The notes beneath the pieces are model-generated. The model saw nothing but the letters and a program-made list of their open reading frames with translations. It did not search any database and had not been told where the DNA came from. From the NCBI GenBank assembly GCA_002788855.1, contig PFSB01000017.1, positions 1 through 35,738 on the forward strand: 35,738 nt of DNA, read 5' to 3'. The position numbers and the translations under genes are program-made. This document shows positions 1 to 35,738 of the stretch, piece by piece. Position 1 is the stretch's first letter. The number at the start of each line of letters is the position of its first letter. Origin of the DNA: Candidatus Roizmanbacteria bacterium CG_4_9_14_0_2_um_filter_38_17 (GTDB lineage Bacteria > Patescibacteriota > Microgenomatia > GCA-00278855).

Positions 1-1
1 A

Positions 2-40
2 GAGATTAATAAATTAGGAAGAAAATTAGCAAAAGGTTAG
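2..40 (+). CDS. 3' end of an upstream gene (partial)
   Basis: An open frame runs in from the left edge and ends at TAG (38-40), reading EINKLGRKLAKG. The basic lysine-rich tail is compatible with a real C-terminus, but twelve residues do not allow identification. It could equally be a chance open frame. Confidence 0.3.
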   Translation, partial: EINKLGRKLAKG

Positions 41-118
41 CAATTTGGATTGGATGTTACTTGATGCAATGAATGGCCGTTTGTTCGGATTCTCTCGTAA
101 TGCATAACGTAATTCGAA

Positions 119-195
119 TTGACTCATTGAAAATCCTACCATAATGTTGTCGTGAGTCAATGAATCGTTTTCGGTAGGAATTACTCATGAGTCAA
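119..195. repeat. Imperfect inverted repeat at the end of the hexokinase gene
   Basis: TTGACTCAT (119-127) and TCCTACC (134-140) pair with GGTAGGA (173-179) and ATGAGTCAA (187-195). A third related copy, GTGAGTCAA, lies in the loop (152-160). The right arm runs into the last codons of the hexokinase gene. It may act as a terminator for convergent transcripts, although there is no strong T-tract. Nothing else is recognised between 41 and 180. Confidence 0.4.
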
Positions 196-1278
196 TACGG
201 TGTTTGGACTATCAGTAAGGCCCACAGCTATTGCAGCTCCAACTAATCCTGGATTATCTATTTTAATAAAATTCATAGATTGTCCAGATAAATTTAATAC
301 TGTCGAAGACACAATATCTTTATATCCAGGAACTTCCCAAAAAATAGCTCCTTCGGTTATAATCTTATTTTGAACTTGCAGGGTTTGACCCTGTGGGTTC
401 ATTTCTAGAGTAGTTGAGAGGATAGCTCCGATTAGCTGGGCTGATCGGGTAAATAAAAGCTTAGCCAGCTTATCTCCTTTTAACATTTTCATGGCTAGTT
501 GCTTGCTGTTGGCTATTTTTTCATTTGTTATTTTGTTATATATTAAAGGTAAATATTTTCCCGAAACCAATTTCTCAAAACTATTAATACCAGGTTCCGG
601 ACTTATTTTGTCTAGCTCCTCGTCAATTTCCGTCCAGACCGATAAATCCTTAACCTTAAGATTTCCCGCCTCGCAGTTTATTACTTGTTGATCTTCTCCA
701 ACTACCGCCAGGTTCATGCCCGTTCCCACTACAAGACTGGCAACCGGGTCATGGTTGATACCAGATAGAAATGTGGCCACCGTATCATTAAGCAGAACTA
801 TGCGCGGCACGCTGTAACCTCGAGAATGCAAAATTTTGATAAATTCTGCTCCAATATATTTCCCAACTAATTTTGGGACTTTGATACCTTTGGTCCAGTA
901 AAGTAATTTGCCGTCCGCCGCTTCATTAATAAGCGTTACAAAAGAGAAAGTGAAGCCAATGGGGATATTGTCTAGGACTGGTTCTATCTGATCAATGATC
1001 TGGTTATAGAACTCTTTTGGTGAACATATATCTTTTGTACAAGGAACGTTTCCAGAAATAATTTTACCAATCACTGGATTAGAGCTGGAGAGAGTAACTC
1101 GCCCTGCCCTAAGATTGGATCCGCCTAGCTCAATGACTATGTATTCTCCAGGCTTTGGTTTGTTGTTAAAATAAATACAAGAAGGATAGTTGCCCAAGCC
1201 AGCTCCTTCTATAAAGCGCTTTCTAACTTCAAGAAGTTGAGCTTTGGAAAGCTTAAACTGAGATAAGTCTGCTTGCAC
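181..1278 (-). CDS. Hexokinase (eukaryote-like hexokinase family)
   Basis: Probable ATP-dependent hexose kinase, making sugar 6-phosphate at the entry to glycolysis. Visible motifs are the phosphate-1 loop IELGGSNLRAG (about residues 49-59), GFTFSFV (108-114), the sugar-binding WTKG (128-131), LNDTVATF with the presumed catalytic Asp165, the VVGTGMN adenosine-side loop and a late EGAIFW segment. At 365 residues it is shorter than the usual ~450-residue hexokinases, but the family motif order is intact. The start is GTG (1276-1278): an extended -10 box (TG-T-TATACT, 1293-1285) places the transcription start on this codon, so the mRNA should be leaderless. It is divergent from the phosphatase gene at 1315, with only 36 bp between them. 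Substrate preference (glucose or another hexose) cannot be read from the sequence. Confidence 0.85.
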   Translation of the reverse strand: MQADLSQFKLSKAQLLEVRKRFIEGAGLGNYPSCIYFNNKPKPGEYIVIELGGSNLRAGRVTLSSSNPVIGKIISGNVPCTKDICSPKEFYNQIIDQIEPVLDNIPIGFTFSFVTLINEAADGKLLYWTKGIKVPKLVGKYIGAEFIKILHSRGYSVPRIVLLNDTVATFLSGINHDPVASLVVGTGMNLAVVGEDQQVINCEAGNLKVKDLSVWTEIDEELDKISPEPGINSFEKLVSGKYLPLIYNKITNEKIANSKQLAMKMLKGDKLAKLLFTRSAQLIGAILSTTLEMNPQGQTLQVQNKIITEGAIFWEVPGYKDIVSSTVLNLSGQSMNFIKIDNPGLVGAAIAVGLTDSPNTVLTHE

Positions 1279-1284
1279 GATTAA

Positions 1285-1307
1285 AGTATAACACCCTATG
1301 CTAAAAT
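1285..1307. promoter_or_regulatory. Back-to-back -10 boxes of a divergent leaderless promoter pair
   Basis: On the minus strand TATACT (1290-1285) with an upstream TG serves the hexokinase GTG at 1278. On the plus strand TAAAAT (1302-1307) with TG at 1299-1300 serves the ATG at 1315. Both starts lie 7-8 nt past the -10 box, leaving no room for a ribosome binding site. Confidence 0.6.
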
Positions 1308-1314
1308 ATTAACC

Positions 1315-1986
1315 ATGCTAGACAATATTACAAAAGGGCATGAGGAATCTTTAGATAATCCAGGGATTGCAAGTGAACCTCTTCCAAAGACCGAAGCCCA
1401 AAATCCCCCCGCTGATGGAAATACATTATTTGTCTTCCGCCACGGGCAGACCCATCACAATATTAACAAGATATTCTGCGGTAGACATGATTCTAAGCTG
1501 ACGGAAGAAGGAATTAAACAGGGAATGGAGTTGGCTTTGAGAATGAAAGATAAAAAGATTGATTTGGGTATATACTCCAACCTATCCCGAGCTAAAGATA
1601 CCCTGGATTTAGTTTTTGAGTACCACCCAGGTACCCCTCAAGAAGCGTCAGATACACTTTTGGAGCGTGATTATGGAGATTTAACTAATACTTCCAAAGC
1701 TGAGCTTAATAATAAAAACCCCGAATTAACCCAGAAGTATCGCAGATCCTGGGACTTTCCTCCTCCAAATGGTGAATCACTAAAAATGGTCTGGGAAGGG
1801 CGAGTAAAGAAATTCTGCGAGGATATTGAAGATAGAATTAGAGAAGAAAAGATAAATATTGCGGTCTCATGCACAAACAATACGATGCGCTTGATAAGGA
1901 TGCATTTTGAAAAGCTGTCAATTGAAGAAATGTTGTCTATTGAAAACCCCACCGCCCAAGACTACGCAGCGTATTTGATAAGATAA
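1315..1986 (+). CDS. Histidine phosphatase / phosphoglycerate mutase family protein with altered second histidine
   Basis: Member of the histidine phosphatase superfamily (223 residues). The nucleophile motif is FRHGQT with H43, after a 36-residue hydrophilic N-terminal extension. LERDYGDL matches the usual E-x-D/x-G-x-L acid segment. In the family the second catalytic histidine sits in a V/I-S-H-G/N-N motif. Here the stretch reads AVSCTNNTMRL, with Cys-Thr where His is expected. It sits divergent to hexokinase, so a glycolytic mutase or sugar-phosphate phosphatase role is plausible. Without the second histidine, activity may be lost or changed. The start is ATG with a leaderless -10 box 8 nt upstream. 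Confidence 0.75.
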   Translation: MLDNITKGHEESLDNPGIASEPLPKTEAQNPPADGNTLFVFRHGQTHHNINKIFCGRHDSKLTEEGIKQGMELALRMKDKKIDLGIYSNLSRAKDTLDLVFEYHPGTPQEASDTLLERDYGDLTNTSKAELNNKNPELTQKYRRSWDFPPPNGESLKMVWEGRVKKFCEDIEDRIREEKINIAVSCTNNTMRLIRMHFEKLSIEEMLSIENPTAQDYAAYLIR

Positions 1987-1998
1987 TTATAAAAGTAA

Positions 1999-2015
1999 AA
2001 GGGGACGTTTCTTAA
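1999..2015. repeat. 17-bp direct repeat, copy 1 (AAGGGGACGTTTCTTAA)
   Basis: Identical to 3024-3040. The two copies are in the same orientation and bracket about 1 kb holding a TA module and gene debris. From memory, similar GGGGACGT-type motifs occur beside REP/IS200-type elements; I could not verify this. Confidence 0.6.
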
Positions 2016-2043
2016 ATGAGCTTATTATTCGTATATTTTATTA

Positions 2044-2072
2044 TAATATTAAAGGCAAGGCCTTTAATATTA
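2044..2072. repeat. AAAGGC-family palindrome (intergenic)
   Basis: Perfect 13-bp arms TAATATTAAAGGC / GCCTTTAATATTA around the 3-nt loop AAG. It is one of about nine copies of the AAAGGC-NNN-GCCTTT core in this window. Confidence 0.8.
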
Positions 2073-2094
2073 CCTTAACCACTTTCAGAATTAG

Positions 2095-2184
2095 GCTTTA
2101 CTTACAACATTATCTGATCCTTTGGGCTGGATACCTGATTTGGCTCCAAACTATATGACTGAGCTACCGGTAGATCCAAAGTGA
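2095..2184 (+). pseudogene. Possible 3' fragment of a pseudopilin-like gene
   Basis: A 29-codon open stretch immediately after a TAG ends at TGA (2182-2184). It encodes a segment with LAPNYMTELPVDPK at its end. A Y-x3-LP-x-DP pattern close to the C-terminus is common in CPR prepilin-like proteins, so I read it as the tail of a lost pilin gene. There is no start codon or N-terminal methylation motif. Evidence is limited to this short match from memory. Confidence 0.35.
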
Positions 2185-2193
2185 GAGCTTTGG

Positions 2194-2206
2194 AAGGCGA
2201 AGCCTT
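2194..2206. repeat. Short AAAGGC-family palindrome
   Basis: AAGGC-GAA-GCCTT, then TTATA. This is a degenerate copy (arms of 5 bp) about 15 bp beyond the end of the minus-strand VapC gene, where it could also serve as a weak terminator. Confidence 0.5.
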
Positions 2207-2219
2207 TATATACTCCCTC

Positions 2220-2609
2220 CTAAATGCGGGATAACTTTTTATCTAAAGTTAATAACTTAGCACCCTTTTTCTTTGCAAGAACTAAATATGAAGCATCGTA
2301 AGCGGATACGTTGTGGTCTATGGCTGTTTTTAGAACATCTTTAAAGCCTATCGGTGCCTGTTTAATATTTAGAAGCTTGAAGGCAGAAAGCAAATTATAT
2401 GCTTGTTTCTGACTTATTTTTTTGCGCATAACATTAGTTTTTAGAGCGTTTGCTATTTCGTAACTAAGTAGTATTGGCGCAATTAAGCTAATTTTCTGCT
2501 GTTGATATAAACTGAACAACTTCTGTGCTTCTGGTGTATTTTCGCTTGGTAAAAGAAAGGATAAAACATACGATGCGTCAATAACAAAAGTTTTAGTATT
2601 TTCTGCCAT
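2220..2609 (-). CDS. vapC: PIN-domain toxin (VapC family)
   Basis: Predicted Mg2+-dependent RNase toxin of a VapBC module (129 residues). The PIN acidic residues are in the expected places: D11 in FVIDASYVL, E51 in LSYEIANAL, D105 in SAYDASYLVLA and D123 in LLTLDKKL. ATG at 2609 is preferred over an in-frame TTG at 2615. The start lies inside the last codons of the antitoxin gene (17-bp overlap), so translation is probably coupled. The coding strand ends beside a palindrome at 2194-2206. The target RNA cannot be predicted. Confidence 0.85.
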   Translation of the reverse strand: MAENTKTFVIDASYVLSFLLPSENTPEAQKLFSLYQQQKISLIAPILLSYEIANALKTNVMRKKISQKQAYNLLSAFKLLNIKQAPIGFKDVLKTAIDHNVSAYDASYLVLAKKKGAKLLTLDKKLSRI

Positions 2610-2850
2610 AGTCAATAGAGACGCTAAGTTCCTTTGTGCTAAATTTGTGCTTGATTGAAGCGCGAATTTGATTAATTTGGTTCACCCCCTCGGATTTCTG
2701 TTGATTAATATGGTCCTCTTTGTCTAAGTATATCTTATAAACTGCTGTTCTGATAAGCTCACCTACTGAAGAATCATTATTTTGTGCAAGTCCAACCAAA
2801 TAATCCCAAGTATCCTGATCAAACAATATATTTGTGCGTTTAGTTAACAT
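2593..2850 (-). CDS. vapB: VapB-type antitoxin (ribbon-helix-helix-like N-terminus)
   Basis: An 85-residue antitoxin upstream of and overlapping vapC. The N-terminus (LTKRTNILFDQDTWDYLVGLA, then SSVGELIRTAVYKIYL) looks like a ribbon-helix-helix DNA-binding fold, and the charged C-terminal half would neutralise the toxin. The start chosen is ATG 2850, not the CYM-rich upstream extension, because an extended -10 box (TG-C-TAATAT, 2867-2859) places the transcript start just before it. The AT-rich repeats around 2848-2878 may be the autoregulatory operator. Confidence 0.7.
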   Translation of the reverse strand: MLTKRTNILFDQDTWDYLVGLAQNNDSSVGELIRTAVYKIYLDKEDHINQQKSEGVNQINQIRASIKHKFSTKELSVSIDYGRKY

Positions 2851-2904
2851 ATATATACATATTAGCATACACATATACCGAGAGTCAAGCTCTATATGCT
2901 TGGA

Positions 2905-3017
2905 TAAATGGGGTCAGCCACCATTTATGTCAGCAATAACCTCGGGGTTGCGGGAGGCTTATCATCCGAGCATTAACTTCATGGGCTTGAACTTGCGATT
3001 AAAAGGATCAACCATTA
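2905..3017. repeat. 113-bp repeat, copy 1 (protease gene tail plus flank)
   Basis: Matches 6602-6714 with three mismatches (all transitions). It contains the near-palindrome AAATGGGGTCAGCC-ACCATTT and, on the minus strand, the last codons of the retropepsin-like gene. The equivalent stop codon is at 2962-2964. Confidence 0.9.
2962..3017 (-). pseudogene. C-terminal scrap of a retropepsin-like protease gene
   Basis: The minus strand reads MVDPFNRKFKPMKLMLG then stop. This is nearly identical to the tail of the intact protease at 6659-7018, which has NRKLKPMKLMLG. No catalytic part is present, so this is debris carried within the 113-bp repeat. Confidence 0.75.
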
Positions 3018-3023
3018 AGAGAT

Positions 3024-3040
3024 AAGGGGACGTTTCTTAA
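3024..3040. repeat. 17-bp direct repeat, copy 2
   Basis: Identical to 1999-2015. It abuts the operator-promoter of the next TA module. Confidence 0.6.
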
Positions 3041-3077
3041 GTGTACGCTTGACAATAAATGTTGCGTACACTATAAT
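3041..3077 (+). promoter_or_regulatory. Consensus promoter with operator-like inverted repeat for the Phd/VapC module
   Basis: TTGACA (3049-3054), 17-bp spacer, TATAAT (3072-3077): a perfect sigma70 consensus. The -35 is framed by perfect 8-bp arms GTGTACGC (3041-3048) and GCGTACAC (3064-3071), well placed for antitoxin autorepression. The transcript should start about 3 nt before the ATG at 3087. Confidence 0.8.
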
Positions 3078-3086
3078 TTAGCCATT

Positions 3087-3326
3087 ATGCCACAATTACT
3101 AACCATTACAGCTTTGCGAAAACAGCTATTCCCGGTAGCAGATAGGGTAATTAAAACCGGCGTTTCAGTTAAATTTACCAAGGATAATCATGTGTTAAAG
3201 CTAAGCGTGGAAAAAAAACCGGATAAGCTTGCAAACTTAAGGAAGCACAATGTCATTGTAGGCAATCCGGAAGATCTTGTTAATTTTAAGGTGTGGGAGT
3301 GGAATGAACCGGAAAACATCAAGTAA
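3087..3326 (+). CDS. Phd/YefM-like antitoxin
   Basis: A 79-residue protein with a Phd-type start: ITALRKQLFPVADRVIKTGVSVKFTKDN resembles the T/S-A-x-E-x-R-x-x-L fold, in which an N-terminal dimeric domain binds DNA. The C-terminal WEWNEPENIK tail is a typical toxin-binding segment. It precedes a PIN toxin by 2 nt, forming one operon. The leader is about 3 nt, so translation would be essentially leaderless. Confidence 0.7.
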   Translation: MPQLLTITALRKQLFPVADRVIKTGVSVKFTKDNHVLKLSVEKKPDKLANLRKHNVIVGNPEDLVNFKVWEWNEPENIK

Positions 3327-3328
3327 AA

Positions 3329-3703
3329 ATGGTATTTATAGATACGCACGTATTATTATGGTTATTTGATAAGAAACCAAATTTCTTATCTAAGAGAAGC
3401 ATCGGGCTCCTGGAGAATAATTCTATTATTTATAGTCCGATAGTTGAACTTGAGTTGCAGTATTTGTTTGAAGTAAAAAAAATAAAATCTCGCCCTTTTA
3501 CATTAATAGCAGAGTTAGAAGAAACAATAAATCTGCAACTATCTACTTCAGCTTTTAATTCAGTTATCCAGCATTCCATCAAGAACTCTTGGACTCGTGA
3601 CCCGTTTGACAGAATAATTACTGCTGATGCGCAGCTAAATAGATCTTACTTAATAACAGCAGATAAACTAATCCAGAAACATTATCGAAAAGCGCTTATT
3701 TGA
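3329..3703 (+). CDS. vapC: PIN-domain toxin (VapC family)
   Basis: A 124-residue PIN RNase. MVFIDTHVLLWLF carries the first Asp (D5) and matches VapCs that pair with Phd-like antitoxins. An E-x-E pair in IVELELQY, DPFDRIITADA and LITADKL supply the other acidic positions. The ATG follows the antitoxin stop by 2 nt. It is convergent with the gene ending at 3720, with a 17-bp palindrome in the gap. Confidence 0.85.
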   Translation: MVFIDTHVLLWLFDKKPNFLSKRSIGLLENNSIIYSPIVELELQYLFEVKKIKSRPFTLIAELEETINLQLSTSAFNSVIQHSIKNSWTRDPFDRIITADAQLNRSYLITADKLIQKHYRKALI

Positions 3704-3713
3704 GAGCTTATGC

Positions 3714-3730
3714 TAGGATTTAAAATCCTA
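3714..3730. terminator. Hairpin between convergent genes
   Basis: TAGGATTT-A-AAATCCTA, 8-bp arms, overlapping the TAA stop of the minus-strand gene (3720-3722). It is probably a bidirectional terminator, although no long T-run follows. Confidence 0.5.
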
Positions 3731-4391
3731 AGCCTCTATACTTTGCACTGCCACCACCAGCGTCGCCCCAATAGTAATAGTAATTTGTAATCTTAAGCTC
3801 ACCATTTATTCTAGCCAGCTCGATAATCATTCTTGACTCGACCAGTTCACCATATTCTCCTACAGCTGGACTCCATCCCTTGCGCTGTTCATCAACAATG
3901 ACTCTGATCTCAAAATCGGCAGAGTTGCCATAGTCGATATTGATAATTTCCCAGGTATTAATTCTAAAGTTTGATCCTGCTGTGTTAAATAATCTGGGTC
4001 CTGTAGCATCAAGCCCCATCATGCTATTGTAGCTATCTATTTCACTGGGGAGCGAGGGCGCGGTAAACATTGATAGTAGCTCACTAACCTGTCTATTTAT
4101 AATTGCAGTTTCAAAGTTTTTGATTACGCTAGATATTTGTTCATTTGCATTTGGAGTTGGACTAGCGGGGGTTAAAGTTGGTGTTATAAAAGGCACTGTA
4201 GGCTGGATAGGTGGTATAGGAGAATAACTGGCAGTTGGAATAATATATTCCGTTGGATTCGTATTCGCAGGATTTGTAATTAAACCACTGTCAGATTCTT
4301 CTCGTTTGGAATTAATAAACATAATTGTGGAAATAATACCAACAGCCACTCCACTTAGTAGTACTATAGGCAATAGTACTCGTATGTTCAT
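3720..4391 (-). CDS. Membrane-anchored hypothetical protein with proline-rich stalk
   Basis: 223 residues, no firm family. An N-terminal hydrophobic helix (about 5-27, VLLPIVLLSGVAVGIISTIMF) should anchor the protein with its C-terminus outside. A Pro/Thr-rich linker (about 40-85) resembles a cell-surface stalk. The C-terminal domain (about 85-223) has an NTF2/DUF4878-like look: a helix with EQISSVIKNFETAIINRQVSELLSMF, then a beta-rich part ending in ELKITNYYYYWGD. The start is leaderless (TATTAT at 4403-4398). The neighbours are also envelope proteins. Function is unknown. Confidence 0.6.
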   Translation of the reverse strand: MNIRVLLPIVLLSGVAVGIISTIMFINSKREESDSGLITNPANTNPTEYIIPTASYSPIPPIQPTVPFITPTLTPASPTPNANEQISSVIKNFETAIINRQVSELLSMFTAPSLPSEIDSYNSMMGLDATGPRLFNTAGSNFRINTWEIINIDYGNSADFEIRVIVDEQRKGWSPAVGEYGELVESRMIIELARINGELKITNYYYYWGDAGGGSAKYRGLGF

Positions 4392-4417
4392 ATCTTTATA
4401 ATAAGATTATAACATCA

Positions 4418-4440
4418 AATTAAGAGTTCGCCTCTTAATT
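4418..4440. promoter_or_regulatory. Palindrome between divergent promoters
   Basis: AATTAAGAG / TTCGC / CTCTTAATT, 9-bp perfect arms, between the -10 boxes of the genes starting at 4391 and 4467. The position suits an operator shared by both; a terminator is less likely here. Confidence 0.4.
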
Positions 4441-4466
4441 AGTTGTTTAGCTGTTATAATTATTCT

Positions 4467-5273
4467 GTGAAAAACTATATTTTGCGGTTGCTAATGTTCT
4501 GCCTGATTAGTTTTGGAATTGTGTTGGTACTAAGCCTTGTTCTTGGAACTAATTCATTTAATAAATACTGTGCACAAGCTCAAGCTGGAGACTGGGGAGG
4601 AGCGCTGTCTGTCTATGGAAAAGAGCGCTCTGGGTTTTTAGGTTGTGAACTTAATACTTTAACTCTCAATTTTCCTGTTCTGCTCTTAGGTATATTTATA
4701 CTGCAATACTTAGCTCAGATTTATTTAATAGTCATCTTGAAGAGACGCAGACTTTTAGTGCACGTCTGGATAATGGCAGTTATGATATTTCTACTTATTA
4801 GCTTAATCTATCTTTCAACAAGCATATTTCCTTACTTAGCTATTAACCCATTGGAGGGGCAGGTCAGGCTTGAACATGGGTCATTGTCTGCTCTGGAGAT
4901 ATTGAATGCGCCAAGTATTTATCGTTTACTTGATTTGGGCGTACTTCTTAACTATCTAATGCAGATGTTTTTTGTTTTCACGCTCCTATTTGCTGGTCCG
5001 CTTGTTGCAATTTGGAGTTTAAATAAGTTTGAGAAGAAACTTAAGCTCAAGCCGGGCATTAAGATGTACATCTATACTCTACTGTCATCTGCCTGTATTC
5101 ATGTATTTATAATTGGCATATTACTACAGACACTTGTTTTTTGGAATTTCAGGCATAACCGCCCTCAAGTTGAAATAAGAGAAATGCCTCTTGCGCCATC
5201 TGTATTTGAAGCTACCATTCCAACTTTCAAACCACAATTTGTAGAAATTACGCTTCCACCTATAGAGGAATAA
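4467..5273 (+). CDS. Multi-pass membrane protein, unknown function
   Basis: 268 residues from the GTG at 4467. The longer open frame upstream contains the -10 box itself (TG-T-TATAAT, 4455-4460), which puts the transcript start exactly on this GTG. About five hydrophobic segments are seen: residues near 6-28, 70-92, 105-125, 160-185 and 205-225. Then comes a short Pro-rich tail (LAPSVFEATIPTFKP). Two cysteines flank the first extracytoplasmic loop (KYCAQ and GCEL). No family was recognised. It is divergent from a surface-anchored gene and convergent with a secreted one. Confidence 0.6.
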   Translation: MKNYILRLLMFCLISFGIVLVLSLVLGTNSFNKYCAQAQAGDWGGALSVYGKERSGFLGCELNTLTLNFPVLLLGIFILQYLAQIYLIVILKRRRLLVHVWIMAVMIFLLISLIYLSTSIFPYLAINPLEGQVRLEHGSLSALEILNAPSIYRLLDLGVLLNYLMQMFFVFTLLFAGPLVAIWSLNKFEKKLKLKPGIKMYIYTLLSSACIHVFIIGILLQTLVFWNFRHNRPQVEIREMPLAPSVFEATIPTFKPQFVEITLPPIEE

Positions 5274-5277
5274 GTAA

Positions 5278-6210
5278 TTACCCTTTAGGACAACTATCCA
5301 CGAGCTGGTTGGCCCATAGATCAGATTGATTATCCTCTACTCCCAGCTTCTTAATACCCATTGTGTAGATATCACAGTAGTTTTGATCAGTGAATAAGCC
5401 GGTGAAGAACTCTCCAGATCCATTGCCGTCTGTGTTAAGAGATCCTATGCTTATAGATCTTTGTTTGGTAATTACAAAGACATCATACTTACTATTTGGT
5501 TCCAGTCCCCAAGCAGATCCCTTTGTCTTAACAGAGGTGGTGTTGGCAAATGGATCATACTGCTCTATCACAAAGTTACCCTTCGCCCCTGCACCAGAAC
5601 GGCTTGAATTACTATCTTTCACAAATGTTATATCTTTATATGAAACATTTGTCTCCATTTCTGGGGCTCCAAAACTGGTGTCGTGACCAATGGGGGCAAC
5701 GTTAACTGTCATACCTGCTCTAAATACAGACCCGTCTTTTCGGTAAGCTTTAGCCTCCAGCGGAAGCCGGTAATTGTCATTGATGCCAGATACGTACTTT
5801 GAGAGCTGTAGGTCTAGTACGAATGGTCTGGCATAAAGAGTTCCAGCTAGTACGCCTGATGCAGCATAAATCTCTAGCTTTTGTACCTCCCCTACTACTT
5901 TTACCTCGACTTTAATAGTTTTGTCTGCCGTGTAGGCTTTATTAGCTTCTGGGGTTATAAACTGGATTTTATCTTCATTCACACTACGGGGATTTGGATC
6001 TACTTTATTTACGCTCTTATTAACTGTGGCAGTTGGAAGAGGTTTGTTTGTTGAATTGGGATCGTATATGTCAGATGGAGGTGTTATAGTAACCTCATTC
6101 ACAATCTCATTTGGCATCTGCACTGGAATAGCATCTTGAGCCGGGATACCCACAGGTGCACCAACTAAGAGCAGTACGGACACAAAAAATGCTTTTATAG
6201 CTTCAAACAT
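5278..6210 (-). CDS. Secreted protein with Ig-like region
   Basis: 310 residues with an N-terminal signal peptide (about 1-25, AFFVSVLLLVGAPVGIPAQDA), a Pro/Thr/Asn-rich linker (about 30-80) and a beta-rich body. The part from IQFITPEANKAY to AGMTVNVAP (about 80-170) resembles bacterial Ig-like domains. The C-terminal region contains two cysteines (DQNYCDIY and VDSCPKG) that could pair. It follows the small gene at 6229-6513 by 18 nt on the same strand, so co-transcription is likely. The 13 bp spanning its start codon are repeated upstream at 6552-6564. No enzymatic motif is seen; a surface or adhesion role is a guess. Confidence 0.6.
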   Translation of the reverse strand: MFEAIKAFFVSVLLLVGAPVGIPAQDAIPVQMPNEIVNEVTITPPSDIYDPNSTNKPLPTATVNKSVNKVDPNPRSVNEDKIQFITPEANKAYTADKTIKVEVKVVGEVQKLEIYAASGVLAGTLYARPFVLDLQLSKYVSGINDNYRLPLEAKAYRKDGSVFRAGMTVNVAPIGHDTSFGAPEMETNVSYKDITFVKDSNSSRSGAGAKGNFVIEQYDPFANTTSVKTKGSAWGLEPNSKYDVFVITKQRSISIGSLNTDGNGSGEFFTGLFTDQNYCDIYTMGIKKLGVEDNQSDLWANQLVDSCPKG

Positions 6211-6214
6211 GATT
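6202..6214. repeat. 13-bp direct repeat TTCAAACATGATT, copy 1
   Basis: It covers the ATG of the secreted-protein gene. An identical copy lies at 6552-6564 in the same orientation. The pair brackets a 337-bp segment holding a small Shine-Dalgarno-led gene, as an insertion with target duplication would. Confidence 0.6.
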
Positions 6215-6228
6215 ATCGTTTACTACTA

Positions 6229-6513
6229 CTAATTATTTAAATAATCAAAATCTAATGATGGCAGGTTCGCTGGTTCCTCTAGTGTTCCTAGTTGTTCAGC
6301 CCTCAATAATGCTTCAAACTCACTGGCAAACCCTGCTAACTCTGTATCCATTAAATGGATACCCATACTTGGAAACTCATCTGCCAAAGTATCACCATCC
6401 ACTCCCTCAAGTTTTCGTTCTATATAGGCAGAGACTTGCTCATAGAAATCACTATTGAGTTCTAACTCTATCTCTGATGCATATAGTGACTTAAGTATTT
6501 CTTTGATATTCAA
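6229..6513 (-). CDS. Small acidic protein, possible degenerate anti-sigma/zf-HC2-like fold
   Basis: 94 residues starting at TTG (6513-6511). The start is fixed by AGGAGGTG at 6528-6521, 7 nt upstream, one of only two strong Shine-Dalgarno sequences noticed in the window. The pattern VSAYIERKLEG-x-FPSMGIHLMDTELAGFASEFEALL recalls anti-sigma zinc-finger proteins (YxDGEL, HLxxCxxC), but only the His remains and the cysteines are replaced. It has no membrane segment. It precedes the secreted-protein gene by 18 nt. Function is unknown and the anti-sigma resemblance is tentative. Confidence 0.55.
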   Translation of the reverse strand: MNIKEILKSLYASEIELELNSDFYEQVSAYIERKLEGVDGDTLADEFPSMGIHLMDTELAGFASEFEALLRAEQLGTLEEPANLPSLDFDYLNN

Positions 6514-6560
6514 GACTGTTCACCTCCTGTTTGTATTTTAATCAGCAGACTTTCAAACAT
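6510..6560 (-). CDS. 16-codon leader ORF ahead of the small SD-led gene
   Basis: Encodes MFESLLIKIQTGGEQS. Its ATG (6560) lies exactly 7 nt past a TAAAAT -10 box, so it would be translated leaderless. Its TGA (6512-6510) overlaps the downstream TTG start. The Shine-Dalgarno sequence of the next gene is inside it. The first codons (MFE) match those of the gene at 6210 because of the 13-bp repeat, so this may be the original promoter and start of that gene, cut off by an insertion. Confidence 0.45.
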   Translation of the reverse strand: MFESLLIKIQTGGEQS

Positions 6561-6564
6561 GATT
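6552..6564. repeat. 13-bp direct repeat TTCAAACATGATT, copy 2
   Basis: Same sequence as 6202-6214. This copy carries the ATG of the 16-codon leader ORF. Confidence 0.6.
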
Positions 6565-6566
6565 GT

Positions 6567-6594
6567 ATTTTACATACAAATTGCACCAAGTCAA
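6567..6594 (-). promoter_or_regulatory. Sigma70-like promoter upstream of the leader ORF
   Basis: TTGACT (6594-6589), 16-bp spacer, TAAAAT (6572-6567). The predicted transcript start is at about 6560, the ATG of the leader ORF. Confidence 0.55.
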
Positions 6595-6601
6595 ATTTTG
6601 G

Positions 6602-6714
6602 TAAATGGGGTCAGCCACCATTTATGTCAGCAATAACCTCGGGGTTGCGGGAGGCTTATTATCCGAGCATTAATTTCATGGGCTTGAGCTTGCGATTAAA
6701 AGGATCAACCATTA
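6602..6714. repeat. 113-bp repeat, copy 2
   Basis: Source-like copy of 2905-3017. It spans the last codons and the 3' flank of the intact protease gene, including a CTCGG...CCGAG stem and the near-palindrome starting AAATGGGGTCAGCC. Confidence 0.9.
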
Positions 6715-7018
6715 TTTCCATGTTCTCCAAAGTTACAGCTCCTAAAAGAGCTTCGTCCCCTCTTTGTCCTAGAACTACTGTAGAAGGGGCTTTGTTCCCA
6801 TCAAATTCAATCATTGCATGGCCAATGGAGCGGGTGACCATACTGCCGTCAGCAAGAGAAAACTTCTGTTTCTTAATTGGTTCTAACTTTAGCTGTTTAA
6901 CCATTTTGTAAGGAATAACCGTGTATCCCGCTCCTGTATCAACTAAAAAAGTATCTTCCGCCTTGCGCCTGGGCAACTCAAGTGTTGAAATTGTGGCATG
7001 AACTGTTGTTAACCCCAT
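6659..7018 (-). CDS. Retropepsin-like aspartic protease (clan AA)
   Basis: 119 residues, the size of a single-lobe retroviral-type protease that works as a homodimer. FLVDTGAGYTVIP (about 24-36) holds the catalytic D-T-G. SLADGSMVTRSIGHAMIEFDG fits the flap strand. LLGAVTLENMEIMVDPFNRKLKP matches the second hydrophobic-Gly motif and C-terminal strand of bacterial members. No signal peptide is seen, so it should act in the cytoplasm; the substrate is unknown. An extended -10 box (TG-C-TACAAT, 7035-7027) lies just before the ATG. Its tail and 3' flank are duplicated at 2905-3017. Confidence 0.8.
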   Translation of the reverse strand: MGLTTVHATISTLELPRRKAEDTFLVDTGAGYTVIPYKMVKQLKLEPIKKQKFSLADGSMVTRSIGHAMIEFDGNKAPSTVVLGQRGDEALLGAVTLENMEIMVDPFNRKLKPMKLMLG

Positions 7019-7041
7019 ATGAACTTATTGTAGCACAATAC

Positions 7042-7070
7042 TTTATTTTAAAACCCGGTTTTAAAATAAA
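7042..7070. repeat. Palindrome of the TTTTAAAAC/CCG/GTTTTAAAA family
   Basis: 13-bp perfect arms around the loop CCG, intergenic. The same 9-bp-arm core occurs at 14035-14055 and 33500-33520. Confidence 0.8.
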
Positions 7071-7109
7071 TTTAGACAACATAAGCAGGTTTAAGTTATA
7101 ATTAAGCAA

Positions 7110-7314
7110 ATGGCGTTAATTTGGGATTATGATGTAGATGAGCTGAAAAAACACCTCTTGGGAGATTGAAAATCCTGGAGCGACTGATCAATTACGGTCC
7201 GACCGAGCCGGGAGAAAAGATTGATCTTGCCGAGGTAAAAAAAACTGGGACAAATTGGATATCCACTCTGTTCATCGTCGGAGATTGATGGAATATTTGA
7301 TATGGAGAAAGTAA
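7110..7314 (+). pseudogene. Frameshifted antitoxin partner of the AbiEii-like gene
   Basis: Starts MALIWDYDVDELKK, as do small proteins found upstream of AbiEii-type genes in CPR genomes (from memory). The frame is broken twice. Adding one A to the A6 run at 7146-7151 restores PLGRLKILERLINYGP, and adding one A to the A8 run at 7237-7244 restores NWDKLDIHSVHRRRLMEYLIW to a stop at 7312-7314. A TATAAT at 7097-7102 is correctly placed for a leaderless start. The two homopolymer losses may be real decay or sequencing/assembly errors. Confidence 0.65.
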
Positions 7315-7688
7315 AGTTTACTAAACCGCAGCAGATTGTTGTTGATAAATTTAAACTAAATTCCTATCTACGGAACAATTTTTATTTTACGAGAGGAACA
7401 GCGCTCAGTGTCTATTATTTCGGTCACCGTGAGTCAGAAGATTTAGATTTCTTTACCGAGCAGTATTTACCAAAAGAATTGGTTCAGCAGTTTGTATCTA
7501 AAATAGCATCTAAACATAAACTGAAATTTAACTTGCGCGAAATTGATCCTGTGCTTATTGGAGAGGTTTACATGAAAATTGAGAATTTTACAGTATTACC
7601 CAAGATGCTGGTTCCGCTCACACTTCCCCAGCTCCAACGTTTTTTCAAAAGACAGTCTCGCCAGCTGGCAAAATCGTTTACTAAATAA
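7302..7688 (+). pseudogene. AbiEii-type nucleotidyltransferase, internally deleted
   Basis: 128 residues. YFTRGTALSVYYFGHRESEDLDFFTE is the AbiEii/nucleotidyltransferase signature, although the usual GGTAL is RGTAL. MLVPLTLPQLQRFFKRQSRQLAK looks like the family's normal C-terminus. Family members are usually about 200-300 residues, so the middle, where the remaining helical domain belongs, is missing. With a frameshifted partner overlapping its start, the module is probably dead. It remains an open frame and could still be expressed. Confidence 0.65.
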
Positions 7689-7715
7689 AAGTTCCTTGCA
7701 CTTATGTTATTTACT

Positions 7716-7731
7716 CTCCTGGTGCCAGGAG
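7716..7731. terminator. Hairpin between convergent genes
   Basis: CTCCTGG-TG-CCAGGAG, 7-bp GC-rich arms, 8 bp from the stop of the minus-strand gene at 7739. Confidence 0.5.
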
Positions 7732-7738
7732 TTGGTAA

Positions 7739-7891
7739 TTACTTAGATTTTGAAGGTTTCTTTTTTGTAGCTTTCTGCTCTTCTTCCTTTTCCTCTTTAA
7801 TATCTGTCCAGACTGCGTAGACCACGGCTCCAATAATAAAAACCCAGAGTGCGATGCTAATTAGAAGTGCAATAAATCCATAAAAGTTCAT
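7739..7891 (-). CDS. Small single-pass membrane protein
   Basis: 50 residues from ATG 7891, preferred over a longer frame because TACAAT (7903-7898) lies exactly 7 nt upstream. One hydrophobic helix (FIALLISIALWVFIIGAVVYAVW) is followed by a very charged Lys/Glu tail. No family was recognised. It is divergent from the response regulator at 7965, so the two may share regulation. Confidence 0.55.
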   Translation of the reverse strand: MNFYGFIALLISIALWVFIIGAVVYAVWTDIKEEKEEEQKATKKKPSKSK

Positions 7892-7922
7892 ATGGTTATT
7901 GTATACCAAATTCTTATCCAAC

Positions 7923-7951
7923 TTGCAAGACTATTTTCATAAGAGTATACT
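7923..7951 (+). promoter_or_regulatory. Promoter of the response-regulator gene
   Basis: TTGCAA (7923-7928), 17-bp spacer, TATACT (7946-7951). Transcription would start near 7958, giving a leader of only about 7 nt before the ATG at 7965. The in-frame ATG at 7953 falls upstream of that start. Confidence 0.6.
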
Positions 7952-7964
7952 CATGAGGAATAAG

Positions 7965-8336
7965 ATGTCAGCTGTACTTATAGTTGAGGATGATAAATTA
8001 ATTTCTGATCTCTATAAACAGGCATTAACAAAGGCTGGTTTTACTCCTGTTGTAGTTTCACAAGTAGAAGAAGGTTTAGTTGAACTGAAGAAAGGTAAGT
8101 ACGATGTGGTGCTTCTAGATTTGGTACTCCCCGATCAGACTGGCTTTAGTATCCTTGAACAGATCAATAAAGACCCGGAAATATTAACAAAGGTTATTGT
8201 AACAACTAATTTTGGTCAGAGTGAAAATATTGAAAAAGCCTATAAGCTCGGGGCAATCGACGTTCTCTTAAAATACAATATTACAGCAACAGAAGTAGCC
8301 GAAAAAGTAAAGGAATACTTAGCTCAATCTAAATAA
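7965..8336 (+). CDS. Single-domain response regulator (CheY-like receiver)
   Basis: 123 residues, a receiver domain only. The acidic pair D9-D10 (VEDD), the phospho-acceptor D52 (VVLLDLVLP) and the switch Thr80 (VIVTTN) are in place. The conserved lysine is K103, but the usual following proline is tyrosine (LLKYN). There is no output domain and no histidine kinase in the window, so its partner lies elsewhere. The last 13 bp overlap the convergent ATP-grasp gene end. Confidence 0.85.
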   Translation: MSAVLIVEDDKLISDLYKQALTKAGFTPVVVSQVEEGLVELKKGKYDVVLLDLVLPDQTGFSILEQINKDPEILTKVIVTTNFGQSENIEKAYKLGAIDVLLKYNITATEVAEKVKEYLAQSK

Positions 8337-9616
8337 CCCCATTTCTTAAGTAGGGAAAAGTCAGACTCCCAACGATTACCGATGTCATTTCTGTAGTACA
8401 TGTGAGGAATTATGATGTTTTTGACTCGGCTATAAGCTTGCTTTTGTGCCAGCTTCATAGAGCTACCTGATCCAACAACCACAAGAACCGTGCCTTGGGT
8501 TCCGGATACTACCCAATCGTCGCCATCTTTCCTGACATCTTCTATGTGAACACCGGCACTTAACTGGTTCTTGAAGATAACTAGATTGCCTTTAGATAAG
8601 GTTTCAAATGCCATTTTGTCCTGATACGGATACGGAGGAACCACTACTCTTACTCCAACATGAAAGCCTTTTTTAGTTTTTAGTTTAAAATTCTCTCCCT
8701 TTGCCAATTTATATAAGAATTCGCCGGTTGGAGTTTTAAACGTGTCTTGCTGGATCATAATGGTGGGATACCCAAATCGGCAGGTAAACTCTAAGGGATA
8801 AATATTTTTAAGCGTGACAATACAGTTAATGTCAAAATAGCCGACAAATTTTTCTTCTCTTAGTTTTCCAGTAAAGCGCTCAATTGTTGCTTGTGAGAGC
8901 GAATTTGATTCTTTCCAGAACATGCTGGTTCCCATTTCTCCCGTAGTTACGCCAAGATCACCTGGAAACAGCTTCTTGTGTTCAAAAGAGTGATGGAAAG
9001 GCGGGATAAATTTATTACCATTGAAAAATCCACCGATAGCATATTCAACTCCTGAGATTTTTTGCTGCAATTGTAAGTCTGTCAACTTGTTCTTCTTTCT
9101 CTTGCTATAAGAATTTAATATTCTAATCACATCACTTCCATCCTCCATCTGGCCAACGTACAGCATTCTTTTTATTGAAATATTAGACAAGCGTCCCGAT
9201 GGCTTCACAACATATTTTGCCGGGTGACTATTAATATATTCTATTGCAGACTCACATGAACTAAATTCGTGAAATGGCAAGATTTTCACGCCGTGCTTCT
9301 TTAATTCTAGCTGACCAAATTCCCTGTCATCCTCAAGGCGATCTGTATAGGTTGTTCCGCCAACAACCAGCTTGCCTTTTTTTCGTAGCGCTTGTGCAAA
9401 AAAACCAAATCCGCAGGTATCGTCAAAAACTATAATATCTGCCCAGTCTATATGCTCCTTCCAGTCGGTAACTTTTGTTACAAACCCATCGGCAAGATTT
9501 TGCTGGTCCTTGTCTTTTATAAAATACTTAACCTCATGTCCCTCTTTGGATACTTGCCAAGCTAGATCGCCTATGTACGCACCAATTGATACAAATAGAA
9601 ATTTTTTTTTGTTCAT
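8324..9616 (-). CDS. PurD-like ATP-grasp ligase
   Basis: 430 residues with a PurD (phosphoribosylamine-glycine ligase)-like arrangement: an N-terminal Rossmann-type domain (about 1-105), a central ATP-grasp fold (AKYVVKPSGRLSN near 133, then SGVEYAIGGFF), and YPLEFTCRFGYPTIM, which parallels the EFN/TxRFGDPE motif. A C-terminal domain ends in YSRVKNI. No purine genes are adjacent. Its ATG overlaps the stop of the double ATP-grasp gene (ATGA, 9613-9616), so the two are translationally coupled and probably act on the same product. I infer an acid-amine or amino-acid ligase in a peptide-like pathway rather than true PurD. Confidence 0.7.
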   Translation of the reverse strand: MNKKKFLFVSIGAYIGDLAWQVSKEGHEVKYFIKDKDQQNLADGFVTKVTDWKEHIDWADIIVFDDTCGFGFFAQALRKKGKLVVGGTTYTDRLEDDREFGQLELKKHGVKILPFHEFSSCESAIEYINSHPAKYVVKPSGRLSNISIKRMLYVGQMEDGSDVIRILNSYSKRKKNKLTDLQLQQKISGVEYAIGGFFNGNKFIPPFHHSFEHKKLFPGDLGVTTGEMGTSMFWKESNSLSQATIERFTGKLREEKFVGYFDINCIVTLKNIYPLEFTCRFGYPTIMIQQDTFKTPTGEFLYKLAKGENFKLKTKKGFHVGVRVVVPPYPYQDKMAFETLSKGNLVIFKNQLSAGVHIEDVRKDGDDWVVSGTQGTVLVVVGSGSSMKLAQKQAYSRVKNIIIPHMYYRNDIGNRWESDFSLLKKWGYLD

Positions 9617-11970
9617 TCGTTTCGTGGTTTACCCATGGTTACGGCCTGCTTTCTATAATTATTAACAGATTTTTGTAAAATTTGTTCATATAATTTAGCG
9701 TAATCAAACTTAGGTGTCGTGTACTGTATAAAAGGACTTACATTAACGTCTATGAGACTTGGATTTCCATCTTCGTCCAGCCGAAAGTCAAAACGCGCAT
9801 AGTCCCTGCAATCTAGAATGGTAAAGATATCGAATGACAGTTCGATCAATAATTTTTCAAGTTTTGGATTAATGTCCTTTGCCGGGTAGCTACTTTTAAT
9901 ATAATCTGCTATTGTTCCAATGCCACCTAAGCTTAGCTTTGACTTATTTTTCTGAAATACCAGCTTATTTAACGGCAATGCCTCAAGGTCATTATCATCA
10001 TTTCCAATCACAATTACCTCGTATTCGTCCCCTTCTAAAAATTCTTCCACTACAACGGGACAGTTATAATAATGCATCATCTTTTGAATTTGTGGACGTA
10101 ACTTTTCAGGCTTTGTTATAAGTGATTCATTGTTTATGCCAATCTTAAAATCGTGCGTCGCTGGTTTAACTATTAAGGGATAGATGAGCTCTTCTTTTAT
10201 TTCATCTTCTAGCTCAAAAAGATAGTCCCAATCTGGCAGAGGAACATCGTGAAAGTCTAGTAGTTTTCTTATCTGTATTTTGTCCAATAACTGGCGTGCA
10301 ATGAAGCTAGTTGCGCCAGTAAAAGGTATTCCGGAGATCTCAATAGCTTGTAAATTATGGAAGCTAGGCTTAGAATTACCAAGTTCAATATTGATGAGAT
10401 TTATGATGTAGTCATAGTCGAATTGTCTCAGCTTAGTTAAGATAACATAGCTACTTTCGCTAAGGATTTCTTCAATTTTAAACCCTTTTTTAATTAATCC
10501 ATCTTTGACTTTTACATAGTAATTATTATAGTCGCTCTCCTGATACTGATCGATGTTAGTAACTAGGGCAATATCTAATTTTTTAAGCTCAGTTGAAGAA
10601 ACATAATTAACTTTTTCTTTCTGTAATAGATATTTTTTAGCAATACGCGCAGATGACAGGAAATTGTTTTTCTGTGCCTTTCCAGCAAATGACTGGTAGT
10701 CAAACTTTGTAACCTTTAATTGAACTTGCTCTAATGCCTCTTGCAAGTTGTCATTTACATCCAAAGGGTTTTCACCTGAAACTGTAATCCAGCCGATCGT
10801 CTCGACTCCCTCTGGAGGAACTAAGACCGCGTCTCCGAGCTCTTTGTATAGTAGCATGTCTTCAAAATATGGTTTCTTCTTCAATTTAGGATGGATACTA
10901 ACTTCATTTAAGATTCCCGACTGTTCGGTCGAGAAATCCCAACCAATAATATATTTCTTGGGTTTAAGTTCACGCGTTGAATCTATATACTCTCCACAGG
11001 CAACGCTAGCCGCCAGCTTAATCAGGTCAATTCCCCAAACAGCTAGAATATACGAATAGATATAATCTCCCCCCATTCTAAGGTTTATTTCCAGAGGTAC
11101 CGGGCCGGACTTTGAGTATTTGGCTTCAAAATGAATACAGCCATCAGTTATTCCCATCTTTTCTAGGACCTGCTCGGCCATTTCTATCAGTTCTTTCTGA
11201 TGGGTTGGAGGTAGATTTGAGGGGGTTGCCTGTCCCTTATCTAAGAAAAATTTGCCACGACTCTTGTCATAATTATCCGAAACAATAGCAACTTTTACCT
11301 TGCCATTTTGCAAAACCAGATCAATATCCACTTCGTCTCCGTCAATATATTCTTCGGCAAAAATATCAAGTCCGTCGTGTAGAGCTGTTTCGGTTTGAGT
11401 TGAGAGGTTTTTAACCATGTAGCTGTAAAGCATTTCTAGCTCACTTAGGCACTCTACTTTAATTACTAAGGCTGTTAAGGTTCCATAGGCAGGTTTTAGA
11501 ACTATGGGAAACTCTAAATTTTCCTTAATTTTTAGAAGATCTTCTTTGGAGCTAATCTGTAAATGAGCTGGAGTTGGTAGATTATTTGCTTTACAAAATT
11601 CTCGGAAAAAAAGCTTATTTCTGGCTCTGCTTGCTATAGTAAAAGAGCTTCCTTTTAGGCCTAAAGCATCAACGAGCTTCGCGGTAAGTAAAACATCATC
11701 TTCCCAGAAAGTTATTACACCATCTAACTTAATCAGTTTTTTGCGGATAAAAGAAACAGTATCTGAAACTGCCTGGACATGATTGTAGTTATCTGAAATG
11801 ACCCAGTCTGTAACATAATCTTTTGCCCAGTTAACCTCGGAATTAAGACAATAGATTCTATATCCAAGCTCTTTAAGTCTGGCAAAAATAAACTTCTTTT
11901 TGTAATAGCCAGTGTTAACTACAAGGAGGTTTTTAGCAGAGGGGGGTTCGACCTTAGAATCTGTCTTCAT
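9613..11970 (-). CDS. Tandem ATP-grasp ligase (amino-acid ligase-like plus D-Ala-D-Ala ligase-like)
   Basis: 785 residues with two ATP-grasp modules. The N-terminal half (about 1-420) resembles carboxylate-amine/L-amino-acid ligases: FPIVLKPAYGT, FAEEYIDGDEVDIDLVL and PLEINLRMGGDYIYSYI, followed by an LAL-like C-terminal lobe. The C-terminal half (about 470-785) resembles D-alanine-D-alanine ligase: GIPFTGATSF, YPLIVKPATHDFKIGI, VVEEFLEGDEYEV, then YARFDFRLDEDGNPSLIDVNVSPF. Fusion of the two types in one chain is uncommon. It lies between a 104-residue protein upstream (24-nt gap) and the PurD-like ligase downstream (4-bp overlap). This suggests stepwise ligation of two or three amino or carboxylic acids. 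Substrates are unknown. Confidence 0.75.
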   Translation of the reverse strand: MKTDSKVEPPSAKNLLVVNTGYYKKKFIFARLKELGYRIYCLNSEVNWAKDYVTDWVISDNYNHVQAVSDTVSFIRKKLIKLDGVITFWEDDVLLTAKLVDALGLKGSSFTIASRARNKLFFREFCKANNLPTPAHLQISSKEDLLKIKENLEFPIVLKPAYGTLTALVIKVECLSELEMLYSYMVKNLSTQTETALHDGLDIFAEEYIDGDEVDIDLVLQNGKVKVAIVSDNYDKSRGKFFLDKGQATPSNLPPTHQKELIEMAEQVLEKMGITDGCIHFEAKYSKSGPVPLEINLRMGGDYIYSYILAVWGIDLIKLAASVACGEYIDSTRELKPKKYIIGWDFSTEQSGILNEVSIHPKLKKKPYFEDMLLYKELGDAVLVPPEGVETIGWITVSGENPLDVNDNLQEALEQVQLKVTKFDYQSFAGKAQKNNFLSSARIAKKYLLQKEKVNYVSSTELKKLDIALVTNIDQYQESDYNNYYVKVKDGLIKKGFKIEEILSESSYVILTKLRQFDYDYIINLINIELGNSKPSFHNLQAIEISGIPFTGATSFIARQLLDKIQIRKLLDFHDVPLPDWDYLFELEDEIKEELIYPLIVKPATHDFKIGINNESLITKPEKLRPQIQKMMHYYNCPVVVEEFLEGDEYEVIVIGNDDNDLEALPLNKLVFQKNKSKLSLGGIGTIADYIKSSYPAKDINPKLEKLLIELSFDIFTILDCRDYARFDFRLDEDGNPSLIDVNVSPFIQYTTPKFDYAKLYEQILQKSVNNYRKQAVTMGKPRNE

Positions 11971-11994
11971 GTATGTGTATACATCTATTATTAC

Positions 11995-12309
11995 CTAAAT
12001 TTTAGCCTTGTCAATAATTTGCTTCTTCTCAAATCCCCCGAGGTCTTTTATTTTCCACATGAAGAGTCTGCCTTTGTTTTTAATTTTTCCCTGGTCTTGG
12101 ATTTTGACGAACGAGAGAGCTTTTTCAAGGATGGCCCGAGGATGTTTTTTAGCTAATTTAATATAAAGTGCTTTATGCATCTGGTCGTCTAGCTGCTCAG
12201 TAAGGTAGATACCATAGTTTTGAAATTCGCGTGAGATGTACTTATCCTCCACGGGATTAAAAAGCTTTAATATTTCACCGATAGTGCTGATATTATTTTT
12301 TGATGGCAT
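11995..12309 (-). CDS. Conserved-looking hypothetical protein, first gene of the ATP-grasp operon
   Basis: 104 residues, basic and helical, no hydrophobic segment. The stretches YISREFQNYGIYLTEQL and LFMWKIKDLGGF recall a small protein common in CPR genomes (from memory), with no function known to me. It ends 24 nt before the tandem ATP-grasp gene. A TATAAT lies about 15 nt before the ATG, giving a leader of about 8 nt. Confidence 0.6.
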   Translation of the reverse strand: MPSKNNISTIGEILKLFNPVEDKYISREFQNYGIYLTEQLDDQMHKALYIKLAKKHPRAILEKALSFVKIQDQGKIKNKGRLFMWKIKDLGGFEKKQIIDKAKI

Positions 12310-12368
12310 ACAGATACCCCCAGATTATAGCTCCAACTAAGACAAAAAAACAGAAGCAAGTTGTGTGT

Positions 12369-12397
12369 TTGACACTTATGTCAACATCTGTTAAACT
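12369..12397 (+). promoter_or_regulatory. Promoter plus inverted repeat of the AbrB/VapC module
   Basis: TTGACA (12369-12374), 17-bp spacer, TAAACT (12392-12397) with an extended-10 TG at 12389-12390. TTGACA-CTTA-TGTCAA forms a 6-bp inverted repeat over the -35 box, a likely antitoxin operator. The transcript should start at 12404, on the A of the ATG. Confidence 0.75.
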
Positions 12398-12403
12398 TAA
12401 GAC

Positions 12404-12664
12404 ATGACTGTTCAACAACAATTAACCTTTCACAAAATTTCTGCAAAAGGGCAAATTGTTATCCCGTCCTTGATACGAAAAAAATTCGGCTGGGAATCTG
12501 GAATGAAAGCCTTTGTTAAATCAGCCCATCCTACTGAAGTTGTGTTTTCAATTAAACCGGCTGTCCCTAATCTTGGGTACAAGTACAAAGGTTCGCTTAA
12601 AGATGAGCTTCCTTCTCTAAAACTTTATCTGAAAGATAAAAAAGTGGATATAGCAAAAGAATGA
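12404..12664 (+). CDS. AbrB/MazE-type antitoxin
   Basis: 86 residues. FHKISAKGQIVIPSLIRKKFGWESGMKAFV is the swapped-hairpin AbrB/SpoVT DNA-binding signature; the basic and acidic C-terminal half would contact the toxin. Leaderless start (-10 box ends 7 nt upstream). Its TGA overlaps the toxin ATG (ATGA, 12661-12664). Confidence 0.8.
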   Translation: MTVQQQLTFHKISAKGQIVIPSLIRKKFGWESGMKAFVKSAHPTEVVFSIKPAVPNLGYKYKGSLKDELPSLKLYLKDKKVDIAKE

Positions 12665-13083
12665 TAAAATTAAACTACGTTCTTGATTCTTACTCGCTTA
12701 TAGCTTTTTTTCAGAATGAGAAAGGTGCAAACACAGTGGCTGACCTTATTACAGAAGCGCAAAACGGGGATCTCATTTTGTTTTTACATTCGGTTAATTG
12801 GGGTGAAATTTATTATACTGCTTACAGAGAAAAAGGAGTTACTGCCGCACAAAAGGTTGCTGATACGATCAGAAAGTTACCGATTTTGGTTATTGAAGAC
12901 GCTTCGCTTAATTTTATATCCGGTGTGGCAACAATTAAAGGTAAGTATTCCCTAGCATATGCTGATGCCTTTGCAATCTGGTTAGGCTTAAGCAAAAATG
13001 CGTTTCTTGTTACAGGCGATCCAGAAATTATAAAAGTATCCAAAAAAGAAAACAAGCTTAAAGTTATAAATATAAGAGAATGA
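12661..13083 (+). CDS. vapC: PIN-domain toxin (VapC family)
   Basis: 140 residues. Acidic PIN positions are D9 (YVLDSYSLIAFF), the Glu in NWGEIYYTAYREKG, the Asp in LAYADAFAIWLG and the Asp in LVTGDPEI. Translation is coupled to the antitoxin by a 4-bp overlap. It is convergent with pth, whose stop is 5 bp away. Confidence 0.85.
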   Translation: MIKLNYVLDSYSLIAFFQNEKGANTVADLITEAQNGDLILFLHSVNWGEIYYTAYREKGVTAAQKVADTIRKLPILVIEDASLNFISGVATIKGKYSLAYADAFAIWLGLSKNAFLVTGDPEIIKVSKKENKLKVINIRE

Positions 13084-13087
13084 GTGG

Positions 13088-13603
13088 CTAGTTATATTTA
13101 TTCATGGCGGAATCCACTCCATTATTTAATATCTCCCTTATTTCCTGGGCGGCTTTTTCGATTACTGGGTCGATTATTTCGCGGTCCTCTTTGGTGAAAT
13201 TGGATAACAGGTAATCCTTGGCTTTAGCACCGGTTTTAATATCGCAGTTTAGAGCTTGAACACCAATTCTTACTCTTATAAAATCCTGTGATCCTAAGTG
13301 GTCGATCACCGATTGTACTCCATTGTGACCTGCCGAGCCTCCACCAAGTTGAACCTTGATCTGACCTATTGGTAAATCCAGCTCATCATGCACAACTATT
13401 AAATTATTAAAGGCAAGGCCTTTAATATAATTTCTCACTTCTCTCCCACTATTATTCATGAATGTCTGGGGTTTTAAGAAAATTACTTTCTCAGCTGCAT
13501 GAAAATTAAGCTCATTGAGTTTGTCAATCACCATAAAACCAGCATTGTGTCGGGTATTCTTGTATTCTGCACCTGGATTTCCTAGTCCTACTACTAATTT
13601 CAT
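13088..13603 (-). CDS. pth: Peptidyl-tRNA hydrolase
   Basis: Recycles tRNA from peptidyl-tRNA released by stalled ribosomes. Family signatures are present: VVGLGNPGAEYKNTRHNAG with N9 and catalytic H19, FLKPQTFMNNSG with N50, HDELDLPIG with D73, and GGGSAGHNGVQSV. At 171 residues it is somewhat short: the stretch between RHNAG and FLKPQTFMN is about 15 residues shorter than in typical Pth. Residues 61-65 (KGLAF) are encoded by an AAAGGC-family palindrome (13405-13427), just before the conserved HDELDLP strand. The gene stands alone, convergent with the VapC gene. Confidence 0.9.
   Translation of the reverse strand: MKLVVGLGNPGAEYKNTRHNAGFMVIDKLNELNFHAAEKVIFLKPQTFMNNSGREVRNYIKGLAFNNLIVVHDELDLPIGQIKVQLGGGSAGHNGVQSVIDHLGSQDFIRVRIGVQALNCDIKTGAKAKDYLLSNFTKEDREIIDPVIEKAAQEIREILNNGVDSAMNKYN
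13405..13427. repeat. AAAGGC-family palindrome inside pth
   Basis: 10-bp perfect arms around the loop AAG. On the coding strand AAA-GGC-CTT-GCC-TTT is read in frame as K-G-L-A-F. Confidence 0.85.
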
Positions 13604-13632
13604 GATTTGCTTTAATATGGTATCATAACATT

Positions 13633-14040
13633 ATGCCTACTCATACAGATTTACCATCAGACAATTCGGTTATGGAATCAAAAAGCTCTGGTTCAGCTGT
13701 TTCTGGTGGTGGAGGTAATAATCGCAACTTAATAGCTGCCTTCTCCTATCTAGGTGGACCTGTAACAGGGGTAGCTATGTTATTGATTGAAAAGTCAGAT
13801 GCTTATGTTCGTTTTCACGCCTTGCAATCAACCATTACATTTGGATTTTTAATATTAGCAAATATAGCAATTGGTTATCTGCCTCTGGGTGGGTTTACTT
13901 TCCTGCTTTCTCAGTTCTTTAGTATGGTTGGAGTGATTGTGTGGTTTGTTGTAGTTTTTAAAGCTTATTCTGGTGAAGAATATGAACTTCCTTTCTTCGG
14001 TGCTCTCACCCGCAAACAACTCCAGAATCTGTTATTTTAA
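13633..14040 (+). CDS. DUF4870/Tic20-like small membrane protein
   Basis: 135 residues: a Ser/Gly-rich hydrophilic N-terminus, then NLIAAFSYLGGPVTGVAMLLIEKSDAYVRFHALQS, the DUF4870 signature (start of TM1, loop with FHALQ/FHA), and two further hydrophobic helices. Function is unknown in the family. The start is fixed by TG-G-TATCAT (13618-13626) exactly 7 nt upstream. Its final stop codon TAA (14038-14040) is part of the palindrome at 14035-14055. The last 35 bp overlap the end of the convergent GDPD gene. Confidence 0.75.
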   Translation: MPTHTDLPSDNSVMESKSSGSAVSGGGGNNRNLIAAFSYLGGPVTGVAMLLIEKSDAYVRFHALQSTITFGFLILANIAIGYLPLGGFTFLLSQFFSMVGVIVWFVVVFKAYSGEEYELPFFGALTRKQLQNLLF

Positions 14041-14848
14041 AACCCGGTTTTAAAACTTTTGCACAACTTAAGGCAAGATCTTCCTCCGCATGCTGGCGGA
14101 CATACAGGGCCTTGCCTTGTATTAATTCTGGGTTGGAGGTTTTGATACCATCGACCTTAAGCTCTAGCATTTTATTAAATACTTCTTGACTATTTACAGG
14201 AAATGTGTAGACAGGGATTTTCCGCTTATGAAAAAAATCTATTACCCCCGGGTTTAGTGCTCTCCAATAAATCGACGCCGCTGGAACAAATGGTTTACGT
14301 TTAGCCATAACTTTTACCAGTCGCGGCCATAGTGGGCGTAATACAAAAAAACCTAGGTAGCCTATTAGTCGAATAGTTCTATGACTTAATAAACCCTTGC
14401 GGTCTGCATAATTAAAAGAGTAAGTTAACTTTGCTTTGGGCAATACCTGTGACAAAATATACAGTTCTTCGTGGTTAAACGAGTCGATCATAACGCGACT
14501 CTCTAGCTTATATTTGTTTATTATTTTTACAATATCATCTATCATTCCTTCTTGTTTTAAGTCCAGGTTAAACATGACATTCCCATTGAGCTCCTTTAAA
14601 ATATCATTAAGTTTTGGAAGGTATTTTCCTGTTTTTTGTTTAAGTTCTTTATGGGTAAATTTATCAACTAATATTCGGTGGATGCGGTTTTTAACGCTCC
14701 TATCGTGGGAAACGACCAGAACTTCATCTTTTGTCTTTCGAATATCAAGCTCCACATAGTCAAATCCCTTTAGCTTATCTTTTCCCCCGGATAACCATTC
14801 AATAGCCTTATGAGCAAATAATAGTGGTTTGTACTTTTTATTAGTCAC
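14006..14848 (-). CDS. Glycerophosphodiester phosphodiesterase family protein with repeat-derived tail
   Basis: 280 residues. LLFAHKAIEW (normally HRG), FDYVELDIRKTKDEVLVVSHD and MFNLDLKQEG are the GDPD metal/catalytic motifs; KVDGIKTSNPELI is the usual barrel end. It would hydrolyse glycerophosphodiesters or glycolipid headgroups. GTG start at 14848, overlapping the stop of the upstream glycosyltransferase by 8 bp, so the pair is coupled. The last ~37 residues are not typical of the family and are encoded by two palindromic elements (14070-14118 and 14035-14055). The original end was probably near residue 243. Confidence 0.8.
   Translation of the reverse strand: MTNKKYKPLLFAHKAIEWLSGGKDKLKGFDYVELDIRKTKDEVLVVSHDRSVKNRIHRILVDKFTHKELKQKTGKYLPKLNDILKELNGNVMFNLDLKQEGMIDDIVKIINKYKLESRVMIDSFNHEELYILSQVLPKAKLTYSFNYADRKGLLSHRTIRLIGYLGFFVLRPLWPRLVKVMAKRKPFVPAASIYWRALNPGVIDFFHKRKIPVYTFPVNSQEVFNKMLELKVDGIKTSNPELIQGKALYVRQHAEEDLALSCAKVLKPGFKITDSGVVCG
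14035..14055. repeat. Palindrome of the TTTTAAAAC/CCG/GTTTTAAAA family at two gene ends
   Basis: 9-bp perfect arms, loop CCG. It supplies the TAA of the DUF4870 gene on the plus strand and is read through as VLKPGFK in the GDPD gene on the minus strand. Confidence 0.8.
14070..14118. repeat. Compound hairpin within the GDPD gene end
   Basis: Outer arms AAGGCAAG (14070-14077) and CTTGCCTT (14111-14118) enclose an inner stem TCCGC (14085-14089) / GCGGA (14096-14100) with loop ATGCTG. It is coding, and gives the unusual tail of the GDPD protein. Confidence 0.65.
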
Positions 14849-16106
14849 GCAAGTGCCTACTTAATTCATGTCTTAATTGTTCGGTTAATTCCTTAAGCCT
14901 ACTTAGCTTCCAAGGATTTGAATGAGGCTTCTGTTTGTATTTAGAAATTGTTTGATTATAATAATTTAGCGCTTGCTCAGCTACTTGCGGAGCTGCAAAT
15001 TGCTGAGATAGTTTAGTGGATGTTGCTGACATTTTTCGCTGTAGAGTACGGTTGCCTGTTATCTCTAAAATTGCCTTAGCTAATGCATTGACATCCGCTT
15101 TTTTAACTAATATTCCGTTTTTATCCATCAATTCGGTCATTCCAGCTTGATCGACACCAATAATCGGTAATCCGTGCGCCATTGCTTCGAGCACCACCAT
15201 TGGCTGATTCTCCATTGGGCTTGCTGTAATAAATACATTAGCAACATAAAGCATTCCTGATGATATTAGCTTGTGATTTTCTATATAACCTGTAAAATGG
15301 CATTTATCACCAATTTCTAGTTCTTTAGACAGAGATACCAGATCTTTCGTTGCTGGGCCATCGCCAATAATTAGTAATGATAATTTAGGGTTTATTTTTA
15401 CAGCTTTAGCAAAAGCTCTAATTACATAGTCAACTCTTTTCTCTAGCGATAGTCTGCCATAATGAATTACTACATTATCTGTCAATCCAAGCTTTTTTAC
15501 AGTTCGGGCAACTTTGGCTTCATCGCGTGGCTGGATATTGTCAAGCGAAACAGGATTTGGTAAATGTTGTAGATTGTCCTTAAACTTGGATTTCTTAAGA
15601 TATTTTATTAATTTTCTTGACGGTGACAACTGCAGATCACAGTAACTATAGAAAAAACGGCAGTATTTAACTGAAATAGTAGATGCTAAAGATTGCATAA
15701 TGTCTGATTTAATAAATGAAAACATTGGCGCATTCAAATAGGCATGATGTGTGCCTACTAGTGGTACGTTTAAGAACCTGGATGCAACAACTGCATCAAG
15801 TCCAACCGTGAATGGAGTATGGAAATGAATAATGTCAGGTTTAAATCTTCGTAGGTGTTTAATCACTTTTGAAAAGTCAAAAAGAGATAACTTAAATTCC
15901 GGATAGAAACCGGTGGGAATAGATATCAATGAAACGATTTCAACTCTTTTATGTTCAGGTCTGCTTCTTTTTATACCTGACATGACTGGAGTAAAAATCA
16001 TCACATCGTGTCCTTTGTTGGCAATTTCAAACGCAAGATTCGCTACAGAAGTTGCAACTCCGTTTACCTGAGGTGGGTACATATCAGTAAAATAAGCTAT
16101 GCGCAT
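14841..16106 (-). CDS. Glycosyltransferase family 4 (GT-B fold)
   Basis: 421 residues. The N-terminal half has MRIAYFTDMYPPQVNGVATSV and HFHTPFTVGLDAV; the C-terminal half has IHYGRLSLEKRVDYVI, LLIIGDGP and SPMENQPMVVLEAMAHGLPIIG, the E-x7-E nucleotide-sugar motif. It most resembles diacylglycerol glucosyltransferases and PimB-type mannosyltransferases, so a membrane glycolipid product is likely; the coupled GDPD gene fits lipid metabolism. The start has TATAAT 8 nt upstream. The C-terminal ~40 residues are basic and could contact the membrane. Confidence 0.85.
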   Translation of the reverse strand: MRIAYFTDMYPPQVNGVATSVANLAFEIANKGHDVMIFTPVMSGIKRSRPEHKRVEIVSLISIPTGFYPEFKLSLFDFSKVIKHLRRFKPDIIHFHTPFTVGLDAVVASRFLNVPLVGTHHAYLNAPMFSFIKSDIMQSLASTISVKYCRFFYSYCDLQLSPSRKLIKYLKKSKFKDNLQHLPNPVSLDNIQPRDEAKVARTVKKLGLTDNVVIHYGRLSLEKRVDYVIRAFAKAVKINPKLSLLIIGDGPATKDLVSLSKELEIGDKCHFTGYIENHKLISSGMLYVANVFITASPMENQPMVVLEAMAHGLPIIGVDQAGMTELMDKNGILVKKADVNALAKAILEITGNRTLQRKMSATSTKLSQQFAAPQVAEQALNYYNQTISKYKQKPHSNPWKLSRLKELTEQLRHELSRHLRD

Positions 16107-16141
16107 ATAGCCTATTATATACCCAAAGCATCAATTACCTC

Positions 16142-16163
16142 ACATGTAAAGGCTTCGCCTTTA
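16142..16163. repeat. AAAGGC-family palindrome (intergenic)
   Basis: Core AAAGGC-TTC-GCCTTT at 16148-16162, between the exchanger stop and the glycosyltransferase start. The 22 bp 16142-16163 are identical to 30178-30199 inside trxB. Confidence 0.8.
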
Positions 16164-16168
16164 ATTGT

Positions 16169-17125
16169 TTATATCATCTCTAAGAGAATAAATAAGAAGT
16201 ATAACAATACTAACACTCCCCCCTCCCAGCGGTCGAGCCTGTGTTTAGTGCGGGTCATAATGTAGAAGATAAAGAAAGCTCCGACAAAAAAGATGCTGGC
16301 GACTAGATATTCACTTAGAGCAACTATCTTAATTGGATGAATTAAGGCGGTGATTCCAATGATTAAAGTTCCATTGGCAACGACTGACCCCATTAGATTA
16401 CCTAAAAACATCGCCCCTTTGCGCTTTTTAATTGCTTGATACTCAAATGCCAGCTCGGGTAGACTGGTTCCAAGTGCTACAACAAATAAGCCAATTAGAA
16501 ATACGGGTATATGAAATGTTCCGGCAATAGCTTGAGCTAGTCGGACAATTAAATCTGAGGTTATAAAAATACCAGCTACAGCTAAAAAAACCATTCTTAA
16601 AGTTTGCTTGGTTCGCTTGGGCTGAAGGCGCCTGAAAAGTAGCGCTATTCCACTCTCCCTTCCCTCATAACCCATCTGACGCTTAGTTAAGAGTGTGTAG
16701 TTATAGATTCCGTAGAGAGCTATTAAAATAATGGCGTCAACACGTGTAAGCTCTTTATCTAATAACAGCACTAAGGGAGAGGCTCCGGCGATGAAAGTGT
16801 GTAGTAGATCTTGTTTCGTGGTACCGTTTTTAATTACGAGTGTTCCTCCAAATAATGCTGCTAAACCAGCAACAATTGTTAAGTTTGCGATGTTGGACCC
16901 TATTACGTTTCCGAGTGAAATGGCTGGGGTGCCTTCTAGCGCAGAGGCGATTCCTACGAAGAGCTCCGGTAAACTGGTAGCCAAGGCCAAGAGAAATCCT
17001 GCCAGGGCAAAGCCACCTATTTTTAGATCGTTATTTAGTCGGCTTAAATATACGATTAATTTGGAGGTAATCTGAATTAAAAGCAGTGAGAGTATTACTA
17101 GTAAGGCAAAATAGAGTAGTGTCAT
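16169..17125 (-). CDS. Calcium/sodium antiporter (CaCA family, YrbG-like)
   Basis: 318 residues, about ten membrane helices. Both alpha repeats are visible: GFALAGFLLALATSLPELFVGIAS with GNVIGSNIANL (about 37-86) and IGLFVVALGTSLPELAFEYQAI with GNLMGSVVANGTLI (about 213-260). Exchange of Ca2+ for Na+ or H+ across the cytoplasmic membrane is expected. Its ATG overlaps the stop of the P-type ATPase gene (17122-17125), coupling the two. Confidence 0.9.
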   Translation of the reverse strand: MTLLYFALLVILSLLLIQITSKLIVYLSRLNNDLKIGGFALAGFLLALATSLPELFVGIASALEGTPAISLGNVIGSNIANLTIVAGLAALFGGTLVIKNGTTKQDLLHTFIAGASPLVLLLDKELTRVDAIILIALYGIYNYTLLTKRQMGYEGRESGIALLFRRLQPKRTKQTLRMVFLAVAGIFITSDLIVRLAQAIAGTFHIPVFLIGLFVVALGTSLPELAFEYQAIKKRKGAMFLGNLMGSVVANGTLIIGITALIHPIKIVALSEYLVASIFFVGAFFIFYIMTRTKHRLDRWEGGVLVLLYFLFILLEMI

Positions 17126-19572
17126 CTTCTATATACCCACTTTATCATTTCAATCAACAGAATTACCAGACCGCTGGCCCCAAGGACAATTATCCAGCTA
17201 GAAAATCCCAGTGGCACTGTATGGAGTAGATTGTTAAAGAATGGCACATATAACGAGATGAGCTGGAGTAGGAATCCCCCAATTACAGCAACTAATAAAA
17301 ATTTATTGCTAAGAATTGAGGTTGATAATATTGATTGATGCAAGTTTCGCACAGAGTAAACGTAGAGCAGGCTATCTACTCCCAAGGTAGCAAAGGTCAC
17401 AGAGCGGGCTAGCGTAATGTCCCCTGTACTTTTCCAAATCCACCAGAAAATGCCAAAAGACGCAACTCCAGTTACGCCTGAGATGGTTGCAGTTAATATC
17501 CACATCTGCCTATTAAACAATCCTTGATGGGGATCCTCAGGTTTTCGTTTCAAAACATCTTTTTCTTTGGGCTCAACTGTTAAAGCAAGGTTGGGAAAGC
17601 CGTCTGTTAAGAGATTAATCCAGAGAATCTGCGCCGCTGTCAAAGGAAGCGGCACTCCAATGAGAAGTGAGAGAATGATAAGAATTATCTCGGAAAAACT
17701 ATCTGAAAGTAAATAAAGAGCAACTTTTCGAATATTGTCATAAATACCTCGTCCCTCCTCAATTGCAGATATAACTGTTTTGAAATTAGAGTCCAGAAGA
17801 ACCATGTCTGCAGTCTCCTTTGCAGTATCTGCCGCCTCGTTAACCACCACGCCAATATCTGCACGCTTGATGGCAAGCGCGTCATTAACCCCGTCTCCAA
17901 AAATTGCCACAACCTCCCCTTGTTCTTGTAGTTTTTCCACAATCTTGAGTTTCTGGCGAGGCGATACGCGAGCAAAGATGGTTGTTTTTGCTAATTTTTC
18001 TATCCAGTCTTGTTGACCCCATCTTTCTATCTCACTTCCAGTTACAGCCAGGTCTAGTTTATAATTTTCTTTTAGATAGCTTGACTCTGATTTGATATTG
18101 CTCCAGATAGCCCGGGCAGTGGGTAAGTAGTCGCCAGTGATAATCTTTAATCTCACACCTGACCTTCCCATAGCCTCAATTGTTTCAACAACACCAATGC
18201 GCACCGGATCTTCGATGCCAACTAATCCCAACCATTGGCATGACTCTATACCCATTCCAGGAATGTGATTCACATTCCTGGAATGGGTTTTGCAGGCTAA
18301 TCCTACAATTCTAAGACCCTGCTCTCCCCACTCTTCAATTTTTTTAAGCCAGTTGTCTTTTTCCTTATTATCGATATTACATAGTTCCAGCACTATTTCA
18401 GGTGCTCCGGATAGATAGAGAGTGTTTTGATTTTCTTCTTTTACCAACGCGCTCTGGTATTTTAAATCAGGATCAAATGGCAGTTCATCAATCTTCTCCA
18501 TATTAAAGGCCTTGCCTTTAATATGGAGAAGATACTCATTAATGGCTAGCTCGAGTGGATCTTCTTGGTTATTAGCGTAATGCATGGCCTGCATCGCAGC
18601 CTTTGTATCTGTAAAATCTGTTCTACTTACGCTCATTTTGCCCTCAGTGAGTGTTCCTGTTTTATCTGAGGTAACTATAGTAACCGAGCCTAGAGTTTCT
18701 GCGGCAACAAGTTTTCTGACCAAGGCTTTGCGCTTGAAAATGCGCTGCATCCCAATTGCTAAAATAACTGTTAAGGACACCATTAATCCTTCCGGAATTG
18801 CCGCAACTGCCACAGCCACACCAATTGTAAACATTTCTAAAGGATCCTTACCTGTTAATACTCCAATTATAAATATTAGCACCGCAATTATTACTACAGC
18901 AACGGCTAAGAATTTTGCTAATTTAGCTAACTTGAGCTGCAACGGGGTTTGTGCTTCTTTTTCATCTCGTAGTTGAACTGCTATTTTACCAATCTGTGTT
19001 GCTTTGCCTGTCTCTTGAACTTTCATTAGCCCCCGGCCTGACAAAACTGTCGTACCCATGAAAACAAGATTTGCAGATACCTCTCGTCCTGTTATAACTT
19101 TTTGAACCGGTACAGATTCTCCAGTGAGTATGGCTTCATTAATTGTTAAACTATGGACTTCAAGAAGCTGCCCATCGGCGGGTACTCTTTCTCCCGCGGC
19201 AAGTATGACTATGTCACCAGGGACTATATCTTCAATTGGAATCTCTAGCCTAACATTTGACCTTACTACGGTCGCGGTTGGGTGTAGGAATTTACGAAGT
19301 GATTCTAAAGCATGTTCTGCTTTTTGCTCTTGGTAGTAACCTAGTGTCGTGTTTATTATGACAGCTATCATAATAACTGCTGTATCTGTAAAATCCCTAA
19401 GGAAAAAAGTGATTCCTGAGGCTATAAGCAGAATATATATTAGAGGTGAGGTAAGCTGGCGTAGAAAAATTCTGATATCTGGTGTTGGAGGTTTTGAAGG
19501 GAGCTTGTTTTCTCCATGATTTTTAAGTCTTTTTTTAGCTTCTTTCTCTGTTAGCCCTCTTTTATTTTGCAT
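17122..19572 (-). CDS. P-type Ca2+-transporting ATPase (P2 type)
   Basis: 816 residues with all P-type landmarks: TGES (150-153), PEGL (260-263), the phosphorylated D303 in SDKTGTLTEG, KYQSALVKEE in the nucleotide-binding domain, GDGVNDA, and six C-terminal helices. The PEGL helix points to a Ca2+ or related cation pump (SERCA/PMCA-like). Leaderless start: TG-T-TAAGAT (19588-19580) lies 8 nt before ATG 19572. Two perfect palindromes are inserted in frame in the nucleotide-binding domain, at residues ~347-361 (containing KGKAF) and ~427-443. It is followed by an antiporter of the same ion specificity. Confidence 0.9.
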   Translation of the reverse strand: MQNKRGLTEKEAKKRLKNHGENKLPSKPPTPDIRIFLRQLTSPLIYILLIASGITFFLRDFTDTAVIMIAVIINTTLGYYQEQKAEHALESLRKFLHPTATVVRSNVRLEIPIEDIVPGDIVILAAGERVPADGQLLEVHSLTINEAILTGESVPVQKVITGREVSANLVFMGTTVLSGRGLMKVQETGKATQIGKIAVQLRDEKEAQTPLQLKLAKLAKFLAVAVVIIAVLIFIIGVLTGKDPLEMFTIGVAVAVAAIPEGLMVSLTVILAIGMQRIFKRKALVRKLVAAETLGSVTIVTSDKTGTLTEGKMSVSRTDFTDTKAAMQAMHYANNQEDPLELAINEYLLHIKGKAFNMEKIDELPFDPDLKYQSALVKEENQNTLYLSGAPEIVLELCNIDNKEKDNWLKKIEEWGEQGLRIVGLACKTHSRNVNHIPGMGIESCQWLGLVGIEDPVRIGVVETIEAMGRSGVRLKIITGDYLPTARAIWSNIKSESSYLKENYKLDLAVTGSEIERWGQQDWIEKLAKTTIFARVSPRQKLKIVEKLQEQGEVVAIFGDGVNDALAIKRADIGVVVNEAADTAKETADMVLLDSNFKTVISAIEEGRGIYDNIRKVALYLLSDSFSEIILIILSLLIGVPLPLTAAQILWINLLTDGFPNLALTVEPKEKDVLKRKPEDPHQGLFNRQMWILTATISGVTGVASFGIFWWIWKSTGDITLARSVTFATLGVDSLLYVYSVRNLHQSILSTSILSNKFLLVAVIGGFLLQLISLYVPFFNNLLHTVPLGFSSWIIVLGASGLVILLIEMIKWVYRR
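18250..18288. repeat. Long perfect hairpin inside the Ca2+ ATPase gene
   Basis: 18-bp perfect arms (18250-18267 and 18271-18288) with loop ATT. Each arm also holds a smaller palindrome (CATTCC-A-GGAATG and complement). It encodes a loop between GLACKT and ESCQWLGLVGIEDP, a variable position in the family. Confidence 0.85.
18491..18533. repeat. AAAGGC-family palindrome inside the Ca2+ ATPase gene
   Basis: 20-bp perfect arms (18491-18510 and 18514-18533) around loop CTT. It is the longest copy of the family. The core is read in frame as K-G-K-A-F. The arms extend well into gene-specific sequence. Confidence 0.9.
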
Positions 19573-19620
19573 ACATCAAATCTTAACACGTTTCATCAAA
19601 TTATTAAGTATAATAATATT

Positions 19621-20205
19621 ATGAACCGCTGCGCTAAAGGCTTTACACTAATTGAACTATTGGTTGTAATCTCTATAATTGGGTTACTTGCTGCTTCTGG
19701 ATTGGCCTCATATAGAGGAATTACTAAGCGAACTCAATATAATAGGGCTAAAAATGAAATGAGGCAGCTAGCTGAACTGATGGATCTTGCCCGGGGAGAG
19801 AGTGGGTTAACATTAAAAGAGATAACTGGAAATGGTTGTTCAGAGTGTGTTTGTCGTGGTGCAGATAATATTACAAGTGCTAGTTGTCTTAATAATTACC
19901 TTAATGTTTTATCGACCTTGAATGTTGCTGCAAATGGGTTAATGACTCTTGAGTCCCCTTTTTTGGATCCTTGGGGAAATCCTTATATGGTCAATGAAAA
20001 TGAAGGTGAAAGCGGGGGTCCAAGTTGTCCTGATGTTAATGGAGATGGTGAGTCTTGTTGTACAGATAATATTCACTCGGCTGGAGAAAATAAGTTTGCC
20101 GCAGCTGGATGGGTATATGATGCTGACGATATTAACCTCAACGTTCCTACATATTTCTGCAGTCCTCCGGAGGGCTATCACCACGCAGATCAGAACTGGA
20201 ACTAA
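19621..20205 (+). CDS. Type IV pilin-like protein (pseudopilin)
   Basis: 194 residues. MNRCAKG/FTLIELLVVISIIGLLAASGL is a type III signal with the prepilin peptidase site after Gly7 and a +5 Glu. A GspG-like DPWGNPYMVNENE segment follows. About ten cysteines lie in the extracellular part (for example GCSECVC, SCCTD), suggesting disulfides outside the cell. The start is ATG 19621, exactly 7 nt after TATAAT (19609-19614). It is divergent from the Ca2+ ATPase gene. No assembly ATPase or peptidase is in the window. Confidence 0.85.
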   Translation: MNRCAKGFTLIELLVVISIIGLLAASGLASYRGITKRTQYNRAKNEMRQLAELMDLARGESGLTLKEITGNGCSECVCRGADNITSASCLNNYLNVLSTLNVAANGLMTLESPFLDPWGNPYMVNENEGESGGPSCPDVNGDGESCCTDNIHSAGENKFAAAGWVYDADDINLNVPTYFCSPPEGYHHADQNWN

Positions 20206-20227
20206 CTTTGAGCCTTAGATATTTCTC

Positions 20228-20256
20228 TTGAATTTATAAGGTTTTTCTCGTATAAT
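20228..20256 (+). promoter_or_regulatory. Promoter of the Phd/RelE module
   Basis: TTGAAT (20228-20233), 17-bp spacer, TATAAT (20251-20256). The first ATG (20257) touches the -10 box, so the second ATG (20266) must be the start. Confidence 0.7.
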
Positions 20257-20265
20257 ATGTTTACT

Positions 20266-20523
20266 ATGAATTTGAAGACTGTTACTGATCTTAGAGAGAA
20301 AACCATGATGATGCTTAAGCAAGCGCAAAAAGCTGTCGAACCTATGTATATCCTGCATCACTCTAAACCCCAAGCAGTATTATTGGGAATTGACGCTTAT
20401 AGCAAGCTTCGTGATTTGGCTGAAGACTCGATTGACGCGCAGTCTGCTCAGGAATTTGAAAAGGAGAATAAAGCTAGAGTTCCTTGGATATCACACGACA
20501 AGCTTATAAAAGAGTTGGCTTAA
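20266..20523 (+). CDS. Phd/YefM family antitoxin
   Basis: 85 residues. MNLKTVTDLREKTMMMLKQAQKAVEPMYILHHSKPQAVLLGIDAY is the standard Phd/YefM domain: a DNA-binding N-terminus, then the SKPQAVLL strand. The acidic C-terminal part ends in a helix that would bind the toxin. The start is set by the promoter. The toxin gene starts 7 nt downstream. Confidence 0.85.
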   Translation: MNLKTVTDLREKTMMMLKQAQKAVEPMYILHHSKPQAVLLGIDAYSKLRDLAEDSIDAQSAQEFEKENKARVPWISHDKLIKELA

Positions 20524-20530
20524 ATATAAT

Positions 20531-20794
20531 ATGGACTCCTTTACTCTGCTCTATCACCCACGTGCAGTAAAAAATCTAAGACGAATTCATCCCACTGATC
20601 AAAAGAAAATCATAAAGAAACTGGAGATATTAGCAAAAGAACCAACTTCAATTAGCTTAAATGTTAAGAAGCTTATAAATACTGGTCAAAGTTATAGATT
20701 AAGAATGGGTAATCTTCGAGTTAATTATGAAATGAATAAGGGTAAGCGAAAAATCTATGTCTGGAATATAGACTACCGCGGGAATATTTATTAA
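20531..20794 (+). CDS. RelE/ParE superfamily toxin
   Basis: 87 residues. FTLLYHPRAVKNLRRIHPTDQKKIIKKLEIL, then SYRLRMGNLRVNYEMNKGKRKIYVWNIDYRGNIY: the R-x-R/x-G-x-x-R...I-x-x-R-G-x-x-Y pattern is typical of RelE-like ribosome-dependent mRNA interferases. It could also be ParE-like, since the fold is shared. A perfect hairpin follows one base after the stop. Confidence 0.85.
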   Translation: MDSFTLLYHPRAVKNLRRIHPTDQKKIIKKLEILAKEPTSISLNVKKLINTGQSYRLRMGNLRVNYEMNKGKRKIYVWNIDYRGNIY

Positions 20795-20821
20795 TTCAAG
20801 TAAGGCTTAACCTTACTTGAA
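20795..20821. terminator. Perfect hairpin between RelE and the broken IMPase gene
   Basis: TTCAAGTAAGG / CTTAA / CCTTACTTGAA, 11-bp arms. The location between convergent genes suits a bidirectional terminator. Confidence 0.6.
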
Positions 20822-20822
20822 C

Positions 20823-21285
20823 CTAAAAATATTTAAGGATCTGGGAGTGGAGGGCGCGATTGGTTGAAAGCAAGGTCTTTGTTTGTCGACCAATTGGCTT
20901 GCCATCTAAATCCGTAACTTTACCACCCGCTTCTTCCACAATAATTGACACAGCTGCAATATCCCACAGATTAACATATCCCTCTGGCCCAAAAAGGTAA
21001 CTTGTGAGTGAAGTTTTTAGTGCCATCAATGGGGTCGATTATCCAGGTATATTCTGAATCTGTTGTATTCCTTCCTTGTTCCTCACCCAAGAATCCGTGA
21101 TTAGGAAATGCTTTATGCATGTGCTCACGAATGGCAGTTTCCGCTTCCTTATCTGCAATCGTAACTGGAGAGTTGTCTTTTTTTACTTGAACTGAGAAGC
21201 CTTTGTTAAAATAATTTGTAGTTATTTTGCCTGCTATATTAGAAGCCTCGATAGCTGTTTTTAAGAATTTAGACTTGTCCTGCAT
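20823..21285 (-). pseudogene. Inositol monophosphatase family gene with internal deletion and frameshift
   Basis: The 5' part encodes ADKEAETAIREHM, GEEQGR and the metal motif WIIDPIDGTKNFTHKLPF. The 3' part, in another frame, encodes EGYVNLWDIAAVSIIVEEAGGKVTDLDGKPIG. Normal family members are about 260 residues, and the central ~110 residues are missing at about 20990-21000, where the frame also shifts. The leaderless promoter (TG-A-TAAAAT, 7 nt before ATG 21285) is still intact, so a truncated product may be made but should lack activity. Confidence 0.8.
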
Positions 21286-21304
21286 TTATAAATTTTATCA
21301 CATC

Positions 21305-21727
21305 CTAGCGGGTGACAGAGTAAGAATAATTATAAGTTTTGCTCCAGAGAGTTAGAAAGCTAAATCCCTTGCTGATGATTATTTCTAGATCAATATTATC
21401 GTTAGACAATAATGGGCTAATGGGTGTTACTGTTATATTGTTTCCAGTTTCGCGAACCCTAATTTTATGTTTTCCCCTTGTAGTTTTGACTTTGACGCTA
21501 TAGTTTCTATACATAAAATTCTTGCTTATTTCAAAACGGAAAACTGGGTTACTGGAAATTGTAGAATCTGGCGATGGCGCTAGATTTCCCGGGGGACGAA
21601 TGAAAGATGCCCCTATAAACAAGAATAAAAGCACTAATAATGGTAGAACAATATATTTGTACGGAATCACCACTATGGGCATGTTTTCCTGGAAATAACC
21701 CTTGATAGCTTGCGTGTTAATTCTCAC
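21305..21727 (-). CDS. Single-pass membrane protein coupled to the DNA ligase gene
   Basis: 140 residues, no family recognised. A basic N-terminus, one hydrophobic helix (YIVLPLLVLLFLFIGASFI, about 25-43), a Pro/Ser linker, and a C-terminal beta-rich region (VFRFEISKNFMYRNYSVKVKT and following) facing outside. The ATG overlaps the ligase stop (ATGA, 21724-21727). A functional link to ligation is not implied by the sequence, since the two proteins act in different compartments. Confidence 0.55.
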   Translation of the reverse strand: MRINTQAIKGYFQENMPIVVIPYKYIVLPLLVLLFLFIGASFIRPPGNLAPSPDSTISSNPVFRFEISKNFMYRNYSVKVKTTRGKHKIRVRETGNNITVTPISPLLSNDNIDLEIIISKGFSFLTLWSKTYNYSYSVTR

Positions 21728-23436
21728 TTTATTTGGTTATTATATAGTTGATTAATTTCTGTAAGATTAGTTGCTTGGGTAGGCTGTTTATCATCGCGAA
21801 AGCGTTTCAATCTAGGAAAACGCAGAGCCAATCCTGCCGAATGCATGGTGCTTAGGGTAAGTTCGTCTGCTTCAAGTTCTACAACAATCTTTGGATCAAG
21901 CCAGACATCAACATCAACAACATCATATACTTCGTATTCATTAGGTTTACTCTTTACTCTTAACTCTTCACTTTCTTTCTTTAGCTCTCTCCATTGATCA
22001 TCAGACAAACCAGTGCCTACTTTAGACACTGTCTTATAAGTCTTGGTTTCCTCATCATATACGCCAACTAAAAATCCTCCAATGCCAAACTGCGTGCGTT
22101 TACCTTTGCCCAGGTCATATCCTAACACCACGGCGTCAACAGTATCTGAAAGACTTGAGGAGTAGCTTTTTTTATACTTAATCCAGTTAAAGTTACGCGC
22201 TCCAGCAACGTATTTGGCATCTAGACGCTTGGCCATAATCCCCTCAAAATTATCTGCTAACGCTTTTTCAAAAATCTTTTCAAGGAGCTCTGCTTCTCCA
22301 AGCTGGACATGAGTCTTTTCGGATAAGACTATGCGTTTACCATGGGTAATAATATCCTCAAGCTCTTTGCGGCGCTTTATAAATGGCTGGTCTAGGTAGC
22401 TATCTCCATCAAGATAAAGCAGCTCAAAAGCAATGAGCTTTAAAGGAACAGATTTTGCTAACTCATCAATGCCGTGCTTGCGTTTTCTCTGGACTGTTTC
22501 TTGAAAAGGTAAATTTTTTCCAGTTTCAGGGTCATATGCGATTGCTTCACCCTCTACGATTGCATTATCTGCTTTAATTTGTTTCTGTGAAGCTTCTACT
22601 ATATCTGGATACATAAAAGTAACGTCTTCCAGTCCACGCGTAAACAGCTTAACGTCGTTTCCCTGTTTATGGATCTGGAGTCTGAAGCCGTCTATTTTAG
22701 GTTCTACCCCGCAATCTCCAATCCTAAGCAATATCTCTTCTCCCGAGCTTGCTCGCTGGGCTTTGGCCATTAAGATCGGCACACCAAGCTCTGGCTCCTG
22801 TAGTTTTTTTACCGCCTCTATCCCCTCTTTTTTTACCAACTTGGCAAGTCTGCCCACGTCGGGGCGAACATTATATGCTGATTCAAGCTCTATCTTGCCA
22901 GACTTATCTCCATTAGTCATCACTGACAATGCATCAAGAACTGTTTTATCCGAAAAACCTAAGCGCATTTTGGAGATGGGAATTCGTACAAGATATTTGG
23001 CGGTGTTAGCGTCAACAGTTTGCAAGAGCTTTGCCACGCCCTGTAATTTTCGCTCTTGTGAACCAGTTCCTGAATCTGTAGCTATGCTTAATAGTTGACT
23101 ATGTACTTGACCTACAGATAAATCTTTATCTATGATCTTGTCACCTAAGAGAGCTACAACTGTGCCTATATCTCCTGCCGATTTAAATTTCTCGTTAGCT
23201 ATTTCCTGACTTATATCATAAGCCTGAGCCACGGCTTTGACCATCATCTTTTCTGCCAAATTAAACTCTGTATTTGCAAAAAGTGGTCCCAGCCTTCCTA
23301 AAGATAGATAGCAGACCTTGTCTACCTCCTCAATGTCTGCTTCCTTCAGTAGTTCAGCCAAAATATCTGTCATGGAGAGACGCGAGCTAACAGCCTCGAT
23401 CTGTTCCCAATACGAGGAAAGTTTAGAGATCTTCAT
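21724..23436 (-). CDS. ATP-dependent DNA ligase (archaeal/LigB-like)
   Basis: 570 residues in the archaeal/eukaryotic domain order. The N-terminal DNA-binding domain is about 1-215. The adenylation domain has motif I EPKIDGFRLQIH with the AMP-accepting lysine K247, then LFTRGLEDVT, AIVEGEAIAYD, FEGIMAKRLDAKYVAG and FNWIKYKK. The OB domain carries GYDLGKGKRTQFGIGGFLVGV and ends in RFPRLKRFRDDK. It seals DNA nicks in replication or repair. Bacterial replicative ligases normally use NAD+, so this is either an additional repair enzyme or an archaeal-type acquisition. TATAAT lies 8 nt before the ATG. Confidence 0.9.
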   Translation of the reverse strand: MKISKLSSYWEQIEAVSSRLSMTDILAELLKEADIEEVDKVCYLSLGRLGPLFANTEFNLAEKMMVKAVAQAYDISQEIANEKFKSAGDIGTVVALLGDKIIDKDLSVGQVHSQLLSIATDSGTGSQERKLQGVAKLLQTVDANTAKYLVRIPISKMRLGFSDKTVLDALSVMTNGDKSGKIELESAYNVRPDVGRLAKLVKKEGIEAVKKLQEPELGVPILMAKAQRASSGEEILLRIGDCGVEPKIDGFRLQIHKQGNDVKLFTRGLEDVTFMYPDIVEASQKQIKADNAIVEGEAIAYDPETGKNLPFQETVQRKRKHGIDELAKSVPLKLIAFELLYLDGDSYLDQPFIKRRKELEDIITHGKRIVLSEKTHVQLGEAELLEKIFEKALADNFEGIMAKRLDAKYVAGARNFNWIKYKKSYSSSLSDTVDAVVLGYDLGKGKRTQFGIGGFLVGVYDEETKTYKTVSKVGTGLSDDQWRELKKESEELRVKSKPNEYEVYDVVDVDVWLDPKIVVELEADELTLSTMHSAGLALRFPRLKRFRDDKQPTQATNLTEINQLYNNQIK

Positions 23437-23528
23437 GATATTTATTATACAAGATACGTCTTGTTAGTATATATTACACAAATAATAGTAGGGGTTATAG
23501 TTGATTAAGGGTTTGTTTACCTGCCTTA

Positions 23529-23543
23529 AAAGGCTTCGCCTTT
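23529..23543. repeat. AAAGGC-family palindrome (intergenic)
   Basis: AAAGGC-TTC-GCCTTT followed by ATATGTT, the same right flank as the trxB copy. It lies between the ligase start and the AbrB/VapC promoter. Confidence 0.8.
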
Positions 23544-23569
23544 ATATGTTGCACTTTCTTTTAGAATGC

Positions 23570-23598
23570 TTGACTAAATTTTAGATTTTGTGTATAAT
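23570..23598 (+). promoter_or_regulatory. Promoter of the second AbrB/VapC module
   Basis: TTGACT (23570-23575), 17-bp spacer, TATAAT (23593-23598). The predicted transcript start is 23605, the A of the ATG. Confidence 0.75.
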
Positions 23599-23604
23599 AA
23601 AAAT

Positions 23605-23859
23605 ATGGAAACACAAACAATTAATCTAACAGTCAGCCCACAAGGGCAGATAACAATTCCAAAGGCTTGGCGTAAACTGCTTAGTCTTAACCAAGGTACA
23701 CAGGTAATTGCCTGGATAGGTGAATTACTGCATGGTGGTAAAACTCTTGTCCTATCCCCTAAGCCCGATAGTTGGACTAATCTTGTTACTGGTTCAGGCA
23801 AAGGTTTATGGTCCAATGCAGATAATTACATAGAACAGCAACGAGAGCAATGGGATTAA
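23605..23859 (+). CDS. AbrB/MazE-type antitoxin
   Basis: 84 residues. TINLTVSPQGQITIPKAWRKLLSLNQGTQVIAWIG is the AbrB/SpoVT DNA-binding hairpin. The Trp-containing C-terminal tail (GLWSNADNYIEQQREQWD) would bind the toxin. A frame five codons longer is ruled out because it contains the -10 box. The toxin start overlaps by 10 bp. Confidence 0.8.
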   Translation: METQTINLTVSPQGQITIPKAWRKLLSLNQGTQVIAWIGELLHGGKTLVLSPKPDSWTNLVTGSGKGLWSNADNYIEQQREQWD

Positions 23860-24302
23860 ATCAATTTAAAAATCGATTGGTTCAGGCAAAGGTCTGTGGT
23901 GTGGATTCAATGATATTTATCTATCTGTTTGAACAAAACCCTCGTTACTATTCGTGGGTAAAAACTCTTTTTGATCTGACAGAACAAGGAAAAATACAGC
24001 TGGTTACATCTGTAATAACTCCAATTGAGATTCTTTCTACTCCTGGGCTGACGGACAAGCCCTCTCAGATTAAGCTTTATCTGGAATTTTTTAAGCAAAT
24101 GAATAATCTTACAGTTGCAGATATAAGTTGGGAAACGGTTGAGTTATCTTCTAGCTTAAGACGTAAGCATGGACTACGTACGCCAGATGCGATCCAGTTT
24201 GCCACCGCACAGGTTCATAGTGCTCCTCTATTTTTAACAAATGATAAGCATTTTAGTAAATTAGAATCGAATAAAATTCTACTTTTAAATTCTTTATTAT
24301 AG
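23850..24302 (+). CDS. vapC: PIN-domain toxin (VapC family)
   Basis: 150 residues. The first Asp is D19 in CGVDSMIFIYLFEQNP, then the Glu of ITPIEILSTP, the Asp of LRTPDAIQFATA and the Asp of LTNDKHF: a complete PIN active site. It overlaps the antitoxin by 10 bp. A hairpin at 24313-24329 follows the stop. Confidence 0.85.
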   Translation: MGLNQFKNRLVQAKVCGVDSMIFIYLFEQNPRYYSWVKTLFDLTEQGKIQLVTSVITPIEILSTPGLTDKPSQIKLYLEFFKQMNNLTVADISWETVELSSSLRRKHGLRTPDAIQFATAQVHSAPLFLTNDKHFSKLESNKILLLNSLL

Positions 24303-24312
24303 GTTGATAAAC

Positions 24313-24329
24313 CAAGGACTTGGTCCTTG
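24313..24329. terminator. Hairpin after the VapC gene
   Basis: CAAGGAC-TTG-GTCCTTG, perfect 7-bp arms with a 3-nt loop, 10 nt past the stop. It probably separates the TA module from the Fic gene. Confidence 0.5.
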
Positions 24330-24375
24330 AGTGGTTATTTCCCGCAAGAATTGCGATAAATGTTATAATATGCTT

Positions 24376-25398
24376 ATGTACAGACCTGTATATACAATTA
24401 CAAACTCCATGCTGCGTGAAGTTGGAAATATTGATGCAGCTAAGGCTATTATTGACGCTTCTCCACTTTTGCCTTCGTGGGAGAAACGCTTTCAGGATGA
24501 TGCTTTAGTTAGGTCTGTGCATCATGGAACACATCTTGAAGGTAATGAGTTAAACATCTCAGAGGCAAGACGGGTTATTGAGGGGGAGAAGATTGTTGGG
24601 AGACCTAGAGACGTGCAGGAGATTATTAATTACCGTAATGTTATTGATTACATTGGACAAGACAGAAAAGAACTAGATGAGACACTTTTAAAAACTTTGC
24701 ATAGATTAACAGCGGAGAATATTCTAGAAGAAACACAGATTGGAGTCTATCGTGGTTCGCAGGTAGTGGTTCGCAATCTTCATACGGGAGATGTAAGTTA
24801 CCGCCCCCCACCGGCTGTTGAGGTCCCATATTTAACACGAGAATTCTTAAATTGGTTAAGAGATGAGCTTAAGACCCACCCAATTATTAAGGCAGGGATT
24901 GTTCATTATGAGCTAGTTAGAATTCATCCGTTTGTTGATGGAAATGGGAGAGTGGCAAGAGCATTTACTGCAGCTCTTTTGTATAACGAACACTACGATA
25001 CAAGGCGCTTTTTCTCTCTTGAAGAGCACTATGACAGGGATGCTTTAAGCTATTACAAAGCTCTTCAATCTGTAACCGAGAGAGATCTAACTCCTTGGTT
25101 AGAGTACTTCTGTGAGGGGTTGGCCATCGAGTTTATGCGTATAAAGCAGAAAGTTATGAAGATATCCCGCGATCTAAAGTTTCAACATGTTATCGGCGGG
25201 CAGGTATATTTGGGTAATCGTCAGATTAAGGTTATTGAATATATTCAAGAACATGGATTTATGCAAAACTCTGCTTTTAAGGCTATTTTCCCGGATATTT
25301 CAGATGATACGGTGCTTCGTGAATTGAAAGATTTAAGTAAGAAAGGGATAATTAAAAAAAAAGGGAGGACAAAAGCGGCAAGGTACGTGCTTGCCTAA
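24376..25398 (+). CDS. Fic family protein with C-terminal winged helix
   Basis: 340 residues. The Fic core motif HPFVDGNGRVAR starts at H184 and is intact, predicting AMP (or other nucleotide) transfer to hydroxyl side chains of a target protein. The N-terminal helix HHGTHLEGNEL (about 49-59) matches the autoinhibitory S/T-x3-E-G/N motif with E55, although the first position is Gly. A winged helix-turn-helix closes the protein (RQIKVIEYIQEHG to KKKGRTKAARYVLA). The start is set by TG-T-TATAAT (24361-24369) exactly 7 nt upstream of ATG 24376. It has its own promoter after the VapC module and may regulate itself. Confidence 0.85.
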   Translation: MYRPVYTITNSMLREVGNIDAAKAIIDASPLLPSWEKRFQDDALVRSVHHGTHLEGNELNISEARRVIEGEKIVGRPRDVQEIINYRNVIDYIGQDRKELDETLLKTLHRLTAENILEETQIGVYRGSQVVVRNLHTGDVSYRPPPAVEVPYLTREFLNWLRDELKTHPIIKAGIVHYELVRIHPFVDGNGRVARAFTAALLYNEHYDTRRFFSLEEHYDRDALSYYKALQSVTERDLTPWLEYFCEGLAIEFMRIKQKVMKISRDLKFQHVIGGQVYLGNRQIKVIEYIQEHGFMQNSAFKAIFPDISDDTVLRELKDLSKKGIIKKKGRTKAARYVLA

Positions 25399-25405
25399 AA
25401 ATACG

Positions 25406-25585
25406 ATGTCAACAGCTGATCCATCTATGTTGTATATTACACTGGTCTTACCAGCGCTCTTCTCTTTGTCTATGATATTTGAGGGAGTTCACAAGTTTAT
25501 GGAAAAGCAATCTGGTTGGGTGCCGATGATAATGGGAATTATTTTCTTGCTTGTAACCATCACCAGCTACTTTATGTTTCAGTAA
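25406..25585 (+). CDS. Small two-helix membrane protein
   Basis: 59 residues from ATG 25406, 7 nt past the Fic stop, so co-transcribed with Fic. Two hydrophobic helices (MLYITLVLPALFSLSMIF and WVPMIMGIIFLLVTITSYF) are separated by a short charged loop. No family was recognised. An in-frame TTG at 25391 is a weaker alternative start. The TAA stop is part of a small palindrome. Confidence 0.55.
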   Translation: MSTADPSMLYITLVLPALFSLSMIFEGVHKFMEKQSGWVPMIMGIIFLLVTITSYFMFQ

Positions 25586-25599
25586 AGATCCGATCTTTA
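25583..25599. terminator. Palindrome overlapping the stop of the small membrane protein gene
   Basis: TAAAGATC-C-GATCTTTA followed by TATG. The outer part (TAAAG...CTTTATATG) resembles the AAAGGC-family copies in trxB and at 23529. Its position suits termination. Confidence 0.5.
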
Positions 25600-25606
25600 T
25601 ATGCAG

Positions 25607-25700
25607 ATATTTTACTCTTCTATTAATTCAGATCTTTGAACAATGCCTTCGAGTTTATCTGCAAATTCACCAGCAATGGTTGCATCTTCGTCAAAATGAC
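25607..25700 (-). pseudogene. Possible 3' remnant of a lost gene
   Basis: The minus strand has an open stretch reading HFDEDATIAGEFADKLEGIVQ then RSELIEE and TAA, with no start codon and no link to the DUF4340 frame. Its protein-like composition suggests the tail of a lost gene, but it is too short to identify. Confidence 0.3.
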
Positions 25701-25703
25701 AAA

Positions 25704-26552
25704 TTAATCAGCTTGGAAATATTCCTTATCCAGATCCAGAAATACACCAAACTCCGAAGGGGGCAGGTAATAAAGATAGGGAGAGCTATTTAGTTTTACC
25801 AGGCGCTCATTACCCTCTTCTTGGCCAATTACTAGAGCGTCTTCACCTTCTACGCCTTTAACAGTTATTGTTACAGCTGGTATGCCTAGCTCCCCAGAAG
25901 TTGTGGCATCTTCAGCTCTCATAAATTGGAGGCGGTGGGCAAGATCAGCTACACGTGTTTCAATTACTTTCTCAAGCTGGGGCTGCATAAGAATCCAGCT
26001 ATCATCTTTTTGTTCAAATACAAACTCACCGCTATTGTTCTGAATGGTAATCTGGTTAATGGAAGTTGGAAAGTTAAGAGCTAAATCTCTCCATTCAGAG
26101 TCTTTAGCAGTTGGCTCAAAACTGGTATCTGACAGATACACCTGGTCGGAATCCGCCAGACGAAAGTAGTTACTTGCAGCAAACCCAAGCCCTGAGTTGC
26201 CAATTATGATAGTTTGCTCACCAATTTTAAGAACCACGCCGTTTTCCCCCACCCCGTATTGATCGTGGTTATCTGGATTGGTAGAGACAAGATTATCCGT
26301 TGTAAGAGAAGCTAGATTAGTTAAGAGCTCTTCTATTTTATTTTGATCAGCTGGGAAGTTGTCAGACGATGCTACAACCCAAATATCTTTTATTTTAGCT
26401 AAGTGGATTTGAGAAATGGTTATTTCAGTTACTCCCGCCGTATCGATCAATTGAGATTTACTTAAAAAACTAAAAAAGTTAGGATTGCGAAGGAAAATAG
26501 CAGTTGTGAGTAATAAAACAAAGACCAACAGGGTTAAACCTTTTAAGTTCAT
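25704..26552 (-). CDS. DUF4340 domain protein, last gene of the Gld-type ABC operon
   Basis: 282 residues. One N-terminal membrane helix (LTLLVFVLLLTTAIFL), then an extracytoplasmic region with two similar repeats: DIWVVASSDNFPADQNKIEELLTNLASL and DSWILMQPQLEKVIETRVADLAHRLQ. Each is followed by a V/L-x-x-G-x-x-x-I/V pair (LKIGEQTIIIGN, VIGQEEGNERLVKL). This is the standard DUF4340 pattern. It lies 5 nt after the gldG-like gene and is a frequent partner of that operon. It probably works with GldG outside the membrane. Confidence 0.8.
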   Translation of the reverse strand: MNLKGLTLLVFVLLLTTAIFLRNPNFFSFLSKSQLIDTAGVTEITISQIHLAKIKDIWVVASSDNFPADQNKIEELLTNLASLTTDNLVSTNPDNHDQYGVGENGVVLKIGEQTIIIGNSGLGFAASNYFRLADSDQVYLSDTSFEPTAKDSEWRDLALNFPTSINQITIQNNSGEFVFEQKDDSWILMQPQLEKVIETRVADLAHRLQFMRAEDATTSGELGIPAVTITVKGVEGEDALVIGQEEGNERLVKLNSSPYLYYLPPSEFGVFLDLDKEYFQAD

Positions 26553-26557
26553 TATTT

Positions 26558-28039
26558 TTATTTTCGCTTATTAATCCGGATGAAGCCAAGTATGAGCGCT
26601 AGGACGGGAACTACAGCTATGAGTCCATATTTAACTGTGTCGCGCATGGAGTCAGATAATACCGTTAGTGGACGATAACTTATTCCTCGAGCACGAATGG
26701 ATGAGAGGGCGGCATCGGAACTTAACCAATCCACTAGGTTAACAAAAAAGACAGCGTTAGCTTGCTCTCGCTGGAACCCTGCATCAGAGATAAAATCGCT
26801 ATCTCCAACTAACGCTACTTTGCCCCCTGTAGATGTTTGGGTTGCCGCGGCAACTACCTTACCCTTTGTCTCTATGTCCAGACTAAAATCCTGACTGGGG
26901 TCGAGGTTGAAATTCTCGTTCATTGTGTAGCTTTGCGGCACAGTTTGCATTAAGATAAAGGGCTGTTCTTTAGATTTATTTAAGGACGGTCCTTGAATAG
27001 AAATGCTGCTTGCCCAAGGGAACATTGCTGTTTCAAGCTGGGATAAAGCAGGAATATCCTTATTCACCCCTGCTGGCTGAATTCTGATCCAGAAAGGATA
27101 GGGTGTTAGAAAAATATTAGTTGCCGTACGGAAATTTGCTATCTCATTGGAAGCAGATACAACTAGATCGCTATTTAAGCTTAGACCCAGCGCGCTAAAA
27201 GTATCGTTAAGATTATGATCTACAGGAAAGGCCTGTAAATTTTCGGTAACCTCAACCCCCTCAACAGCTAGAAGCACAGATTTTCCACTGTTAACAAAGT
27301 CTCGTAAGATTTGTTTTTCCTGCTCTTGCCAAACTTGGGTACTACCGACTACTACGAGAGTACTAACGTTATCTGAGATAGCTATGTTTTCTCCTTCTGT
27401 GGCTACCAAAACCTGAGTGGTTACATTAAAGTCACGGGATAATAACTGGTTGGCTATAGCTATCTGCTCTACTTCACCGTGTCCTGTTGTGAAGGCAACT
27501 GTGGGAATATTGTTGCTGGTTAAGCGTTTAATTGAGGAGATTAAGAGATACTCATAGTTTGCTCCCTCTTCAAATACGGGGATTGTTTCAGATTTACCTC
27601 CGTATTCAATAACTCCGCCAAAATATCCTTGTTGAACCTGGAGTTTTTCTCTTTCAAAGCCAGAAAACTGTAGCTTAGGGATGCCCAGACTCGCCGCCTC
27701 TTGCTCTTTATCTGGTGCATCAGGAACAACTGTTTGAACCTGGATTTTGCCAGAGCTAACGCGTTCAAACTCCGCCAATACACTGTCCAATTCTTGTTTA
27801 ATTGGCAACACCTGATTAGGAAGTTGGGTCGAAATATATAACTTAATAGTTACAATGTCATCAGTATTATTTAAGATATCTTTAGTTACAGGAGCCAGTG
27901 AAAAGCGCTGATCTTGGGTGAGATCAAGGCGCAATGGGAAGAAAGAGACAATGTAGTTTAAAAGTATAAGAATTCCTAAGGTTGCTATAACTAAGCCTTT
28001 GTTACTAAGAGTACTCATGAATGCTTTAATTTTTTTCAT
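26558..28039 (-). CDS. GldG-like ABC-associated extracytoplasmic protein
   Basis: 493 residues. An N-terminal helix (GLVIATLGILILLNYIVSFF) is followed by the GldG signature RLDLTQDQRFSLAPVTKDILNNTDDIVTIKLYIS. A large domain has FTTGHGE and late LVGDSDFISDAGF segments, and a C-terminal helix lies near the end (YGLIAVVPVLALILGFI). ATG 28039 is preferred over an upstream TTG inside the permease gene. It sits between the ABC permease and the DUF4340 gene and should form the periplasmic-side partner of the transporter. Confidence 0.8.
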   Translation of the reverse strand: MKKIKAFMSTLSNKGLVIATLGILILLNYIVSFFPLRLDLTQDQRFSLAPVTKDILNNTDDIVTIKLYISTQLPNQVLPIKQELDSVLAEFERVSSGKIQVQTVVPDAPDKEQEAASLGIPKLQFSGFEREKLQVQQGYFGGVIEYGGKSETIPVFEEGANYEYLLISSIKRLTSNNIPTVAFTTGHGEVEQIAIANQLLSRDFNVTTQVLVATEGENIAISDNVSTLVVVGSTQVWQEQEKQILRDFVNSGKSVLLAVEGVEVTENLQAFPVDHNLNDTFSALGLSLNSDLVVSASNEIANFRTATNIFLTPYPFWIRIQPAGVNKDIPALSQLETAMFPWASSISIQGPSLNKSKEQPFILMQTVPQSYTMNENFNLDPSQDFSLDIETKGKVVAAATQTSTGGKVALVGDSDFISDAGFQREQANAVFFVNLVDWLSSDAALSSIRARGISYRPLTVLSDSMRDTVKYGLIAVVPVLALILGFIRINKRK

Positions 28040-28043
28040 ATTA

Positions 28044-28754
28044 CTAGCGATTACGCTTGAGCTGCTCAATGCTTAAGTATAAGAATGCTACGATTACCGA
28101 TATAAAATATGTGACGTCTTTTAGATCAATGACCCCTTGAGCCATATTCTGATAACGAGCCATAGGGCTTATGAAGAAAAATATGCTGCGTAAAAAGCGA
28201 GGAAATTGGTCCGTTATGAGTGGACTACCAATAATCATCACCAAGAAAAAGACAATAATACTTACAAATACAGCCGATAAAGTATTTTTGGAAGTAGTAG
28301 AGATAAACATCCCAATCGCAACAAGTGTTTGGGCAAAAAGAAAAGCTGCCAGTAAACTTGCCACAATGACACCAGGGTCTGGTCTACCTAACATAAACAC
28401 AGCAATGATTGTAGGAAGCAAGCTAAGCACAGTTAAGCCTGAGAGTATTTTTAACCCCACAAACTTACCTAGTACAATTTCTTGCAGTTTGAGAGGTAGC
28501 GTCATAAGTACTTCAAATGTTCCAGATTTTTTCTCTTCGGCAAAACTACGAGCTGAGATTACCGCAACCATCACTAAAAGCAACCAAGGCAGGATCGAGA
28601 AAATTGGGATCAAATCTGCTTGATCACGGATCAGAATATCGCGGATTGCCAGAAAGTTTACAAGGGCACCAAATATCCCTAATATAATAAAACCCGTAGG
28701 TGTGTTGAAATAAAAGGATAATTCTTTTTTGGCAATAGTTTTAATATTTTTCAT
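28044..28754 (-). CDS. ABC-2 type permease (GldF-like)
   Basis: 236 residues, six predicted membrane helices. The N-terminal MKNIKTIAKKELSFYFNTPTGFIILGIF and ARSFAEEKKSGTFEVLMTLPL are typical of ABC-2/GldF-type permeases. Its ATG overlaps the ATPase stop (28751-28754), and the gldG-like gene starts 4 nt after its stop. The substrate is unknown; in Bacteroidetes GldA/F/G is linked to gliding motility, but the same operon type is widespread in non-gliders. Confidence 0.85.
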   Translation of the reverse strand: MKNIKTIAKKELSFYFNTPTGFIILGIFGALVNFLAIRDILIRDQADLIPIFSILPWLLLVMVAVISARSFAEEKKSGTFEVLMTLPLKLQEIVLGKFVGLKILSGLTVLSLLPTIIAVFMLGRPDPGVIVASLLAAFLFAQTLVAIGMFISTTSKNTLSAVFVSIIVFFLVMIIGSPLITDQFPRFLRSIFFFISPMARYQNMAQGVIDLKDVTYFISVIVAFLYLSIEQLKRNR

Positions 28755-29434
28755 TTCATTGTCACGTCGTGGAATATTTTTTCAAGTTTACCTTTTCTTT
28801 TTGGAACTTTATCGTCATAAACAATAGAGCCTTTATTTATAATAATCACTCTTGAACACATCGCCTCAACCTCTTGTAAGATATGCGTGGAGAGAATAAC
28901 GGTCTTTTTCTTACCCAACTCTTTGATTAATCCCCTTATTTCTACCACCTGATTAGGGTCAAGACCAGAAGTGGGTTCATCAAGAATTAATATCTCTGGA
29001 TTTCCTATGATGGAAGCGGCCAGTCCTACTCTTTGTTTATATCCTCGGGAAAGATTTTCTATCTTATGTTTAAGTTTTTCTTCTACACCGCAAACTTTTA
29101 TTATGTTTTTGGTATTTGGGGAACTGGTTTTTGTTGATGCTATAAATCTAAGATATTCCTCCACAGTCATTTCGCTATACAGAGGGTTATTTTCTGGCAG
29201 GTAGCCAATGAGCTTGGCAGCTTTAACGCGGTCTTTATCTGGATTTACAGTGCCCACAGACACCTCTCCTGAGGAAGGGCGGGCAAATCCGGTGAGCATG
29301 CGCATAGTGGTTGTTTTACCTGCGCCATTGGGACCCAAGAACCCGACCACCTCTCCTTTACCTATACTGAAAGATACATTGTCTACAGCGGTAACTTGAC
29401 CAAATTGTTTAGACACATTCTTAAGTTTGATCAT
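28751..29434 (-). CDS. ABC transporter ATPase (GldA-like)
   Basis: 227 residues. Walker A GPNGAGKTTT, Q-loop YLPENNPLY, signature LSRGYKQR, Walker B ILILDEP and switch STHIL are all present. ATG 29434 is chosen over GTG 29440 because the extended -10 (TG-C-TATAAT, 29451-29443) places the transcript start between them. It energises the permease encoded next. Confidence 0.9.
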   Translation of the reverse strand: MIKLKNVSKQFGQVTAVDNVSFSIGKGEVVGFLGPNGAGKTTTMRMLTGFARPSSGEVSVGTVNPDKDRVKAAKLIGYLPENNPLYSEMTVEEYLRFIASTKTSSPNTKNIIKVCGVEEKLKHKIENLSRGYKQRVGLAASIIGNPEILILDEPTSGLDPNQVVEIRGLIKELGKKKTVILSTHILQEVEAMCSRVIIINKGSIVYDDKVPKRKGKLEKIFHDVTMK

Positions 29435-29459
29435 GGTCACTTATTATAGCACTCATTTT

Positions 29460-29503
29460 AAAGGCAAGGTCTTTAATTTTATTAAAGGCCTTGCCTTTAA
29501 TAA
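29460..29503. repeat. Two AAAGGC-family palindromes side by side
   Basis: A degenerate copy (29460-29474, AAAGGC-AAG-GTCTTT) and a perfect one (29479-29503, 11-bp arms, loop CTT) in the gap between trxB and the ABC ATPase gene. Opposite loop orientation makes them inverted relative to each other. Confidence 0.8.
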
Positions 29504-29508
29504 TTTGA

Positions 29509-30516
29509 TTAGCGCTTTATCTGTGATTTGCCCCAAACGGAAGGAGCGCTCTTATCTTCTTTAAGATATGTAAAAGCCGTGGCAGCCGCGCGCGCGCCTA
29601 AGCCCACAGCTGAGGCTATCTGTTCGATAGAAAAGCCGTAGTGAATCAGGTCGCCAGCTGCAAAAACGCCGGGGACATTGGTCTCTAAAGTCTGATTTAC
29701 ATGTACATATCCCCCCTTGTCCATCTTGACACCAATGGGGATCATGAGTGCAGATCCCGGAACACCGCCTATTTCAATAAAAAGTTTGTTCAGTTTAATT
29801 TCCTGTTTCTTACTATCACTATTTCCCTTGATAAATATATTTACTCCTGTTAATTCTTTGTCTGAGCCTGATATTTTCTCAACTAGCGCATTACATATAA
29901 CAGTTATATTCTTGCTCTTTTCTACCTGATCAAGCCACACAGGATCTCCTCGAAGCTCACTACCTCGGTAGATAAGATAAACCTTGGAGGCAACCTGGGC
30001 AACCTGCACAGCCGCCTGAACAGCCGAGTTAGCTCCCCCTACAACGGCACAGATCTGTCCCTTGTAGTCCTGCTTTTCACACGTTGCACAATACAGCACG
30101 CCTTTGCCAGTGTACTCTACTTCGCCAGGAATATTCAGCTTTCTTCTTTCCATCCCTGTTGCAAGAATAATAGACTTACATGTAAAGGCTTCGCCTTTAT
30201 ATGTTTGGATTTTGAACTTATGATCCTTAATTTGCTCTATTCTAATGACTTCATCTTCGATGAGCTCTCCGTTTACATCAGCGTCCACTTCTTTTGCGCG
30301 CTTTGCCGCTTGCTTGACCATGCGCTCCGTTAACTCTTTTCCAGTAATATCTTCAAAGCCAGGATAGTTTAGGATATCTGGAGCTAGCTGGAGTTGACCG
30401 CCAACGGTTTTGCCAATAATAATATGAGAAAGATGAAAACAAGAACAGTAGATAGAAGCCGTTAATCCAGCTGGACCCGCTCCTATTATGATTACATCTA
30501 ATGGTTCAGTATTCAT
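29509..30516 (-). CDS. trxB: Thioredoxin reductase-like FAD/NAD(P)H oxidoreductase
   Basis: 335 residues. FAD-binding VIIIGAGPAGLTAS (about 8-21), GGQLQLAPDILNYPGF, the redox-active CATC (143-146, followed by Glu instead of the usual Asp), NAD(P)H-binding VVGGANSAVQAA and the C-terminal GVFAAGDLI motif are present. It would reduce thioredoxin or a related protein with NAD(P)H. Residues 107-111 (KGEAF) are encoded by an AAAGGC-family palindrome. Leaderless start: TATAAT (30528-30523) is exactly 7 nt upstream. A second, truncated copy of the N-terminus lies at 32952-33080. Confidence 0.85.
   Translation of the reverse strand: MNTEPLDVIIIGAGPAGLTASIYCSCFHLSHIIIGKTVGGQLQLAPDILNYPGFEDITGKELTERMVKQAAKRAKEVDADVNGELIEDEVIRIEQIKDHKFKIQTYKGEAFTCKSIILATGMERRKLNIPGEVEYTGKGVLYCATCEKQDYKGQICAVVGGANSAVQAAVQVAQVASKVYLIYRGSELRGDPVWLDQVEKSKNITVICNALVEKISGSDKELTGVNIFIKGNSDSKKQEIKLNKLFIEIGGVPGSALMIPIGVKMDKGGYVHVNQTLETNVPGVFAAGDLIHYGFSIEQIASAVGLGARAAATAFTYLKEDKSAPSVWGKSQIKR
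30178..30204. repeat. AAAGGC-family palindrome inside trxB
   Basis: 12-bp arms with one mismatch around the loop TTC; the core 30184-30198 is read on the coding strand as K-G-E-A-F. The first 22 bp are identical to the intergenic copy at 16142-16163. Confidence 0.85.
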
Positions 30517-30523
30517 GTGTCAA

Positions 30524-31357
30524 TTATACTTCTTTTGTTGTTTTAACCTTTGCAAGGTTAAACCATTGTAGAGAATCGTATGCGGCCTGGTTTGAAGTAC
30601 GATAATCATGACCTGCCTCTTTATATAAGACTAATTTAAAATTTGATTTGCTTTGTGGATGTGTTGTGATTAGCTGTTTATGGAAACTTGCTGACTGTGA
30701 ATAATCAATGCATTGATCATTTATCCCATGACCTATAAATATTTTTGTGTTGTCTAAATATTTAACGTTGTCTACTGGAGCCAAACCATCTTCATTATTA
30801 AGGTGTTTTCGCCATATGGGCGATGTTATTCCTCTATATAAATAGTGATACCCATCTTTCTTCATTCCTCGCATAAAATCCTCATTACTCTCTTCTCCTT
30901 GTATGCTCCCACAGGCTTTATTGTTGACTGCTGGATATATTAGACATAATTCACTAATTTTCTTTTCAAATCTAGGTAAGAGTGGAATATAACTACCTCC
31001 AAAACTTCTTCCCATAAATATGATTCTTTTGTATTTTAGTATTCGTTTTTTTCGTGAATAGTGGTTAATTGCGGTTGTGCCTGCCATGAATTCATGGTAC
31101 AAGTCCAAAAAAGTTTGTATACAGCCCTGTGGAGTACATATTCCATCGCTTCTACCGTAGCCAATATAGTCAGGTACAAATAAATCAGTCTGATAGCTAA
31201 GAATATGTTTGGCGTCTGGTAAGTTTCCATTATCTGGTGGGATCGGAGCTCCCGGCCCGTAGATCACAACTGTGTCATTGTTTAAGCTTTGCTCACTTAC
31301 ATTGCTATATAAAATTCCTGCTATTTTTTTGATACGTAACAATTCAAAATTATACAT
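30524..31357 (-). CDS. Alpha/beta hydrolase
   Basis: 277 residues. The nucleophile elbow is MGRSFGGSY with S118. An Asp in HGINDQCIDYSQS and the His of KEAGHDYRT complete a plausible Ser-Asp-His triad. PDYIGYGRSDG is the usual early strand-turn. It looks cytoplasmic; prolyl oligopeptidase- or esterase-like, substrate unknown. The trxB -10 box lies in its last codons. The C-terminal segment FNLAKVK is encoded by a perfect hairpin (30542-30562). Confidence 0.75.
   Translation of the reverse strand: MYNFELLRIKKIAGILYSNVSEQSLNNDTVVIYGPGAPIPPDNGNLPDAKHILSYQTDLFVPDYIGYGRSDGICTPQGCIQTFLDLYHEFMAGTTAINHYSRKKRILKYKRIIFMGRSFGGSYIPLLPRFEKKISELCLIYPAVNNKACGSIQGEESNEDFMRGMKKDGYHYLYRGITSPIWRKHLNNEDGLAPVDNVKYLDNTKIFIGHGINDQCIDYSQSASFHKQLITTHPQSKSNFKLVLYKEAGHDYRTSNQAAYDSLQWFNLAKVKTTKEV
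30542..30562. repeat. Perfect hairpin in the 3' end of the hydrolase gene
   Basis: TTTAACCTT / TGC / AAGGTTAAA, 9-bp arms, 3-nt loop, upstream of the trxB start. It is unrelated in sequence to the AAAGGC family but has the same geometry. Confidence 0.65.
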
Positions 31358-31368
31358 TGCTGTTTATA

Positions 31369-32220
31369 TTAGACAATAATATCGATTCGAGGATAGTGTA
31401 CACCATGTGTGAATAAATTCCCAAGTCTTAACAATAATTCACCTCGCTCAAAATATAGGTTGAGTCTATTTTTTCTACTTTCATGTCCATCAAATAGCCA
31501 ATACTGCCTAATCAGCCATTCTGTCGCATCTTGTCCGTATGATTTGATCATGCTGGATACAATTTGTTTTGGATTTTTTCTAAGTGATCCTGTTTCTGGA
31601 TTGATAACCGATTCATCAAATATTATTCCGTCACTGATAAGTTTTGCAACCAAATCATGCACTTTGGCAGCACTAAGTCGAATTTCCTCATCTGGTTGCA
31701 TTGCTGGAACAAAGCGCGGAAACTCGATGGGCATATTACTATATCTAGATAATGACCAAGGGATCCCTTTTTCTGTAAATATACCCGCAGCCTGTCGGTA
31801 GGCGTCTTCATTCCTCATGAGCACATCAATATCCTCGGAAGTAGGATTCTTTGTGAGCACGCCAGCATCAGCAAAAGTAAGATTTACAGAGGGAATAACT
31901 CCAGACTGGGCTTTATTCAAATATTTCTGAACTGCCAGAACAGTTTCCACCATAGCTGTCCATTTGCCACCAACTCGACTTGCCTCAATTGGATTACCAA
32001 CACAGCTAGGGTCGATCAATGCGGAATCATAGCCTTGGACATATAATGGACAGAGGGTTACATTCATAGGTAGTTGATCTCCTAATACGTATACTTTTTC
32101 TAAATGCGATCCTGGCGTTCTTAGATTTAGACCACGTTCCCGTAGACAATCCACTACCCCATCCGTGGAGATGCCACGATCCGAAAGTGTATGCTCTATA
32201 TGTGCAACTGACTCGTTCAT
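31369..32220 (-). CDS. Hypothetical protein divergent from an ACT-domain regulator
   Basis: 283 residues from ATG 32220 (weak AGGA 9 nt upstream; an ATG at 32247 abuts a TATAAT and is unlikely to be used). I do not recognise the family. It is soluble, with no signal or membrane segment. Notable conserved-looking stretches are GLNLRTPGSHLEKVYVLGDQ, SVNLTFADAGVLTKNPT and REW-like QYWLFDGHESRKNRL near the end. Eleven nt separate it from the alpha/beta hydrolase gene, so both are likely co-transcribed. The operator-like palindrome at 32309 may control it. An enzyme of amino-acid or secondary metabolism is possible but unproven. Confidence 0.55.
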   Translation of the reverse strand: MNESVAHIEHTLSDRGISTDGVVDCLRERGLNLRTPGSHLEKVYVLGDQLPMNVTLCPLYVQGYDSALIDPSCVGNPIEASRVGGKWTAMVETVLAVQKYLNKAQSGVIPSVNLTFADAGVLTKNPTSEDIDVLMRNEDAYRQAAGIFTEKGIPWSLSRYSNMPIEFPRFVPAMQPDEEIRLSAAKVHDLVAKLISDGIIFDESVINPETGSLRKNPKQIVSSMIKSYGQDATEWLIRQYWLFDGHESRKNRLNLYFERGELLLRLGNLFTHGVHYPRIDIIV

Positions 32221-32308
32221 TTTTATCCTATAATAATTAATGCTCATATTATATTGGGAAAAATGAAGATATCAATTTTTTAACTGATTTACACAAAATA
32301 CTAATTAT

Positions 32309-32326
32309 ATGTTAATATATTAACAT
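32309..32326 (+). promoter_or_regulatory. 18-bp perfect palindrome over the start of the ACT-domain gene
   Basis: ATGTTAATA-TATTAACAT, covering the extended -10 box (TG-T-TAATAT, 32310-32318) and the first bases of the ATG at 32325. A protein bound here would block its own leaderless transcript, so this is a strong candidate for an autoregulatory operator. Confidence 0.65.
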
Positions 32327-32975
32327 GATAACCGTACCCGATATTGTTCGCAAAATAATTAGTCGAACTCCTTATTTAGAGGAAGCATTATCTAGAGACA
32401 TTATTAATCTGTCTGGATTAGCACGAGATATCCGTCCCGAAGTAGAGAAACTAACTATGAAAAAGGTTGAACTAGGATCTGTAATTATGGCTTTAAAGAG
32501 ACTTCAACCTAAGCTTAGAACAAGCTTAGAACTTGAAATGATTTTTAAAACACCTCCAGAGCTAATTTTACGCTCCAATCTGTTAGAAATTACAATAGCA
32601 AATTCATCATTACTTGCAGAAAAGCAGAAACATCTTCTACTTTATGCGAGCAAACGTCATGCTCAATTTATTACTATTACTCATGGTATTTTTGAAACAA
32701 CAATTATTGCTAGTCGGCAGACATTAGACATGATCTATAAACTATATAAAGACGAAAAAATTATATCTGAGATAGCAGATTTATCATCAATTACTGTAAA
32801 GTTCCCCGTAGATATAATCAATACTTCAGGGGTGTACTACACTATTCTCAAGATACTCGCTTGGGAAAATATTGATATTACTGAGGTTGTTTCAACTTAC
32901 TCAGAAATTACAATTATCCTTAAAAAGGATTATGTTGAACGAGCATTTGGGTTAATCAAAGGACTCTTTGACTAA
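32325..32975 (+). CDS. ACT-domain protein, putative amino-acid-responsive regulator
   Basis: 216 residues. The C-terminal SGVYYTILKILAWENIDITEVVSTYSEITIILKKDYVERAFGLIK (about 166-210) has the beta-alpha-beta-beta-alpha-beta pattern of ACT domains as in aspartate kinase. A second, more diverged ACT-like stretch may precede it (LEITIANSS and following). The N-terminal ~60 residues are helical with GLARDIRPEVEKLTMKKVELGSVIMALKRL, compatible with a winged helix. No kinase domain is present. The start lies exactly 7 nt after its -10 box, within a palindrome. I infer an autoregulated repressor of the divergent gene. Confidence 0.65.
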   Translation: MITVPDIVRKIISRTPYLEEALSRDIINLSGLARDIRPEVEKLTMKKVELGSVIMALKRLQPKLRTSLELEMIFKTPPELILRSNLLEITIANSSLLAEKQKHLLLYASKRHAQFITITHGIFETTIIASRQTLDMIYKLYKDEKIISEIADLSSITVKFPVDIINTSGVYYTILKILAWENIDITEVVSTYSEITIILKKDYVERAFGLIKGLFD

Positions 32976-33080
32976 TAATTCTTCACTTGTAACATTGTTT
33001 TGAGTATCTGATGAAGCAAATCCGTGGCATCCAGCAGGTCCTGCTCCAATGATTACTACATCTAAATTATCTTTGTGCAT
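32952..33080 (-). pseudogene. Truncated thioredoxin reductase-like N-terminus
   Basis: The minus strand encodes 42 residues starting MHKDNLDVVIIGAGPAGC, the FAD-binding start of a TrxB-like protein (compare MNTEPLDVIIIGAGPAGL at 30516), then an unrelated tail to a TAA at 32954-32952. Its 3' end overlaps the end of the ACT-domain gene. It is a remnant unless the 42-residue peptide is used. Confidence 0.75.
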
Positions 33081-33131
33081 ATTCCTATTTTACACCATAC
33101 GCCAGATAGCTTATTCTGTAAATTATCTTAT

Positions 33132-33203
33132 TTGACAAACTATAGATAATAGTTAAACTGTATCTAAGATATAAACAAATAATTTATATCTGGAAGGAGG
33201 TGA
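33132..33203 (+). promoter_or_regulatory. Promoter, 5' hairpin and strong Shine-Dalgarno sequence
   Basis: TTGACA (33132-33137), 16-bp spacer, TAAACT (33154-33159). The predicted transcript begins near 33166, directly at a hairpin AGATATAAA (33167-33175) / TTTATATCT (33183-33191). GGAAGGAGGTGA (33192-33203) follows, 7 nt before the ATG. This is the most elaborate leader in the window and suggests a stable, highly translated mRNA. Confidence 0.7.
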
Positions 33204-33210
33204 AGTTACA

Positions 33211-33480
33211 ATGAATGAAACTTTGAAATTTGGTATTGAACCAGAGCTGTTGGCTGAAGTAGATTTGTTTAGAGCTATTTGTAATGATGAGAATAATCAT
33301 ATACCTACGCCACAAGAACTAGGGGCTGTAACAGCTTTTTCTGATGCTTTATTTTCATATGATAACGAAGCCCTGGATATTGTGGCCCAGTTTTTTGAAC
33401 CAGGTGAAGATGGGTTAACAACGATAAGCGAGGCAGCAATGCAATTGCACGATTATGTTTGTCAAACGTCCAGTGTTTGA
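33211..33480 (+). CDS. Small acidic protein with a strong ribosome binding site
   Basis: 89 residues, acidic, largely helical, no membrane segment and one cysteine. No family was recognised. The start ATG 33211 is fixed by the strong Shine-Dalgarno sequence. Size, acidity and leadered expression are shared with the gene at 6229-6513, although I see no convincing sequence similarity. It stands alone between debris and a convergent gene. The efficient expression signal suggests an abundant product. Confidence 0.6.
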   Translation: MNETLKFGIEPELLAEVDLFRAICNDENNHIPTPQELGAVTAFSDALFSYDNEALDIVAQFFEPGEDGLTTISEAAMQLHDYVCQTSSV

Positions 33481-33499
33481 CACTAATTTATTTTAAATA

Positions 33500-33520
33500 T
33501 TTTAAAACCCGGTTTTAAAA
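33500..33520. repeat. Palindrome of the TTTTAAAAC/CCG/GTTTTAAAA family at a stop codon
   Basis: 9-bp perfect arms. It contains the TAA stop (33504-33502) of the NAD(P)H-hydrate dehydratase gene and encodes its last residues (K-T-G-F). It may act as a terminator between the convergent genes. Confidence 0.8.
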
Positions 33521-34308
33521 CTAATTGTCTGTGGTATTTGATTCAGTAAGTCGGTTGCATTAAAGTTATTTCCTACAGTTTCTGCCAATAATTCTCCTGC
33601 CTTTTTATTTAAGTAAGAACCAGCGGTTGTAGCTAAGAAAGGATCGTTTTTACACGCCAAGGCGGCTACTAATCCTGCAAGAACGTCCCCGGTTCCGCCT
33701 TTGGTCATCCCAGGGTTGCCTCCAGAGATAGTTACGCATTTATCTGGAGAACAGACAATATCTACTTGTCCCTTTAGTAAGATAATGCAACTATGCTGTT
33801 TGGCCATATCTTGAACTTTTTTATTATTACCAAAGAGCATTTCAAATTCCCTGACGTGAGGAGTTAAGATTGCCCCGACTGAGATCTGGGATTTGTCTAT
33901 TGTCTGCAAGGCTCCACCATCCAAGACCAGTTGAGATTTGGTAGATAGTATTGATTCGGTAAGTTTTTTTGTGTCATCGTCACCAGATTGCTCCCCTTCT
34001 TTGCGAGGCAGGCCGGGGCCAATAAGAATGCAGTCTGCTTCATTTATATAGGAATTAATATCTGATCTGGGAATAACTATGCCGTTTTGAAACTTGGTTT
34101 TGAGTGATTTTACAATCTCATTATTTTCGGGAGTTGAAGCAATATACACCATGTCTACAAGGCGACTTGCAATCTGGGCACTCCAGATTAAGGGAGCATG
34201 AAATAGGGCTGAACCCGCTATAATGAGTAACTTCCCATTCTGCCCCTTATGAGAGTCAGCTTCTGGCTGATAAAGCTGTTTAAGTATCTCCGGATTAAAT
34301 TCCTGCAT
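33502..34308 (-). CDS. nnrD: ADP/ATP-dependent NAD(P)H-hydrate dehydratase
   Basis: 268 residues of the ribokinase-like YjeF C-terminal family, which repairs hydrated NADH/NADPH. HKGQNGKLLIIAGS, ADCILIGPGL, VLDGGAL, ILTPHVREFEMLFG and the diagnostic GNPGMTKGGTGDVLAGLVAAL are all visible. The epimerase (N-terminal YjeF) domain is not fused. ATG 34308 is chosen because a longer frame runs back into the upstream gene; TAAAAT lies 8 nt before it. The stop codon sits in a palindrome. Confidence 0.9.
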   Translation of the reverse strand: MQEFNPEILKQLYQPEADSHKGQNGKLLIIAGSALFHAPLIWSAQIASRLVDMVYIASTPENNEIVKSLKTKFQNGIVIPRSDINSYINEADCILIGPGLPRKEGEQSGDDDTKKLTESILSTKSQLVLDGGALQTIDKSQISVGAILTPHVREFEMLFGNNKKVQDMAKQHSCIILLKGQVDIVCSPDKCVTISGGNPGMTKGGTGDVLAGLVAALACKNDPFLATTAGSYLNKKAGELLAETVGNNFNATDLLNQIPQTISFKTGF

Positions 34309-34318
34309 AGTGAGTATT

Positions 34319-35738
34319 TTAAAGAGAATATATCCAGAAAGCAATCTTATTGGGGAACCTATTGTCAGCATAGTATGGATACGATTTAAGAGCTGGGTAT
34401 TTATTTTTAAGATAAGAAATTACATAACTATCTGGTTGATCCGAATAAACTGGAACTACTACTTCATCTCCTGTGTTTAGAGCAAGATACTCGACGTTAT
34501 AGTCTGCAACAATCGGATAGTCTGCATGAATAGCGTCATATAGTGTTTTCTGTTCAAGATATTCTGCTCTAATTCCTGGCTTTATTCCCATATTTTCTGT
34601 GTCTTTGAGTAAGTAGTTAAGCGTGAACCTTTCAAACTCAGATACATGAGCTATTTTCTGATGTGAAGAATCGCTAAGAATAAGATAATTGGCTACATAT
34701 CTAAGATCAGACCTAATGGCTTTCGCATATTCTTCCTTTATCAACGAGGCTCTAACTAGACTATGGCTATATATAAATAAGGATGCTAATAGAGCTACAA
34801 TTAGAAATAAATTAGCGTAATTAGTTATTGATTGGTTTAACTTCTTAATTAGTGAGAATAGATAATTAATACCAACTGCCGTTATGCCAAATACAGTTAA
34901 TAGTTGTCCAGATAGTCGCATATTGTGTGGCATTGATTGCCCTCCTTCAAAGGTAAAAACGGCAGGAATGAGGAAGATTGCCAAATTCAGCAATACTAAT
35001 GTATTAAATATTTTTTGGCTGCGAGTAGCAAAAGAAATGTTTTTTGCTATTAAGCCCAATCCGGCAATAAACCCAAGAGAAACAATTGGTTGTATAAGTG
35101 GAGCTTGTCCGTAATTCACACGCCAGTTTTGGTCACCAACAAAAAAGTAGCCAGTAATAACTTTACCCGCTTGTTTAGCTGCAAGAATAAATCCTTCCAT
35201 AATAGTCTTATGTGTAAAGACAGAGACCTCGCTAACGCGTGATGCTAGTGGTTCTGGGAAGGCAATAAACATTAAGATCGTAGGTATAAGTGTAATGAGT
35301 CCAGCTAGAATCATGATACTAAGATGCTTAATTCTGATGCTTGCTCTCTGCTTACTAAATAACCACCAAGCCATAAGTATAAAGGGCATAAAGATTGCGA
35401 TGGCACGGTATGCTGGGTAGGTATAAAAACCTAGCCCTAGAAGTACACCAATGACTGCCGCTTTTAAAACTGTTTTATTACTCCAATAAGACTGGAATAA
35501 TAGATAGATTAAACCCAGAATAAATGGAACTAGTATCGAACGAAAACCTGACCTGGATAAAGCAATATGCCATGGTGAAGTAGCTAAGATTATTCCTGCA
35601 ATTATACCGGTTGTTTTATCCTTAAGTTTAGTAATTATCCAGATAAACAACGTTACAGTTGCTGAACCTATTAATGCTGATAGTCCGTAAACTTGCCATA
35701 CTCCAGATCCAAAGACAGCAAAGAAACCCTTAAGTAAT
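34319..35738 (-). CDS. GT39-like multi-pass glycosyltransferase (5' end beyond the window)
   Basis: The reading frame is open to the right edge, so the true start is outside; over 470 residues are visible. About ten hydrophobic helices precede a soluble C-terminal part (about the last 130 residues). The first visible part (VYGLSALIGSATVTLFIWIITKLKDKTTGIIAGIILATSPWHIALSRSGF) matches the PMT_2/ArnT-like dolichyl-phosphate-sugar transferase family, including the SPWHI-x-x-SR loop. It would transfer a lipid-linked sugar on the outer face of the membrane. The acidic catalytic loop expected near the N-terminus is not in the window. Confidence 0.75.
   Translation of the reverse strand, partial: LLKGFFAVFGSGVWQVYGLSALIGSATVTLFIWIITKLKDKTTGIIAGIILATSPWHIALSRSGFRSILVPFILGLIYLLFQSYWSNKTVLKAAVIGVLLGLGFYTYPAYRAIAIFMPFILMAWWLFSKQRASIRIKHLSIMILAGLITLIPTILMFIAFPEPLASRVSEVSVFTHKTIMEGFILAAKQAGKVITGYFFVGDQNWRVNYGQAPLIQPIVSLGFIAGLGLIAKNISFATRSQKIFNTLVLLNLAIFLIPAVFTFEGGQSMPHNMRLSGQLLTVFGITAVGINYLFSLIKKLNQSITNYANLFLIVALLASLFIYSHSLVRASLIKEEYAKAIRSDLRYVANYLILSDSSHQKIAHVSEFERFTLNYLLKDTENMGIKPGIRAEYLEQKTLYDAIHADYPIVADYNVEYLALNTGDEVVVPVYSDQPDSYVISYLKNKYPALKSYPYYADNRFPNKIAFWIYSL

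Follow-up and report, generated by a model that had tools for sequence, protein, structure and literature searches.

The ligase genes and their genome

The window, that is, the whole stretch of DNA that we analysed (35,738 nt), carries the gene for a fused double ATP-grasp ligase of 785 aa, here called DIG (9613..11970), and the gene for a 430-aa PurD-like ATP-grasp protein (8324..9616). Both lie on the reverse strand, as do all features of this locus given below. A sequence check found these two reading frames, and that of a 104-aa protein, open and intact where an earlier note on this DNA had placed them. The reverse complement of positions 9613-9616 reads ATGA, and the 4-bp stop/start overlap between DIG and the PurD-like gene is therefore real. 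The 104-aa gene (11995..12309) lies just upstream of DIG on the same strand, as the earlier note had said, but it is not a conserved neighbour of DIG. Its product matched no family in Pfam or NCBIfam, and no homologue was found at any DIG locus fetched, which excluded it as a component of the system. No epimerase, transporter or carrier that could act as a partner is encoded at the window locus. Elsewhere in the window we observed a gliding-type ABC transporter set at 25704-29440 (a GldG-like protein, 2.6e-37, with ABC-2 permease and ABC ATPase ORFs) and three small gene pairs that look like toxin-antitoxin pairs by inspection (12404-13083, 2220-2874 and 20257-20794).

The N-terminal half of DIG (residues ~14-422; 10705..11931) is an L-amino-acid-ligase-like (LAL) ATP-grasp with a LAL_C2-type C-terminal subdomain. 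In Pfam, residues ~15-420 match ATP-grasp_4 (1e-21), and LAL_C2 (PF18603) scores 30.6 bits, above its curated cut-off of 29.4. The C-terminal half (residues ~466-772; 9655..10575) is a Ddl-like ATP-grasp, in which residues 586-746 match Dala_Dala_lig_C (PF07478, 3e-25). The PDB sequence relatives are the L-amino acid ligase BL00235 (3vot, 1e-23) and Ddl enzymes (from 5e-12). The AF2 model of DIG has a pLDDT of 81.6 and a pTM of 0.58, and a Foldseek search with it aligned the LAL half to 3vot at a TM of 0.85. The NCBIfam scores of DIG are throughout far under the equivalog cut-offs; its Ddl half reaches 125 bits against 243 for PRK01372, and 97 against 245.65 for D_ala_D_alaTIGR.

We compared the catalytic residues of the two halves. 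All of K119, K159, E206/E207, E213, E282, E294, N296 and R298 are kept in the LAL half, and the corresponding two lysines, hinge glutamate and ExN motif are near-invariant over 43 homologues. In the Ddl half, K564, K602, E642/E643, E649, R726, D728, D732 and N743 are present, and the family's E741 is replaced by D, a conservative substitution and the sole ATP/Mg residue change across both halves. Thus, the loss of ATP/Mg-binding residues, which the earlier note had named as a ground for refutation, was not seen. Read from the sequences, the window DIG lacks the N-terminal GGxSxE motif of Ddl (E15 in DdlB) and the omega-loop Lys-Tyr. The loop in the Ddl omega-loop region is shortened (about residues 676-692; 9895..9945), where the family consensus reads WHIY...AKW; one relative, L043, likewise lacks this loop and still keeps its ATP/Mg residues. 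Overall, the window DIG retains 75% of the conserved positions in the Ddl half versus 91% in the LAL half.

The PurD-like protein matches GARS_A (2e-13) and GARS_C (5e-9) in Pfam, and its PDB sequence relatives are GAR synthetases (1e-18). Its AF2 model (pLDDT 88.9, pTM 0.88) aligned to GAR synthetases at TM 0.73-0.79 in Foldseek. Structure prediction, proposed earlier as a check, thus supported both the LAL half and this protein. It scores 114.9 bits on TIGR00877, below the cut-off of 288; the genuine PurD of the same genome scores 509.9 bits. The GREHAL and VGPE motifs are absent from the PurD-like family, and the Asn of the ExN metal site is Thr in 18 of 18 members. The genuine PurD sits in a purine operon of the same genome, which rules out the PurD-like protein as the genome's purine enzyme. 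It is therefore a diverged paralogue of the genuine PurD and a separate CPR family, found in 14 of the 380 genomes of the phylum sample. A phage origin was considered and rejected, the matches being distant only (<=29% identity). One PurD-like locus of this family, L155, lies near ornithine/DAP-type decarboxylase and dehydrogenase ORFs, polyamine-pathway-like by inspection.

Taken together, the ORFs, the overlap, Pfam, the PDB relatives and AF2 agree with the earlier description of an LAL-like and Ddl-like fusion coupled through ATGA to a PurD-like ligase. The statement that purine and peptidoglycan genes are not nearby is true of the window, and both sets are present elsewhere in the genome. 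A Pyr/Pur cluster on contig C13 (locus L205) indicates that nucleotides are made de novo, which is not usual in a CPR genome of this size (1.09 Mb). Here the genuine PurD adjoins PurF (both by models), and PurN-, PurL-, PurQ-, PurK- and PurE-like ORFs as well as PyrC, PyrF, PyrE and PyrG were recognised by inspection. Contig C6 (L201 and L202) carries a dcw/peptidoglycan cluster with Mur ligases, MraY, MurG, an FtsW-like and a FemAB-like ORF (by inspection), and five Mur-ligase-type proteins are encoded in and near it. With de novo genes for both purines and pyrimidines besides the dcw/peptidoglycan cluster, the genome departs from the little biosynthesis that had been expected of it. On another contig (C28, L111:8887-11089) a 111-aa C-terminal Ddl-like fragment, a 444-aa ATP-grasp weakly similar to BesA and a 171-aa C39-like (bacteriocin-exporter-type) peptidase stand in a row.

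The DIG family and its neighbours in relatives

A scan of genome contigs recovered about 55 full-length DIG homologues with 30-44% identity. Their hosts are mainly CPR (Magasanik-, Roizman-, Falkow-, Uhr-, Jackson-, Peregrini-, Wirth- and Pacebacteria, among others), together with a few MAGs labelled Woesearchaeota, Bathyarchaeota and Elusimicrobia. Within the class of the window genome, DIG is present in 11 of 280 genomes. On the strength of this sequence conservation, DIG is a genuine, conserved and uncharacterised CPR family. The ATP/Mg positions hardly vary in the LAL half throughout the family. The same holds for the Ddl half of most members; L064, L037 and L077 have lost catalytic residues there. 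On the DIG tree, which was built quickly with SH-aLRT support, the terminal branch leading to the window protein measures 1.85, against a median of 0.35, and the placement of this long branch is unsure. Two DIG genes share one locus (L022:8001-15897), where a MurL-like gene, a SET protein gene and an ORF of 309 aa accompany them.

We clustered the ORFs flanking DIG loci into neighbour families. A MurL-like gene lies near DIG in 11-12 relative loci, with spacings of -11 to 24 nt in several of them, and 9 of the 11 members of this family match NCBIfam MurL, at weak values (best 1e-11). MurL itself epimerises the terminal L-Glu of a peptide in a reaction that depends on ATP and Mg and yields AMP (PMC5808125). 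Dipeptide-epimerase-like enolases occur in six DIG loci (2.5e-59 to L-Ala-D/L-Glu epimerase). FemAB-like GNAT proteins, all 13 of whose searched members match Acetyltransf_6 and three FemAB_like, occur in about 16 loci, and many of these genes are spaced -4 to 6 nt from DIG. A fold-III PLP decarboxylase, a SET protein and additional single ATP-grasps also recur, as does a protein without a family match that looks aminotransferase-like by inspection. Neither this last family nor the MurL-like one gave a match when its profile was searched against the PDB. The gaps between DIG and its neighbours are often of a few bases or overlaps, and the fullest operons are those of L045 and L038; many DIG genes have no peptide-type neighbour.

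The presence of these neighbours changes repeatedly along the DIG tree: 11 times for the MurL-like gene, 9 for the FemAB-like gene, 6 for the dipeptide epimerase, 5 for the PLP decarboxylase and 3 for the PurD-like gene, counts that do not separate gain from loss. This indicates that the associations are not one inherited block. MurL-like and DIG genes co-occur in 4 of the 11 DIG genomes versus 1.0 expected (Fisher p = 0.012); the window genome has no MurL-like gene of the DIG type. Among 16 MurL-like loci without DIG that we examined, seven (L181, L182, L183, L187, L192, L199 and L200, all from genomes without DIG) have one or two genes for single Ddl-like ATP-grasps next to the MurL-like gene. 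Here the pairing of ligase and epimerase takes a second form, with separate genes, and it ties the ligase type to the epimerase independently of DIG.

The PurD-like gene adjoins DIG in three loci only (the window, L028 and L080), which are scattered on the DIG tree as three separate lineages. The three adjacencies are far more than the roughly 0.004 expected by chance, an order-of-magnitude guide that assumes randomly placed genes, some 1000 of them in each genome, with DIG loci that are not independent. DIG occurs in 1 of the 15 other genomes with a PurD-like gene, and there it is not adjacent. The gene order of the window was thus not recovered as a constant arrangement in other CPR genomes, and co-occurrence of all three genes, whose failure had been proposed as a refutation, fails in most relatives. 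The gene content of relatives therefore rules out the three ligases as one conserved unit. The earlier idea of a single coupled, peptide-type ligase pathway stands in part: the ATP/Mg residues are intact and the relatives' DIG genes are operonic with peptide epimerases and FemAB-like transferases, but the fixed three-ligase set fails.

A proposed peptide or amide ligase and its alternatives

LAL and Ddl enzymes form acyl phosphates, which are then attacked by an amine. We propose that DIG, with the PurD-like protein as an optional partner, is a bifunctional amide ligase making a short peptide or amino-acid amide that probably contains D-residues, and consider the chances of this reading about even. 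It is favoured by the closeness of the LAL half to L-amino acid ligases, by the retained ATP/Mg residues and by the recurring epimerase, FemAB-like and PurD-like neighbours. Against it count the lack of partner genes at the window locus, the diverged Ddl half of the window copy, the catalytic residues lost in three relatives, the many DIG genes with no peptide-type neighbour, the low NCBIfam scores and the weak MurL matches. In such a scheme, the LAL-like half would convert the carboxylate of one amino acid to an acyl phosphate and link it with a second amino acid. The terminal residue would be inverted by the MurL-like or enolase-type dipeptide epimerase encoded alongside in many relatives. 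The Ddl-like half would then form a further carboxylate-amine bond, in many relatives possibly after inversion and from a D-carboxylate, and the PurD-like ligase could add another amine or carboxylate unit. Since the window locus has no epimerase and its genome no MurL-like gene of the DIG type, the product of the window copy may be all-L, or scavenged D-amino acids may be used. Of this scheme, the gene associations are what was observed, and we infer the amino-acid substrates, the order of steps, the stereochemistry and a shared role for the window copy.

A cell-wall role would make the Ddl-like half a dipeptide ligase that supplies D-Ala-D-Ala, or a substitute dipeptide, to be added by MurF. 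The dcw cluster and the five Mur-ligase-type proteins are consistent with this, as are the lack of a match to alanine racemase (Alr, TIGR00492) and the lack of a stand-alone Ddl over threshold in the window genome, whose one PF07478 match at E<=1e-10 is taken to be DIG itself. A single PF07478 match is also seen in the DIG genomes G008, G029, G110, G162 and G261. However, the excess of DIG genomes without another Ddl is weak (6/11 vs 83/269, p = 0.10) and reaches p = 0.006 only when two unclear genomes are counted, and a strong Ddl coexists with DIG in G073 and G105, although the DIG match of G105 spans the LAL half only. The missing GGxSxE, the shortened omega-loop of the window copy and its shortfall on PRK01372 also argue against a wall enzyme, the Ddl half appears to be inactivated by residue loss in some relatives, and a wall dipeptide needs no LAL half. 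We regard this role as quite unlikely. It is similarly improbable that the window DIG is drifting or neofunctionalised, with a non-catalytic Ddl half and the LAL and PurD-like activities remaining. The long branch and the lower retention of conserved positions do suggest that its Ddl half may have changed or be losing activity, and the loop deletion and E741D point the same way. But the frame is open over all 785 codons, K564, K602, E642, E643, E649, D728, D732 and N743 are retained, and the relative without the loop keeps its residues too.

DIG and the PurD-like protein could instead attach amino acids as tags to a protein, a polyamine or a cofactor, with no free peptide made. The SET-domain and FemAB-like transferase neighbours of DIG would fit such a role, as would the polyamine-pathway-like genes at L155 and the usual occurrence of the PurD-like gene without DIG. 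The LAL fold, however, is typical of enzymes working on free amino acids, the epimerase and dipeptide-epimerase neighbours point to small peptides, and the polyamine link was observed once; we consider tagging unlikely.

Within the reading of DIG as a peptide or amide ligase, we tentatively suggest a more specific form, which is possible rather than probable. CPR bacteria may make a free peptide resembling a peptidoglycan stem outside the Mur pathway, starting with two L-amino acids linked by the LAL half. An adenylating epimerase of the MurL type would then invert the terminal residue, the Ddl-like half would extend the peptide from the resulting D-carboxylate, and optional decarboxylase, FemAB-like, SET or PurD-like proteins would tailor the product. 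The window would be an epimerase-less, PurD-like-bearing variant. If true, CPR bacteria would have a class of small-peptide pathway that recurs in mix-and-match form and that we did not find in the literature searched. That search, of open-licence papers only, where absence is not proof, gave no relevant paper joining CPR or Patescibacteria with MurL, tandem ATP-grasp, or Ddl and ATP-grasp. It is often said that CPR bacteria lack biosynthetic capacity. A ligase and epimerase operon recurring across many CPR lineages suggests that they make small peptides or amides of their own, possibly for host interaction or the cell wall. DIG and its partners form a concrete, expressible enzyme set for direct tests of this chemistry.

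Comparison with known systems

The PurD-like protein shares with GAR synthetase the full-length fold (TM ~0.75), the ATP-grasp core and a conserved HK....G..G...xMG segment. It differs in its score (115 bits vs 288), the loss of GREHAL and VGPE, the change from ExN to ExT in 18 of 18 members and the presence of a genuine PurD in the same genome. Similarly, the C-terminal half of DIG has the ATP-grasp core of Ddl, with R726/D728 and the D741/N743 metal site in Ddl-like positions, whereas the N-terminal GGxSxE is absent, the omega-loop of the window copy is shortened, the scores are well under the Ddl cut-offs and an LAL half is fused to it.

The alternative D-Glu route of Xanthomonas, MurL/MurD2, resembles the relatives' loci in placing a MurL-like ATP-dependent epimerase beside an amide ligase. 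However, the partner in DIG loci is an ATP-grasp double ligase and not MurD2, no UDP-MurNAc enzyme was seen in the relatives' DIG operons, and the window genome lacks the MurL-like gene. The L-amino acid ligases BL00235, BacD/YwfE and RizA differ from DIG, which is fused to a Ddl-like ligase, has 23-24% identity to 3vot and falls under the NCBIfam cut-offs. They share with it the ATP-grasp fold, the LAL_C2-type subdomain and the catalytic residues, and DIG would be expected, like them, to form peptide bonds by a non-NRPS route.

Follow-up and report, generated by a model that had tools for sequence, protein, structure and literature searches.

In a Roizmanbacteria genome, a palindrome overlaps the start codon of a gene whose product resembles amino-acid sensors. 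The locus raises the question whether this palindrome is the operator of an autoregulated regulator and, if so, which signal the protein senses and which genes it controls. The window, i.e., the whole stretch of DNA analyzed, comprises 35,738 nucleotides and is the first part of a contig of 101,864 bases (genome 1.09 Mb, 98.85% complete). Coordinates of the features are compiled in Table 1. To our knowledge, regulation in the tiny-genome Patescibacteria has been little explored. In the comparisons described below, relatives from several other phyla have retained this kind of site and stand back-to-back with lysine genes, which suggests a family of lysine regulators that had gone unrecognised.

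Table 1. Features of the regulator locus (positions refer to the window; promoter elements and operator are predicted)
Feature	Position	Strand	Remarks
Alpha/beta hydrolase (S9-peptidase-like), 277 aa	30524..31357	-	Downstream of the orphan gene; Peptidase_S9 7e-09
Orphan protein, 283 aa	31369..32220	-	ATG at 32220, preceded by ribosome-binding-site-like TAGGAT (32225-32230)
-10 TATAAT of the divergent promoter (ATTATA)	32248..32253	-	All 6 letters agree at the offset conserved in relatives
-35-like TTGATA of the divergent promoter (ATCAA 32271-32275)	32270..32275	-	Conserved GTCAA element of relatives
-35-like TACACA of the regulator promoter	32290..32295	+	Many relatives read TTGACA here; 17-bp spacing to the -10
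Putative operator, 18-bp palindrome ATGTTAATATATTAACAT	32309..32326	.	Over -10 and start codon; TGTnnn-N4-nnnACA kept in 79/126 relatives' starts
-10-like TAATAT of the regulator promoter, TG upstream	32313..32318	+	Same position as in relatives; inferred
Regulator gene, 216 aa	32325..32975	+	Predicted four-helix N-terminal domain (1-70) and tandem ACT domains of the aspartokinase type (72-216)
Broken 5' end of a thioredoxin-reductase-like gene	33029..33080	-	Resembles the start of the intact gene 29509-30516

The first-pass annotation had described the protein as an amino-acid-sensing regulator with a single C-terminal ACT domain. A Pfam ACT_7 match was found at residues 155-208, though below the curated cut-off (E 0.0014). 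An AlphaFold2 model computed from 47 sequences reached a mean pLDDT of 91.4 and, read by its order of strands and helices, contained two consecutive ACT-like units after the N-terminal helices. The number of ACT domains thus has to be corrected from one to two (residues 72-216). A role as an amino-acid-sensing regulator is supported. In a fold search, the best matches of the model were regulatory domains of aspartokinases (3tvi, 3ab4, 3aaw, 2j0w), which share the tandem ACT fold of residues 72-216 with Z values up to 14.5 over 137-140 residues (rmsd 2.7-3.0) and which were also recovered by profile. Threonine-binding aspartokinases were among the matches, as were the CASTOR arginine sensors at a Z of about 9. 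The confident model thus predicts tandem ACT domains of the aspartokinase type. Unlike aspartokinase, which has a kinase domain, the regulator carries a helical N-terminal domain of 70 residues; no Pfam model of an amino-acid kinase domain matched the 216-aa protein, and NCBIfam aspartokinase matches covered only residues 130-215.

The N-terminal domain was modelled with high confidence as four helices (residues 4-14, 18-23, 29-44 and 50-63). A sequence search of the PDB gave no solved match for it (best E 1.3), and no solved fold was matched in the fold search, which barely tests this domain. At E 0.01, the N-termini of 16 of the 47 family members matched Pfam DUF7523 (PF24367), once over the cut-off of 27 (relative L164, 32.0 bits, residues 3-76), while the regulator of the window gave no match. 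DUF7523 is a family without assigned function, for which no naming paper was found in the open-licence literature.

A single-sequence search detected relatives of the regulator in 12 of 59 near genomes; profile searches did so in 61 of 373 genomes of the class, probably the Microgenomates group, and in 30 of 379 genomes of the phylum, each of these counts including the own genome. When named genomes were scanned, 209 relatives emerged and 80 were retained. Among their record titles are Roizmanbacteria, Daviesbacteria, Curtissbacteria, Flavobacteriales and, mostly as metagenome bins, Bacteroidetes, Acidobacteriota, Aminicenantes and Calditrichia; named strains include Lishizhenia, Taishania and Butyricimonas. 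After collapsing loci at least 90% identical, 104 of 136 remained as the non-redundant set. Rows L088 and L120, in which the regulator ORF was not identified, were dropped, as were L126, L143 and L187.

It was the gene neighbourhood that pointed to lysine as the ligand; the first-pass annotation had named none. Neighbours were clustered by BLAST and cluster representatives named by family models. Lysine genes stood divergent to the regulator within 5.2 kb in 48 of the 104 non-redundant loci, compared with two of 104 on the downstream side. The representatives included LysX (TIGR02144), LysW (TIGR01206), [LysW]-aminoadipate kinase, ArgC/LysY, DapA, DapB, aspartokinase, LysO, lysyl-tRNA synthetases (LysRS) of class I and class II, and an Orn/Lys/Arg decarboxylase. 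They were joined by a homocitrate/isopropylmalate-synthase-type enzyme that remained below curated cut-offs, and by a homoaconitase-type gene. A DapF label rested on a weak match below the cut-off (3.3e-05), the labels LysJ and small homoaconitase were given by eye, and the LysO of locus L087 is outside the count of 48. In held-out loci with flanks of about 1.5 kb, lysine genes lay upstream on the opposite strand in 8 of 24 cases. In three genomes (L222, L225, L227), the genes divergent from the regulator comprised both a LysO-like exporter and a LysRS of class II. By these assignments, the divergent side in many relatives appears to make, charge or export lysine.

Lysine is a likely ligand of the family as a whole, and for the genome studied here it is still the better guess. 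The regulator might instead be real and respond to arginine or ornithine derived via the LysW pathway, to threonine, or to several of these compounds. The arginine-sensing CASTOR1 proteins and the threonine-binding aspartokinases among the fold matches fit such ligands, LysW/LysX pathways can also make arginine, and the decarboxylase, histone-deacetylase-like and racemase neighbours are not lysine-specific. However, the homocitrate-synthase-like and homoaconitase-like enzymes, DapA, DapB, LysO and both types of LysRS share the same slot, and it is lysine that unites them; another ligand is therefore improbable. At L083, L103, L109 and other loci, an enzyme of the histone-deacetylase family recurs together with a GNAT-like protein as a divergent pair next to the regulator; the two possibly act on acetylated lysine or polyamines.

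The 18-bp palindrome, which had been reported on the start codon and the -10 box, was indeed present. ATGTTAATATATTAACAT is perfect, its final two bases are the AT of the regulator ATG, and it overlaps the extended -10-like sequence TGTTAATAT. It was the only perfect palindrome of at least 18 bp in the window and had no second copy there even at up to three mismatches. Nevertheless, 17 of 100 dinucleotide-shuffled windows contained at least one perfect palindrome of this length (mean 0.2). On its own, the palindrome of the window is no better than chance and proves nothing; its significance derives from its conservation among relatives.

Conservation upstream of orthologues had been set beforehand as one of two tests on which the idea could fail, the other being a DNA-binding fold in the N-terminus; the orthologues did not refute it. 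When upstream regions were compared, TGTTAA-N4-TTAAC was seen immediately 5' of the ATG in many relatives. Sites were scored by the six pairs of TGTnnn-N4-nnnACA within a stretch that began 87 bp upstream and ended at the start codon. An inverted repeat of at least five of the six pairs was found at 79 of 126 regulator starts, namely at 62 of the 104 non-redundant starts and at 17 of 22 held-out starts. The held-out starts were fetched later from other genomes of the phylum, and their proteins share at most 63% identity with the earlier ones; this count excludes L214 and L215, which were already used, as well as L230 and L236, which were fragmentary or had an unclear start. By chance, the same score was reached in 0.95% of 2520 dinucleotide shuffles and in 1.2% of random 90-mers of the same loci (n=2520; 0.6% perfect), which may include the promoters themselves. 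Perfect sites occurred at 45 of the 126 starts as against 0.04% of the shuffles, and the exact TGTnA-N6-TnACA at 49 of 104 regulator starts compared with 11 of 768 other ORF starts. Thus, a conserved symmetric operator at the own promoter, as expected of an autoregulated one-component regulator, was found at the level of sequence, and it is very likely that the family consists of autoregulated DNA-binding proteins. The remaining 47 of the 126 starts had no site at five or more pairs; among 13 Flavobacteriales-type loci there was one operator match.

The letters of the half-site varied by lineage while the symmetry was retained (TGTTAA, TGTTAC, TGTTAT, TGTAAT, TGTCAA, TGTTTA, TGTATG, TGTATA). 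For a test of symmetric covariation, identical sites were collapsed from 57 to 42, two loci having no anchor. With the left half as sole anchor, positions 4 and 6 were symmetric in 31 and 24 of the 42 sites (permuted means 21.7 and 15.8), and the combined value of both positions was reached in none of 20000 permutations. The letters of the perfect operators changed at least 11 times on a tree for which only the ACT part was used; shared ancestry is not fully removed in either of these tests.

These data also bear on the question whose operator it is. The site could belong to another regulator, e.g., a redox repressor of the Rex type, as its letters resemble the Rex consensus TTGTTAA-N4-TTAACAA. 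Yet TGTTA-N6-TAACA was no commoner in the genomes than its reversed control while being placed at the regulator's own start, and the operator letters change with the lineage of the regulator, which makes a foreign repressor quite improbable. Least probable of all is the view that the sequence is a promoter only, composed of the extended -10 TGTTAATAT and the start-codon context TTAACATG and symmetric by accident: its left half does coincide with an extended -10-like sequence and the window palindrome alone is not significant, but variation in one half is matched in the other, sites displaced from the -10 (e.g., -31 to -64) are still symmetric, and so are the variants TGTATG, TGTTTA and TGTCAA. 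The preferred reading thus remains an operator bound by the regulator itself.

No regulon defined by TGTTA-N6-TAACA emerged across the genome: this genome has two copies of the exact motif and each of 12 genomes has 0-5, a frequency similar to that of the reversed control. Two near matches to the palindrome, C9 and C16, lie inside genes, by eye a penicillin-binding-protein-like and a helicase-like one, and were taken as chance. Two further sites with three mismatches are C5 and C17:88803.

Protein residues were also compared with the operator letters. Of the residues tested, the one most strongly associated with operator position 4 was residue 55 (z 16.3), located in helix 50-63, the last of the N-terminal helices, as would be expected of a DNA-reading helix. 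High scores for this position were also obtained beyond the N-terminus, e.g., for residues 208, 204 and 154. Since residues of the ACT part are among them, shared ancestry contributes to the association, and the apparent protein-DNA covariation is in part a trace of descent. For position 4 and residue 55, only three supported independent pairs were available, a number too small for testing; an average of 2.8 of them agreed in direction and none was opposed. A link between Arg50 and C6 of the operator appeared strong by Fisher's test (p 0.0005); it was rejected, as position 6 and Arg50 are covered by one supported independent pair.

The divergent promoter that had been postulated next to the palindrome is supported by a conserved geometry into which the window fits. 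For 33 of the 104 loci, selected by (G/A)TCAA-N14 in front of a loose -35 and an operator score of at least 4, ATTATA, which was not a selection criterion, peaked 23 bases left of GTCAA, with at least five of six letters in 17 loci; any other offset gave at most 8 of 33. This arrangement describes two back-to-back promoters whose -35 elements are 14 bp apart. In all 32 measured loci, the operator centre lay 75-79 bp from the divergent start site. The window contains ATTATA, ATCAA, TACACA, TAATAT and the ATG at the conserved spacing, suggesting that a rigid bidirectional promoter joins the regulator to its divergent gene here as in the relatives. A ribosome-binding site was not seen before the regulator ATG. 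The regulator transcript is therefore presumably leaderless, as the spacing between -10 and ATG also implies. M1 was invariant in 47 aligned relatives. An upstream sequence, GTCAAATTTTTAAC, had been considered as a second operator; this idea was dropped because conservation does not extend to its right arm and because the divergent promoter would have its -35 there. No RNA element was found around the regulator gene (Rfam, 2001 bases).

The sequences themselves show the conserved operator and promoter geometry, the lysine neighbourhood and, by prediction, the tandem ACT fold; DNA binding, lysine as ligand, the sign of regulation and the role of the orphan are inferred. The tandem ACT domains would sense lysine, and the N-terminal helical domain, as a dimer, would bind TGTTAA-N4-TTAACA over the regulator's own -10 and start codon. 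Because the operator covers both elements, the bound protein may block its own leaderless promoter. The divergent promoter, with its -35 only 14 bp from that of the regulator and its start site 77 bp from the operator centre, would be controlled from the same operator, either by mutual exclusion, RNA polymerase occupying one promoter at a time, or by activation through the regulator bound 77 bp upstream. Lysine would most likely weaken binding or activation and so serve as a stop signal. This sign, proposed by analogy with LysM, is tentative. As a whole, the explanation by an autoregulated, lysine-sensing one-component regulator acting through this operator and promoter is probable. If true, an unnamed ACT protein would obtain a function, and lysine biosynthesis, export and tRNA charging would be tied to one sensor; for this family, ligand and DNA site are predicted, the layout of the promoter is described and candidate specificity residues can be named.

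LysM of Sulfolobus and FL11 of Pyrococcus, members of the Lrp family, combine a helix-turn-helix with an alpha/beta amino-acid-binding domain and exert lysine-linked control of lysWXJK or lysJKYZ (PMC2995911). The regulator would resemble them in this architecture, and the gene neighbourhood in its relatives would fit a control of lysine genes as well. However, Lrp proteins possess one RAM domain, whereas the regulator has two ACT domains matching those of aspartokinase. No Lrp/AsnC model matched the window regulator at E 1, nor was it among the five families matched by the 47 members at E 0.01. Open-licence papers yielded no description of such a regulator, which is a weak negative.

In the genome studied here, the same regulator and promoter would precede a hydrolase and a 283-aa protein specific to the lineage, perhaps serving amino-acid salvage. 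Both genes had been noted before; neither is conserved next to the regulator or recognisable as a lysine gene, and neither Pfam nor NCBIfam recognised the 283-aa protein. Its status as part of a conserved divergent pair was not supported, as lysine genes occupy the slot in many relatives and 378 other genomes of the phylum held no convincing relative (one 48-residue match, E 7.5e-4). There was likewise no solved relative, none in phages and none among the neighbour proteins (best E 0.78); a single-sequence model (pLDDT 34) was set aside. LysX over the cut-off, DapA and class II LysRS were not found in this genome. A 793-aa open frame (window 9616-11994) matches LysX/ATP-grasp weakly, with 41.5 bits against a cut-off of 275.6. 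A class I LysRS is encoded on another contig beside GreA-, RdgB- and SerRS-like genes (by eye), which in some relatives, e.g., L114, surround the regulator itself; no operator was seen by eye in 320 bases around its start.

The cassette 30524-32975 is situated between the intact (29509-30516) and the broken thioredoxin-reductase-like gene, whose starts align best over 37 bp with a score of 39 (shuffled maximum 24). This position may reflect relocation. That the regulator and its promoter left the lysine genes as a mobile cassette and captured orphan and hydrolase, forming in this lineage a new lysine-salvage unit with an orphan of no known family, is a doubtful extension. Flavobacteriales relatives (e.g., L155, L161), mostly without operator and without lysine neighbours, adjoin a cytidylate-kinase-like gene (by eye); a change of role is possible in this group. 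Beyond the broken gene, an 89-aa ORF (window 33211-33480) without family match (E 0.1 at best) is preceded by a strong ribosome-binding-site-like GGAGG.
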